From a virus, in IMG/VR virus record IMGVR_UViG_3300044631_002094, positions 1 through 37,858 of that record: a DNA stretch of 37,858 nucleotides, one strand, 5' to 3'. Shown in pieces: positions 1 through 37,858 of the stretch. The notes beneath the pieces are model-generated. The model did not search any database and was not told the origin of the DNA. It was given only the letters and a program-made list of their open reading frames with translations. Numbering within the stretch: position 1 is the first letter of the stretch; each line of letters starts with the position of its first letter. A program made the translations under genes and the position numbers.

Positions 1-182
1 TACCTGATACAACGGGATTGGATACAAAGATGCTGGCGGATGCTGATCCAGGGGGTGTGATTCCAGCGGCAAATACGGATGGCATATTGCCATTGAACGT
101 GGAGTATGTGGCGGACAAGAACATACCTATATTGGGGCTGTTGGACGAGTTAGCGGAGCGTCGCACGGGTATATCGAAGGTG
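1..182. repeat. Terminal direct repeat, left copy (circular overlap)
   Basis: Bases 1-182 match 37677-37858 at 181 of 182 positions. The only difference is T128 versus G37804, a third-codon change (CCT/CCG, both Pro) in the portal gene. An exact open frame crosses the join, so this is an assembly overlap of a circular or circularly permuted genome and not a gene duplication. Removing one copy gives about 37,676 bp. Confidence 0.93.
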
Positions 183-1079
183 ACGCAAGGGTTAGACCCA
201 GCGGCATTATCGGAGAGTACGCAGTTTGTGGGCGCAAGTATTTTGAATGCGTCTCAAAAGAAGTTAAAGAACATTGTGCGTATCTTTGCTGAGACTGGCA
301 TTAAGTCTTTGTATTTAAAGACGCATGAATTGCTTAGGAAGTATGCTAAAGATTCTATGATCTTGCGTGATTCGGGTAAGTATTACGAAGTTGATCCTAG
401 GGAATGGAGAAAGCGGAAGTCTTTTGACATTACGGTGGGCACGGGTCGTACGGATAAGGAAGCGAAGGTTTTGGCATTGCAAGGTGTTTTAGCATTGCAG
501 CAGAACATAGCGGCGCAGGGTTTGATGAATAATCCTCTCTTAACGCCTCAGCATTTGTATAGGACGATGTCGGAGTTGGTGACGTTGTCTGGTTTGGGTG
601 ATGTGGAAAAATACTTTGCAAATCCTGATGATTTTCAGCCGACACCACCGCCGCCTGAGCCTATGGATAAGGCGATGGACATTGAAGAGGGAAGAGTGGC
701 GGCAGATGCGGCTTATAAGGCAGGATCGTTACAGGTTGAAGTGATGAAAGCGCAAATCTCTCTTCAGAAGTTAAAGATTGAGAAAGCTAAGTTACTGATG
801 GAACATGGAAAAAAGATTGAGGATGAAGAGGCAAATCGTGCATTGATGATGGCGGAACCGCCAGAGCAAGAGGAAGAAAAAAGTGAGGATTCTGAAAAAG
901 AAAGCAATATGGAAAAGCACATGGCATCTGTGAGTGAGGCTATTTCAAAGATTGGGGACGCCATTAAGGAGTTTTCGGCTGCAAGTACGCAAAACACACA
1001 GAGTGCTTTATCCATGATACAGAAACCAAAGCGTATTGTCCGTGAGAATGGCCGCGTTACGCGTATTGAAACAGACTAA
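1..1079 (+). CDS. Portal protein, C-terminal part (gene continues from window end)
   Basis: This is the C-terminal 358 residues of the portal gene that begins at 36494; the reading frame enters at base 3 and continues from the other end of the window because the molecule is circular. The full protein is 753 aa, close to the size of P22-class portals. The portal is the dodecameric ring at the capsid vertex through which DNA is packaged and ejected. The tail of the protein (from about 700) is strongly acidic and then alpha-helical (EEEKSEDSEKESNMEKHM), typical of the coiled-coil barrel of such portals. There is no real start codon here. Identification rests on position after the large terminase and before the scaffold, and on size; confident. 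Confidence 0.85.
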   Translation, partial: PDTTGLDTKMLADADPGGVIPAANTDGILPLNVEYVADKNIPILGLLDELAERRTGISKVTQGLDPAALSESTQFVGASILNASQKKLKNIVRIFAETGIKSLYLKTHELLRKYAKDSMILRDSGKYYEVDPREWRKRKSFDITVGTGRTDKEAKVLALQGVLALQQNIAAQGLMNNPLLTPQHLYRTMSELVTLSGLGDVEKYFANPDDFQPTPPPPEPMDKAMDIEEGRVAADAAYKAGSLQVEVMKAQISLQKLKIEKAKLLMEHGKKIEDEEANRALMMAEPPEQEEEKSEDSEKESNMEKHMASVSEAISKIGDAIKEFSAASTQNTQSALSMIQKPKRIVRENGRVTRIETD

Positions 1080-1109
1080 GGGGTTTATTGGCCTGATTGA
1101 TGGTTTAAA

Positions 1110-1610
1110 ATGTGGTCAAATCGATATTGGGCAAAAACATACTGGACAGGGACATACTGGACACCGGCTATTACATCACCAAGCGTGCCTTCTATTGGCG
1201 GCGGCATATTAGAAGCCAAAAGAAAACAAATACGGGAAAAACAAAGAAAAAGATGGGAAAAAGAAGCAGAGGTCCTTAGGTTTAGCGTTCGGAAAATAGA
1301 AGATCAGGAGCTACAAAGCATCGGAGAAAAGATTATTGCGTTTGAACAGCCAAAGGTTAAAAGGGTTGTCAAAAAACTTATTGATTACTCTCAAAACATT
1401 GAAAAGTCTAAGGTTTTAGACTTAGAGATTAAACGGTTAGAGAAAGCATTAAAAACGCAGCAAATCCTTGAGGCTAAAGAAAGGCAAAAGCAAAAGGAAT
1501 TACAGGATGCTTTGATAGCCCTTAAAGCTCTTTTAAAAGAAGATATGGAAATTATTGACATTTATTTGGAAATAGAACAAAAAGAAACAATGGCACTACT
1601 GGTGCTATGA
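1110..1610 (+). CDS. Hypothetical helical virion-operon protein
   Basis: 166 aa. The N-terminus is rich in aromatic YW motifs (WSNRYWAKTYWTGTYWTP) and is followed from about residue 34 by a long, charged, Lys/Glu-rich helix that should form a coiled coil. It lies 30 bp after the portal stop and before the scaffold block, in the late operon. Similar aromatic-N-terminus proteins sit beside the portal in other podovirus-like genomes as far as I recall, but I do not know a function. A minor head or connector component is plausible; this is inference from position only. No good Shine-Dalgarno site precedes the ATG. Confidence 0.7.
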   Translation: MWSNRYWAKTYWTGTYWTPAITSPSVPSIGGGILEAKRKQIREKQRKRWEKEAEVLRFSVRKIEDQELQSIGEKIIAFEQPKVKRVVKKLIDYSQNIEKSKVLDLEIKRLEKALKTQQILEAKERQKQKELQDALIALKALLKEDMEIIDIYLEIEQKETMALLVL

Positions 1611-1635
1611 GAGTTATACTTTAGGAGCGAATTGC

Positions 1636-1869
1636 ATGGATTACGTTGCTCTATCAGATAAGGCTATGAAGGCAAGGGAGTTGTTAGATTGCCCTGTGTT
1701 TAAGTCTATAATTGCGGATGCGCGGATGTCTCTTGTGGATCAGATGATGTCATCAAAACCTGATGAAACCGTCCTTAGAGAATCTTTTTATGCAAGAATT
1801 AAGGGTCTTGAATCAATTAACTTGATTCTTCAGGGAATTATTAATAAACACAATTTAAGCAAGGGATAA
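1636..1869 (+). CDS. Hypothetical small head-operon protein
   Basis: 77 aa, with a clear AGGAG ribosome-binding site ten bases before the ATG. Predicted all-helical, no membrane segment, no motif that I recognise. The stop lies 4 bp before the scaffold gene, so the two are probably translated together. Placement between portal and scaffold suggests an assembly accessory role, but nothing in the sequence proves it. Confidence 0.75.
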   Translation: MDYVALSDKAMKARELLDCPVFKSIIADARMSLVDQMMSSKPDETVLRESFYARIKGLESINLILQGIINKHNLSKG

Positions 1870-1873
1870 CATT

Positions 1874-2821
1874 ATGTCTATTGAATCTGCTGTTGAAGCG
1901 TACGAAAAAATGAAAAGCGCAGATGTTGCGCCTGTCGAACCAGAAAAGGTTGCCCAGCCTGTAGAGGAGAACGTTCCTGCGGAAGAAAACAAAGAGCAAG
2001 AGCCAGTCGTAGAATCTTCTGAGACTACAGAAAAAGAGGTTGTGGTTGAGGATTCTAGTCCTGATGATTTGATAGAATTTCAGGTTGGTGATGAAACAAA
2101 GAAGGTGCCCTTGTCTGAGTTGGTGGCATCTTATTCGGAGAAGCAGCAACCTAAAGATGTTGGGTTGCCGCAGGATGTTTTAGACATGAAGCAGCAGCTT
2201 ATTGAAAAGCTGGATGTGATGGAAAAAATCCTTTCTGATAATTCGGATGTTAGTGCAAGTCTTTCGCAAATCAATACGTTAATTCAGCAGGCGGCGGCGG
2301 AAGAGGATTGGACAGAGGTTGCCAAGTTGCAATATCAAAAGCAATCCATTGAGGATCAAGCCAAGGCGCGAGGCGAAGCGTTGCGTAAAATCCGAGAGGA
2401 AAAGCAGCAAGAGTCGAATCAATACAATGAGGCTTTTTTCAGAGAGCAGCATAAAATTTTAGAAAAACGCGCACCTGATTTGTTAAAAGACAATGGTTTA
2501 CAAAAGGTTGCTGAGTTTGTATCCAAAACATATGATGTTCCACAAGATGTTGTGGCAGAGATAATGGATGCTCGGTTCTTTGTGATGGCTAAGGATGCGA
2601 TGGCATACAATGACATGAAGATGAAATCCTCGGAGGTTTTGAAACCTGTGAAAGAGGCACCTAAGGTGATAAAGCGTTCTGTTGGCAAAGTGACGGTTAC
2701 GGACAGCGATATTAAGCAATCCAACATTCGCACGTTGCGGGCTAATATACGAAATGCGTCCAGCCAAGCAGAAAAGATCGACAATGTGGCGGCATTGTGG
2801 AGCACCCTAAAACAAAATTAA
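1874..2821 (+). CDS. Scaffolding protein
   Basis: 315 aa. Residues 1-70 are Glu/Val/Pro-rich and probably disordered; 80-200 are strongly helical with Gln/Glu/Lys-rich coiled-coil character (EEDWTEVAKLQYQKQ); the C-terminus is basic and helical (IKRSVGKVTV onward). This acidic front, helical centre and basic tail immediately upstream of the capsid gene is the standard architecture of podovirus scaffolds, which line the procapsid and leave before DNA fills the head. The ribosome-binding site is AAGGGA. Function is inferred from architecture and position. Confidence 0.82.
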   Translation: MSIESAVEAYEKMKSADVAPVEPEKVAQPVEENVPAEENKEQEPVVESSETTEKEVVVEDSSPDDLIEFQVGDETKKVPLSELVASYSEKQQPKDVGLPQDVLDMKQQLIEKLDVMEKILSDNSDVSASLSQINTLIQQAAAEEDWTEVAKLQYQKQSIEDQAKARGEALRKIREEKQQESNQYNEAFFREQHKILEKRAPDLLKDNGLQKVAEFVSKTYDVPQDVVAEIMDARFFVMAKDAMAYNDMKMKSSEVLKPVKEAPKVIKRSVGKVTVTDSDIKQSNIRTLRANIRNASSQAEKIDNVAALWSTLKQN

Positions 2822-2844
2822 CCTTTTAAAAGAAAGACAATCTT

Positions 2845-3786
2845 ATGGCTTTACCTACAAATGCTGTTGACACCTATACGGGTGCAACGTCTAACCGAGA
2901 GGCGTTTATTGACGCTATCTACAACGTATCCATGATGCAGTGTCCGTTTTTGACGGAGATTTGCAAACGGACAACCACGACGGGGATAACCCATCAGTGG
3001 CAAACTGTAACCTTGCGAGCGCCTGCACCCAACGCAAAAATTGATGGTGATGATGTTGGAACTTTGCAAAACACAGTTTCTGTGCGTCCAACAAACGTTA
3101 CGCAAATTTCTACTTTGCCAGCGGGTGTTTCTGGTACACAAGAAGCCGTAAACAAAGCGGGGAACAAAAGTGAATATGCTAAGCAGGTTGCATATGCGTA
3201 TCAAAACCTTATGCGTGACATGGAGGCTATTTTATCTGGAAATCAGGCTCCTATTGCGGGTGCCACCAACACGGCAAGACAGCTTCGTCCTTTGGAAGGT
3301 TGGTATTCTACCAATGTGTCTCGTGGTGCTTCTGGTGCCAACGGAACAGCATCGGCGGCAGCAACGGATGGAACGCAGCGTCCTTTTACAAGAACTTTGT
3401 TTGAGACCGTTCAACAATCCATTTTTAACAATGCTGGACCTGGTACCAAAACGGTTATGATGGGACCTGCTCAAAAGTTGGTGTTTGAAACTTTTGACTG
3501 GTATGCAACAGTTAAGCGTCAGGACACATCGGATGGGCGTTTAACGGCGGCACTTGAGATCATTGCAACCTCTTTTGGTGAAGTGAAAGTTGTTTTGAAT
3601 GCGTTTTCTCGTGCACGGACGGTTCACATTTTGGATAACGACATGTGGGAAGTTCCGTTTTTGCGTGAATTGCAAGACGTTCCTTTGGCTAAAAATGGAG
3701 ACAGTGAACGCTTTATGGTTCTTGCAGAGTATACTTTGCAAGCCAGCAACGAACGTGCCTCTGGTGTTATTGCAGACTTAACCTAA
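2845..3786 (+). CDS. Major capsid protein, SU10-like (DUF5309-type)
   Basis: 313 aa. The N-terminal pattern (TYTGATSNREAFIDAIYN, then PFLTEICKR) and the ATLPAGVSGTQEAVNKAG-like segment around residues 90-108 resemble the SU10/DUF5309 branch of HK97-fold capsid proteins. No pro-domain or protease gene lies nearby, which fits a scaffold-assisted capsid without proteolytic maturation. The gene follows the scaffold by 23 bp and is closed, after one micro-gene, by the strongest terminator in the window, as expected for the most highly expressed virion protein. The family is recognised by pattern only, without an alignment. Confidence 0.87.
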   Translation: MALPTNAVDTYTGATSNREAFIDAIYNVSMMQCPFLTEICKRTTTTGITHQWQTVTLRAPAPNAKIDGDDVGTLQNTVSVRPTNVTQISTLPAGVSGTQEAVNKAGNKSEYAKQVAYAYQNLMRDMEAILSGNQAPIAGATNTARQLRPLEGWYSTNVSRGASGANGTASAAATDGTQRPFTRTLFETVQQSIFNNAGPGTKTVMMGPAQKLVFETFDWYATVKRQDTSDGRLTAALEIIATSFGEVKVVLNAFSRARTVHILDNDMWEVPFLRELQDVPLAKNGDSERFMVLAEYTLQASNERASGVIADLT

Positions 3787-3808
3787 ACATAAACGAAAGG
3801 TTCTTTTT

Positions 3809-3943
3809 ATGGATAAGAAATCAATGAATCCTCCCGTTAAAGGCCGCACTATGCCAAATAACGCAAAAAAACCAGGTCAGGAAAGTATTTTTGCTAAATA
3901 CAAGCCTACACCTATGGTTAACCCTAAGTTTAAAAAGAAGTAA
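3809..3943 (+). CDS. Small basic protein after the capsid gene (44 aa)
   Basis: ATG at 3809 preceded by AAAGG; the frame runs 44 codons to TAA at 3941. The product is Lys/Pro/Asn-rich and basic, ending PKFKKK, with no hydrophobic segment. It sits between the capsid gene and the capsid terminator and so should be expressed at capsid-like levels. A tiny basic peptide here could be a capsid cement, a DNA-neutralising peptide or an assembly aid; these are guesses. Confidence 0.68.
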   Translation: MDKKSMNPPVKGRTMPNNAKKPGQESIFAKYKPTPMVNPKFKKK

Positions 3944-3951
3944 TGGAGAGG

Positions 3952-3977
3952 GGGGAGGGTTTTCCCTCCCCTTTTTT
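3952..3977 (+). terminator. Rho-independent terminator after capsid genes
   Basis: GGGGAGGG (3952-3959), loop TTTT, CCCTCCCC (3964-3971), followed by six T. The 8-bp all-G/C-rich perfect stem plus T-run is a textbook intrinsic terminator. It ends 3 bp before the next start codon, so distal tail genes probably depend on partial read-through. Confidence 0.93.
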
Positions 3978-3979
3978 GT

Positions 3980-4303
3980 ATGACAGAGATTATTCAAAGA
4001 CAGGTTCTTAATGGCATCAAAACAGATTTGGTTTTGGATGGTGACGATCTTCACGTTCATCGGTCATATGTTGGCAATACGCAAAAAAAGATCAATGAAT
4101 TGCGGGAAGAGTCTCGTGATGCTAGTAAAAAAATATGGCATGGAAATAAGGATGAAGTGCCTTTGTTTTATTTAGATGAATTGGAATTGGCTTTTATTCG
4201 TAAGCATTATGGTCACGACATTACAAAAGACGTGCCTGAATTGATACGGGTTATTGAAAAGCATTTTCCACACGCAAAAGTTTTTCATGGGAGTATGGTG
4301 TGA
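3980..4303 (+). CDS. Hypothetical protein directly after capsid terminator
   Basis: 107 aa, soluble, with no recognised domain. The C-terminal half is helical (DELELAFIRKHYGHDITKDVPELIRVIEKHF). The ATG at 3980 is only 2 bp after the terminator T-run and has no Shine-Dalgarno site, because that space is the C-rich arm of the terminator. Translation may therefore be weak or need another start; TTG at 4028 is a poorer alternative. The stop overlaps the GTG start of the next gene. Late-operon location suggests a head-completion or tail role, not shown by sequence. Confidence 0.68.
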   Translation: MTEIIQRQVLNGIKTDLVLDGDDLHVHRSYVGNTQKKINELREESRDASKKIWHGNKDEVPLFYLDELELAFIRKHYGHDITKDVPELIRVIEKHFPHAKVFHGSMV

Positions 4304-4683
4304 CGATAAAACGCAGAGGGCGCCCCCCTAGAATTATTAAAAACCAAGACGGTGAACACGTTTTGGTAGAAAACAAAGAGACGTTGCAAGACACGTCAGA
4401 TACTGTTGATCCTTTTCAGGTTGATGAAAATGCCTTGCGGGACAGTGATTTAGACTTTTCTTGCGTTAAAAATAAAAATGCAAGCGGGATGGATTTTTCT
4501 GGGACAGACTTTAGCGGATATGATATTCGTGGGTTTGTGTTTAATCGGTGTAACTTCACGGGATGTGATTTTACGGGATCATGTTTGCAGGGTGTGGTTT
4601 TTAAGGACTGTACGTTAAAAGACATTGTCACGACGGATGCCGATCTCAGATGGAGCAGTTTAGATGCCAGTTGCCATCAGTAG
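4300..4683 (+). CDS. AT-hook-like plus pentapeptide-repeat protein
   Basis: 127 aa from a GTG start that overlaps the previous stop. Residues 4-12 (KRRGRPPRI) contain the RGRP core of an AT-hook, a minor-groove DNA-binding motif. From about residue 60 the protein is built of pentapeptide units with Phe or Leu at the centre (DFSGT, DFSGY, NFTGC, DFTGS), about 12 units or three coils of a right-handed beta-helix. Pentapeptide folds can mimic duplex DNA (the Qnr/MfpA group, known from other work). The gene overlaps the adaptor gene by 20 bp. A DNA-contacting virion or packaging accessory protein is possible; the function is unknown. Confidence 0.75.
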   Translation: MTIKRRGRPPRIIKNQDGEHVLVENKETLQDTSDTVDPFQVDENALRDSDLDFSCVKNKNASGMDFSGTDFSGYDIRGFVFNRCNFTGCDFTGSCLQGVVFKDCTLKDIVTTDADLRWSSLDASCHQ

Positions 4684-5326
4684 TTATTCAGAGTTGGTTG
4701 CGGCCATTCGTCGGTATTTTCCTCGCAGTGACGATATAACGGCGGATATTGATCTGGCCATAGCTTTGTTTGAAAATTCTGTAGATACGTCGTTTTGGCC
4801 TCAGGAAAAGAAAAATGAAGTGTCTCTTTCGGTGACAGCGGGGTCATCTACGGTAACGTTGCCTTCAGATGTTTTGAGTGTTTATGATGCGACTATTGCT
4901 GGCAATCAAACGTTGCGGTCTGGGACTTTGAAAGACATTCGGGAAGCGAGAATGACTGGATATTCTGGTAAACCAGAGGTTTATGCGGAAAAAATCACGC
5001 ATAGCAACGTATCAAATACGGATGTTATAACAAGCGCGTTAGAATTTTATCCCACAAGCGATGCGGATTATACGATGGATGTTGTGTATTGGATGAAACT
5101 GTTGCCATTAAACAACACACAGACGACAAATTGGCTATTGAGGTTGGACCCATCTTTATATTTGTATGGGTCGTTAGCGCATATCCCGCCGCGATTTAGT
5201 GATGAAAATAAGATGGCGGCGTGGCAAGCTATGTTTGATCGTCGTGCTTCGGCATGGTTTAGCCGTGAGACTGTGAGAAAGACGGTAAGTGAGCGTGTCG
5301 TTAGGCGTCCGGTAGGTCTCATATGA
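4664..5326 (+). CDS. Head-tail adaptor protein (P22 gp4 / tail-tubular A type)
   Basis: 220 aa. Begins inside the 3' end of the pentapeptide gene and ends overlapping the next start (ATGA). The helical N-terminus (YSELVAAIRRYF, then DIDLAIALFENSVD), the central beta-rich part with LPSDVLSV, and the C-terminal helix ending in an Arg-rich tail match the pattern of podovirus adaptor proteins that bind below the portal ring. Position immediately before the gp10-like gene supports this. Called from pattern and synteny, not alignment. Confidence 0.77.
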   Translation: MPVAISSYSELVAAIRRYFPRSDDITADIDLAIALFENSVDTSFWPQEKKNEVSLSVTAGSSTVTLPSDVLSVYDATIAGNQTLRSGTLKDIREARMTGYSGKPEVYAEKITHSNVSNTDVITSALEFYPTSDADYTMDVVYWMKLLPLNNTQTTNWLLRLDPSLYLYGSLAHIPPRFSDENKMAAWQAMFDRRASAWFSRETVRKTVSERVVRRPVGLI

Positions 5327-6795
5327 CGTTTACAGATATGATTCCTTTTGGCCCATGGCGGCCTGATATGGGGTCGTATAGGAACGATGGCAATCTTGTC
5401 ATGGCTAAAAACGTGCTAATTCAGGGTACGGATTATGTGCCTTTTAAGACATTAAGTGAACAGACGGGTGCATTGCCCAGTGATGTGATTGGGGCGGCTC
5501 GGTTTCAAACGCCTCGTGGTTTGCAGTATATTTTTGCTGGAACAAAGACGAATCTTTATCTGCTAACTGGGTCAAATACATGGTCTGACGTGAGCGGGAC
5601 AACGTACAATTCTGCTGCGACGGATTGGCGTTTTGATCTTTATGATGAAGTGGTTTTGGCGACAAACTTTGAAAATGTCCTTCAGCGGTACGATACGACT
5701 GTGGGGGGGACGTTTGGAAATTTAGCGGGCAGTCCACCTCGGTGTCGGGATATTGCGGTATCCAATTCATTTTTACTTGCCTTTAATCTTGTAGACGGTG
5801 GAACGGATCGCTACACGCGCCTGAGATGGTCAGCACAGGGCATCATAACGGATTGGACGACTTCAGGACTGGGGGCGGGCTTTAATGATGTTAGAGAGGA
5901 CGTAGGGGGCACTGGGCAGCGTGTGATGGCCCTTAATGACTATGCGGTGTTGTTCTTTACGGATTCCATTTATCGGGTGGAATACATTGCCCAGCCAGCA
6001 TCGTTTGGATTGCGGCCTTTGCCAAGGGGTCGTGGGACGTTAGCTCCCAATTCTCTTGTGAGGGATGGAAGTGTTATTTATTATTATGGGACAGATGGGT
6101 TTTATGCCTTTGACGGGACAAATTCTGTACCTATCGGGGAAAACAAGATTGATCGGTATTTTTATGATCTTGTGGACTTTGGAAAGTTAAAAAGCATTCA
6201 GGGTGCCCGTGATCCTGTAACTAAGAATATCTTATGGAGTTTTGTGTCTATCAATTCTCCCAATGGATATCCTGATATGATGATGTCTTATAACACGTCA
6301 TTGCAGGAATGGACGGTCATTCAGTATCCTGTGCGGTTTTTGTTATCGTCGTACACGACAGCCCAAACGCTGGAAACGTTAGAGACGCTTTACGGGTCTA
6401 TTGATAGCATTCCAGGGTCTTTGGATGATCCGATCTATGCGGGTGGTTTGCGTGTGTTTGGTGGGTTTTCGCCAAATAACAAATATGGGGTGTTTAGTGG
6501 TGCATCTTTAGAAGGTGAATTGCATACGGAGGATTTCCGGTTAAATAAGAATGGTCGGGCGCATTTAAGTGGCCTTCATGTGGTTACGGATGCAACGGTT
6601 ATGGTGGCAACAAATCACAGAAACTTGCAGACAGAGATGCCAACGCAAACGTCGTTTGGTGCTATTAACACAATAACGGAAAACGTAAACTTTGATGTGA
6701 TTGCGCGGTATACGCAGTTTGTCATTAAGTTATCGGGCACTTGGACACGGGCCAAGGGATTTATGGTTGAGTTTAAACCTACGGGAAATGAATAA
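5323..6795 (+). CDS. Packaged-DNA stabilisation / tail nozzle protein (P22 gp10-like)
   Basis: 490 aa, almost wholly beta-strand. Early motifs (FGPWRPDMGSYRNDG, then AKNVLIQGTDYVPF) and repeated hydrophobic-Gly-Thr blade-like segments match the beta-propeller nozzle proteins of P22-like phages, which plug the tail and keep packaged DNA inside. Overlaps the adaptor gene by 4 bp and the next gene by 1 bp (TAATG), showing tight translational coupling. Length is similar to P22 gp10 (472 aa). Confidence 0.8.
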   Translation: MTFTDMIPFGPWRPDMGSYRNDGNLVMAKNVLIQGTDYVPFKTLSEQTGALPSDVIGAARFQTPRGLQYIFAGTKTNLYLLTGSNTWSDVSGTTYNSAATDWRFDLYDEVVLATNFENVLQRYDTTVGGTFGNLAGSPPRCRDIAVSNSFLLAFNLVDGGTDRYTRLRWSAQGIITDWTTSGLGAGFNDVREDVGGTGQRVMALNDYAVLFFTDSIYRVEYIAQPASFGLRPLPRGRGTLAPNSLVRDGSVIYYYGTDGFYAFDGTNSVPIGENKIDRYFYDLVDFGKLKSIQGARDPVTKNILWSFVSINSPNGYPDMMMSYNTSLQEWTVIQYPVRFLLSSYTTAQTLETLETLYGSIDSIPGSLDDPIYAGGLRVFGGFSPNNKYGVFSGASLEGELHTEDFRLNKNGRAHLSGLHVVTDATVMVATNHRNLQTEMPTQTSFGAINTITENVNFDVIARYTQFVIKLSGTWTRAKGFMVEFKPTGNE

Positions 6796-7124
6796 TGGCC
6801 GTTAATACATTTGAGCGTGTTCCTAAGGTTTACAATTCTGATGCCATTGATCTGGTTAAGATGACGCGCATTTGGGATGGCATGATGGAAGGTCGCTTGA
6901 ATGTGACGGGTGAGTTTACCGTTGCGCCGCACACCACGTCCACAACGGTTACAGATGCAAGAATGAGAGCAAATGCGTTAGTGTTTTGGGTCCCATTGAC
7001 GGCAAATGCAGCAGGACATACTGTAGAGATGTACCTTACTGGCAGAAATAATGGGTCTTTTATTTTAACCCACGCATCAAAAAACCATACAGATTTGAAT
7101 TATGGATACATCATTGTTGGGTAG
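6795..7124 (+). CDS. Hypothetical small tail-operon protein
   Basis: 109 aa, beta-rich after a short helical start (DAIDLVKMTRIWDGMMEGRLNV). The remainder (TTSTTVTDARMRANALVFWVP) is a compact beta domain. Similar proteins sit after the nozzle gene in other podovirus-like genomes as far as I recall, but without a proven role. Starts on the TAATG of the nozzle gene; 2 bp gap to the acetyltransferase gene. Probably a small virion component; inferred. Confidence 0.72.
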   Translation: MAVNTFERVPKVYNSDAIDLVKMTRIWDGMMEGRLNVTGEFTVAPHTTSTTVTDARMRANALVFWVPLTANAAGHTVEMYLTGRNNGSFILTHASKNHTDLNYGYIIVG

Positions 7125-7126
7125 TC

Positions 7127-7573
7127 ATGGATGATTTTAAGGTAAGACTGGCTGAGGTAGAGGATTTTCCTTTGGTGGAAAGGCTTTGTTATCAGTTTTT
7201 TTCTGAGACCATGTATAAAGTGCTTGATTACAGTCAAGAAAATACACTAGAGATGATAAGGGACTGGCAATATATCCTTTTGATTGAAACAGGGGATGGT
7301 GTGCCGGCTGGGTTTTGTTCCCTCAATGTTTGTCATACGTATTATGTGCAGAAGGAGGGCGATGTGGATAAGTTTTACATTGTTCCTGAGTTTCGTGGCA
7401 CGGTTGCATCCAGAATGTTAGCGGGTTCTGTTGTGAAGTTAGCTAAGGCTTTAGATGCAAAAATTGTGTATGCTTTGTGTGGTTCTGGTATAAGTGAAAA
7501 AACAGATAGATTGTTTCATAACTTATGGGCAAAATTTGGCTTTAAAAAACTTGGCGTTTTAATGATGGGGTGA
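7127..7573 (+). CDS. GNAT-family N-acetyltransferase
   Basis: 148 aa, the usual size of a single GNAT domain. The start KVRLAEVEDFPLVERL is the classic GNAT alpha1 opening. Residues 80-102 (DKFYIVPEFRGTVASRML) form motif A, where the Arg-Gly loop holds the pyrophosphate of acetyl-CoA; the C-terminus (LWAKFGFKKLG) is motif B. The enzyme would transfer an acetyl group to an amine, but the substrate cannot be read. It lies between tail genes, so either a virion protein or a host target modified late in infection is possible. Confidence 0.85.
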   Translation: MDDFKVRLAEVEDFPLVERLCYQFFSETMYKVLDYSQENTLEMIRDWQYILLIETGDGVPAGFCSLNVCHTYYVQKEGDVDKFYIVPEFRGTVASRMLAGSVVKLAKALDAKIVYALCGSGISEKTDRLFHNLWAKFGFKKLGVLMMG

Positions 7574-7576
7574 TGT

Positions 7577-8506
7577 ATGGGTGGTATTTTTAAAAGTAAA
7601 AAAGGTGTTAGCACCACAACCACGACGACGTCTGCCCCTGCGTATTTGCAACCTCAATTAGAATTTTCTGCGGGTGAGGCAAGAAGGTTATACAATGAAG
7701 GTGTTGGTGGTCCTTATATATCACCGGAGGAAGAGGCGGCGACGCGGGCTTTATACGATCAAGCGTCTGGCGGATTGTCTCAAACATCATTAGCTGCGCA
7801 GAATCAGTTACAAAGGACGTTGCAGGGCGATTATTTGGGCATTACGCCTGAATTGCAAAATTATATGGATGTGATTGCGAGACGTTCGGAGCAGGCATAC
7901 AATGAGAATGTATTGCCGTCATTGAGGGCGGGTTATGGTCGATCTGGGGCTTTTGGTGGATCGGATTTTCAGCAAGGTTTAGCCACATCAGGGAGAAATT
8001 TTTCGCGTGAACTCGCGGATAATCTTTCTGGTGTTGCACTCAAAAATTATCAAATGGAACGAGCAAATCAGCAGAATGCTTTGGGCCTTGCTCCGTCATA
8101 TGAGGCTTTGTCATATAGTCCTTTATTGATGAGACAAGCGGCAGGTGGGGAATTGTCTGATATTGGGACAACTCGTCAAAATAAACCATTGGCTTTATTA
8201 GAGGCTTTCAATCGCAATTTACAGGGTGCAAATATACCTGGTACGGGTGTGACAACGGCCGCGACGCCGTATAAAAAAGGCAGCACTTTTGGAAAGTTAA
8301 TGGGAGGTGGTTTGGCGATAGGTGGTGCTGTGGCAGGCGGCATGTTTGGGGGTCCTGCGGGAGCAGCGGCTGGGGGTGCTGCGGGTAGCGGACTAGCTGG
8401 TTTATTTGGCGGTGGCGGATCGCAACCTTCTAACATGGCGTGGGGATTAAATGCCCCGCTTGGGGGTAATTACACAGGCGGCTGGTTTGGTCGTGGGGGC
8501 TTTTAG
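7577..8506 (+). CDS. Putative DNA ejection (internal) protein 1
   Basis: 309 aa. The front part (residues 20-200) is helical and Gln/Ala/Tyr-rich, with motifs such as QAYNENVLPSLRAGYGRSG. Residues 235-285 are a Gly/Ala-rich hydrophobic stretch (GGGLAIGGAVAGGMFGGPAG) of the glycine-zipper kind that can insert into membranes. A short, possibly membrane-active internal protein followed by two longer ones is how P22-like phages encode the proteins ejected ahead of the DNA (gp7, gp20, gp16). Assigned by architecture and gene order. Confidence 0.65.
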   Translation: MGGIFKSKKGVSTTTTTTSAPAYLQPQLEFSAGEARRLYNEGVGGPYISPEEEAATRALYDQASGGLSQTSLAAQNQLQRTLQGDYLGITPELQNYMDVIARRSEQAYNENVLPSLRAGYGRSGAFGGSDFQQGLATSGRNFSRELADNLSGVALKNYQMERANQQNALGLAPSYEALSYSPLLMRQAAGGELSDIGTTRQNKPLALLEAFNRNLQGANIPGTGVTTAATPYKKGSTFGKLMGGGLAIGGAVAGGMFGGPAGAAAGGAAGSGLAGLFGGGGSQPSNMAWGLNAPLGGNYTGGWFGRGGF

Positions 8507-8508
8507 AT

Positions 8509-9687
8509 ATGGCGATGATTCCTTCTTATCAGCAGATGTTGGCACAGGCATTGCAGCAGCCCCAACAGCAGCAAGTTATGGGTCAATCTCAGCAAAGCAA
8601 ATCTATTTTTAACAATCCTGCTTTTGGCAATTCGTTGATGAAAATGGGCTTAACCATGTTAGCGGATAGTGAGCAAGGTTATAGTCTTGGGGAGAGCATA
8701 GGCCGTGGTGGCCTTGCTTTTATGGATGAAAGACGAAAGCAAGAGGAATTGCAAAGGGAAGAGCAAAGGCAAAATGCTATTTTAGCACGTCAGCAGCTTC
8801 AAGATAATTTACAAAGACTGAACCTTCAACGCGAGGCTATGACATATGATGCAGCAGCGCAACAGGCACAGAATTTGCCGAAAGAGTATCAAGGTCTTGC
8901 GGTTCTTGATCCTCTTGGAACGGTCAAGTTAGCTGCGACGAATGCGTTTAACCAACAAGCGGCGGAACGCGAGTTTGCCCAAAAAGTGCAGTTGCAGAAT
9001 ATGGAGTATGGTCAACAGAGGGCTTTGGAAGAGTATAAGGCTCGTCAAGGTGGTGGTATGGGTAATGCGCCAGCGGCTGTTCAAGAGTATTTGTTTTATC
9101 AAGGCATAAGTCCAGAGCAACAAGAAACTTTTTTGAATTTGAAGCGTCAAAATCCACAAGATAAAAGAATTTCTGGTGAGTATGGTGATAGGTTTACTTC
9201 GATAACATCTGCGCCTGAAATTGCCAAATCAAGGCAAAAACAGATTGAAAACATTATAAATTATTATAATGATGCAAATTTTTATGAAACCGGTGTTGTT
9301 GGTGGGATGTTGCCAGCTACAGGTGCAAGTGCGCAACTGTTAGACAAAGAGGTTGCCACAATAAACGTTCAAAGTAATCCTTTTAAAGGTCAAGGTTCTG
9401 TTTCTGAGTTTGAAAGAAAAATGCTACAAGCTACTGTTCCTAATAGATCAATGAGACGGGAAGCCTTAGCAAAGACTCAACTTGCATCTGAAACACTAAC
9501 GGACATTGCTGATTTTAGAAGAAATTTTGCTACCGAGTATGTCAATAAAACAGGAAAATGGGATGCGGAGGGTGAAAAGCAACTTTTTGATGCAGCGAAT
9601 GAGTACGCAAAACAGCGTTATTTAGAGTTGTTTCCTGAAGAGCAGCCTCAATGGACTATGCCAGTTCCTGTGAAAGGTGGGAAATAA
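8509..9687 (+). CDS. Putative DNA ejection protein 2
   Basis: 392 aa. Gln-rich N-terminus with poly-Gln (LQQPQQQQ), then a long charged coiled coil (residues 75-185, RRKQEELQREEQRQ), then a mixed helical C-terminal domain. No signal peptide or enzyme motif. Lies between ejection proteins 1 and 3 with almost no spacing. The helical, Gln-rich composition is typical of virion-internal proteins. Function inferred from position. Confidence 0.62.
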   Translation: MAMIPSYQQMLAQALQQPQQQQVMGQSQQSKSIFNNPAFGNSLMKMGLTMLADSEQGYSLGESIGRGGLAFMDERRKQEELQREEQRQNAILARQQLQDNLQRLNLQREAMTYDAAAQQAQNLPKEYQGLAVLDPLGTVKLAATNAFNQQAAEREFAQKVQLQNMEYGQQRALEEYKARQGGGMGNAPAAVQEYLFYQGISPEQQETFLNLKRQNPQDKRISGEYGDRFTSITSAPEIAKSRQKQIENIINYYNDANFYETGVVGGMLPATGASAQLLDKEVATINVQSNPFKGQGSVSEFERKMLQATVPNRSMRREALAKTQLASETLTDIADFRRNFATEYVNKTGKWDAEGEKQLFDAANEYAKQRYLELFPEEQPQWTMPVPVKGGK

Positions 9688-12533
9688 TGCCTAAATTTCA
9701 GGTAAAAGCTCCCGATGGTCAGCTTTTTGAATTTTATGGTCCTGATGGCGCAACCCAGCAGCAAGCGGAGGAGTATTTCCGTCAAAATTATAAACCATCC
9801 TATTATAAGCCTTCCCAACAAACGCCACAGCAACCTGTTGGCCTTGCTGAAGAAATGCAAAAGCCTGCTTATCAAGAACAGGGTCGGCTGGCTGCGGGCA
9901 TGAGAAGTTTTCTTAATGAAGCAACACTTGGCCTTGGAAGAGATGCCATTGCAGGGTTGAGGGCGGCACCTGCGTTGTTTACGGAAGGCAAAGATTTTTT
10001 ACCAGAATACGAACGGCAAGCTGCTTTTGAAAAGGCACAGTTGGCAGGTGGTGAAAAAGAGTATGGAACCACAACCGCTTTGTCTGGTTTGGCTGGTGGT
10101 GTTGCTACATCCATAGCAGCAACACCTGCGCGTGTGGCTGGATGGATTAACAAGAGTGCGCCGTTTTTGGAACGTGCAGCAAAGTATGCTCTGGTAAGTG
10201 CGCCCGTGGAAGCCTTTAGAGCCACACAGAACTTGCAGGAAGGTGAAACCGTGCCACAAGCTGCCCAGCGTGGCCTTGAGACGGCTGCTATTGCTGGTCC
10301 TCTTGGTGCCACATTAGAAAAAGGTGTGGGTGCTGTTGCGAATGTAGGCAGGGCCCTTGTAGGTGGTTCTAAAAAAGGCCCCCTTACGGAGGCTGAAAAG
10401 GTCATACAGGCAGGCAAAGAAGCCAACATACCCATTAGGACCACAAGTGTGTTTCCCCCTCAATCTTGGGCTGGAAAGAAACTTGAAGCGGCATCTGATA
10501 TTGTTCCTCTTGTTGGTACGGGTGGAGGCTTAGTTAAAACACAAGAAGCCAGACAAAAAGCAGCGGAAGATTTTGTGCGTCAATATGTTCCCGAAGCACA
10601 ATCAAATTCTGCTTGGTTACAAGATATAACCACACAGGTTAAAGACAAACACGGCAAAATGATAGAAAAGTTTGGTAAACTTAAAAACCGTGTTTTGCAA
10701 AGACCAGAATATAATACAAGTGCTGATTTATTTGATGCGCAAACAAATCTTTCTAAAAAAGCGAGGGACTATCAAAAAGATATTTCTCGATTGGAAGATG
10801 AATTAAATGGTGGTCAAAGCAGGGGATATGCTGATTTATTGAAAGAAGAAATGGACCCAACATATCAAGCTATGCGTCAAGGCATTGATGTTAAAAATTG
10901 GGATGAATTTAGTGCACTTTTGGATGGTGCAACGCAAAAAATGCCAAGAACAGCGCAACCTACAACATTGCTTCAAAGGATTCGTCAACTTGGTGGCATA
11001 AAAAAAGATGATTACAATATAGGTGACGTTAAAGCCATGGATATAAATGTTCGTGGAAAAACAAAACGTCAAATTACTTCTGAAGGAAATTTAAGTGTTA
11101 CAAACAAACCAAAATCTTTAGATTATATGAGGGAGTCTTTGGTTGAAGAGGGTTGGTTAAATCCAAAAGACGACATTAACGATTTACTTGATTTGATGCA
11201 ACAAGATGAAATGGCTCGCAATACAGGGATAGGTCATATTTATAAACCTTCAGATATTTCTAAAGGCTTAGAATATGAAAATTCTCTTCAATATGATACT
11301 CAAATAAGCAGAGCAAGGGATTCTCTTTATTTTAACTATGGCGTGGATAATCCTGAGGTTTTAAAAAAAGAGATTTATAAAAGCATTGATAAAGCAAAAA
11401 AAGAGCTTTTAAAATATGAAGCAAAACAAGGTGTTTCTCGTTCTTTGTCTGCGGAAGAAATAAATAGATTAAACAATGATCTTTTTCAAAAGAAAAGCCA
11501 GTTAAATAACTTATCAAAGTCTATTGATAAATTATCGTTTCAAACAAAATCTATTCCGACACCAAATTTAATATCGGCTATTGATAACGAACTTGCTGCC
11601 ATTAAGCCTAGTTTAGAAGCAGAGCAAATAACACTTGCAGAAATGAAAGCAAAAGGAAAAGAACCTTCTTCTGTGGGCGATTTTGCAAAAATGGAACAAG
11701 AATTGCTTAAAATAAGAGGGTTGGCCTCTAATAATAAAGGATTAAATAATCTAGAAAAACTAAGAGAAATTTTTAGTAAAAACTTTGCAAAAGATCCAAC
11801 TGCTTTTGATTTTGAAAATAAATTGTATCCCTATTTAAGAGAGGATATGGGAAACTTTTTAAAATCCAGAAGCCCTGCGGATTATAAAAGATGGCAAATT
11901 GGCAATCAGGAATTGCAAACGCTTGGCAAAGAGGTCAAAAAAACGTCTTTATCCAGCATTATGAATAAAGGCGACATTGTCCCTGAATCTGCTAAAAATA
12001 TCTTATTAAGCAAAAATGCAAGTGAAGTAGAAATTCTTGCTAAGTATCTTAATAATAAAGGAAAGCAGAGTGCAAAAAGTGTTATTGTGGAAGACATGAT
12101 GGCGCGTTCAAAACTCAAAGGTGAAGATAGCATTGATCCTGATAAATTTCTTGAGTCTTTGTCCCAAAGGCAAAATCAGATCAAAACATTTTTTTCTAAG
12201 CAAGAACAGGATGCCATTGAAGGGTTAAAACGTGCATTGCAGGCGACAAAACGTTCTGGGAAATATGCAAAATCAACGCCATTGCAAATGGGTATTGGAA
12301 CACTTGGTGCAGCAGGTTTTGGTAGTCTTTTGCCAGGTCTAACACAGTCTTTAATGGGTGTGGCAGGTGCAGTGGCAGTGGGTGGTCGTATTTATCAAAG
12401 CAAAGCCATGCGTGATACGTTGGTGGCTCTTGGCAGGGTAAAACAGAACTCAACGGCTGAACAGCGTTTGATTGATAAACTTATCAGTTTACAAGCGGGT
12501 CAGGCAACGGCTAGAGAAATCACAGGAGAGTAA
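9687..12533 (+). CDS. Large putative ejection / internal virion protein 3
   Basis: 948 aa, the longest protein here. I place the start at the ATG overlapping the upstream stop (TAATG), after GGTGGG; an upstream in-frame ATG at 9651 lies inside the previous gene. The N-terminus KFQVKAPDGQLFEFYGPDGA is a small domain seen at the front of internal proteins of several podovirus-like phages (recalled). Residues about 120-230 are Ala/Gly-rich helices, 360-780 a long coiled-coil region, and 870-910 a Gly/Ala hydrophobic hairpin that could be membrane-active. Length and composition fit the gp16-type protein that makes the trans-envelope channel. No lytic transglycosylase motif was seen. Confidence 0.65.
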   Translation: MPKFQVKAPDGQLFEFYGPDGATQQQAEEYFRQNYKPSYYKPSQQTPQQPVGLAEEMQKPAYQEQGRLAAGMRSFLNEATLGLGRDAIAGLRAAPALFTEGKDFLPEYERQAAFEKAQLAGGEKEYGTTTALSGLAGGVATSIAATPARVAGWINKSAPFLERAAKYALVSAPVEAFRATQNLQEGETVPQAAQRGLETAAIAGPLGATLEKGVGAVANVGRALVGGSKKGPLTEAEKVIQAGKEANIPIRTTSVFPPQSWAGKKLEAASDIVPLVGTGGGLVKTQEARQKAAEDFVRQYVPEAQSNSAWLQDITTQVKDKHGKMIEKFGKLKNRVLQRPEYNTSADLFDAQTNLSKKARDYQKDISRLEDELNGGQSRGYADLLKEEMDPTYQAMRQGIDVKNWDEFSALLDGATQKMPRTAQPTTLLQRIRQLGGIKKDDYNIGDVKAMDINVRGKTKRQITSEGNLSVTNKPKSLDYMRESLVEEGWLNPKDDINDLLDLMQQDEMARNTGIGHIYKPSDISKGLEYENSLQYDTQISRARDSLYFNYGVDNPEVLKKEIYKSIDKAKKELLKYEAKQGVSRSLSAEEINRLNNDLFQKKSQLNNLSKSIDKLSFQTKSIPTPNLISAIDNELAAIKPSLEAEQITLAEMKAKGKEPSSVGDFAKMEQELLKIRGLASNNKGLNNLEKLREIFSKNFAKDPTAFDFENKLYPYLREDMGNFLKSRSPADYKRWQIGNQELQTLGKEVKKTSLSSIMNKGDIVPESAKNILLSKNASEVEILAKYLNNKGKQSAKSVIVEDMMARSKLKGEDSIDPDKFLESLSQRQNQIKTFFSKQEQDAIEGLKRALQATKRSGKYAKSTPLQMGIGTLGAAGFGSLLPGLTQSLMGVAGAVAVGGRIYQSKAMRDTLVALGRVKQNSTAEQRLIDKLISLQAGQATAREITGE

Positions 12534-12536
12534 ATA

Positions 12537-13853
12537 ATGCCGATTAAGGATTATAGCACAACAGCGGCCAACAACACCCTAACGCCTCCTAACGGGGCAC
12601 CAGAGGGCATGGCGGCGGGTTTGGTAAACAACACCATACGTCAGATTATGGCAGACACACGTTCGTTTTACGAAAGCGGTGGATGGTGTGATTTAGGGCA
12701 CGTTCCCACCTACGTTAGTGCTACATCGTTTACCATTCCTACGGACGTGACAGCTTATTACACAGTGGGGCGGCGTATTCGTGTTTATGGCACGATTATG
12801 GGCACACTATTTGGTTTTGTCACGGCCAGCACCTATTCCGCACCCAACACAACGGTAACGGTGACTTTGTATAGTGGGTCTTTGACGAGCAATTTATCGC
12901 GGATTGAGGTTAATTTTTTAGATTCAGATGCTCAAAATTTCATGGGTGTAGCAAGCGGAATGCAAAACATGTTTCGCAATCCATTTATGGAAGTTGCGCA
13001 AAGAGGAACGTCAGGAACCAATACAGCGGGGGTAGGCTCTTACACATTAGACGGATGGGCCGTGTTGGCTACAGGGGCCAACATATCTTGGCAACAAGCA
13101 GGAGCCGTTACCGTTGGCTCTACGTACTGTGGAAACTCCCTTGGTCTTTTAGGCGCGGCGGGTATAACAGGTTGTGTAGTTTACCATCGCATTGAAAGTG
13201 CTATGGCGGCGCAAATTGCCGGAAAACGAATAACGGTTCAGTTTGTGATTTCAAATCAAACCGGCGCATCTATAACGCCCACAATAGCCACTTATTATCC
13301 AACGGCACCAGATAATCATACCTCAGTCGTTGGTGATCTTGGTGTTACGTCGTTGCAAACCATTGCCTCTGGTGCAACAACAACAGTTGCCTACACGTTT
13401 AACACAAACAGTCTTGCAACCCGTGGGTATGGTTTTGATCTTAATTTTGGGGCGCAACTTAATGGTGCTGGGAAAAACGTTTATATTTCAGCGGCGGACA
13501 TTCGCTTTACACCAGATGCGCCCTTAGGTTTAAATAATGCGCCGCCACGTCCTGAATATCGAAATAGAGCTAATGAACAAACTTTATGCCAAAGATATTA
13601 TGAAGTCGGTCGTGTTTATGGTTATAATACAGCAGGTGGGGCTGGGAATAGCCGAGCTGCTTATCATCCTTTTCGAGTTTTTAAAAGAACGACACCTGTT
13701 ATAGCACTCTCAAACATCACTTATGGAGGAGCCGGTGCAAATACACTGGTTGCCGAACAAATCGAAAATACTTATTTTGGGTCTCGTGTTACGACAACAG
13801 CCGCGGGAAGTTTTGTTGTTGATTTTGATTTTGCAGCCACATCGGAACTTTAA
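12537..13853 (+). CDS. Tail fibre / receptor-binding protein
   Basis: 438 aa. The N-terminal 50 residues (KDYSTTAANNTLTPPNGAPE, then VNNTIRQIMADTRSFY) match the virion-anchor domain found in many podovirus and siphovirus tail fibres. Residues 50-135 form a small beta domain and 140-438 a beta-sandwich-like carbohydrate-binding module (MFRNPFMEVAQRG onward, with RNRANEQTLCQRYYEVGR), a C-terminal domain common in phage fibres. Follows the ejection protein by 3 bp and precedes a probable assembly partner. Likely determines host surface recognition. Confidence 0.82.
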   Translation: MPIKDYSTTAANNTLTPPNGAPEGMAAGLVNNTIRQIMADTRSFYESGGWCDLGHVPTYVSATSFTIPTDVTAYYTVGRRIRVYGTIMGTLFGFVTASTYSAPNTTVTVTLYSGSLTSNLSRIEVNFLDSDAQNFMGVASGMQNMFRNPFMEVAQRGTSGTNTAGVGSYTLDGWAVLATGANISWQQAGAVTVGSTYCGNSLGLLGAAGITGCVVYHRIESAMAAQIAGKRITVQFVISNQTGASITPTIATYYPTAPDNHTSVVGDLGVTSLQTIASGATTTVAYTFNTNSLATRGYGFDLNFGAQLNGAGKNVYISAADIRFTPDAPLGLNNAPPRPEYRNRANEQTLCQRYYEVGRVYGYNTAGGAGNSRAAYHPFRVFKRTTPVIALSNITYGGAGANTLVAEQIENTYFGSRVTTTAAGSFVVDFDFAATSEL

Positions 13854-13855
13854 TT

Positions 13856-14272
13856 ATGATTTACACTTACGCTAATTCACAAAACACTATCATCACCGAC
13901 GGCCAAGGCACGTTTATTCCTGCCGACGCGGACAACAGGGATTACCAACGCCTTATCGAAAACAATACCCCCATCGGCCCCTACGTAGCCCCGCCCGCAG
14001 CCATTCCCACCATCACAGCCACGCAAATGCTGATTGTGTTGCAGGCTATGGGCTTTATAACGGAGGCAGAGGCCACGGATAGAACGATATTCCCAACGGC
14101 TTTTAGTGCTTTGCTTAGTGAAAATGCGGCTCAGAATGCGGCCATTAAAATACGCTGGGCAAACTTGACGATTGTGGAAAGAAACGATCCTCTTGTTTCG
14201 GCTTTTGGGTCTTTGCTTTTGCTGACAAGTGAACAAATTGACGGCATGTTTATACAGGCATCTCAAGTATGA
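13856..14272 (+). CDS. Tail-fibre-associated protein (possible assembly chaperone)
   Basis: 138 aa. The first 50 residues (TDGQGTFIPADADNRDYQRLIEN) carry the xADxxNRDYQ pattern common in small proteins encoded just after tail fibres and related to fibre assembly proteins. The C-terminal half is helical and Ala-rich. It overlaps the next gene by 4 bp. A chaperone or a small fibre base protein are both possible. Confidence 0.68.
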   Translation: MIYTYANSQNTIITDGQGTFIPADADNRDYQRLIENNTPIGPYVAPPAAIPTITATQMLIVLQAMGFITEAEATDRTIFPTAFSALLSENAAQNAAIKIRWANLTIVERNDPLVSAFGSLLLLTSEQIDGMFIQASQV

Positions 14273-14652
14273 CATTTTTATCAGTTATCCTGAAAAGTTT
14301 GAAAACACCAGACGATCAGAAACGTGATTGGTACGGGTGGGCGACAAATCAAACGGGGCATTTTACTATAGGTGTGATTATAACCGCCATTGCCATACAA
14401 GTATTGCCCATTCATTTTGCAATTCTTCCTGCCTTGGTTTTTGCTGGAATCAAAGAAAGCATTGATATGCTTAGAAATTCCTCTTTCAAAGATTCTTTGA
14501 TTGACTGGATATTTCAAGGTGTTGGTGCTATTTTTTCTATTGTTTTTTTTATAAAAAACATGGATCTTTTGAATCTAACCATAGGTTCTTTTCTTGTTTT
14601 TCTTGTTTTTGGTGTTATACCAAGAGTGAGACGGGCTTTTCGGAAACAATAA
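14269..14652 (+). CDS. Multi-spanning membrane protein in the tail operon
   Basis: 127 aa. Hydrophobic segments near residues 32-60, 78-96 and 100-118, with a basic C-terminus (RRAFRKQ) predicted cytoplasmic. A polar conserved-looking centre reads AGIKESIDMLRNSSFKDS. No signal peptide. It may be a second holin-like protein, a superinfection-exclusion protein or an ejection partner in the inner membrane; the family is not recognised. A long T-tract in the DNA (14542-14551) lies within the gene. Confidence 0.7.
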   Translation: MTFLSVILKSLKTPDDQKRDWYGWATNQTGHFTIGVIITAIAIQVLPIHFAILPALVFAGIKESIDMLRNSSFKDSLIDWIFQGVGAIFSIVFFIKNMDLLNLTIGSFLVFLVFGVIPRVRRAFRKQ

Positions 14653-14671
14653 TTAAAAATACGAGGTTTTT

Positions 14672-15079
14672 ATGGCAATTCAATTATCGGTAGCGGTTCG
14701 GAATGCAAGGCTTGAGGCGATCGAAACGACAACAGGAACAGGGGCTATTATGCGAATCCGCACAGGGGCGCAGCCAGCAAATTGTGCTGCCGCAGATTCT
14801 GGGACTGTTTTGGCAACACTTACTTTGCCTAGCGACTGGATGTCGAACGCATCAGGGGGAACAAAGTCTCTTTTAGGAACATGGGAAGATACGGCTGCGG
14901 ATGCTACAGGAACAGCGGCGCACTACCGTATTTACGACAGCGCGGGCACGACCTGTCACCTTCAAGGCAGCGTGACGGCTACGGGCGGCGGCGGTGACAT
15001 AACCGTGGATAACGTGTCTTTTGCCACGGGCCAGCAATTTACCATCACAGCTTTTTCTTTGACCGATGCTAACGCTTAG
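14672..15079 (+). CDS. Putative tail/decoration protein
   Basis: 135 aa, beta-rich, Ala/Thr/Gly-dominated (AIETTTGTGAIMRIRTG, ATLTLPSDWMSNASGG). Preceded by CGAGG. Resembles small phage proteins annotated as head or tail decoration in other genomes, recalled only by general pattern. Begins a run of five Thr/Gly-rich proteins that probably share a surface role. Confidence 0.65.
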   Translation: MAIQLSVAVRNARLEAIETTTGTGAIMRIRTGAQPANCAAADSGTVLATLTLPSDWMSNASGGTKSLLGTWEDTAADATGTAAHYRIYDSAGTTCHLQGSVTATGGGGDITVDNVSFATGQQFTITAFSLTDANA

Positions 15080-15090
15080 AGGGCATTGTT

Positions 15091-15546
15091 ATGTCTGTCC
15101 CCCAAATCCTTATTGACAAGGTCGCGGAATCTCAATTTAGTGCTATGACGGAATGGGAGGTTGCGGAGGCTTTGAATGCGCCAGATGCGTCTTTGCCGTT
15201 TGTGAAACAAGATGTTTCCACATCGGATGTCGGAGAGATACTTCTTGCCAGCGGGGAACTGTACGACGTTAATGAGGCACTTAAAAACCCGTCGGAAGAT
15301 ATAAAAAGAGCTTGCTTCATTGTTCAAAAAACTTTTGAAAAAACAACAAACATTCGTACATCTGACCCTGATATTTTTACAAGTGTTGCAACGGTCTTAA
15401 ATGGCCTACTAGCTGCAGCGGTTATTTCTCAAACGACCTATGATGTTTTAATGTCTTTAACCAACCGCCGCCCTTCGTGGGCGGAAGCCAATAATTTATC
15501 ACCTGTCACATCGCGTGACGTGGGATTAGCGAGAGGAGCATCATAA
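15091..15546 (+). CDS. Hypothetical structural-region protein
   Basis: 151 aa, largely helical, with AGAGGG as ribosome-binding site. The N-terminus (VPQILIDKVAESQFSAMTEWEVAEAL) is amphipathic; the C-terminus ends VTSRDVGLARGAS. Similar helical small proteins accompany Thr/Gly-rich decoration genes in other phages, as far as I recall, without known role. Ends 1 bp before the next start. Confidence 0.65.
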   Translation: MSVPQILIDKVAESQFSAMTEWEVAEALNAPDASLPFVKQDVSTSDVGEILLASGELYDVNEALKNPSEDIKRACFIVQKTFEKTTNIRTSDPDIFTSVATVLNGLLAAAVISQTTYDVLMSLTNRRPSWAEANNLSPVTSRDVGLARGAS

Positions 15547-15547
15547 T

Positions 15548-15961
15548 ATGTCTGTAGCAAAATGGACCGCTCTTAGCACGGAATCTTCTAACATTGCTGG
15601 CACGGCCTTGGACAGTAAAGCCAATGGGACAACAACGTTTATTGCGGATATAACGAATACAACCAATAAAGATTTGTATCTTAACGTATGGATAACCATG
15701 GGTAGTATCACTCCTACCACAGGCTCTAGCATTACATTACAGTTGCGGCAAAAACGATCATCAACGTATGCAGAAAACACTTTAGAGCAGTATTTGGCTG
15801 CTACAAATGGTACGGGTGCACGGGTTGTTGAGTTGGCGGCGGTAATGAGGATTCCTCATGGGGGAACATTTGGTCTTTACTGGACAAACAATTTAGGTGT
15901 GACAAGTGCAGCCAGTGGAAATGCGGTTTACACGCGCACTTGGAACGAAGACATTGTCTGA
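15548..15961 (+). CDS. Putative virion decoration protein (beta-sandwich)
   Basis: 137 aa; beta-strand pattern rich in Thr/Ser/Asn (SVAKWTALSTESSNIAGTAL, FIADITNTTNKDLYLNVWI). No cysteine, no membrane segment. The stop overlaps the start of the next gene (TGATG). Composition and place suggest an outer virion or fibre-tip protein; inference. Confidence 0.65.
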   Translation: MSVAKWTALSTESSNIAGTALDSKANGTTTFIADITNTTNKDLYLNVWITMGSITPTTGSSITLQLRQKRSSTYAENTLEQYLAATNGTGARVVELAAVMRIPHGGTFGLYWTNNLGVTSAASGNAVYTRTWNEDIV

Positions 15962-16800
15962 TGCCCCGGGGTCTAAATCCTTATGATGAGGCTCGGTTGC
16001 AGGGGCGGTTATGGACACCGACCTTAGCTCGCCCTTCTCTTTGGTATGATGCGTCTGATTTATCTACAATAAGCACTGCAACGGGTGTAAGTGAGTTGCG
16101 AGATAAAAGCGGTATAAATAGACATTTAACGCAAGCGGTTGCCGCCGACCAACCCGTATTTGTTCAAAATGGGCAAAACAACCTTTCTACTATTCGTAAT
16201 GGAACGGGAGATGTTTTAAGTAGGGAGACCGTACCAATTTTTAAAAATGTTGGGCAGGCGTGGATTTTTGTAGTCCTAAAATACCCCACCGTAGCAAATA
16301 GCACTTCAACTACTCCAGTGTTATTTTTTGGGTCCGGATTAGGTGCGACTAGGGTAAATTTTAGTCCCTTTCCTGCCAATGGCACAAATACCTTAACGCT
16401 AGGGGGGAGGAGGTTAGATTCTGACGCTTTCCAAGCTGTAAGCACTTCGACAACACGAGCTTCCATTCAAGATAAATTTATTATTGAGACGGCTCATTTT
16501 AATTGGTCTTCTGCACAAGTAAGCCATTGGACTAATGGCACGCAAGATTTAACTGCAGCGGCGTTTCAAACGGCGGGCAATACCTCAAATACGGACGCTA
16601 CTTCAATATCTATGCTAACAGGTGGTGCAACACCTACGATTACTAACGGCGTGGAGGTTGGCGAGGTTTTAGTTTATGAAAATAATTTACCAGTTTTTAG
16701 AGTTATTATTGAGGGCTATCTTGCCCACAAATGGGGTTTGAAAAATAGCTTAATTGCCACCCAACGCTTCCGAAATTACCCACCTTTGATCGGTAACTGA
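15961..16800 (+). CDS. LamG/ConA-like lectin domain protein
   Basis: 279 aa from the ATG that overlaps the previous stop; an upstream in-frame ATG at 15940 would add seven residues inside the previous gene. The segment SLWYDASDLSTI near the start, the repeated GGRRLDSDAF-type strands and the end IEGYLAHKWGL are hallmarks of concanavalin-like beta-sandwich domains found in phage adhesins and bacterial surface proteins. Likely binds a surface glycan or decorates the fibre. Confidence 0.75.
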   Translation: MPRGLNPYDEARLQGRLWTPTLARPSLWYDASDLSTISTATGVSELRDKSGINRHLTQAVAADQPVFVQNGQNNLSTIRNGTGDVLSRETVPIFKNVGQAWIFVVLKYPTVANSTSTTPVLFFGSGLGATRVNFSPFPANGTNTLTLGGRRLDSDAFQAVSTSTTRASIQDKFIIETAHFNWSSAQVSHWTNGTQDLTAAAFQTAGNTSNTDATSISMLTGGATPTITNGVEVGEVLVYENNLPVFRVIIEGYLAHKWGLKNSLIATQRFRNYPPLIGN

Positions 16801-16802
16801 TT

Positions 16803-17615
16803 ATGTTGCGGGTTCGGGTTCCTAGAATTGATGTGGCTACAACGGGCGGCATAACGGGCACGGGTAGCGTCACCCTTGGGGATTTAACAGGATCGGGAAC
16901 GGCTAATTTATCTCTTGCTGGCCAAGGCAGTGTCACGCTGGGGTCCCTTACGGGTTCTGGTACAGCAACACTGATTATTACAGGAACAGGAAGCGTAACC
17001 CTTGGCACGTTAACGGGATCGGGTACAGGGGTTCTTGGCAATACAATTACGGGCACGGGTAGTGTCACCCTTGGGGCCTTGACAGGGTCTGGTACGGGTT
17101 CTGTGTCTATTTCAGGCGCGGCCAGTGTTACTCTTGGGGCCTTGACGAGTACGGCGACAGGGGCTTTGCAGATTAAGGGGCAAGGGTCTGTAACCCTTGG
17201 GAGCCTCACAGGGTCAGGCACGGGTATTTTGGGCACGCCACCCATAACGGGGACAGGAAGTGTTACATTGGGTTCTCTGACAGGATCGGGGACAGGAACG
17301 CTTACTATTTCTGGCGTAGGCAATGCTACGCTTGGGGCTTTGACGGGTTCAGGGACAGGTACACTAACAACTGTTACGGGTCCATGCCCAACAGCGCAAG
17401 AGATTGCTCAGGAAGTGTGGAATTATATCTTAGAAGGCTCTGTTTCTGCGGGTCAAATGCTTAGAGGTGTAACAAGAACGCAGCTTGCTAGAGTTGATAT
17501 TAATGAAACAACAGGACAAGTGACAATTTATAAACTGGATGGTACAACTGTATTTGCGCAAGCCTCAACGTCTCCCACAGGGGATAGAAACACACCAACC
17601 GTAGATTGGACTTAA
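16803..17615 (+). CDS. Repeat-rich putative adhesin with conserved C-terminal module
   Basis: 270 aa. Residues 21-190 hold eight copies of a unit reading GSVTLGxLTGSGT, spaced 21-24 residues, with Thr/Gly/Ser making up most of the sequence; this should form a regular beta-solenoid-like stalk. Residues 193-270 are a different, mixed domain (CPTAQEIAQEVWNYILEG, then RVDINETTGQVTIYKLDG) resembling a C-terminal module found in other phage tail proteins. Last large gene of the late operon. A fibre or capsid-surface adhesin is likely. Confidence 0.75.
   Translation: MLRVRVPRIDVATTGGITGTGSVTLGDLTGSGTANLSLAGQGSVTLGSLTGSGTATLIITGTGSVTLGTLTGSGTGVLGNTITGTGSVTLGALTGSGTGSVSISGAASVTLGALTSTATGALQIKGQGSVTLGSLTGSGTGILGTPPITGTGSVTLGSLTGSGTGTLTISGVGNATLGALTGSGTGTLTTVTGPCPTAQEIAQEVWNYILEGSVSAGQMLRGVTRTQLARVDINETTGQVTIYKLDGTTVFAQASTSPTGDRNTPTVDWT
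16863..17370 (+). repeat. Eight in-frame tandem coding repeats (~63 bp unit)
   Basis: The DNA coding for the GSVTLGxLTGSGT units repeats with a mainly 63-bp period (steps of 21, 21, 23, 21, 21, 24 and 21 codons). Units differ mostly at synonymous sites, so the array is old enough to drift but selected at the protein level. Repeat number could change by recombination. Confidence 0.85.
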
Positions 17616-17625
17616 AGGAGTTTTT

Positions 17626-17667
17626 ATGAAAAAGAAAAAAGGAAAAGGCGGCGGAAAAGGCTGCTAG
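17626..17667 (+). CDS. Lys/Gly-rich 13-aa micro-gene
   Basis: ATG at 17626, preceded at 5 bp by AAAGGAG, a stronger ribosome-binding site than many larger genes here have. The peptide is MKKKKGKGGGKGC. The stop is followed by another gene with a similar layout. It might be a translated peptide, or just an entry point for ribosomes; too short to judge by sequence. Confidence 0.4.
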   Translation: MKKKKGKGGGKGC

Positions 17668-17679
17668 AAAGAGTTTTTT

Positions 17680-17799
17680 ATGAACAAACAAAACCATGAA
17701 AAAAAACAACTTTCTGAAGAGTTCTTGAAAGAACTTAATGAACGTATGAAAAATGAAGATGAACGTTTGACCCATGAAGAGGTGTGGGGCAAAGAATAA
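17680..17799 (+). CDS. Small charged helical protein (39 aa)
   Basis: ATG at 17680 after AAAGAG; 39 codons to TAA at 17797. Product is Glu/Lys/Asn-rich, with one likely amphipathic helix (EEFLKELNERMKNEDE). Last gene of the late operon before the bidirectional terminator. No known family. Real because it has a ribosome-binding site and exactly fills the space to the terminator. Confidence 0.6.
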   Translation: MNKQNHEKKQLSEEFLKELNERMKNEDERLTHEEVWGKE

Positions 17800-17800
17800 A

Positions 17801-17825
17801 AACGGTTGTTAGTCAATCGTTTTTA
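17801..17825. terminator. Bidirectional terminator between convergent operons
   Basis: AACGGTTG (17801-17808), loop TTAGT, CAATCGTT (17814-17821), flanked by A-run on the left and T-run on the right. Eight pairs including one G-T. It closes the rightward late operon and the leftward lysis/recombination operon. Confidence 0.82.
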
Positions 17826-18083
17826 TACAGGTTCATATTTTTTGTGAAAAATGCTCGGTTTGCACGCGGAAAAGTTACCTTCCGCGTCCTTAATAATAAA
17901 ATCATCTTTAGACGCAAGCATTGGTTTCTCTTGAGTTTCAATGTGTATTCTACACCTATCATCATAATGGTAGCTCATTCTAAAGAAATCCACGCCCCAA
18001 TGTTCCTTCATGGCATAGTAGGAATCGCGTGTTCCATCATATTGCATGGCATCAATTTCAACGGGTTTTAATTTGTATTTCAT
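17823..18083 (-). CDS. Conserved small phage protein (KPVEI...DYIIK family)
   Basis: 86 aa. The opening MKYKLKPVEIDAMQYDG and the ending KDDFIIKDAEGNFSACKPSIFHKKYE match a small, widespread phage protein family whose members read KPVEI-A-Q at the front and DYIIKG...CKPDIF at the end. Its role is not known to me. Start overlaps the holin stop by 4 bp. Confidence 0.75.
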   Translation of the reverse strand: MKYKLKPVEIDAMQYDGTRDSYYAMKEHWGVDFFRMSYHYDDRCRIHIETQEKPMLASKDDFIIKDAEGNFSACKPSIFHKKYEPV

Positions 18084-18595
18084 GATTTTAATCGCAATGC
18101 TGAAAATTTATCAAACGTTCTTAGTCCCATGTAGATGTAGGGCAGCATCATAAGCCCATCAAATACCTTTTCGTTGGGGCTGGGCATCAAGATAACATAG
18201 GCGATGCTTCCTAATAGCCCTAGCCACGCCATGCCAGGGCGCGTAGAGCGCACAAAAATATCATCCGCTTTGTCCCCTGCCCTAATCGTGTCTTGCGTTT
18301 CCTTTTGCTCTAGTTGGGTATCTTGTAGCCGGATGCGTTCCATTTCCAGCAGGTGACTACGGATAGAGGCTTCGTTCTGATAAGCCAGTTCCTTAAGCTT
18401 TAAAAGGGCTTGAGAATCATTTTGAAGGACTGATAGTGCTGCATCAGGTGTAGAGTAGCCTGTAGCCCCTGTAACCAGCTTTACGCCAGCCTCTACAGCA
18501 TTCCCAAGGTTTCCAGTTAAAAGTGAACCGACAAGGTTTGCGCCTTCCGTGCCGTTTCTGCTTAGCCATGCGCCTACGTCCTTCCATGTACTCAT
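18080..18595 (-). CDS. Holin, 3-TM GTA/phage type (PF11351-like)
   Basis: 171 aa. Features of this holin family are visible: a Gly/Ala-rich front (ANLVGSLLTGNLGNAVEAG), TPDAALSVL, a long charged helix (residues 65-110) and a C-terminal hydrophobic part starting STRPGMAWLGLLGSIAYVILM, then MMLPYIYMGLRTF. The holin forms membrane lesions that let the endolysin reach the cell wall. Near the muramidase, which supports the call. Confidence 0.72.
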   Translation of the reverse strand: MSTWKDVGAWLSRNGTEGANLVGSLLTGNLGNAVEAGVKLVTGATGYSTPDAALSVLQNDSQALLKLKELAYQNEASIRSHLLEMERIRLQDTQLEQKETQDTIRAGDKADDIFVRSTRPGMAWLGLLGSIAYVILMPSPNEKVFDGLMMLPYIYMGLRTFDKFSALRLKS

Positions 18596-18720
18596 AGTTT
18601 CATGCCTTTCCCGTATTCCCTTAAGCCTGAAAACTCTCTCATTTTATCAATATGCCAGTGCGCGTTTGTTTCGCCTTTCAGGTTTTTAAACACATTTTGA
18701 TGAACGGTTGTGTCTTTCAT
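18592..18720 (-). CDS. Small hypothetical protein in lysis block (42 aa)
   Basis: ATG at 18720 overlaps the upstream stop (ATGA) and the TGA at 18594-18592 overlaps the holin start, so both ends are translationally coupled. An alternative ATG lies two codons upstream (18726). Product starts MKDTTVHQNVFKNLKGETNA, basic and soluble. No family recognised. Coupling on both sides is strong evidence of a real gene. Confidence 0.7.
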   Translation of the reverse strand: MKDTTVHQNVFKNLKGETNAHWHIDKMREFSGLREYGKGMKL

Positions 18721-18911
18721 TTGCATTTTCTTAATTCTGTACGAATATAATGCAATAATTCTCGTGCATTTTCCATAGCGGCTTCATATTCTTTAGATTC
18801 TTGTATCAACGGCGGTCCGTTTTGCACATGGTACAAATCGGATAATGCCACATAAAGTTCCTTGCATTGCCCTTGGCATTCCCAATTAACTGTCGGTTTA
18901 TATTCGTTCAC
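18717..18911 (-). CDS. Small hypothetical protein after muramidase
   Basis: 64 aa from GTG at 18911, which overlaps the muramidase stop as GTGA and has GGAAG about 8 bp upstream; an ATG at 18926 inside the muramidase gene is the alternative (69 aa). Contains Cys-x3-Cys (WECQGQCKELY) and a helical C-terminal half with Glu/Ala. No signal peptide or membrane segment, so not an obvious spanin. Role unknown. Confidence 0.65.
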   Translation of the reverse strand: MNEYKPTVNWECQGQCKELYVALSDLYHVQNGPPLIQESKEYEAAMENARELLHYIRTELRKCK

Positions 18912-19372
18912 AGCAATTCTTCCCATTTTGGGTTTCCCATAAACATCAAGGATTCTGCCTGTCTTCGTCTGCGAAGGCCGTTAGAGGGTTGACCTTTAAT
19001 ATAAATCCATCGGTTAAATTCTGCGGATGCTTCTTGTATTCTGCCTTCGTTCAACAGGCGCCGTATGGTTGAATCAGAAACCTTTTTTCTCCCAAGGTTG
19101 AAAACAAAAGAAACCATAGCATCAAACTGGTTTTGGTTTAGGGGAAAATGGACCAAATCGTGGATGTGGTTTTCTGCTTTTTTTTTATCTACCAAAAAAA
19201 GTGCGTCTGCCTCTTCTTGGGTAATACCATTTTTAAAACGCTCTGTTTCCTCTGGCCATATTCTGTGACCCCATCCTATAGTGGGATACTTTGCCCCATC
19301 ATCGTATGCTTTTAATCGGCAACCTTCAAAAGCATGAATCAATCGGATTCCATCTTGAGAAAGAGAAAGCAT
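18908..19372 (-). CDS. Endolysin, GH24 muramidase (T4-lysozyme type)
   Basis: 154 aa. The catalytic triad is intact: E16 in FEGCRLKAY, D25, and T31 in TIGWGH, with the same spacing (9 and 15 residues) as E11, D20 and T26 of T4 lysozyme. It cleaves the MurNAc-GlcNAc bond of peptidoglycan. There is no N-terminal signal or SAR anchor, so release must depend on a holin. Start overlaps the upstream stop (TAATG). Confidence 0.93.
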   Translation of the reverse strand: MLSLSQDGIRLIHAFEGCRLKAYDDGAKYPTIGWGHRIWPEETERFKNGITQEEADALFLVDKKKAENHIHDLVHFPLNQNQFDAMVSFVFNLGRKKVSDSTIRRLLNEGRIQEASAEFNRWIYIKGQPSNGLRRRRQAESLMFMGNPKWEELL

Positions 19373-19611
19373 TATTTAGCCTCCTGAGACGTGATAAGGG
19401 AAGGGAGTGTGTTTTCAATGGCTGTGACGCGCTTTTCCAGTCTTTCAAAGTCTTTCTCAGACTTCTGTTGCAAGGCTACCATCACGGCCAAGTTTTTATC
19501 AATGGCGGCTTGTGTCTGTAAGAAATAAGGACCAGCCCCCGCAATGGTAGCGATAACAATACCAAGCAACGTCACAAGCAACTTGGTATTTGTGTTGCTG
19601 CTGTTATCCAC
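19372..19611 (-). CDS. Small membrane protein with coiled coil (holin- or spanin-like)
   Basis: 79 aa from a GTG start after AGAGG. One transmembrane segment at residues 10-30 (LLVTLLGIVIATIAGAG), then a periplasmic coiled coil (residues 45-70, SEKDFERLEKRVTAIE). This N-in, C-out layout next to a muramidase fits an inner-membrane spanin or a one-TM holin partner. No outer-membrane lipoprotein was found to pair with it, so spanin is only a possibility. Confidence 0.7.
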   Translation of the reverse strand: MDNSSNTNTKLLVTLLGIVIATIAGAGPYFLQTQAAIDKNLAVMVALQQKSEKDFERLEKRVTAIENTLPSLITSQEAK

Positions 19612-19622
19612 AACAGGGGCCT

Positions 19623-19856
19623 CTAGTTTCCCTGTTGCAGTTCTGCAACAATAGCTTTGGCTTGGTTAGCAAAATTTTGTTGGTCAGAAATAGCAAACTG
19701 AATCAACTGTTGCCCTTTTTCTGCGCTAATTTTGCTACTAATTTCAGGACAACGGATAATGCGCCATGAAATATCTATCAGGCTTTGCGACAAAGAAAAG
19801 TACGCCGTTTTGTAGATTTCATCAATAGCGGCCAAATGTTGTTGAACTTCGGACAT
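19623..19856 (-). CDS. Hypothetical helical protein
   Basis: 77 aa from the ATG at 19856 preceded by AAAGGAAAA; an upstream in-frame ATG at 19913 lacks a ribosome-binding site and would add hydrophobic residues. Entirely helical, soluble. Gap of 11 bp to the membrane gene. Family unknown. Confidence 0.68.
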   Translation of the reverse strand: MSEVQQHLAAIDEIYKTAYFSLSQSLIDISWRIIRCPEISSKISAEKGQQLIQFAISDQQNFANQAKAIVAELQQGN

Positions 19857-19890
19857 TTCATTTTCCTTTTTTTTCAGGGTTTTAAACTTT

Positions 19891-19927
19891 GGGAAGAATG
19901 AAAAACAAAACACTGCCCGTTCTTCCC
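19891..19927 (-). terminator. Inverted repeat after the ATPase gene (weak terminator candidate)
   Basis: GGGAAGAA (19891-19898) and TTCTTCCC (19920-19927) are perfect 8-bp complements with a 21-base loop. On the leftward strand it follows the Sak4-like gene but lacks a clean T-run, so it may be a processing or weak pause site separating recombination from lysis genes. Confidence 0.4.
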
Positions 19928-19963
19928 TTCATTGTTTTTTTATAACCTTACGTTTGTTTTTCC

Positions 19964-20908
19964 TTAATTCCAAGGAATTTCATCATCTAAAAGGGGTTCG
20001 GATTGCGTTTCAGTTTTTTTAACAATAGGCACGTCATCTGTTTTGGTTAAGCGAAGTTCCTCTATCAAAGCTACTGCCACATCTTTTGTCATATTGATCC
20101 ATGCAGAATTTCCTGTAATACCGTGTTTTTCTTTAATAATTTTCCGTTGTTCTACACTTAATCGTTCAGCCAAAATTTGGATTTGTTCCTTTTGCTCATC
20201 CGTGGCAAATTCAGCACCGGAATTTAGCCATTTAAGGATAGACTCACAAAAAACTTTATCAATCGGAAACGTTTTTCCTGACAAAAACCCTGTTCTATCC
20301 TTTGATGATGTTGCGAGAAAGTTTCCACCACCAGGGAAATCAATTACCAGCGTAAATTCATAGTCCATGCCATCCCTTTGAATGGGGGCCATTCCTATTT
20401 TTTCCGGTGTCTTTTTTCCATTTTTTTCCACCAAGGCATATTCTTGTTTTGCTCTCATGGTGGCAATAATGTGAACCTTTGACGCAAGGATGCAATCAAT
20501 AAAAGCCTGATGCTTTGGTGTCACATTTTTCCATGATGTATAGCTGTTTTTAGAATTAGAAGCATTTGTAACATTATCCACAATCTCTAAACATCCACCT
20601 GGGCCGTTCCATTCATGGCTTATGCTATCAATGATAATCACATCGGCACCAAAAGCCTCGGCATCCTTTATTTGCTTTATATAAGCCTCTGGCGAGTAAG
20701 GAGCCACAAAATTGGATACATAGTACTCAGGGAATTTATCGCTGTATAACTCAGATGATCCATGTTCAGTGTCGATAACACAAACCTTAGCATTTTCACC
20801 AAAAATACCAAAAGCCATTGTAAGCGCGGAATACGTTTTACCGCTTCCCGACGGTCCACATAAAGCAAGTCGTAATTTTTGTTTTTTCTTCTCGGCTTTT
20901 TTAAACAT
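19964..20908 (-). CDS. Sak4-like RecA-fold ATPase (AAA_24), single-strand annealing protein
   Basis: 314 aa, start at 20908 chosen for AAAGGAA eight bases upstream. Walker A GPSGSGKT at residues 18-25; Walker B hydrophobics then D94 (ADVIIIDSISHEW); the arrangement CVIDTEHGSSELYSDKF and a sensor-like MRAKQEY fit the AAA_24/Sak4 group of phage recombinases. They load on single-stranded DNA and promote annealing for repair and concatemer formation. A C-terminal helical domain (about 225-290) may bind partner proteins. A nuclease gene lies just upstream in the same operon. Confidence 0.85.
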   Translation of the reverse strand: MFKKAEKKKQKLRLALCGPSGSGKTYSALTMAFGIFGENAKVCVIDTEHGSSELYSDKFPEYYVSNFVAPYSPEAYIKQIKDAEAFGADVIIIDSISHEWNGPGGCLEIVDNVTNASNSKNSYTSWKNVTPKHQAFIDCILASKVHIIATMRAKQEYALVEKNGKKTPEKIGMAPIQRDGMDYEFTLVIDFPGGGNFLATSSKDRTGFLSGKTFPIDKVFCESILKWLNSGAEFATDEQKEQIQILAERLSVEQRKIIKEKHGITGNSAWINMTKDVAVALIEELRLTKTDDVPIVKKTETQSEPLLDDEIPWN

Positions 20909-20934
20909 ATCATGGTTCCTTTGTGTTTGTGTTG

Positions 20935-21156
20935 TTATATTTTTTCTATACCTTCCGATACAACCCATTCATGTGGGTAAGGCTCGGTAACTACCCTATC
21001 GGATAGGCAAAGACGGGTTCTTCCACCATATCCTGCGTCTTTAACACCACATCCCTCTTCAAATGTTCTTTCGCAAAGCGTGTATATCTGACCCCTATTA
21101 TTTTTAATCCTATCTCCCGATTTTAATTCATTGCCGTGCATGTCTCTGTATGTCAT
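20935..21156 (-). CDS. Hypothetical beta-rich small protein
   Basis: 73 aa from ATG 21156 with AAAGGAGA at 7 bp. The sequence (MHGNELKSGDRIKNNRGQIY) begins like SH3/KOW-type small domains: Gly-Asp-Arg followed by strands. First gene after promoter 21188-21216, directly before the ATPase gene. May be a nucleic-acid or regulatory protein; not proven. Confidence 0.68.
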   Translation of the reverse strand: MTYRDMHGNELKSGDRIKNNRGQIYTLCERTFEEGCGVKDAGYGGRTRLCLSDRVVTEPYPHEWVVSEGIEKI

Positions 21157-21187
21157 TGGTTGGTCTCCTTTGTGTTGTTGTGTGTAT

Positions 21188-21216
21188 ACAATACACAATC
21201 CAACAAACCAAGTCAA
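21188..21216 (-). promoter_or_regulatory. Sigma70-like promoter of the Sak4 operon with dyad over the -10
   Basis: -35 TTGACT (21216-21211), 17-bp spacer, -10 TATTGT (21193-21188), read leftward. The dyad GTGTAT-N3-ATACAC (21182-21196) is centred on the -10. Confidence 0.82.
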
Positions 21217-21219
21217 CGT

Positions 21220-21612
21220 TTATTTTATCTGGTTATTGACAAACAGAATCCAGTCTTCGGTTATCATGACTTGCGTAAGGCGGTAGACTTTCCAGCCCAT
21301 AAATTGCGCTTGATTGTATTTCTCACAGTCTTTTGAGTATCCCACAAGCGTCTGGTGACGGCCCATCTTGTGCGTATTGATACCCTCTATTTCGATGGCA
21401 ATTTTGCTTTTGGGGTGCGCGTAGTCAAACCGCCATTTTCTCACGGGGTGAAACTTGTATTCCTTTTCCAACTTGTGCTTTGAAAGCATCTCCCAGAGAT
21501 AAAGGAATTTACACTCAAGGCCAGAGGATTCCTCAATGCTTTTAACTTTAGGTGCTTTAGCTGCTTTAGGTGGCTTCTTGCCTTTAAAAAAGGCTTTTGG
21601 CAAGCGTATCAT
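21220..21612 (-). CDS. PD-(D/E)XK-superfamily nuclease-like protein
   Basis: 130 aa. Lys-rich N-terminal tail (residues 6-24), E33, then FHPVRKWRFDYAHP with D63 and IAIEIEG with E74/E76 about 11 residues later: the D-x(n)-ExE layout of restriction-endonuclease-fold enzymes of the DUF559/VSR/Holliday-resolvase kind. A later Lys and Tyr (SKDCEKYNQAQFMGWKVYRL) fit the helix-strand end of that fold. It probably cuts or resolves phage DNA junctions with the adjacent Sak4-like ATPase. Substrate unproven. Confidence 0.75.
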   Translation of the reverse strand: MIRLPKAFFKGKKPPKAAKAPKVKSIEESSGLECKFLYLWEMLSKHKLEKEYKFHPVRKWRFDYAHPKSKIAIEIEGINTHKMGRHQTLVGYSKDCEKYNQAQFMGWKVYRLTQVMITEDWILFVNNQIK

Positions 21613-21677
21613 TCCACAGGCACCATCTCAGAATCCACAACCACGGACATTATTTTATCATTAAAATAAAATGTCAT
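21609..21677 (-). CDS. 22-aa mini-gene, paralogue of a neighbouring protein's C-terminus
   Basis: ATG at 21677 overlaps the upstream stop as ATGA and the TGA overlaps the nuclease start as ATGA, so ribosomes probably pass through all three genes. The peptide ends DKIMSVVVDSEMVPVE, which parallels DKMVSMVVETESVPVE at the end of the 52-aa protein at 21913-22071. It is thus a truncated tandem copy. Function unknown. Confidence 0.6.
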   Translation of the reverse strand: MTFYFNDKIMSVVVDSEMVPVE

Positions 21678-21895
21678 TTCGGACCCGTGTAAATCGCCTC
21701 TTCAACAAGATCATTAAATTTTTTCTCTAATTCATTGATGTCAATTTCTTCATTTTTAAAAGCAAGTATTGTTGGTAAAAATTCATCGTACAATTTACTC
21801 ATTGAATGCGGCAAAATAGTGCCACCTAAATAAGCATTACCCTCTTTAATGGCATTTTCAAGATGCCTAAGAGCCCAAACTGCATTAGAGTTCAT
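21674..21895 (-). CDS. Hypothetical helical protein
   Basis: 73 aa, starts MNSNAVWALRHLENAIKEGN, acidic and helical, with a C-terminal ELEKKFNDLVEEAIYTGPK. Ribosome-binding site AAAGGAAAAA. No recognised family. Sits between the two copies of the duplicated small gene. Confidence 0.65.
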   Translation of the reverse strand: MNSNAVWALRHLENAIKEGNAYLGGTILPHSMSKLYDEFLPTILAFKNEEIDINELEKKFNDLVEEAIYTGPK

Positions 21896-21912
21896 AATTG
21901 TTTTTCCTTTCT

Positions 21913-22071
21913 TTATTCCACAGGCACAGATTCAGTTTCTACCACCATAGACACCATTTTATCTTTCAGGCGACCATAATCAAAACACACCTTTTGATCG
22001 TCCAGCACAATCAGAGACACCAAAGCCAGCACAGTGACAATCAAGACAAAACAGGCGGCTTTAAGAATCAT
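21913..22071 (-). CDS. Small single-pass membrane protein (52 aa)
   Basis: ATG at 22071 overlaps the previous stop (ATGA). One N-terminal transmembrane helix (residues 5-23, AACFVLIVTVLALVSLIVL), then a short periplasmic part ending MVSMVVETESVPVE. Its C-terminal 25 residues are duplicated in the mini-gene at 21609-21677. Not covered by larger genes on this strand and coupled to its neighbour, so real. Role unknown. Confidence 0.7.
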   Translation of the reverse strand: MILKAACFVLIVTVLALVSLIVLDDQKVCFDYGRLKDKMVSMVVETESVPVE

Positions 22072-22214
22072 TGTTTTTTATTGAAAGATTTTAGGGCTTT
22101 GAAAAAAAAGTAAACACTAATCGGCGCAAGAAGGGCAAGAAACGCCTCATACAACGTAAACTTTACATCGATTCCCACAACTGCGTTTCCATAATAATTA
22201 AAAAAATCAATCAT
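22068..22214 (-). CDS. Small membrane protein (48 aa)
   Basis: ATG at 22214 forms TAATG with the upstream stop; TGA overlaps the next ATG. Front part FFNYYGNAVVGIDVKFTLYE, then a transmembrane helix (residues 20-40) and a basic C-terminus (ALKSFNKKQ). Adjacent to another one-pass small protein, perhaps forming a membrane pair. No family recognised. Confidence 0.7.
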   Translation of the reverse strand: MIDFFNYYGNAVVGIDVKFTLYEAFLALLAPISVYFFFKALKSFNKKQ

Positions 22215-22453
22215 TACACGGCCCCATCTATTTCATAAGATAACATTCTAAGCCAGTTTGATAGCGTGCGCGGGTCTTCTCCAGCGTCTATCTTGTCGCA
22301 AACCACTTGCCATATCAAATCTGGTAACTCGCATTTAACAACGCAATCAGGCTCATCGGGAAACGGGGAAAACGTGATGATGAAGTGCGGCCTAGGCAAC
22401 ACTTCAAAAACCACGTCTATTTCCGCATCATCCAAAGAGTGATCGCATATCAT
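22214..22453 (-). CDS. Hypothetical protein
   Basis: 79 aa, acidic, starts MICDHSLDDAEIDVVFEV. Contains two Cys (KCELPDLIWQVVCDKI) and WLRMLSYEID near the C-terminus; no membrane segment. Starts 1 bp after the upstream stop and ends in a TAATG overlap with the membrane gene. Family unknown. Confidence 0.68.
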   Translation of the reverse strand: MICDHSLDDAEIDVVFEVLPRPHFIITFSPFPDEPDCVVKCELPDLIWQVVCDKIDAGEDPRTLSNWLRMLSYEIDGAV

Positions 22454-22690
22454 TTAATACGTCGGCAAATCTTCCGATTTTTCAACGGGACCTTCAATAA
22501 CGTCCACAATTTTCTTGTGGTGATACGTCTGAATCCCACCCTCACTGGTAAGAACAAGTTGTTCGGAATCCAGTTTATAACCCTTTTCTGCCATTTCCTT
22601 TAAATAAGGATTTGTTTTCTCAATAGGCACATCAAGGCCCAAAAATGGGAAGGCTTGTTGCTTTGTTTCAACTATTGTTTTTGTAGACAT
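22454..22690 (-). CDS. Hypothetical protein, first gene of the leftward operon
   Basis: 78 aa from ATG 22690 (AAAGAAAG upstream); a longer in-frame start at 22741 would enter the promoter and is unlikely. Pattern KQQAFPFLGLDVPIEKTNPY then a beta-turn-rich end. Divergent from the HTH gene across the control region 22691-22769. Role unknown. Confidence 0.65.
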   Translation of the reverse strand: MSTKTIVETKQQAFPFLGLDVPIEKTNPYLKEMAEKGYKLDSEQLVLTSEGGIQTYHHKKIVDVIEGPVEKSEDLPTY

Positions 22691-22723
22691 AAAAACACTT
22701 TCTTTTTTTGTGTGTGTGTGATA

Positions 22724-22753
22724 TACATACCAAATAGACAAAGACTAAGTCAA
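22724..22753 (-). promoter_or_regulatory. Leftward promoter, divergent from the HTH gene
   Basis: -35 TTGACT (22753-22748), 18-bp spacer, -10 TATGTA (22729-22724). Followed by a TG/CA alternating tract. The rightward promoter for the HTH gene must lie in the same 80 bp but I cannot point to clear hexamers for it. Confidence 0.65.
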
Positions 22754-22769
22754 GAAGAAAAAGGATGTT

Positions 22770-23048
22770 ATGCACAAAACGCTTTTAAGAAGTCGCAGGG
22801 AATCGTTGGGTTGGTCAAGAGGTCATGTTCTTGATTTGATGAAAGACTACGGTTTTTCAGGATCGGGTCACAAGATTCTTTTTATCGAGGACCGACGCAC
22901 AAAAAGTCAGGACGAACCATTTTTACGTTGCCTTTGTAAAGTATTGGATTTAAATTTCGATGATGTGGCTAGAGAACTTGAGATCGTGCCGGAGAAGATT
23001 AAAAAAGCATACTTTGAGGGCAAGATTCAGTATGAGGAAGGTCGTTGA
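22770..23048 (+). CDS. Cro/Xre-like HTH transcriptional regulator
   Basis: 92 aa, start after AAAAAGGATG. The first 65 residues read like a lambda-Cro/XRE helix-turn-helix: LLRSRRESLGWSRGHVLDLMKDYG, then IEDRRTKSQDEPFLRCLCKVLDLN. Short tail, no dimerisation or peptidase domain, so a Cro-like switch rather than a CI-like repressor. Divergent arrangement with the leftward operon promoter at 22724-22753 suggests it controls that control region. Confidence 0.75.
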   Translation: MHKTLLRSRRESLGWSRGHVLDLMKDYGFSGSGHKILFIEDRRTKSQDEPFLRCLCKVLDLNFDDVARELEIVPEKIKKAYFEGKIQYEEGR

Positions 23049-23289
23049 TTTTTTCGAGTATAAAAAGAAAAAACAAGAACCTTTGAGAAACGTTCAGGAC
23101 ATCATCCTGAAAAACAACCACCTAAAGACGATAGAGTGTTTATGCCGTGTTGCGCGTTTTTATGCCAACACGGTTGACGATTACCACATTAACGCATCTG
23201 TGCATTGCCTAGAGAGCATCAGGCAAGAGATTGACGACCTGCTGGATAGGGTTAAGGAGCAAGGTGGGTGTCTGGTGTTTGATCAATAA
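23032..23289 (+). CDS. Hypothetical protein coupled to the HTH regulator
   Basis: 85 aa from ATG 23032, overlapping the HTH gene by 17 bp with GAGGG upstream. N-terminus basic (KVVDFFEYKKKKQEPLRN), then helices with two Cys (IECLCRVARFYANTVDDYHIN). Coupled expression suggests a partner of the regulator. No family recognised. Confidence 0.65.
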   Translation: MRKVVDFFEYKKKKQEPLRNVQDIILKNNHLKTIECLCRVARFYANTVDDYHINASVHCLESIRQEIDDLLDRVKEQGGCLVFDQ

Positions 23290-23293
23290 AAAA

Positions 23294-23324
23294 ACGGGGC
23301 TTCCCATCAACAAAGAAACCCCGT
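23294..23324. terminator. Bidirectional terminator with second hairpin
   Basis: ACGGGG (23294-23299) pairs with CCCCGT (23319-23324), extended by TTC/GAA after a mismatch; a run of A on the left acts as T-run for the leftward strand. A second hairpin AAGTGG/CCACTT lies at 23333-23357. They separate convergent genes, and 23290-23406 shows no gene. Confidence 0.8.
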
Positions 23325-23406
23325 CCAGTTTTAAGTGGCAAGAAACCAAAACCACTTAGGAGCGTTGATGTTGTTATGACACATACACCAACCATTGTCA
23401 ACGGGT

Positions 23407-23802
23407 TTATAAATCTCTGTATTCTGGGTCATAAAGAAGTCCGTCTGTTTTTTCGATTTCCTCTGTGGACCAAACATATTTGATATAGTTAGACTTGCGT
23501 GGCTTTTCTACGGAAAAATCCATGCAAACATCCAGCAACCCACCTAAAAAATCTTCATACTCATCGCGGGTTAAGAGAAACTCTAAAGCACCCAAATTGA
23601 CTGCGCCTTCTTGATCTTTCGTTTTAATACGAAAAAGACTTTTAGAAAGATTGTTTGGATAAAAAACATAACCAATTAAGGTAACGTCACTCCCGAGCAA
23701 CTCTTCATCATCGGAAAATTCCACGTATTCCAACGTATATTGTTCTCTTTCGTACACATCTGTGCACTCAAAAGGTTTTTCAAAATCTGATAGCGAAATC
23801 AT
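23407..23802 (-). CDS. Hypothetical acidic protein
   Basis: 131 aa from ATG 23802 with AAAGGAA eight bases upstream. Acidic mixed alpha/beta (EFSDDEELLGSDVTLIGYVFY, later RDEYEDFLGGLLDVCMDF). No motif recognised. Has its own promoter at 23833-23861. Early acidic small proteins can be anti-defence inhibitors, but nothing here shows that. Confidence 0.7.
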   Translation of the reverse strand: MISLSDFEKPFECTDVYEREQYTLEYVEFSDDEELLGSDVTLIGYVFYPNNLSKSLFRIKTKDQEGAVNLGALEFLLTRDEYEDFLGGLLDVCMDFSVEKPRKSNYIKYVWSTEEIEKTDGLLYDPEYRDL

Positions 23803-23832
23803 AAAGGTTCCTTTGTTTGTTGTTGTTTGCAT

Positions 23833-23861
23833 ACACTACACAACAAAAGATCCCTTGTCAA
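23833..23861 (-). promoter_or_regulatory. Sigma70-like promoter
   Basis: -35 TTGACA (23861-23856), 17-bp spacer, -10 TAGTGT (23838-23833), read leftward, followed by the ATGCAAACAACAAC type leader seen at other promoters here. Confidence 0.75.
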
Positions 23862-23864
23862 TGA

Positions 23865-24122
23865 TTATTTTGCCAAACGAAATTCTCTCCAAAACCTATC
23901 GTTACTTTCGTTTATCTGCTCAAGAGTTCGGTTTGCTTCTTGTTTTCTCATGAAATCAAGCATTTCTTGTTGATTTTGTAATTCAGATGTTCTTGCAGCC
24001 GACTCACATTCTGCCGTCCACATTGTACTACAGTTTAATGGCATGTAGGTTTGTGGGCTATAGTATTGCGCCATAGCATCACTTGAAAGCAAAGCGACTA
24101 AAATTAAAGATTTTTTGACCAT
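23865..24122 (-). CDS. Small exported protein with signal peptide
   Basis: 85 aa. Residues 1-18 are a Sec signal peptide: basic start VKK, hydrophobic core SLILVALLSS, and cleavage site AMA before Q19. The mature part is Gln/Glu/Arg-rich with two Cys (C31, C39) that could form a disulfide in the periplasm; the end is a charged helix. Overlaps the upstream gene by 19 bp. A phage protein sent to the envelope outside the lysis cassette could block superinfection or help lysis; inference. Confidence 0.75.
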   Translation of the reverse strand: MVKKSLILVALLSSDAMAQYYSPQTYMPLNCSTMWTAECESAARTSELQNQQEMLDFMRKQEANRTLEQINESNDRFWREFRLAK

Positions 24123-24337
24123 GGACCAATCTCCTTTTTGTTTGCATAAACCTTACGAAAAACAGATGCTTTTTTTTCACACTCGGTTAAATCATCACCC
24201 GTGAAATGAACCCGCATTGTTCTTTCTATACCGCCAACCACAAACGATTTATACTCAGCCTGTAGTTTCTTTGCCTTTTTTTCAAAGGTTGGCAATTCAT
24301 CTTTGTGAATCCCTGTGTAGTAGTATGATAAAATCAT
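24104..24337 (-). CDS. Hypothetical protein
   Basis: 77 aa from ATG 24337, which forms ATGA with the upstream stop; an ATG three codons earlier (24346) is inside that gene. Pattern ILSYYYTGIHKDELPTFEKK, then GGIERTMRVHFTGDDL. Lys/Glu-rich, soluble. Unknown function. Confidence 0.65.
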   Translation of the reverse strand: MILSYYYTGIHKDELPTFEKKAKKLQAEYKSFVVGGIERTMRVHFTGDDLTECEKKASVFRKVYANKKEIGPWSKNL

Positions 24338-24735
24338 GGCTTGCAATACCCTTCATATTTATTAAAAAATTCACTAACTTCTAAAATTTCATCAATTCTT
24401 GGGTGGATTTTTTTTATTATTTTTACACTTTCACAAAGTTCTTTTTTAGCGGCTTGCACAAAAAAAGAACACAAATCAGGCGTAACCTTAAAAGGATCAG
24501 AAAAACCGTAAGTTTTTTCTTGATTTGTAAAATGCCCTCGCCCTAAGTTTGTAAAAACAATGGCTTTAATGTAATTAAAGGATGTTCCGTGGCTAACTTC
24601 TTCAGATTTAAGAACACAGTCCCTTGTTTTTTTCTCCATAACCTCAATAAAATGAACAAGATTTTTGCTTTCCTTTATCCAAAACAAAGCTGTTTCAATA
24701 TCATCTTTTTTAAGTGGTTTATTTGCCTTAATCAT
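24334..24735 (-). CDS. Hypothetical protein
   Basis: 133 aa from ATG 24735 (AGAAAG upstream); the longer in-frame reading to 24810 runs back through the DUF551 gene and is rejected. Helical with four scattered Cys (TRDCVLKSEEV, DLCSFF, ELCES, GYCKP). No family recognised. Confidence 0.65.
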   Translation of the reverse strand: MIKANKPLKKDDIETALFWIKESKNLVHFIEVMEKKTRDCVLKSEEVSHGTSFNYIKAIVFTNLGRGHFTNQEKTYGFSDPFKVTPDLCSFFVQAAKKELCESVKIIKKIHPRIDEILEVSEFFNKYEGYCKP

Positions 24736-24737
24736 AA

Positions 24738-24953
24738 TCACATGCTTTCTGGTTCTGGGGGCGGCGGCAAAGGCATCCAATGGGTAGGCCACCACTCTCC
24801 GTCGTTGCAATAAAGATTTTTCCAGTATCCTCCTTTATAGGAGCACGTTGGGGGGTGGTCACTCCAATGAATAACTGTCATTTTGCCATCTTCATATCCC
24901 AACACATGGGTACCATCCCTAGGTGCGGTCTTAATAAGTTTCCATTCGCTCAT
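24738..24953 (-). CDS. DUF551 family protein
   Basis: 71 aa. The pattern WKLIKTAPRDGTHVLGYEDG, then WWPTHWMPLPPPP is the hallmark of DUF551, a small family in phages and prophages whose function is unknown to me. Start at ATG 24953 after AAGAGA. First gene of its operon. Confidence 0.85.
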   Translation of the reverse strand: MSEWKLIKTAPRDGTHVLGYEDGKMTVIHWSDHPPTCSYKGGYWKNLYCNDGEWWPTHWMPLPPPPEPESM

Positions 24954-24983
24954 AATCTCTTGACTTTCGTTTGTGTTATGTAT

Positions 24984-25012
24984 ACCATACACCAACACAA
25001 TGACAAAATCAA
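24984..25012 (-). promoter_or_regulatory. Leftward promoter, divergent from 25023 gene
   Basis: -35 TTGATT (25012-25007), 17-bp spacer, -10 TATGGT (24989-24984). The dyad GTGTAT-N3-ATACAt covers the -10 with one mismatch, as in the promoter at 21188-21216. Confidence 0.75.
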
Positions 25013-25022
25013 GAGATAAGTT

Positions 25023-25469
25023 ATGAAAAATGATGCGTGGTTAAAGTATAATGATGCGTGTAAAAAAACGATCATTGCGTTTCTCAAGAAATACTACCCT
25101 GAAGAATCTTTGGAAACGGTGTATTTTGTTGGGTGGGACGAAAACGATTACACCATGGTTTTTGAATGCTGTGATATGTACTACAGCATAGACTTTGTGC
25201 AGGAATGCCTAAAGCTAGATGCCACGTTTGAAGATATAAATTCACATTATGAATACGTCCTTCAATGCGCGATACAAGGCAAAGAAGAGGGCATTAACTT
25301 TAGAACGTGGGTGAAACACCCTGAGAAAAGAAAAACACCTGAACAGCAGCCTTTTACTACGGAAAAAAAGCTACGGCAGCTACTCAAGAAATGTATCCCC
25401 GCCCTTGAAGGCGTGACAATGCATGAATCTTTGGTGGCAGAGATTCAAAAAGAAATTAAACATCTTTAA
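25023..25469 (+). CDS. Hypothetical protein
   Basis: 148 aa, ribosome-binding site AAGAGA. Aromatic acidic middle with Cys-Cys (YTMVFECCDMYYSIDFVQEC) and a helical Lys-rich C-terminus. Divergent from DUF551. No known motif. Followed by the 364-bp control region. Confidence 0.7.
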   Translation: MKNDAWLKYNDACKKTIIAFLKKYYPEESLETVYFVGWDENDYTMVFECCDMYYSIDFVQECLKLDATFEDINSHYEYVLQCAIQGKEEGINFRTWVKHPEKRKTPEQQPFTTEKKLRQLLKKCIPALEGVTMHESLVAEIQKEIKHL

Positions 25470-25601
25470 AACCGTCTAAAACCGTCTAAAACTATAAAGG
25501 CCGCTTGTTAGCGCAAGCGACCTTAAACGGGATCAGTGGACCTGTCCCAGTGACAATAGTGTCAGCTGTCAGCGTACAACAGACTTCCCTTTTTGTCAAC
25601 T
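25470..25601. promoter_or_regulatory. Intergenic hairpins and small repeats after 25023 gene
   Basis: Two 10-bp repeats AAACCGTCTA (25469-25488) follow the stop. AAGGCCGCTTG (25497-25507) pairs with CAAGCGACCTT (25514-25524) with one mismatch, a hairpin without T-run. TGACA-ATAG-TGTCA lies at 25551-25564. No gene seen in this stretch. Confidence 0.7.
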
Positions 25602-25696
25602 ATTTCCAAAATGGAAATAACCACTCATGGGCACAGATGGGAAATCATGGGAATTTATGGGACCATTTATAATTACAGAAGGTACCATTTATAATT
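25602..25696 (+). promoter_or_regulatory. Phased iteron and operator array upstream of the replication gene
   Basis: Palindrome ATTTCCA-AAA-TGGAAAT (25602-25618); four ATGGG motifs at 25627, 25637, 25647 and 25657, each exactly 10 bp apart, so on one face of the helix; then two ACCATTTATAATT direct repeats (25662-25674, 25684-25696) 22 bp apart. Likely binding sites for an initiator or repressor. Confidence 0.72.
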
Positions 25697-25699
25697 TTA

Positions 25700-25723
25700 G
25701 GTTGACTTTTCTGTTAGTATAAT
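25700..25723 (+). promoter_or_regulatory. Promoter of the replication leader
   Basis: Consensus -10 TATAAT at 25718-25723. A TTGACT lies only 10 bp before it, too close to serve as its -35; the 17-bp position has TTTTAG. The promoter may thus need an activator bound at the upstream array. Confidence 0.6.
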
Positions 25724-25729
25724 ATACCA

Positions 25730-25804
25730 ACAACATGGGGCTAGGCATTGCAAGGCCGAAAGCCCAATTCTTCCTTCCTCGGGACGGGTTGCCCCATATT
25801 TTTT
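25730..25804 (+). ncRNA. Structured leader or small RNA ending in a terminator
   Basis: From the expected start (~25730) the transcript holds ATGGGGC (25735-25741), inner hairpin elements (GGC-CGAAA-GCC) and GCCCCAT (25791-25797), followed by T-run 25799-25804: a perfect 7-bp closing stem with 49 enclosed bases. The loop segment CCTTCCTC (25773-25780) is the exact complement of GAGGAAGG (25817-25824), the ribosome-binding site of the next gene. It could be an attenuator/leader or a ~75-nt small RNA. A 23-codon frame also starts at 25735 but has no ribosome-binding site. Confidence 0.6.
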
Positions 25805-25833
25805 AAAGAGGGAGAAGAGGAAGGTATCACGAA

Positions 25834-26754
25834 ATGAAGCCCCCATACATAAAGCTATACGTGAAGGATTTTGCCTTTGAGATACAAGGCATGACCAAAA
25901 AGCAAATCGGCGAATACATGCTAAAATTCTTGGAAGCCTACCGCCAAGAATCAATCCCCGATGAATTATCCGACCACAGTATCTTTTCAGAATTGCAAAA
26001 TTCTTTGGAAACCTACGAAGGAATCTGTGAAAAAAATCGCAAAAACGGAAGCAAAAATGGAAAAAAAATAACAAAAAATGAAAAAAAACACGATCACGAA
26101 ATTTTAAAAAACGATGTTAGAAATTTTGAACACAATGCAACAAATACAATGGATTGCGAAAGCGACTGGCTTAATTCTGGCTACCCAGAAAAAAGCCAAA
26201 AAGAACCCACACTGGTTAACCAAGAACCAAGAACCAATAACCAAGAACCAAATATAAAAAAGAAAAATATAAAAAAGAAAAAAGCTGAGTTTGAGAAACC
26301 AGAGGATGTGAGTGAAGAGACTTGGGTTGGTTGGTTGGCGTTACGGAAAGTGAAAAACGCTACCGTGACGGACGTGGTGATTAACGCTATGCGGAAAGAG
26401 GCTGATTTGCTTGGCTGGACGTTAGAGCAGGCCATGGTGGAAACGTGCTCAAGAAACTGGCAAGGCTTTAAAGCGTCGTGGGTGCAAAATGATATGGCCC
26501 GCAATGTCCATCAGAAGACTGCCAGCACGCATCTGGTTGCGTCTGGCATGGGTGGTATACCTAGCAAGGCAGATATGGTGCTACGGTTGAAAAATGGGGC
26601 TTGGAGTGATGTGGATCAGTTGCGGGGTATTTTGGATCATTTAAAAACGCTGAGGCTGATGGAAACCAAGGTGAATGAGCAAAATGAATTGCAGCGTTTG
26701 GCGACAAAAACGCATTTGCGGATTTGTGATTTAACAGGGGAAGCTCCTTTTTAG
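25834..26754 (+). CDS. Replication initiator / replisome organiser (DUF1376-type)
   Basis: 306 aa. Residues 1-75 are DUF1376-like: IKLYVKDFAFEIQGMTKKQIGEYMLKFLEAYRQ-type helices (winged-helix DNA-binding half in known phage initiators). Residues 100-152 are a low-complexity linker (NQEP and KKK repeats) encoded by origin-like iterons. The C-terminal region holds W..F.ASWVQ (NWQGFKASWVQND) typical of the helicase-loading/primosomal part of such proteins. Starts at ATG 25834, 9 bp after AAGG. No phage helicase, primase or polymerase gene was found, so it probably recruits the host replisome. Confidence 0.78.
   Translation: MKPPYIKLYVKDFAFEIQGMTKKQIGEYMLKFLEAYRQESIPDELSDHSIFSELQNSLETYEGICEKNRKNGSKNGKKITKNEKKHDHEILKNDVRNFEHNATNTMDCESDWLNSGYPEKSQKEPTLVNQEPRTNNQEPNIKKKNIKKKKAEFEKPEDVSEETWVGWLALRKVKNATVTDVVINAMRKEADLLGWTLEQAMVETCSRNWQGFKASWVQNDMARNVHQKTASTHLVASGMGGIPSKADMVLRLKNGAWSDVDQLRGILDHLKTLRLMETKVNEQNELQRLATKTHLRICDLTGEAPF
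26218..26281 (+). other. Candidate replication origin: five 7-bp iterons plus AT-rich repeats
   Basis: Five head-to-tail copies of AACCAAG (copies 3 and 5 differ in the last base) at 26218-26252, directly followed by two copies of ATATAAAAAAGAAAA (26252-26266, 26267-26281). Iterons followed by an AT-rich opening region inside the initiator gene is the layout of lambda ori in O. Confidence 0.72.
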
Positions 26755-26755
26755 A

Positions 26756-26784
26756 TTGACGCAACGTAAAATACGTTGTACAAA
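26756..26784 (+). promoter_or_regulatory. Promoter with palindrome filling the spacer
   Basis: -35 TTGACG (26756-26761), -10 TACAAA (26779-26784); the 17-bp spacer is itself the palindrome CAACGTA-AAA-TACGTTG. A half-site TACGTT recurs at 26792-26797, and a degenerate copy at 27127-27141. Confidence 0.7.
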
Positions 26785-26819
26785 CACAAAATACGTTATC
26801 AATCAGCAAGAGAGATTTT

Positions 26820-27128
26820 ATGAAAAAACTAAAAAACGGATGCTACGCAGACGAAAATGGCGGATTTTCTGGCGTTGATCCAAGAGGACTTAGTGAAGAG
26901 CAACTTAACGATCTTGGGCATAAAAAAATGCCTTTAAGAAAAATTATTAGGGAAAAGTGTTTAGATTGCACTTGTAACCAGATTGTTGAGATTGCCAAGT
27001 GTCCAGTAGTGTCTTGCCCCCTTTGGCCGTACAGGATGAATTCTAATCCATTTAATACAAGGGAAATGAGCGACGAACAGAAAGAATGTATTGCGAATAG
27101 GCTGAAGGGCGCAAGAGAGAAAAAGTAA
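26820..27128 (+). CDS. Cysteine-rich, zinc-finger-like phage protein
   Basis: 102 aa. Five Cys at 47, 50, 52, 61 and 66 (KCLDCTCNQ, then KCPVVSCPLWPYR) form a likely zinc-binding knuckle. The motif CLDC...CP..CPLWPYR is shared by a small phage and prophage family whose function is not known to me. Own promoter and operator upstream; may bind nucleic acid near the origin. Confidence 0.78.
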   Translation: MKKLKNGCYADENGGFSGVDPRGLSEEQLNDLGHKKMPLRKIIREKCLDCTCNQIVEIAKCPVVSCPLWPYRMNSNPFNTREMSDEQKECIANRLKGAREKK

Positions 27129-27163
27129 CGTATTATGCGTTGATTGTTTTGAAGGGTAGTTTT

Positions 27164-27682
27164 ATGGATTGGAACAATGAAGGTAAGACGGAATTGATGC
27201 GTTTGGTGTCAAGGGTGTGTGATTTGGAAAAGGTTTATGGTGTTGTTCAGAAAGACCCGAAAGGCATTTGTCGTGTTTTGCAAGATTGGTTATCGGAAGA
27301 TTTTTCCATAGAGCAGGTTTGTTTTGCTGTTGGGGAGTTGGTAAAGCAATCGGTGAAGGTGCCGATGCCGGATGAGATACGGGCATTTTTGAACCCGCAG
27401 GAACGCAAGATCACTGTTGGGGAGTATATACAAGCGCGGAAAGATTATGCGGATAATGGAAAACAGATTGGGTGCCAGCATTTGGATACGATTTTGCGCT
27501 TTCAGGAGCAGAATGCCGATGAAAGAAAAGGCATTGAGCGTCGGAAAGAGCAGATTGCCAGTCTTGGTTATGATGGCCACAAGATTGCCAGAAAAGATGA
27601 TGGGTTAGAGATATATTTACCCAAAAAGTTTTCTGCACCGAGTGCAAAATCTATTGGGAAATTGGTTAGGGATAATGCTTGA
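27164..27682 (+). CDS. Replication-region protein, paralogue of 27732 gene
   Basis: 172 aa from ATG 27164 (GAAGGG upstream). The first 80 residues (ELMRLVSRVCDLEKVYG, DPKGICRVLQDWLSEDF, VPMPDEIRAFL) align by eye with the next gene; the rest is a unique helical region with ARKDYADNGKQIG. No enzyme motif. A helicase loader or initiator cofactor fits the position. Confidence 0.65.
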   Translation: MDWNNEGKTELMRLVSRVCDLEKVYGVVQKDPKGICRVLQDWLSEDFSIEQVCFAVGELVKQSVKVPMPDEIRAFLNPQERKITVGEYIQARKDYADNGKQIGCQHLDTILRFQEQNADERKGIERRKEQIASLGYDGHKIARKDDGLEIYLPKKFSAPSAKSIGKLVRDNA

Positions 27683-27707
27683 CGGTGGTTTGTGTTTGTG
27701 TTATGCA
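27679..27707 (+). promoter_or_regulatory. Sigma70-like promoter
   Basis: -35 TTGACG (27679-27684, overlapping the previous stop), 17-bp spacer, -10 TATGCA (27702-27707), then TACACAACAAC as at other promoters. Confidence 0.7.
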
Positions 27708-27731
27708 TACACAACAACAAGGGAGTGAATC

Positions 27732-27989
27732 ATGAGTTGGACTGATCCGCAGCGTAACGAGTTGTTTTATCACATCAACCGTATTTGCCGTGTGATGGAT
27801 ATGTATGGATGTGGGGTGCGTGATCCGCAGAAAGTGTGTGATGCTTTGCAGGATATATTATCCGCGCGTTTTGCTGGTGATGATGTTGTTGTCGCCGTGA
27901 AGGCGATTATTCATAAAAAGGGCAGGGTTCCTTTGCCTTCGGAGATTGAGGATTTTATCGGACAAAAGGAGGAAAATCATGACGCATAA
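27732..27989 (+). CDS. Short paralogue of 27164 protein
   Basis: 85 aa, starting MSWTDPQRNELFYHINRICR. Shares with the upstream protein the W at position 3, EL..., R-(I/V)-C, YG, DP, LQD-(W/I)-LS, F, V..AV and VP.P.EI..F in the same order, so it is a one-domain tandem copy. Ribosome-binding site GGGAG. Could modulate the longer protein. Confidence 0.7.
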   Translation: MSWTDPQRNELFYHINRICRVMDMYGCGVRDPQKVCDALQDILSARFAGDDVVVAVKAIIHKKGRVPLPSEIEDFIGQKEENHDA

Positions 27990-28404
27990 ATACGAAAGAA
28001 TTTCAAAGGTTATCAAGGAAGCCTTTGGGGAGCCAAACCAGTTTATGAGCGACCATTATATTAAAGACCATGCCGATCTTGTGCATTTTGCGTATGCGGT
28101 TTTAGAGGAGTTTGACGGGCCTCGTGTAGATGATGTTTTATTGAAGGAATATGAACACGGGCACTCTAAACATTTTTCTGAAAAGCAGTTAATTTTAGAC
28201 ACCATAAAACAGCTAACTGAGGAAGGCATTGTGCCTACTCGTAGGTCTATATGTGATCGGTCAGGTATAGACATAGCCAGAGTATCAAACCTGCTTCAGT
28301 CTTTGCGATTAAAGGCCATTTTAGACAGTAACACGACATACGGGGGGCGCAGAGTTGGCCGTATGGTTGAATCTTTCTCTATCAGGGAGAATAAAGATGC
28401 TTAA
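27979..28404 (+). CDS. Winged-helix DNA-binding protein
   Basis: 141 aa from ATG 27979 with GGAGG, overlapping the previous gene by 11 bp. Residues 68-115 (KQLILDTIKQLTEEGIVPTR, RSGIDIARVSNLLQSLR) form a MarR/IclR-like winged helix; the N-terminal 60 residues are helical. Probably a regulator or replication accessory protein. Confidence 0.68.
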   Translation: MTHKYERISKVIKEAFGEPNQFMSDHYIKDHADLVHFAYAVLEEFDGPRVDDVLLKEYEHGHSKHFSEKQLILDTIKQLTEEGIVPTRRSICDRSGIDIARVSNLLQSLRLKAILDSNTTYGGRRVGRMVESFSIRENKDA

Positions 28405-28588
28405 AAAATTGTTTGTTTACATTGAGAAAATGTTTATGTTCCTTTGGTTCGGGGTTACTGCTTTGTATTTTTTGGGTTGTCTTTCTGGTTTTGAGAATCG
28501 TTCTTTAGTAGATTTTGCCCTTTTGTTTGGCTTTGCTGGGTTTTTTATGTTTTGGGCGAGGCATCAGTGTGATGGAAATAATTTGTAA
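28397..28588 (+). CDS. Small two-pass membrane protein
   Basis: 63 aa from ATG 28397; overlaps the winged-helix gene by 8 bp. Hydrophobic helices near 11-30 and 38-54, with a short acidic loop between (FENRSLVD). Overlaps the next membrane gene by 17 bp. Function unknown. Confidence 0.65.
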   Translation: MLKKLFVYIEKMFMFLWFGVTALYFLGCLSGFENRSLVDFALLFGFAGFFMFWARHQCDGNNL

Positions 28589-28760
28589 ATCCTTGTTTTT
28601 TATAGCATCCTTATTAGCGATTATTGTCACAGTTTATGGCGTAATTTACGGCGTTGTAGTTAATAATTTTTCTTTAGTATTTGTCACAATCTTTGTTTTT
28701 GTACCAATTTGTACAAACATATTTGATTATTTTGAAAAAAAAATTGATGATCGGTGGTAA
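28572..28760 (+). CDS. Small two-pass membrane protein
   Basis: 62 aa from ATG 28572. Helices near 6-29 and 33-50; C-terminus charged (FEKKIDDRW). Paired with the preceding membrane protein by overlap, perhaps acting as a complex such as an exclusion system; not shown by sequence. Confidence 0.6.
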   Translation: MEIICKSLFFIASLLAIIVTVYGVIYGVVVNNFSLVFVTIFVFVPICTNIFDYFEKKIDDRW

Positions 28761-28762
28761 AG

Positions 28763-29065
28763 ATGGATCGCGCTGAAGTGATACAGCGATTAAAGGACGT
28801 GTTGCCGAAAACAGAGGCACCGTTTGTGGATATCTTTTTAAAAACACTTGAGGTTGAATCGCGTCCGTCGGAGGGGTTGGTGGTTTTGAGACTCCCTGGG
28901 CGGCATTTGGGATATACAATGCAGCTTTATGGGTCGGCATTGGAAAGATGCTTTGAAGAGCCTAACGTGTGCATGATGAAGGGAAGCAAGGTTGAGTGGA
29001 TCAAGAAAGAAAGGGATTATGTGTTGCCAAAGAAAGAAACAAAGGCAATGTGGTGGCAGAATTGA
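28763..29065 (+). CDS. Hypothetical protein, last gene of replication operon
   Basis: 100 aa from ATG 28763; GTG at 28754 would add three residues. Beta/alpha mix (EGLVVLRLPGRHLGYTMQLYG), Lys/Glu-rich C-terminus. No recognised motif. Followed by hairpin terminators. Confidence 0.65.
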   Translation: MDRAEVIQRLKDVLPKTEAPFVDIFLKTLEVESRPSEGLVVLRLPGRHLGYTMQLYGSALERCFEEPNVCMMKGSKVEWIKKERDYVLPKKETKAMWWQN

Positions 29066-29131
29066 TGCAAAAATCCTTGCAATCTTTGACAAAATGTGAT
29101 TAAGTTTTTGGTGTATAAGGCAAGTGAAAGG

Positions 29132-29151
29132 CCGCATCATGCGGGGTGTTT
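29132..29151 (+). terminator. Hairpin at end of replication operon
   Basis: CCGCA-TCA-TGCGG (29132-29144) followed by GGTGTTTT. A short perfect G/C-rich stem with a weak T-run; probable terminator. Confidence 0.6.
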
Positions 29152-29160
29152 TGAAAAAAA

Positions 29161-29297
29161 CCTAGCTTGCTTTGGAGTGGCCAGTAAAGATTTTGGATTG
29201 GGAATGCTCGGTCGGTCTTATTGGTCATTCTGGTTGTCTTGAGGGGATGCTATACAGGCAGCCTTAACAAGCCCTAAGCACCTATAGGGTTTTGTTT
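29161..29297 (+). ncRNA. Candidate structured RNA in convergent intergenic gap
   Basis: GCTTG (29165-29169) pairs with CAAGC (29268-29272); inside it TGGCCAGTAAAGA (29178-29190) pairs with TCTTATTGGTCA (29216-29227) with two G-U pairs and one bulge; it ends at CCCTA (29272-29276) / TAGGG (29285-29289) and TTTTGTTT. No gene overlaps it. Possible RNA start near 29120 has only a poor promoter. Confidence 0.42.
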
Positions 29298-29396
29298 AAA
29301 AAGGGAGGATAAATCCTCACATCGTGCCTCATGTGCTGCCTTTCATCGATTGGCTACGAGTATGGGGAATTTGACGATGTTGGTTCCTCCCTTTTT
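29298..29396. terminator. Long-range inverted repeat before convergent operon
   Basis: AAAAAGGGAGGA (29298-29309) and TCCTCCCTTTTT (29385-29396) are perfect 12-bp complements 75 bases apart, with inner ACATCG/CGATGT (29319-29324, 29375-29380). Both strands end in CCCTTTTT. It may act as bidirectional terminator, or belong to the RNA next to it. Confidence 0.55.
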
Positions 29397-29399
29397 CCC

Positions 29400-29699
29400 T
29401 TAGTATTTCCCCAAGCGTTTGATGTCGCGGTCAAGGTCATCTGGCCCGAAGGTGTCCATGGGCTTGATTCTGGCTGTGTTGTTTTCGCGCACTACGGCTT
29501 GTTCTGGTTCAAGGTACTTGAGGGGCTTTTCAGGCTCAAATTGAGGAATTGTAACCACGCCTGTGATGGTCATGCCGATCATCATCATGATTAAAGCAGA
29601 CGTGCTTTGCATTTTGATTTGGATTGAGTTTGTAGGGATCACTTGGGATAGTCCCCACATAGCGGCGGCAGCGATAAAGAGGTATTGAAACGGTAACAT
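29400..29699 (-). CDS. Two-pass membrane protein
   Basis: 99 aa, AAGGAG ribosome-binding site. Hydrophobic helices near 4-21 and 33-52, then a soluble tail rich in charged residues (PEKPLKYLEPEQAVVREN). Last gene of the leftward early-type cluster. No family recognised. Confidence 0.72.
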   Translation of the reverse strand: MLPFQYLFIAAAAMWGLSQVIPTNSIQIKMQSTSALIMMMIGMTITGVVTIPQFEPEKPLKYLEPEQAVVRENNTARIKPMDTFGPDDLDRDIKRLGKY

Positions 29700-29732
29700 G
29701 GTAGTGGTCTCCTTGTTGGTTGATGTGTGTAT

Positions 29733-29755
29733 ACCATACCAACAAAGGGTTAAAA
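29733..29755 (-). promoter_or_regulatory. Leftward promoter with weak -35
   Basis: -10 TATGGT (29738-29733) preceded by TTGG (extended -10-like TGG), then ATACACAC. No clear -35 at 17 bp. Right half of the GTGTAT-N3-ATACAC dyad is intact. Confidence 0.55.
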
Positions 29756-29757
29756 AA

Positions 29758-29889
29758 TTATTGATTTTCCAGTTCTTTTTTCAATTTTAGAATCAAAGGT
29801 TTTGCTGCCTCTGGTAGGGGTTTTCCGGTCATGGATTTAAGGATTGATCCTTTAAGGAGATAAATCAGGGTGTAGATTTCATATTGCAT
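29758..29889 (-). CDS. Small hypothetical protein (43 aa)
   Basis: ATG at 29889, 4 bp after the upstream stop; 43 codons to TAA. Front part IYTLIYLLKGSILKSMTGKP, then a Lys/Leu-rich helix. Weak ribosome-binding site, so translation may be coupled to its neighbour. Family unknown. Confidence 0.55.
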   Translation of the reverse strand: MQYEIYTLIYLLKGSILKSMTGKPLPEAAKPLILKLKKELENQ

Positions 29890-29893
29890 GGTG

Positions 29894-30232
29894 TTAGTCC
29901 AGTTTTATGTTGATGGGGTTTGTTTGGAGATATTCGTTTACCATTTCATCCACCAAAGGCTTTAGGCGGTTGTATTCGTCGTTGCGTATTTGTTGAATTT
30001 GGCCGTTTGTCATACCCGTGGTGCAAACGCTATGTTCGTAAGCTACGGCCATAGATGTGGCATAGTCTTTTTTCAAAGTTTCAATAAAATACTGTTTTGA
30101 AAAGTATTTTTTATGCTGTGATTTTTGATGAAACAAAAAGTGATCTTCCACGTTTTTAACATACTTACAAAAGCATATAGTAAACTTATGTTTAAGTTTA
30201 AAATCAATAATTTTGCATAGATTGACGTACAT
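29894..30232 (-). CDS. Hypothetical protein
   Basis: 112 aa. First half is basic with three Cys and His (NLCKIIDFKLKHKFTICFCK), second half soluble and helical (MTNGQIQQIRNDEYNRLKPL). Starts 5 bp after the upstream stop. No recognised domain. Confidence 0.62.
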   Translation of the reverse strand: MYVNLCKIIDFKLKHKFTICFCKYVKNVEDHFLFHQKSQHKKYFSKQYFIETLKKDYATSMAVAYEHSVCTTGMTNGQIQQIRNDEYNRLKPLVDEMVNEYLQTNPINIKLD

Positions 30233-30236
30233 GTGT

Positions 30237-30500
30237 TTAATCCAAGATTGAGAAGACGTTTTTTTCGTCGGTTTTGGTGCGTTTCCGTTTCATAAAGAAG
30301 TGGATGGAATCGGCAAGGGATGCTAGGGCGATACAGAGGCACAGGCTGGCTAAGCCAACGCCCAGAGGGGCTAGGATCACGGGCAAAGGTAGGGATGTGC
30401 CGTCATCTTGTTTAAGCAGGTATAAAAAGCCAGAGCATAGCAGCAAAGACAGAATGATAAAAAACAGATCAAAAATGATGTAAAAGGCTGGGCTTTTCAT
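30237..30500 (-). CDS. Two-pass membrane protein
   Basis: 87 aa from ATG 30500 (TGATGGAATT upstream); a longer in-frame start at 30542 lies inside the preceding gene. Hydrophobic helices near 5-29 and 40-68, with a basic cytoplasmic end (KRKRTKTDEKN). Unknown role; phage membrane proteins in early clusters often act in exclusion. Confidence 0.68.
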   Translation of the reverse strand: MKSPAFYIIFDLFFIILSLLLCSGFLYLLKQDDGTSLPLPVILAPLGVGLASLCLCIALASLADSIHFFMKRKRTKTDEKNVFSILD

Positions 30501-30507
30501 AATTCCA

Positions 30508-30738
30508 TCACGATACGATTTTGTAGTGTTCTGTCCATTCACGCGGCATGGACGCTTTAAGCAGCATCAAATCATGGTTGATGTTCTTGATCTCTGTTCT
30601 GCATTCTGCCAGCGTTACGGTTGCTCTACGGCCTTCTTCATGAACAAAGAGGGCCTTGTGTCCGTGTTCTTCCATTTGGTCCATGCAGCGCGTATAAAAG
30701 CCGAGGTCGCGTAGTTTTTGGATGTAGATGGTGTTCAT
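30508..30738 (-). CDS. Hypothetical protein
   Basis: 76 aa, AAAGGAGC ribosome-binding site. The N-terminal pattern YIQKLRDLGFYTRCMDQMEE and a helical end (IKNINHDLMLLKAS). Small, soluble. The preceding gene's last codons provide its ribosome-binding site. Confidence 0.65.
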   Translation of the reverse strand: MNTIYIQKLRDLGFYTRCMDQMEEHGHKALFVHEEGRRATVTLAECRTEIKNINHDLMLLKASMPREWTEHYKIVS

Positions 30739-30740
30739 GG

Positions 30741-30926
30741 TTATGCTCCTTTGGTTTGGAGGTTAATGAGTAGGGGATTCTCGCGCTCTAATTTTTCTGC
30801 TATGTGCAAGATGTGGATAGTCAAACATTCCCTTGTTAGTACAATATCCGAATCCGATGGATAAATATGCTCTGGAAATACCTCTCTCAGATAGGCATAT
30901 ACTTTGTTCACTCGTGTTTCAGTCAT
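30741..30926 (-). CDS. Hypothetical protein
   Basis: 61 aa, MTETRVNKVYAYLREVF..., ending LQTKGA. The bases coding for KGA and the stop (AAAGGAGCATAA) also form the ribosome-binding site of the next gene. Mixed alpha/beta; function unknown. Confidence 0.65.
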   Translation of the reverse strand: MTETRVNKVYAYLREVFPEHIYPSDSDIVLTRECLTIHILHIAEKLERENPLLINLQTKGA

Positions 30927-30929
30927 TGG

Positions 30930-31181
30930 TTATGCTCCTTTGATTGTGATTGGGTGGGTTATGGTTGGGAATCTAAGGGGATTGTATTCTCGCCAAGTCA
31001 AAGACGTTTCTGCGTGTTCTTTGCCCCATTTGTTGGTTAGGCGCGGGCTATTCAGTTTCTGTTGCTCTAGCAGCACGTAAGCGGCGAAGGCTTGTAGTTT
31101 TTCGCGTTCGTCGGTTTGTCCAAAGATTTGATTGATGAGATTGTCAATCATTTGGTAAGATAGGATGTTATTTTGGTTCAT
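30930..31181 (-). CDS. Hypothetical protein
   Basis: 83 aa; helical front (MIDNLINQIFGQTDEREKLQ), ending PITIKGA with the same ribosome-binding-site-in-stop layout as the next gene. No recognised domain. Confidence 0.65.
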   Translation of the reverse strand: MNQNNILSYQMIDNLINQIFGQTDEREKLQAFAAYVLLEQQKLNSPRLTNKWGKEHAETSLTWREYNPLRFPTITHPITIKGA

Positions 31182-31183
31182 AG

Positions 31184-31804
31184 TTATTCTTCTTTTCCAG
31201 TGTGACGTGTTTTATTGGGAAGCAATGTATTGTTAAAAACGGCACCTTTAAACGATGCTTTTCTAAACCACTGGGCATTATAAAAGTTGGCATTTGTAAG
31301 ATTGCAGTGATTAAAAATAGTTTCATCAAGGTAACTGTCTGAAAGATCGCAATCCGTGAAATTTGATCCTGTAAAATCTGCGCCTCCAGCATATGCGCCA
31401 GAAAGATTGGCTTTATTAAAATTACAGTTGGTGAGTTTTGACTTGTGAAAGCTAACTCTAAGTCGATGCCCGCTAAAATCAGAACCTGAAAAGTCGGCAT
31501 ACGAAAAGTCTGTTTTTTCATTTCCTGAAAAGCCTGATTCCGTAAGGATAATGCCTCTAAAATCTCTCCGACCGTGGTAATAGGCCGTGGCCAATTCGCA
31601 TCCTGTGAAATAAACCTTTTCTGGAGGATGTTGATCCTTTTGTTTGATAAGGTGTTTGATCAGGAGTTCCATGGATTTGGGGATGGGGTATTCGCCGGAT
31701 TCATAGGATCGGATCGTGCGAACGCATTTTCCCACAAGAACGCATAGTCTTGTCTGGGAAACGCCCAAGTCTAGCCTTGCTTGTTTAAATTGTTCGGGTG
31801 TCAT
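31184..31804 (-). CDS. Xre-type HTH fused to pentapeptide repeats
   Basis: 206 aa. Residues 1-55 are an XRE/Cro HTH (FKQARLDLGVSQTRLCVLVG, then TIRSYESGEYPIP). Residues about 65-190 are pentapeptide repeats (DFSYA, DFSGS, NFNKA, NLSGA, DFTGS, NFTDC, DLSDS, NLTNA), about 24 units, roughly six coils of beta-helix. Ribosome-binding site AAAGGAAC; overlaps the upstream gene by 4 bp. DNA-binding plus possible DNA-mimic domain suggests a regulator or topoisomerase-directed factor; inferred. Confidence 0.82.
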   Translation of the reverse strand: MTPEQFKQARLDLGVSQTRLCVLVGKCVRTIRSYESGEYPIPKSMELLIKHLIKQKDQHPPEKVYFTGCELATAYYHGRRDFRGIILTESGFSGNEKTDFSYADFSGSDFSGHRLRVSFHKSKLTNCNFNKANLSGAYAGGADFTGSNFTDCDLSDSYLDETIFNHCNLTNANFYNAQWFRKASFKGAVFNNTLLPNKTRHTGKEE

Positions 31805-32238
31805 TTGTGGTGGTTCCTTTGCGGCTTTGGTTCATAGTCGGGATCGAGAAAAAAATCGGTGTAGGCTTTATAGAGGCCCGATAAAAAAGCCGGTTCCATT
31901 TCCTTTCTTTGATCCAGGTCTGGATAGAATTTTTGATGCACTTCATGGTTTTCATACGGTGTTTTGATGACATAGTTTGTTATAATTTCGTCACCAAAAT
32001 TTATTGAAAATGAATTGTTTACCATTCCAGGTAAAAACCATGTCAAGGTGAATTTCCTACCGGAAAAAGCAAGATTGACTTTGGGGTAAAACGGATCGCC
32101 TGTGCGGCTGTGATAATACAGCGGCAAAAGATTGCAGATTATGTCTAGGGTTTCGCGCTCTGTTTCAAAAAGATTCCGATTAAGTTGTGCCTCTAGTTCG
32201 ACAAGGCAATGGGTTTTTAAAAAATTTTCGTCGGTCAT
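31801..32238 (-). CDS. Hypothetical protein coupled to HTH-pentapeptide gene
   Basis: 145 aa, overlaps both neighbours by 4 bp (ATGA). Mixed alpha/beta; LEAQLNRNLFETERETLDII and an acidic C-terminal part rich in Asp/Pro (FFLDPDYEPKPQ). Unknown. Being coupled to the fusion protein on both sides suggests a common function. Confidence 0.68.
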   Translation of the reverse strand: MTDENFLKTHCLVELEAQLNRNLFETERETLDIICNLLPLYYHSRTGDPFYPKVNLAFSGRKFTLTWFLPGMVNNSFSINFGDEIITNYVIKTPYENHEVHQKFYPDLDQRKEMEPAFLSGLYKAYTDFFLDPDYEPKPQRNHHK

Positions 32239-32435
32239 GGTTGGTTTCCTTTTTCAAGCGTGGTGATTCTGGCCTCTAGGCGCAAGTATGCTTTGCTGTT
32301 TTCGGCGCAACGATCATGCAATCGTTTAATGTCTTCCACAGTCCGTCTGTCTTGTCTGAGGGACAGATAATGCAGCAGGGTAAAGCCAAAACAGATAATG
32401 GCTAGAATGGTTAGAATGATACTGGATAGGGTCAT
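32235..32435 (-). CDS. Small membrane-anchored coiled-coil protein
   Basis: 66 aa from ATG 32435 (AAAAGGAAAC upstream). One transmembrane helix (residues 4-24) then a charged coiled coil (RTVEDIKRLHDRCAENSKAY). Its last codons supply the next gene's ribosome-binding site. Unknown. Confidence 0.65.
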   Translation of the reverse strand: MTLSSIILTILAIICFGFTLLHYLSLRQDRRTVEDIKRLHDRCAENSKAYLRLEARITTLEKGNQP

Positions 32436-32457
32436 AAACGTTTCCTTTTGTTGGTAT

Positions 32458-32763
32458 TTAAAAGTCTTGAGCAATAAAGCGGCCATCTTTCAAAAGAATG
32501 ACTGTGGTCAGTTTTTTGAGATCATGTAGTGATTCCACGCTTGGCGCAAAGGTTGCGTTATACTCGTCAAGGCTTTTGTAAATGCTATAGTCTTGCACGA
32601 GATCAGAGATTTTAATTATCACAGGCTTTTTACCTATCTCTGAAAAATCCTCAAGGTATTGAGCAAGCGCAAAACACGCTTCATAATCTTTCTTCCAAGT
32701 GCCATAATTGGTTTTGCCGAGCATGTCAGCGACATCTTCGACGGTGTGAGTTGTGATCAGCAT
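32458..32763 (-). CDS. Hypothetical protein
   Basis: 101 aa from ATG 32763 (AAAAGGAAACC upstream). Mixed alpha/beta (VEDVADMLGKTNYGTWKKDY, later LKKLTTVILLKDGRF). Unknown domain. First gene after the promoter at 32800-32828. Confidence 0.65.
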   Translation of the reverse strand: MLITTHTVEDVADMLGKTNYGTWKKDYEACFALAQYLEDFSEIGKKPVIIKISDLVQDYSIYKSLDEYNATFAPSVESLHDLKKLTTVILLKDGRFIAQDF

Positions 32764-32799
32764 TGGTTGGTTTCCTTTTGATTTGTTGATGATAGATAT

Positions 32800-32828
32800 A
32801 CAATACGGCAATACTTGCAGGATGTCAA
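32800..32828 (-). promoter_or_regulatory. Promoter with operator in the spacer
   Basis: -35 TTGACA (32828-32823), 17-bp spacer, -10 TATTGT (32805-32800). The spacer (32806-32820) holds CGGCAATACTTGCAG, 13 of 15 bases like the perfect palindrome in the promoter at 34670-34698, at the same place next to the -10. Confidence 0.78.
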
Positions 32829-32842
32829 GGAAGAAATTGCAT

Positions 32843-33037
32843 CTAAACGGGAAGATATCCGATTTGGAGGGCCTCTTTGATTGTGTATTGTCCGAAGTAT
32901 TTTGCTGCTTCTTTACTAATAAATTCCACGCGCTCCATTTTGGTATATAGCGTTTTGCCTTGTGATTTTACGATATAGGCGGGAACGTATCCGCCTTTGT
33001 TGCCTTTGATGATTCGGAGGATAATTTTGGGATTCAT
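32843..33037 (-). CDS. Hypothetical protein
   Basis: 64 aa, AAAGGAAAC ribosome-binding site. Lys-rich beta/alpha (RIIKGNKGGYVPAYIVKSQG, EFISKEAAKYFG). No motif recognised. Confidence 0.65.
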   Translation of the reverse strand: MNPKIILRIIKGNKGGYVPAYIVKSQGKTLYTKMERVEFISKEAAKYFGQYTIKEALQIGYLPV

Positions 33038-33061
33038 GGTTAGGTTTCCTTTGTGTTGTGT

Positions 33062-33292
33062 TTAGTCTTTTTCAAGTCTGTATTTTTTTAAACAGAATCG
33101 AAGTTCTGCTCTAGAACACGGACCAATAATAATAAAATCCCATTGATTCCCATCCGCATCGATAAACAAGTCAGGGTTTTCTTTATCCAACGATCCTCTT
33201 TCAACCTCTTTGTGGGAATACTTAATGCATCCTGTTTCATACCACCAAGATAAAATGTTTGCGTATTTGTGGTTCCTGTTTTCGCTGGGCAT
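33062..33292 (-). CDS. Hypothetical protein
   Basis: 76 aa from ATG 33292 with AAAGGAAACC; the longer in-frame reading up to 33427 runs into the promoter and micro-gene. Pattern WWYETGCIKYSHKEV and DADGNQWDFIIIGPCSRAEL. Unknown function. Confidence 0.65.
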   Translation of the reverse strand: MPSENRNHKYANILSWWYETGCIKYSHKEVERGSLDKENPDLFIDADGNQWDFIIIGPCSRAELRFCLKKYRLEKD

Positions 33293-33321
33293 GGTTTTGG
33301 TTTCCTTTGTGTTGTGTTGGT

Positions 33322-33384
33322 TTAGTGAGAGCCCCAGACAAAAAAGGCTAGGGCAATCACGGATAGGGTTTCGAGAAAAGACAT
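33322..33384 (-). CDS. 20-aa membrane micro-peptide
   Basis: ATG at 33384 after AAAAGGA; 20 codons to TAA. Peptide SFLETLSVIALAFFVWGSH is almost wholly one membrane helix. First reading frame after the promoter at 33417-33445. Real translation is uncertain but the placement is right for a gene. Confidence 0.45.
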   Translation of the reverse strand: MSFLETLSVIALAFFVWGSH

Positions 33385-33416
33385 AGTAACATTCCTTTTG
33401 ATGTTGGTGTATAGAC

Positions 33417-33445
33417 ACAATACACAAAAGTGGTTAAGGAAAGGT
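33417..33445 (-). promoter_or_regulatory. Leftward promoter with poor -35
   Basis: -10 TATTGT (33422-33417) preceded by TGTG; -35 position reads ACCTTT. GTGTAT precedes as left half of the dyad seen elsewhere. Confidence 0.5.
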
Positions 33446-33469
33446 TAGGGTTTGGCTTCCTTTGTTGGT

Positions 33470-33576
33470 TTCTGCATTCTTTCTGCAATTAAACAATGAC
33501 AAATACTTGATTTTTATTGTTTAATTCCATTTTTCTTTCTGCAAGTCAGTCTTTTTATTCTGCATTCTTTTTGCAA
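33470..33576. repeat. 11-bp inverted repeat flanked by 19-bp direct repeats
   Basis: AATTAAACAAT (33487-33497) and ATTGTTTAATT (33516-33526) are perfect complements with an 18-base loop. TTCTGCATTCTTTCTGCAA (33470-33488) recurs with one mismatch at 33558-33576, and a partial copy at 33532-33545. No gene in 33446-33599 and no terminator-like T-run. Confidence 0.78.
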
Positions 33577-33599
33577 GTTGCTACACAAGAGTTTGGTCA

Positions 33600-34037
33600 C
33601 TAAAGTTCTTCTTTTTCAGTTGTTTTTTTTTCTGGGGCATAATGAATAGCCACTTGAAACATCGTTTTTGTGATTGGAAAGTAAAACCCTTGGGAATCTT
33701 TAAGACAGTAGTCCGTTTTTAAATAATCGTTATTTTCTAGAGATTTTTCGATCAGTCTCGCTTCTTTAATGATTGGCAAGTTTTCGTTACTAAGTCCTAA
33801 AGTATATTTTTTCTTAATGTCATTTAAGCGGTCTTGCGCTTTTTCCCGCGCGTCATAATCAATGCCTTGATATTCTACGGGGTGAAGTCCTTCGTCTATC
33901 AAATGCACAACAAGGTCGGCGCGGGTGTATATTTTGCCGTTTTCGGTGTATAAAATTTTTTGCGAAAGGTGTTTAGAGGCTTTGCCTGATTGCATGGGAG
34001 AAAGTGTTGATAAATAATTGTTTAAAGCTGCGTTCAT
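33600..34037 (-). CDS. Hypothetical protein
   Basis: 145 aa, AAAGGAAACC ribosome-binding site. Helical with Lys/Glu (YDAREKAQDRLNDIKKKYTL), beta end (QGFYFPITKTMFQVAIHY), acidic Lys/Glu tail. No recognised family. Confidence 0.68.
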   Translation of the reverse strand: MNAALNNYLSTLSPMQSGKASKHLSQKILYTENGKIYTRADLVVHLIDEGLHPVEYQGIDYDAREKAQDRLNDIKKKYTLGLSNENLPIIKEARLIEKSLENNDYLKTDYCLKDSQGFYFPITKTMFQVAIHYAPEKKTTEKEEL

Positions 34038-34105
34038 GGTCTTGGTTTCCTTTGTTGGTGAGATGAAGTGGGATAGTAAATCCCCCCTTTGTTGGTTGTT
34101 AAAAA

Positions 34106-34402
34106 TTAAAAGCCAGCCCTTGAGTCAACGGTGAAATTTCCTGTTGATTTGCAAAGACTGAAAACCACTTGAGATCCTTCTCTACAAGCGACAACGTTTT
34201 TTTTTCGTTTGCCACAAGGCCGAAAACAGCGTTTTTGGAATGTTTCGGCGCTTTCTTTATAAATATATCCGTAAGCCCAGAATTTTTCGGGTGTTTCTTG
34301 AATTTCAGAAGGAATCTGTAAACCAAAGGGCGCCTTGATGGCCTTTATGTGATTATAAAGATCTGTGCTGTTAGGGTTTTGGGTTTGTGTTGTGTTGGTC
34401 AT
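34106..34402 (-). CDS. Hypothetical basic protein
   Basis: 98 aa, AAAGGAAACC ribosome-binding site. Contains RCFRPCGKRKKNVVACREG with three Cys and many basic residues: a possible metal- or nucleic-acid-binding knot. A competing shorter frame at 34099-34326 has no ribosome-binding site. Unknown. Confidence 0.62.
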   Translation of the reverse strand: MTNTTQTQNPNSTDLYNHIKAIKAPFGLQIPSEIQETPEKFWAYGYIYKESAETFQKRCFRPCGKRKKNVVACREGSQVVFSLCKSTGNFTVDSRAGF

Positions 34403-34417
34403 GGCTTGGTTTCCTTT

Positions 34418-34621
34418 TTATAGAGATTCAGGGGTTACAAAAACAAACTGGCCTTTTGCAGTAAAGTTTTCATAGTTGGACAAAGGGGAAAGATAGTATT
34501 CCCCAAACAATCCGATATTTCTCGACCAGCGCACTTCATATAATTTTTTGTTGCTTTTTAAGATCGTTCTGCCTTCCTGATAAACAGAGCGCAGGGTTTC
34601 TTGTGTAAATTTTTTTGTCAT
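34418..34621 (-). CDS. Hypothetical protein, first gene of leftward cluster
   Basis: 67 aa from ATG 34621 with AAAGGAACCC; the longer in-frame reading to 34762 runs through the promoter. Begins MTKKFTQETLRSVYQEGR, then RNIGLFGEYYLSPLSNYEN. Directly behind the best promoter of the cluster. Unknown. Confidence 0.65.
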   Translation of the reverse strand: MTKKFTQETLRSVYQEGRTILKSNKKLYEVRWSRNIGLFGEYYLSPLSNYENFTAKGQFVFVTPESL

Positions 34622-34669
34622 AGTTTGGGTTCCTTTGTTGGTTGCGCTTGTGTTGTTGTTATTAAAGAT

Positions 34670-34698
34670 ACTATACTGCAATAATTGCAGCATGTCAA
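34670..34698 (-). promoter_or_regulatory. Strong leftward promoter with perfect palindromic operator
   Basis: -35 TTGACA (34698-34693), 17-bp spacer, -10 TATAGT (34675-34670). The spacer contains the palindrome CTGCAAT-A-ATTGCAG (34676-34690), suited to repressor binding between the hexamers. Confidence 0.85.
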
Positions 34699-34736
34699 CA
34701 CCTTTTTTTAAAAAAAATAGGAAAAAAAGAAAGGTC

Positions 34737-34765
34737 TTGATTTTATAGGGTTTTGTTGTCATACA
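34737..34765 (+). promoter_or_regulatory. Rightward late-operon promoter (weak)
   Basis: -35 TTGATT (34737-34742), 17-bp spacer, CATACA (34760-34765). Weak hexamers; a late activator is possible. Drives the terminase and so the whole virion operon. Confidence 0.5.
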
Positions 34766-34785
34766 TACACAAAAGGGAGGATTTT

Positions 34786-35229
34786 ATGGATGATAAAAAG
34801 CCAAAGAAAGCAGGAAGGCCAAAAGTCGATAAAAAGCCTTTGACACCAAAACAGATGAAGCTTGCTAGAAACATAGCCAGCGGAATGCCTCAGGTTGATG
34901 CTTACCGTGATGCTTACAATACAACAACGGACAATAAAAACACGCAGCGCGTGCGTGCTTATCATGAAGCACGTAAAGATAATGTTGCTGCTATGATACA
35001 AGAATTGAAAGAAAGAGCCGAGCAAGGCGTCGTGTGGACCCGTGAAATGGCCATGGCGGCACTGTTAGACACATACAAGATGGCTAGGGATCAAAACCAT
35101 GCACAAGGTGCCACAGGGGCTTTAAAAGAGCTAAATGCGATGTATGGTTACAATGAAGCAACAAAAATCAATATCGGTGGGCAGAAAGACAACCCTATAA
35201 TCGTCGCCCCTGATGAAAGAGATATTTGA
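34786..35229 (+). CDS. Terminase small subunit
   Basis: 147 aa from ATG 34786 with AAAGGGAGG. Basic N-terminus with KKAGRPKVDKK, then a helix-turn-helix (LTPKQMKLARNIASGMPQVD, AYRDAYNT) and an oligomerisation helix (ELKERAEQGVVWTREMAMAALLDT). This is the standard pattern of phage small terminases, which mark the packaging site for the large subunit. Its stop overlaps the large subunit start (TGATG). Confidence 0.85.
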   Translation: MDDKKPKKAGRPKVDKKPLTPKQMKLARNIASGMPQVDAYRDAYNTTTDNKNTQRVRAYHEARKDNVAAMIQELKERAEQGVVWTREMAMAALLDTYKMARDQNHAQGATGALKELNAMYGYNEATKINIGGQKDNPIIVAPDERDI

Positions 35230-36494
35230 TGCTTATTGCGTGGACGGATAAGCAAAAAGAGGCTTTAAAGCTACTTAGCAGCGATGCCAAGCATGTCATG
35301 CTTTACGGTGGTTCACGGTCGGGAAAAACTTTCCTCTTGACGCATACAGTCTTTCTTAGGGCTTTGAAGTATCCGAACACGCGCCACGCTATAATCAGGC
35401 AGACACAGACAGCAGCAAGGCGTTCGTTATGGCTTGGCACTGTGCAGGATGTGATAGCCAGCAGGTATCTTGGTGTGGCTCTCAAAGTGAACAAAACAGA
35501 GATGACAATCACCTTCCCCAACGGTTCCATGATTGAGATTATGGGCGTGGATGAGGGCGCGAAAGAAAAGATGTTGGGGAATGAATACACCACCATCTAT
35601 TTCAATGAATGTTCAGAGATGATGTTTTCCACCGTTTCCTTCATGTATTCACGGCTAAGCCAAAAGAGCGCAGCTAAGAATAAGTTTTTCTATGATCAAA
35701 ACCCGCCGCATGTTTCGCATTGGTCCTTTCCCATGTTCGTTCAGGGCATAAACTACTACAGCAAGGAAAAGCACACCAACCCTGCCGACTACGTGTCGCT
35801 TGTGCTTAATCCTGCCGATAACCTACAGAACATATCCAGTGATTATATCCAGCAGCTTATGGAGAACATGAATGAACAACAAAAACAACGATTTATCTTT
35901 GGCCAGTTTGCAAGTGATCCTGATGAAAAGACAGTCTTTACAAACTGGACTATTAAGGCCTTTGATACTGATCCTGATGCTGTCTTTCAGTTTGGGTGTG
36001 ATTGGGGCTTTAGTACAGATCCCACGGTATTGATACGCTGTTACCTAAAAGAGCGCACGTTATACATAGACCATGAGTTAGTTTTGAGGCAGTGCGACAT
36101 TATAGACCTTCCCAAGATTTTCCTAAGTATCCCTGAAAGCCAGCGATATGTGATTGTTGCGGATTGTACAAGGCCTGAAACAATATCGCACATGAGAAAT
36201 CACGGGTATCCCAAGATGATGCCTAGTTTGAAAGGCGCAAACAGTGTGGAGGAAGGTATAAACTTCCTGAAAGGGTACAAGATTGTTGTGCATCCACGGT
36301 GTGAGGAAACGATTAACGAACTATCCTTTTTTAGCTATGCCACCGATAAAGACAGCGGGAAGGTATTGCCAGAACTTGCAAAGAATCAATCGGATCATTG
36401 TATTGACGCTTTACGGTATGCGTGCGAAGGATTTAGTAAAGTGGCATCGCGTCGGATGCAGTACGCAGCACCTAGTAGGAGGATGATGGTTTAA
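35229..36494 (+). CDS. Terminase large subunit (packaging ATPase-nuclease)
   Basis: 421 aa from ATG 35229, overlapping the small-subunit stop; a TTG at 35226 would add one residue. Walker A GGSRSGKT at residues 27-34; Walker B TIYFNE with catalytic E127; nuclease acidic residues D258 (FGCDWGFSTDP), D312 (VIVADCTRP) and D389/D393 (QSDHCIDALRYA). This is the motor that pumps DNA into the procapsid and cuts concatemers. Overlaps the portal gene by 1 bp (TAATG). Confidence 0.95.
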   Translation: MLIAWTDKQKEALKLLSSDAKHVMLYGGSRSGKTFLLTHTVFLRALKYPNTRHAIIRQTQTAARRSLWLGTVQDVIASRYLGVALKVNKTEMTITFPNGSMIEIMGVDEGAKEKMLGNEYTTIYFNECSEMMFSTVSFMYSRLSQKSAAKNKFFYDQNPPHVSHWSFPMFVQGINYYSKEKHTNPADYVSLVLNPADNLQNISSDYIQQLMENMNEQQKQRFIFGQFASDPDEKTVFTNWTIKAFDTDPDAVFQFGCDWGFSTDPTVLIRCYLKERTLYIDHELVLRQCDIIDLPKIFLSIPESQRYVIVADCTRPETISHMRNHGYPKMMPSLKGANSVEEGINFLKGYKIVVHPRCEETINELSFFSYATDKDSGKVLPELAKNQSDHCIDALRYACEGFSKVASRRMQYAAPSRRMMV

Positions 36495-37858
36495 TGGCTA
36501 AGTTAAAAGATGATGATGTTATTGGGATTATCCAGTCCTATTGGGGTGACATTGGGCAATATAACACCGACTTGACCAGAGAGAGGACGTTAGGTCTTAA
36601 GTATTACAATCGTGATTTATTTGGCGGTGAGAAAGAGGGATGGAGTGAGTTTGTATCCTCTGATGTCTTTGATGCTGTTGAGTGGACGTTGGCAGAGTGC
36701 ATGGATATATACTTTAGCACTTCACCCATTGGATCGTTTGTGGCTGAGAACATGAACGATATACAAGCGGCAGAGCAAGAAACCAAGATGGTGAAAACCA
36801 TTATTGAGGAACAGAACAATGGGTTCTTGTTGTTTTACACGTGGCTAAAGGATGCTTTGATTCAGAAAAATGGGATTGTCAAAGTTTATTGGGACGATGT
36901 GGTCAACAAAGAACGCGAGACCTACAAGATGCAATCGTTTGAGGCGTTTTCGGCTTTGATGGAAGATAAGGATGTAGAGGTTAAGGCTGCCACAGCGTTT
37001 CTTGGTGAGCAAGAGTTATCCATTGAAGAGATACAGATGATGCCGCCTGAAATGACGATGATGGCTAGGTTTGATGTGGATTGTGTCAGAAAAAGTGATG
37101 TGTCACAGGTTCGTATTGAGTGTGTGCAGCCTGAAAACTTTTATGTGGATAAAACGCATTCGAGTTTAAATCTTGATGAGGCTATGTTTGTGGCTGAACG
37201 TGTGTTTGCGCGTCGTTCTGATTTGGTGGCTGCTGGTTATAGTTTAGAGAAGATTGAGCGTGTTCCTAAGACAACGATTCTGTTTAATTCTGAGGAAGAG
37301 CGGGCGAGGGATTCGGATCGCTTGAGTTCGTTTCAGAATGTTGGTGCGGGCGATAAAAGCACGTTTACGGATCGCGTTGAGATTATGGAAACATACTTTC
37401 GGGCAGATGTTAAGAACAATGGGGATATGCGGTTATACCGTGCCATTGTTGGCGGAACGTTTGGCTATGGGCAGACTGGAAATGGTGTGACTGTGGTGTT
37501 GGAATGTGAGGAGACGGATTCGATTCCTTACTGTGCATTGTCACCAAACATTGTGCCTCACAGGTTTTGGGGTATTTCTAAGTATGACGAGATTGGGGAT
37601 ATTCAGCGGTATAAAAGTACGTTGTTGCGTGGTACGTTGAACAACATGATGCAGCACAATGCGCCTGTGACGATTGTACCTGATACAACGGGATTGGATA
37701 CAAAGATGCTGGCGGATGCTGATCCAGGGGGTGTGATTCCAGCGGCAAATACGGATGGCATATTGCCATTGAACGTGGAGTATGTGGCGGACAAGAACAT
37801 ACCGATATTGGGGCTGTTGGACGAGTTAGCGGAGCGTCGCACGGGTATATCGAAGGTG
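36494..37858 (+). CDS. Portal protein, N-terminal part (runs off the window)
   Basis: 455 codons open to the window end; the reading frame continues at base 3 of the window. N-terminus MAKLKDDDVIGIIQSYWGDI, then helices and a beta-rich core (YCALSPNIVPHRFWGISKYD); like P22-type portals it follows the large terminase directly. Full product 753 aa. Confidence 0.87.
   Translation, partial: MAKLKDDDVIGIIQSYWGDIGQYNTDLTRERTLGLKYYNRDLFGGEKEGWSEFVSSDVFDAVEWTLAECMDIYFSTSPIGSFVAENMNDIQAAEQETKMVKTIIEEQNNGFLLFYTWLKDALIQKNGIVKVYWDDVVNKERETYKMQSFEAFSALMEDKDVEVKAATAFLGEQELSIEEIQMMPPEMTMMARFDVDCVRKSDVSQVRIECVQPENFYVDKTHSSLNLDEAMFVAERVFARRSDLVAAGYSLEKIERVPKTTILFNSEEERARDSDRLSSFQNVGAGDKSTFTDRVEIMETYFRADVKNNGDMRLYRAIVGGTFGYGQTGNGVTVVLECEETDSIPYCALSPNIVPHRFWGISKYDEIGDIQRYKSTLLRGTLNNMMQHNAPVTIVPDTTGLDTKMLADADPGGVIPAANTDGILPLNVEYVADKNIPILGLLDELAERRTGISKV
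37677..37858. repeat. Terminal direct repeat, right copy (circular overlap)
   Basis: Same 182 bases as 1-182, one silent mismatch. See left copy. Confidence 0.93.

Follow-up and report, generated by a model that had tools for sequence, protein, structure and literature searches.

Antisense RNAs directed against Shine-Dalgarno sites are a known kind of regulator in phages. The C4 RNA of P1 and P7, 77 nt in length, acts in trans as an antisense RNA against a ribosome-binding site; its complementarity is borne by loops and it sets heteroimmunity (PMC12197685; PMC8546580). The CI RNA of P4 is located in the early operon, binds the nearby seqA sequence and controls early termination (PMC10111431). 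The int-alpA RNA (RF02996) is a catalogued family whose type in Rfam is given as sRNA only. A literature search found it named in one paper, without a function, the original int-alpA publication being outside the reach of that search. Plasmid copy-control RNAs such as CopA, RNAI and Inc RNA are transcribed from the strand opposite their target.

The window analyzed here is the whole stretch of 37,858 nucleotides of a virus record, which carries phage genes for a P22-like portal, scaffold, head, DNA-transfer, endolysin and terminase. The initial annotation had placed a structured leader in front of a replication gene, and the gene indeed encodes an O-like replication initiator of 306 aa (25834-26754, + strand; phrog_678, E 2.9e-17; phrog_6451 primosomal protein, E 8.3e-12). 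Its ATG is at 25834, with the Shine-Dalgarno site GAGGAAGG 9 nt before it. Within the initiator ORF, tandem AACCAAGAACCAAG and AAATATAAAAAAGAA repeats (26218-26245 and 26250-26279) are candidate origin iterons; a 40-bp stretch has 97.5% identity to primosomal-protein genes of Acinetobacter phages.

Upstream of the gene, positions 25735-25797 can fold into a three-way junction with the order P1, UA, P2, GAAA, P3, U, all on the + strand. The outer stem P1 pairs AUGGGGC (25735-25741) with GCCCCAU (25791-25797). This 7-bp stem had been described as a hairpin; the stem is real but closes the junction. It is followed by J1/2, the UA of a CUAG motif (25742-25743), the P2 hairpin GGC...GCC (25744-25757), J2/3 with the sequence GAAA (25758-25761), and the P3 hairpin (25762-25789), in which GCCC (25762-25765) pairs with GGGU (25786-25789) around a 20-nt loop. 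The loop holds the antisense stretch CUUCCUUCCUC (25770-25780), which is anti-Shine-Dalgarno: CCTTCCTC (25773-25780) and GAGGAAGG (25817-25824) are exact reverse complements, allowing an exact 8-nt pairing of CCUUCCUC in the P3 loop with the initiator Shine-Dalgarno site, here called t2. Stem and exact complement were both found where the initial annotation had put them, but a second copy of the target had escaped it. This copy, t1 (GAGGGAGAAG, 25808-25817, + strand), is complementary to the loop if two G-U pairs and one mismatch are allowed. Single-sequence folding of the window was uninformative (z -0.5 to -0.8).

A putative promoter at 25702-25729 (+ strand) consists of TTGACT (25702-25707), 15 nt and TATACC. 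The TATAAT that had been proposed as the promoter is present, but it overlaps this spacer only ~10 nt from TTGACT, so that the pair is not a canonical sigma-70 match; what relatives keep is the equally non-canonical TTGACT-N15-TATACC/TATAAC, and TTGACTTTT with TATACC/TATAAC is retained in L083, L086, L106, L299, L300 and L302. An RNA initiated from this element would start at about 25731-25735. Two 16-nt repeats 22 bp apart (GGGACCATTTATAATT / GGTACCATTTATAATT, 25659-25696) directly precede the promoter and are possible repressor operators. A terminator-like hairpin of 11 pairs (25497-25524, - strand) separates the RNA leader from a small ORF that ends at 25469. The putative immunity region of the window gave no match in PHROG and Pfam scans.

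The only Rfam match of the window is to int-alpA, which at 30.6 bits (E 1.5e-4; 421 nt) stays below the gathering score of 35.8. Relatives were collected by a pattern scan of viral contigs, which returned 37 loci, about 23 of them real; early loose DNA patterns had given many chance matches, which were removed by demanding the outer stem. A pattern search of bacterial genomes found three with the RNA. Model R1, made from 18 sequences, separates real from chance loci. Model R2 was made from int-alpA members and relatives with the clade of the window excluded; it recovers the window RNA at 25734-25798 (29 bits, E 4.6e-5) as its sole match in the window, and scores 38.7 bits for the near relative L085. 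Another locus, L163 (G002:C118), scores 54.2 bits with R1 and 66.1 bits with RF02996, the latter exceeding the cut-off. Because a model without the window's clade finds the window, and because L163 is matched by both R1 and RF02996, the window RNA is a divergent int-alpA relative. It shares with int-alpA the three-way junction with P1, P2 and P3, the CUAG and CGAAA motifs and the trailing t1 site. It is not filed as a plain member since its score stays under the curated cut-off and its genomic surroundings are not those of int-alpA: it does not lie between int and alpA genes, no integrase was recognized beside it, and the next gene is the O-like initiator. It also differs by its longer loop and by having a putative promoter of its own.

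RF02996 scored above its cut-off in 23 of the 150 genomes sampled from one family, in 37 of 321 from a class and in 47 of 299 from a phylum, or about one in 6 to 9 of the sampled Pseudomonadota genomes, against 0 of 14 control genomes. In one case (L273:865-3358 of G487:C33) three int-alpA-type copies occur within 2.5 kb on one strand, near integrase-like and toxin-antitoxin-like genes; in two of them P1 is disrupted and no targets are evident. An R1 search among relatives of the initiator protein (L001-L080) gave no match, so the RNA does not track the initiator protein family.

The likeness to C4 and P4 CI (RF01695) lies in an outer stem around two hairpins, an antisense sequence in a loop, a target at or near the ribosome-binding site of the same operon, and the occurrence of specificity variants (PMC12197685; PMC10111431). 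In the window, too, the loop is complementary to the ribosome-binding site of its own operon. The junction letters differ from those of C4 and CI, however, and both targets of the window RNA are downstream. The C4 model RF01695 gave no match to the window up to E 10. P4 CI itself matches the C4 model; R1 did not recover it, and it was discarded as a direct homolog of the window RNA. The resemblance to plasmid copy-control RNAs is that the loop would recognize the leader of an initiator and would set initiator dose. In contrast to those RNAs, the complementarity is short and the window RNA and its target are both on the + strand, where all R1 and R2 matches are found.

The stems are supported by comparison of relatives. 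In the R2 alignment, 13 of the 15 stem pairs show two-sided changes, 97.7% of the cells are paired versus 33-48% for slid controls, and the covariation score is 0.776 versus 0.06-0.15 for slid partners; a second alignment, A1, gives the same picture of stem covariation. Two-sided changes affect 7 of 8 P1 pairs in R2, without the window's clade, and 6 of 7 in A1. They also affect two of the three P2 pairs (GGU/ACC in L296) and all four modeled P3 pairs. The CUAG of J1/2 and the AAA of J2/3 are invariant in both alignments.

The covariation check that the initial annotation had proposed was passed by these stems and also by the pairing between loop and target. For each RNA, the P3 loop was compared with the region after P1 (t1) and with the 20 nt that precede the start codon (t2), and the null was formed by swapping loop and target partners between loci. 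Over 63 non-redundant loci, the longest Watson-Crick match with t1 averaged 5.35 nt for own partners versus 3.87 nt for swapped ones (z 12.4), and with t2 5.38 versus 4.01 nt (z 11.0). Restricting the set to a single locus for each distinct loop (51 loci) gave z values of 11.5 for t1 and 9.9 for t2, and 10 held-out loci found later gave 4.6 and 3.9. Shared ancestry among loci is only partly removed in this test, and the 63-locus set still holds a few chance loci (L091, L105), which should weaken and not create the signal. Distinct loop types recur with their own targets, among them CTTGAACAA, CCCTGTG, CCCTTA, CCTTTCA, TTCCTTGCC, CCTCCG and CTCCGTT. The leaders of phage initiators L107, L108 and L088 are included, and the idea of a built-in anti-ribosome-binding site is strongly supported. 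The two targets have different settings. The start of t1 is 6-11 nt past P1 in 47 of 48 loci (median 8), and t1 is not displayed in a hairpin loop (flank pairing z 0.1). The end of t2 has a median distance of 7 nt to the start codon, and in 34 of 48 loci a small hairpin presents t2 in its loop (flank pairing z 7.3 versus swaps); the window lacks this hairpin, which is seen around the Shine-Dalgarno site in many relatives.

In view of the above, the best explanation for the whole is a C4/CI-like anti-Shine-Dalgarno RNA that represses translation of the initiator, to which we assign a probability of about 0.6. The 5' leader of the initiator mRNA would hold a three-way-junction RNA of ~65 nt of the int-alpA type, with the anti-Shine-Dalgarno sequence in its P3 loop. 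Pairing of the loop with t2 would block ribosome loading, so that less initiator is made, while pairing with the adjacent copy t1 may assist or modulate the pairing with t2. Because t1 and t2 compete for the same loop, repression is no more than the probable sign of the effect. Most probably, RNA made from the promoter just upstream would be released and accumulate, repressing in trans both the gene copy that it precedes and copies that come in, as C4 does in P1/P7 and CI in P4. This would result in control of initiator dose or in superinfection immunity, with the loop setting the specificity. A trans-acting RNA of ~75 nt with dose control resembling that of plasmid copy number, as suggested earlier, is possible.

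Trans action is somewhat favored over cis action in the sequence comparison because loop codes diversify before the same gene, because many relatives display the target in a hairpin loop, and because orphan RNAs keep their loop. The scaffolds of L085 and L108 are equal in all letters save the outermost P1 pairs, and yet their loops are AATTCTTCCTTCCTCGGGAC and ACTCTTCCCTCGCAGGAC, with the corresponding targets GAGGGAGAAGAGGAAGG and GCGAGGATGCGAGGAC. The initiators of L083 and L108 share their first 70 aa and have unrelated sets of loop and targets. Such switching on a near-identical scaffold would be expected of a trans-acting specificity determinant, by analogy with the heteroimmunity of P1 and P7. 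That a single phage genome can hold two RNAs with unlike loops also speaks for the proposed mechanism. An orphan RNA of the window type, with a 20-nt loop identical to that of the window and no adjacent targets, is present in L083, L086, L094 and L106. It is followed there by a second variant RNA (GCCGTGGCTAG...GCCTGCCACGGC) with the loop ATCGTTC, identified by eye without a model, and by two GAACGA targets; the initiator gene that comes next is a different one. The orphan RNA might act on rival phages.

The principal alternative is a purely cis-acting switch, a tenable but less probable option, in which a pseudoknot between loop and t1 leaves the Shine-Dalgarno site free (ON) and pairing of the loop with t2 blocks it (OFF). 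Which of the two forms would depend on co-transcriptional folding or on ribosomes that complete translation of the upstream gene. An intramolecular pseudoknot would account for the nearly fixed distance of t1 to P1 no less well than trans pairing. The targets are always on the RNA's own transcript, and the predicted fold of the full-length leader favors the loop paired with the target region. Coupling to an upstream gene is conceivable in many relatives, which are mostly intercistronic: among 48 relatives in which the upstream ORF has at least 100 aa, 38 have the stop codon of this ORF at most 30 nt ahead of P1, mostly at 7-15 nt. The upstream genes include integrases (L164, Pfam) and, in larger phages, structural-operon genes, one with a weak resemblance to a major capsid protein. 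Such larger phages hold two RNAs of the family, located a few nt past structural-operon genes; within a genome the loops differ and each has matching targets (L288:1491-1545 and 6316-6371 in G875; also G876, G881 and G883). The window is unlike most relatives in this respect, since it has its putative promoter and lacks an upstream gene near enough for coupling. Furthermore, such a switch offers no obvious pressure for joint change of loop and target before the same gene on the same scaffold, and the orphan RNAs keep their loop.

An improbable option is a riboswitch or protein-binding element, with a ligand bound by the junction (CUAG, GAAA, UUG) that stabilizes the pairing of loop and t2. The invariance of the junction letters across distant relatives and the leader or intercistronic position would agree with this, but a fixed scaffold is also kept by C4 RNAs, and the downstream genes of the family (replication, structural operons, regulators and unknowns) have no pathway in common, unlike those of a metabolite riboswitch.

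Transcription attenuation, which the initial annotation had considered, is slightly less probable still. Here P1 and a U-run would terminate transcription unless pairing of the loop with the target prevents or replaces termination. In the window, the 7-bp, G+C-rich P1 is followed by T6, within a U-rich stretch (25798-25805, + strand) that may be a weak terminator or a mere spacer. The T-rich stretch is thus present as claimed, but the terminator reading is weak because the run is not conserved: five or more T within 12 nt of P1 occur in just 6 of 61 loci, and even in close relatives the run has degraded, for example to ATATTTTATAAAG in L109, or decayed to TATTTTAT. The window stem was also not listed by a terminator scan, which admits short loops only.

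Chance complementarity between a pyrimidine tract and a purine-rich Shine-Dalgarno site, the worry raised at the outset, is refuted at the level of the family: such matches are common and swapped partners already share about 4 nt, but swapping preserves the general pyrimidine:purine bias and own pairs still exceed swapped ones at z 11-12 and in the held-out loci, with loops such as CTTGAACAA with GTTCAAGG that are not generic anti-Shine-Dalgarno sequences.

Other sites in the window that could pair with the loop were discarded. A match at the start of a small ORF (ATGAGGAAGG, 23032-23041) is kept in G873, which has a different loop, and is lost (ATGACGAAGG) in G868 despite a matching loop; it was rejected as a trans target because site and loop do not change together. 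Further copies of GAGGAAGG at 28219 and 36249 are inside coding sequence and not at clear gene starts.

The assignment of a loop-code mechanism with two targets to int-alpA appears to be new, as does the deployment of such an RNA before the replication initiator of a phage. In many phages and bacterial genomes the relatives change loop and target in concert, which points to a widespread family of RNA switches, apparently with no assigned function, that would lower expression of the next gene. A broader and more speculative reading, which we consider doubtful as a whole, is that int-alpA-type RNAs are very widespread, interchangeable loop-coded repressors, in which a constant scaffold with a short code would silence the next gene through two tandem complement copies. 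Phages would swap codes as plasmids swap incompatibility groups, and the orphan RNAs, still bearing the code that belongs to the initiator of a related phage, would block replication of this rival from a prophage. The comparison offers int-alpA a testable function, namely loop-coded control of the ribosome-binding site of the next gene with two coded targets. Being placed on a replication initiator, the window RNA would act as a small RNA that determines replication dose or immunity of the phage, with a specificity that may be read from about 8 nt.
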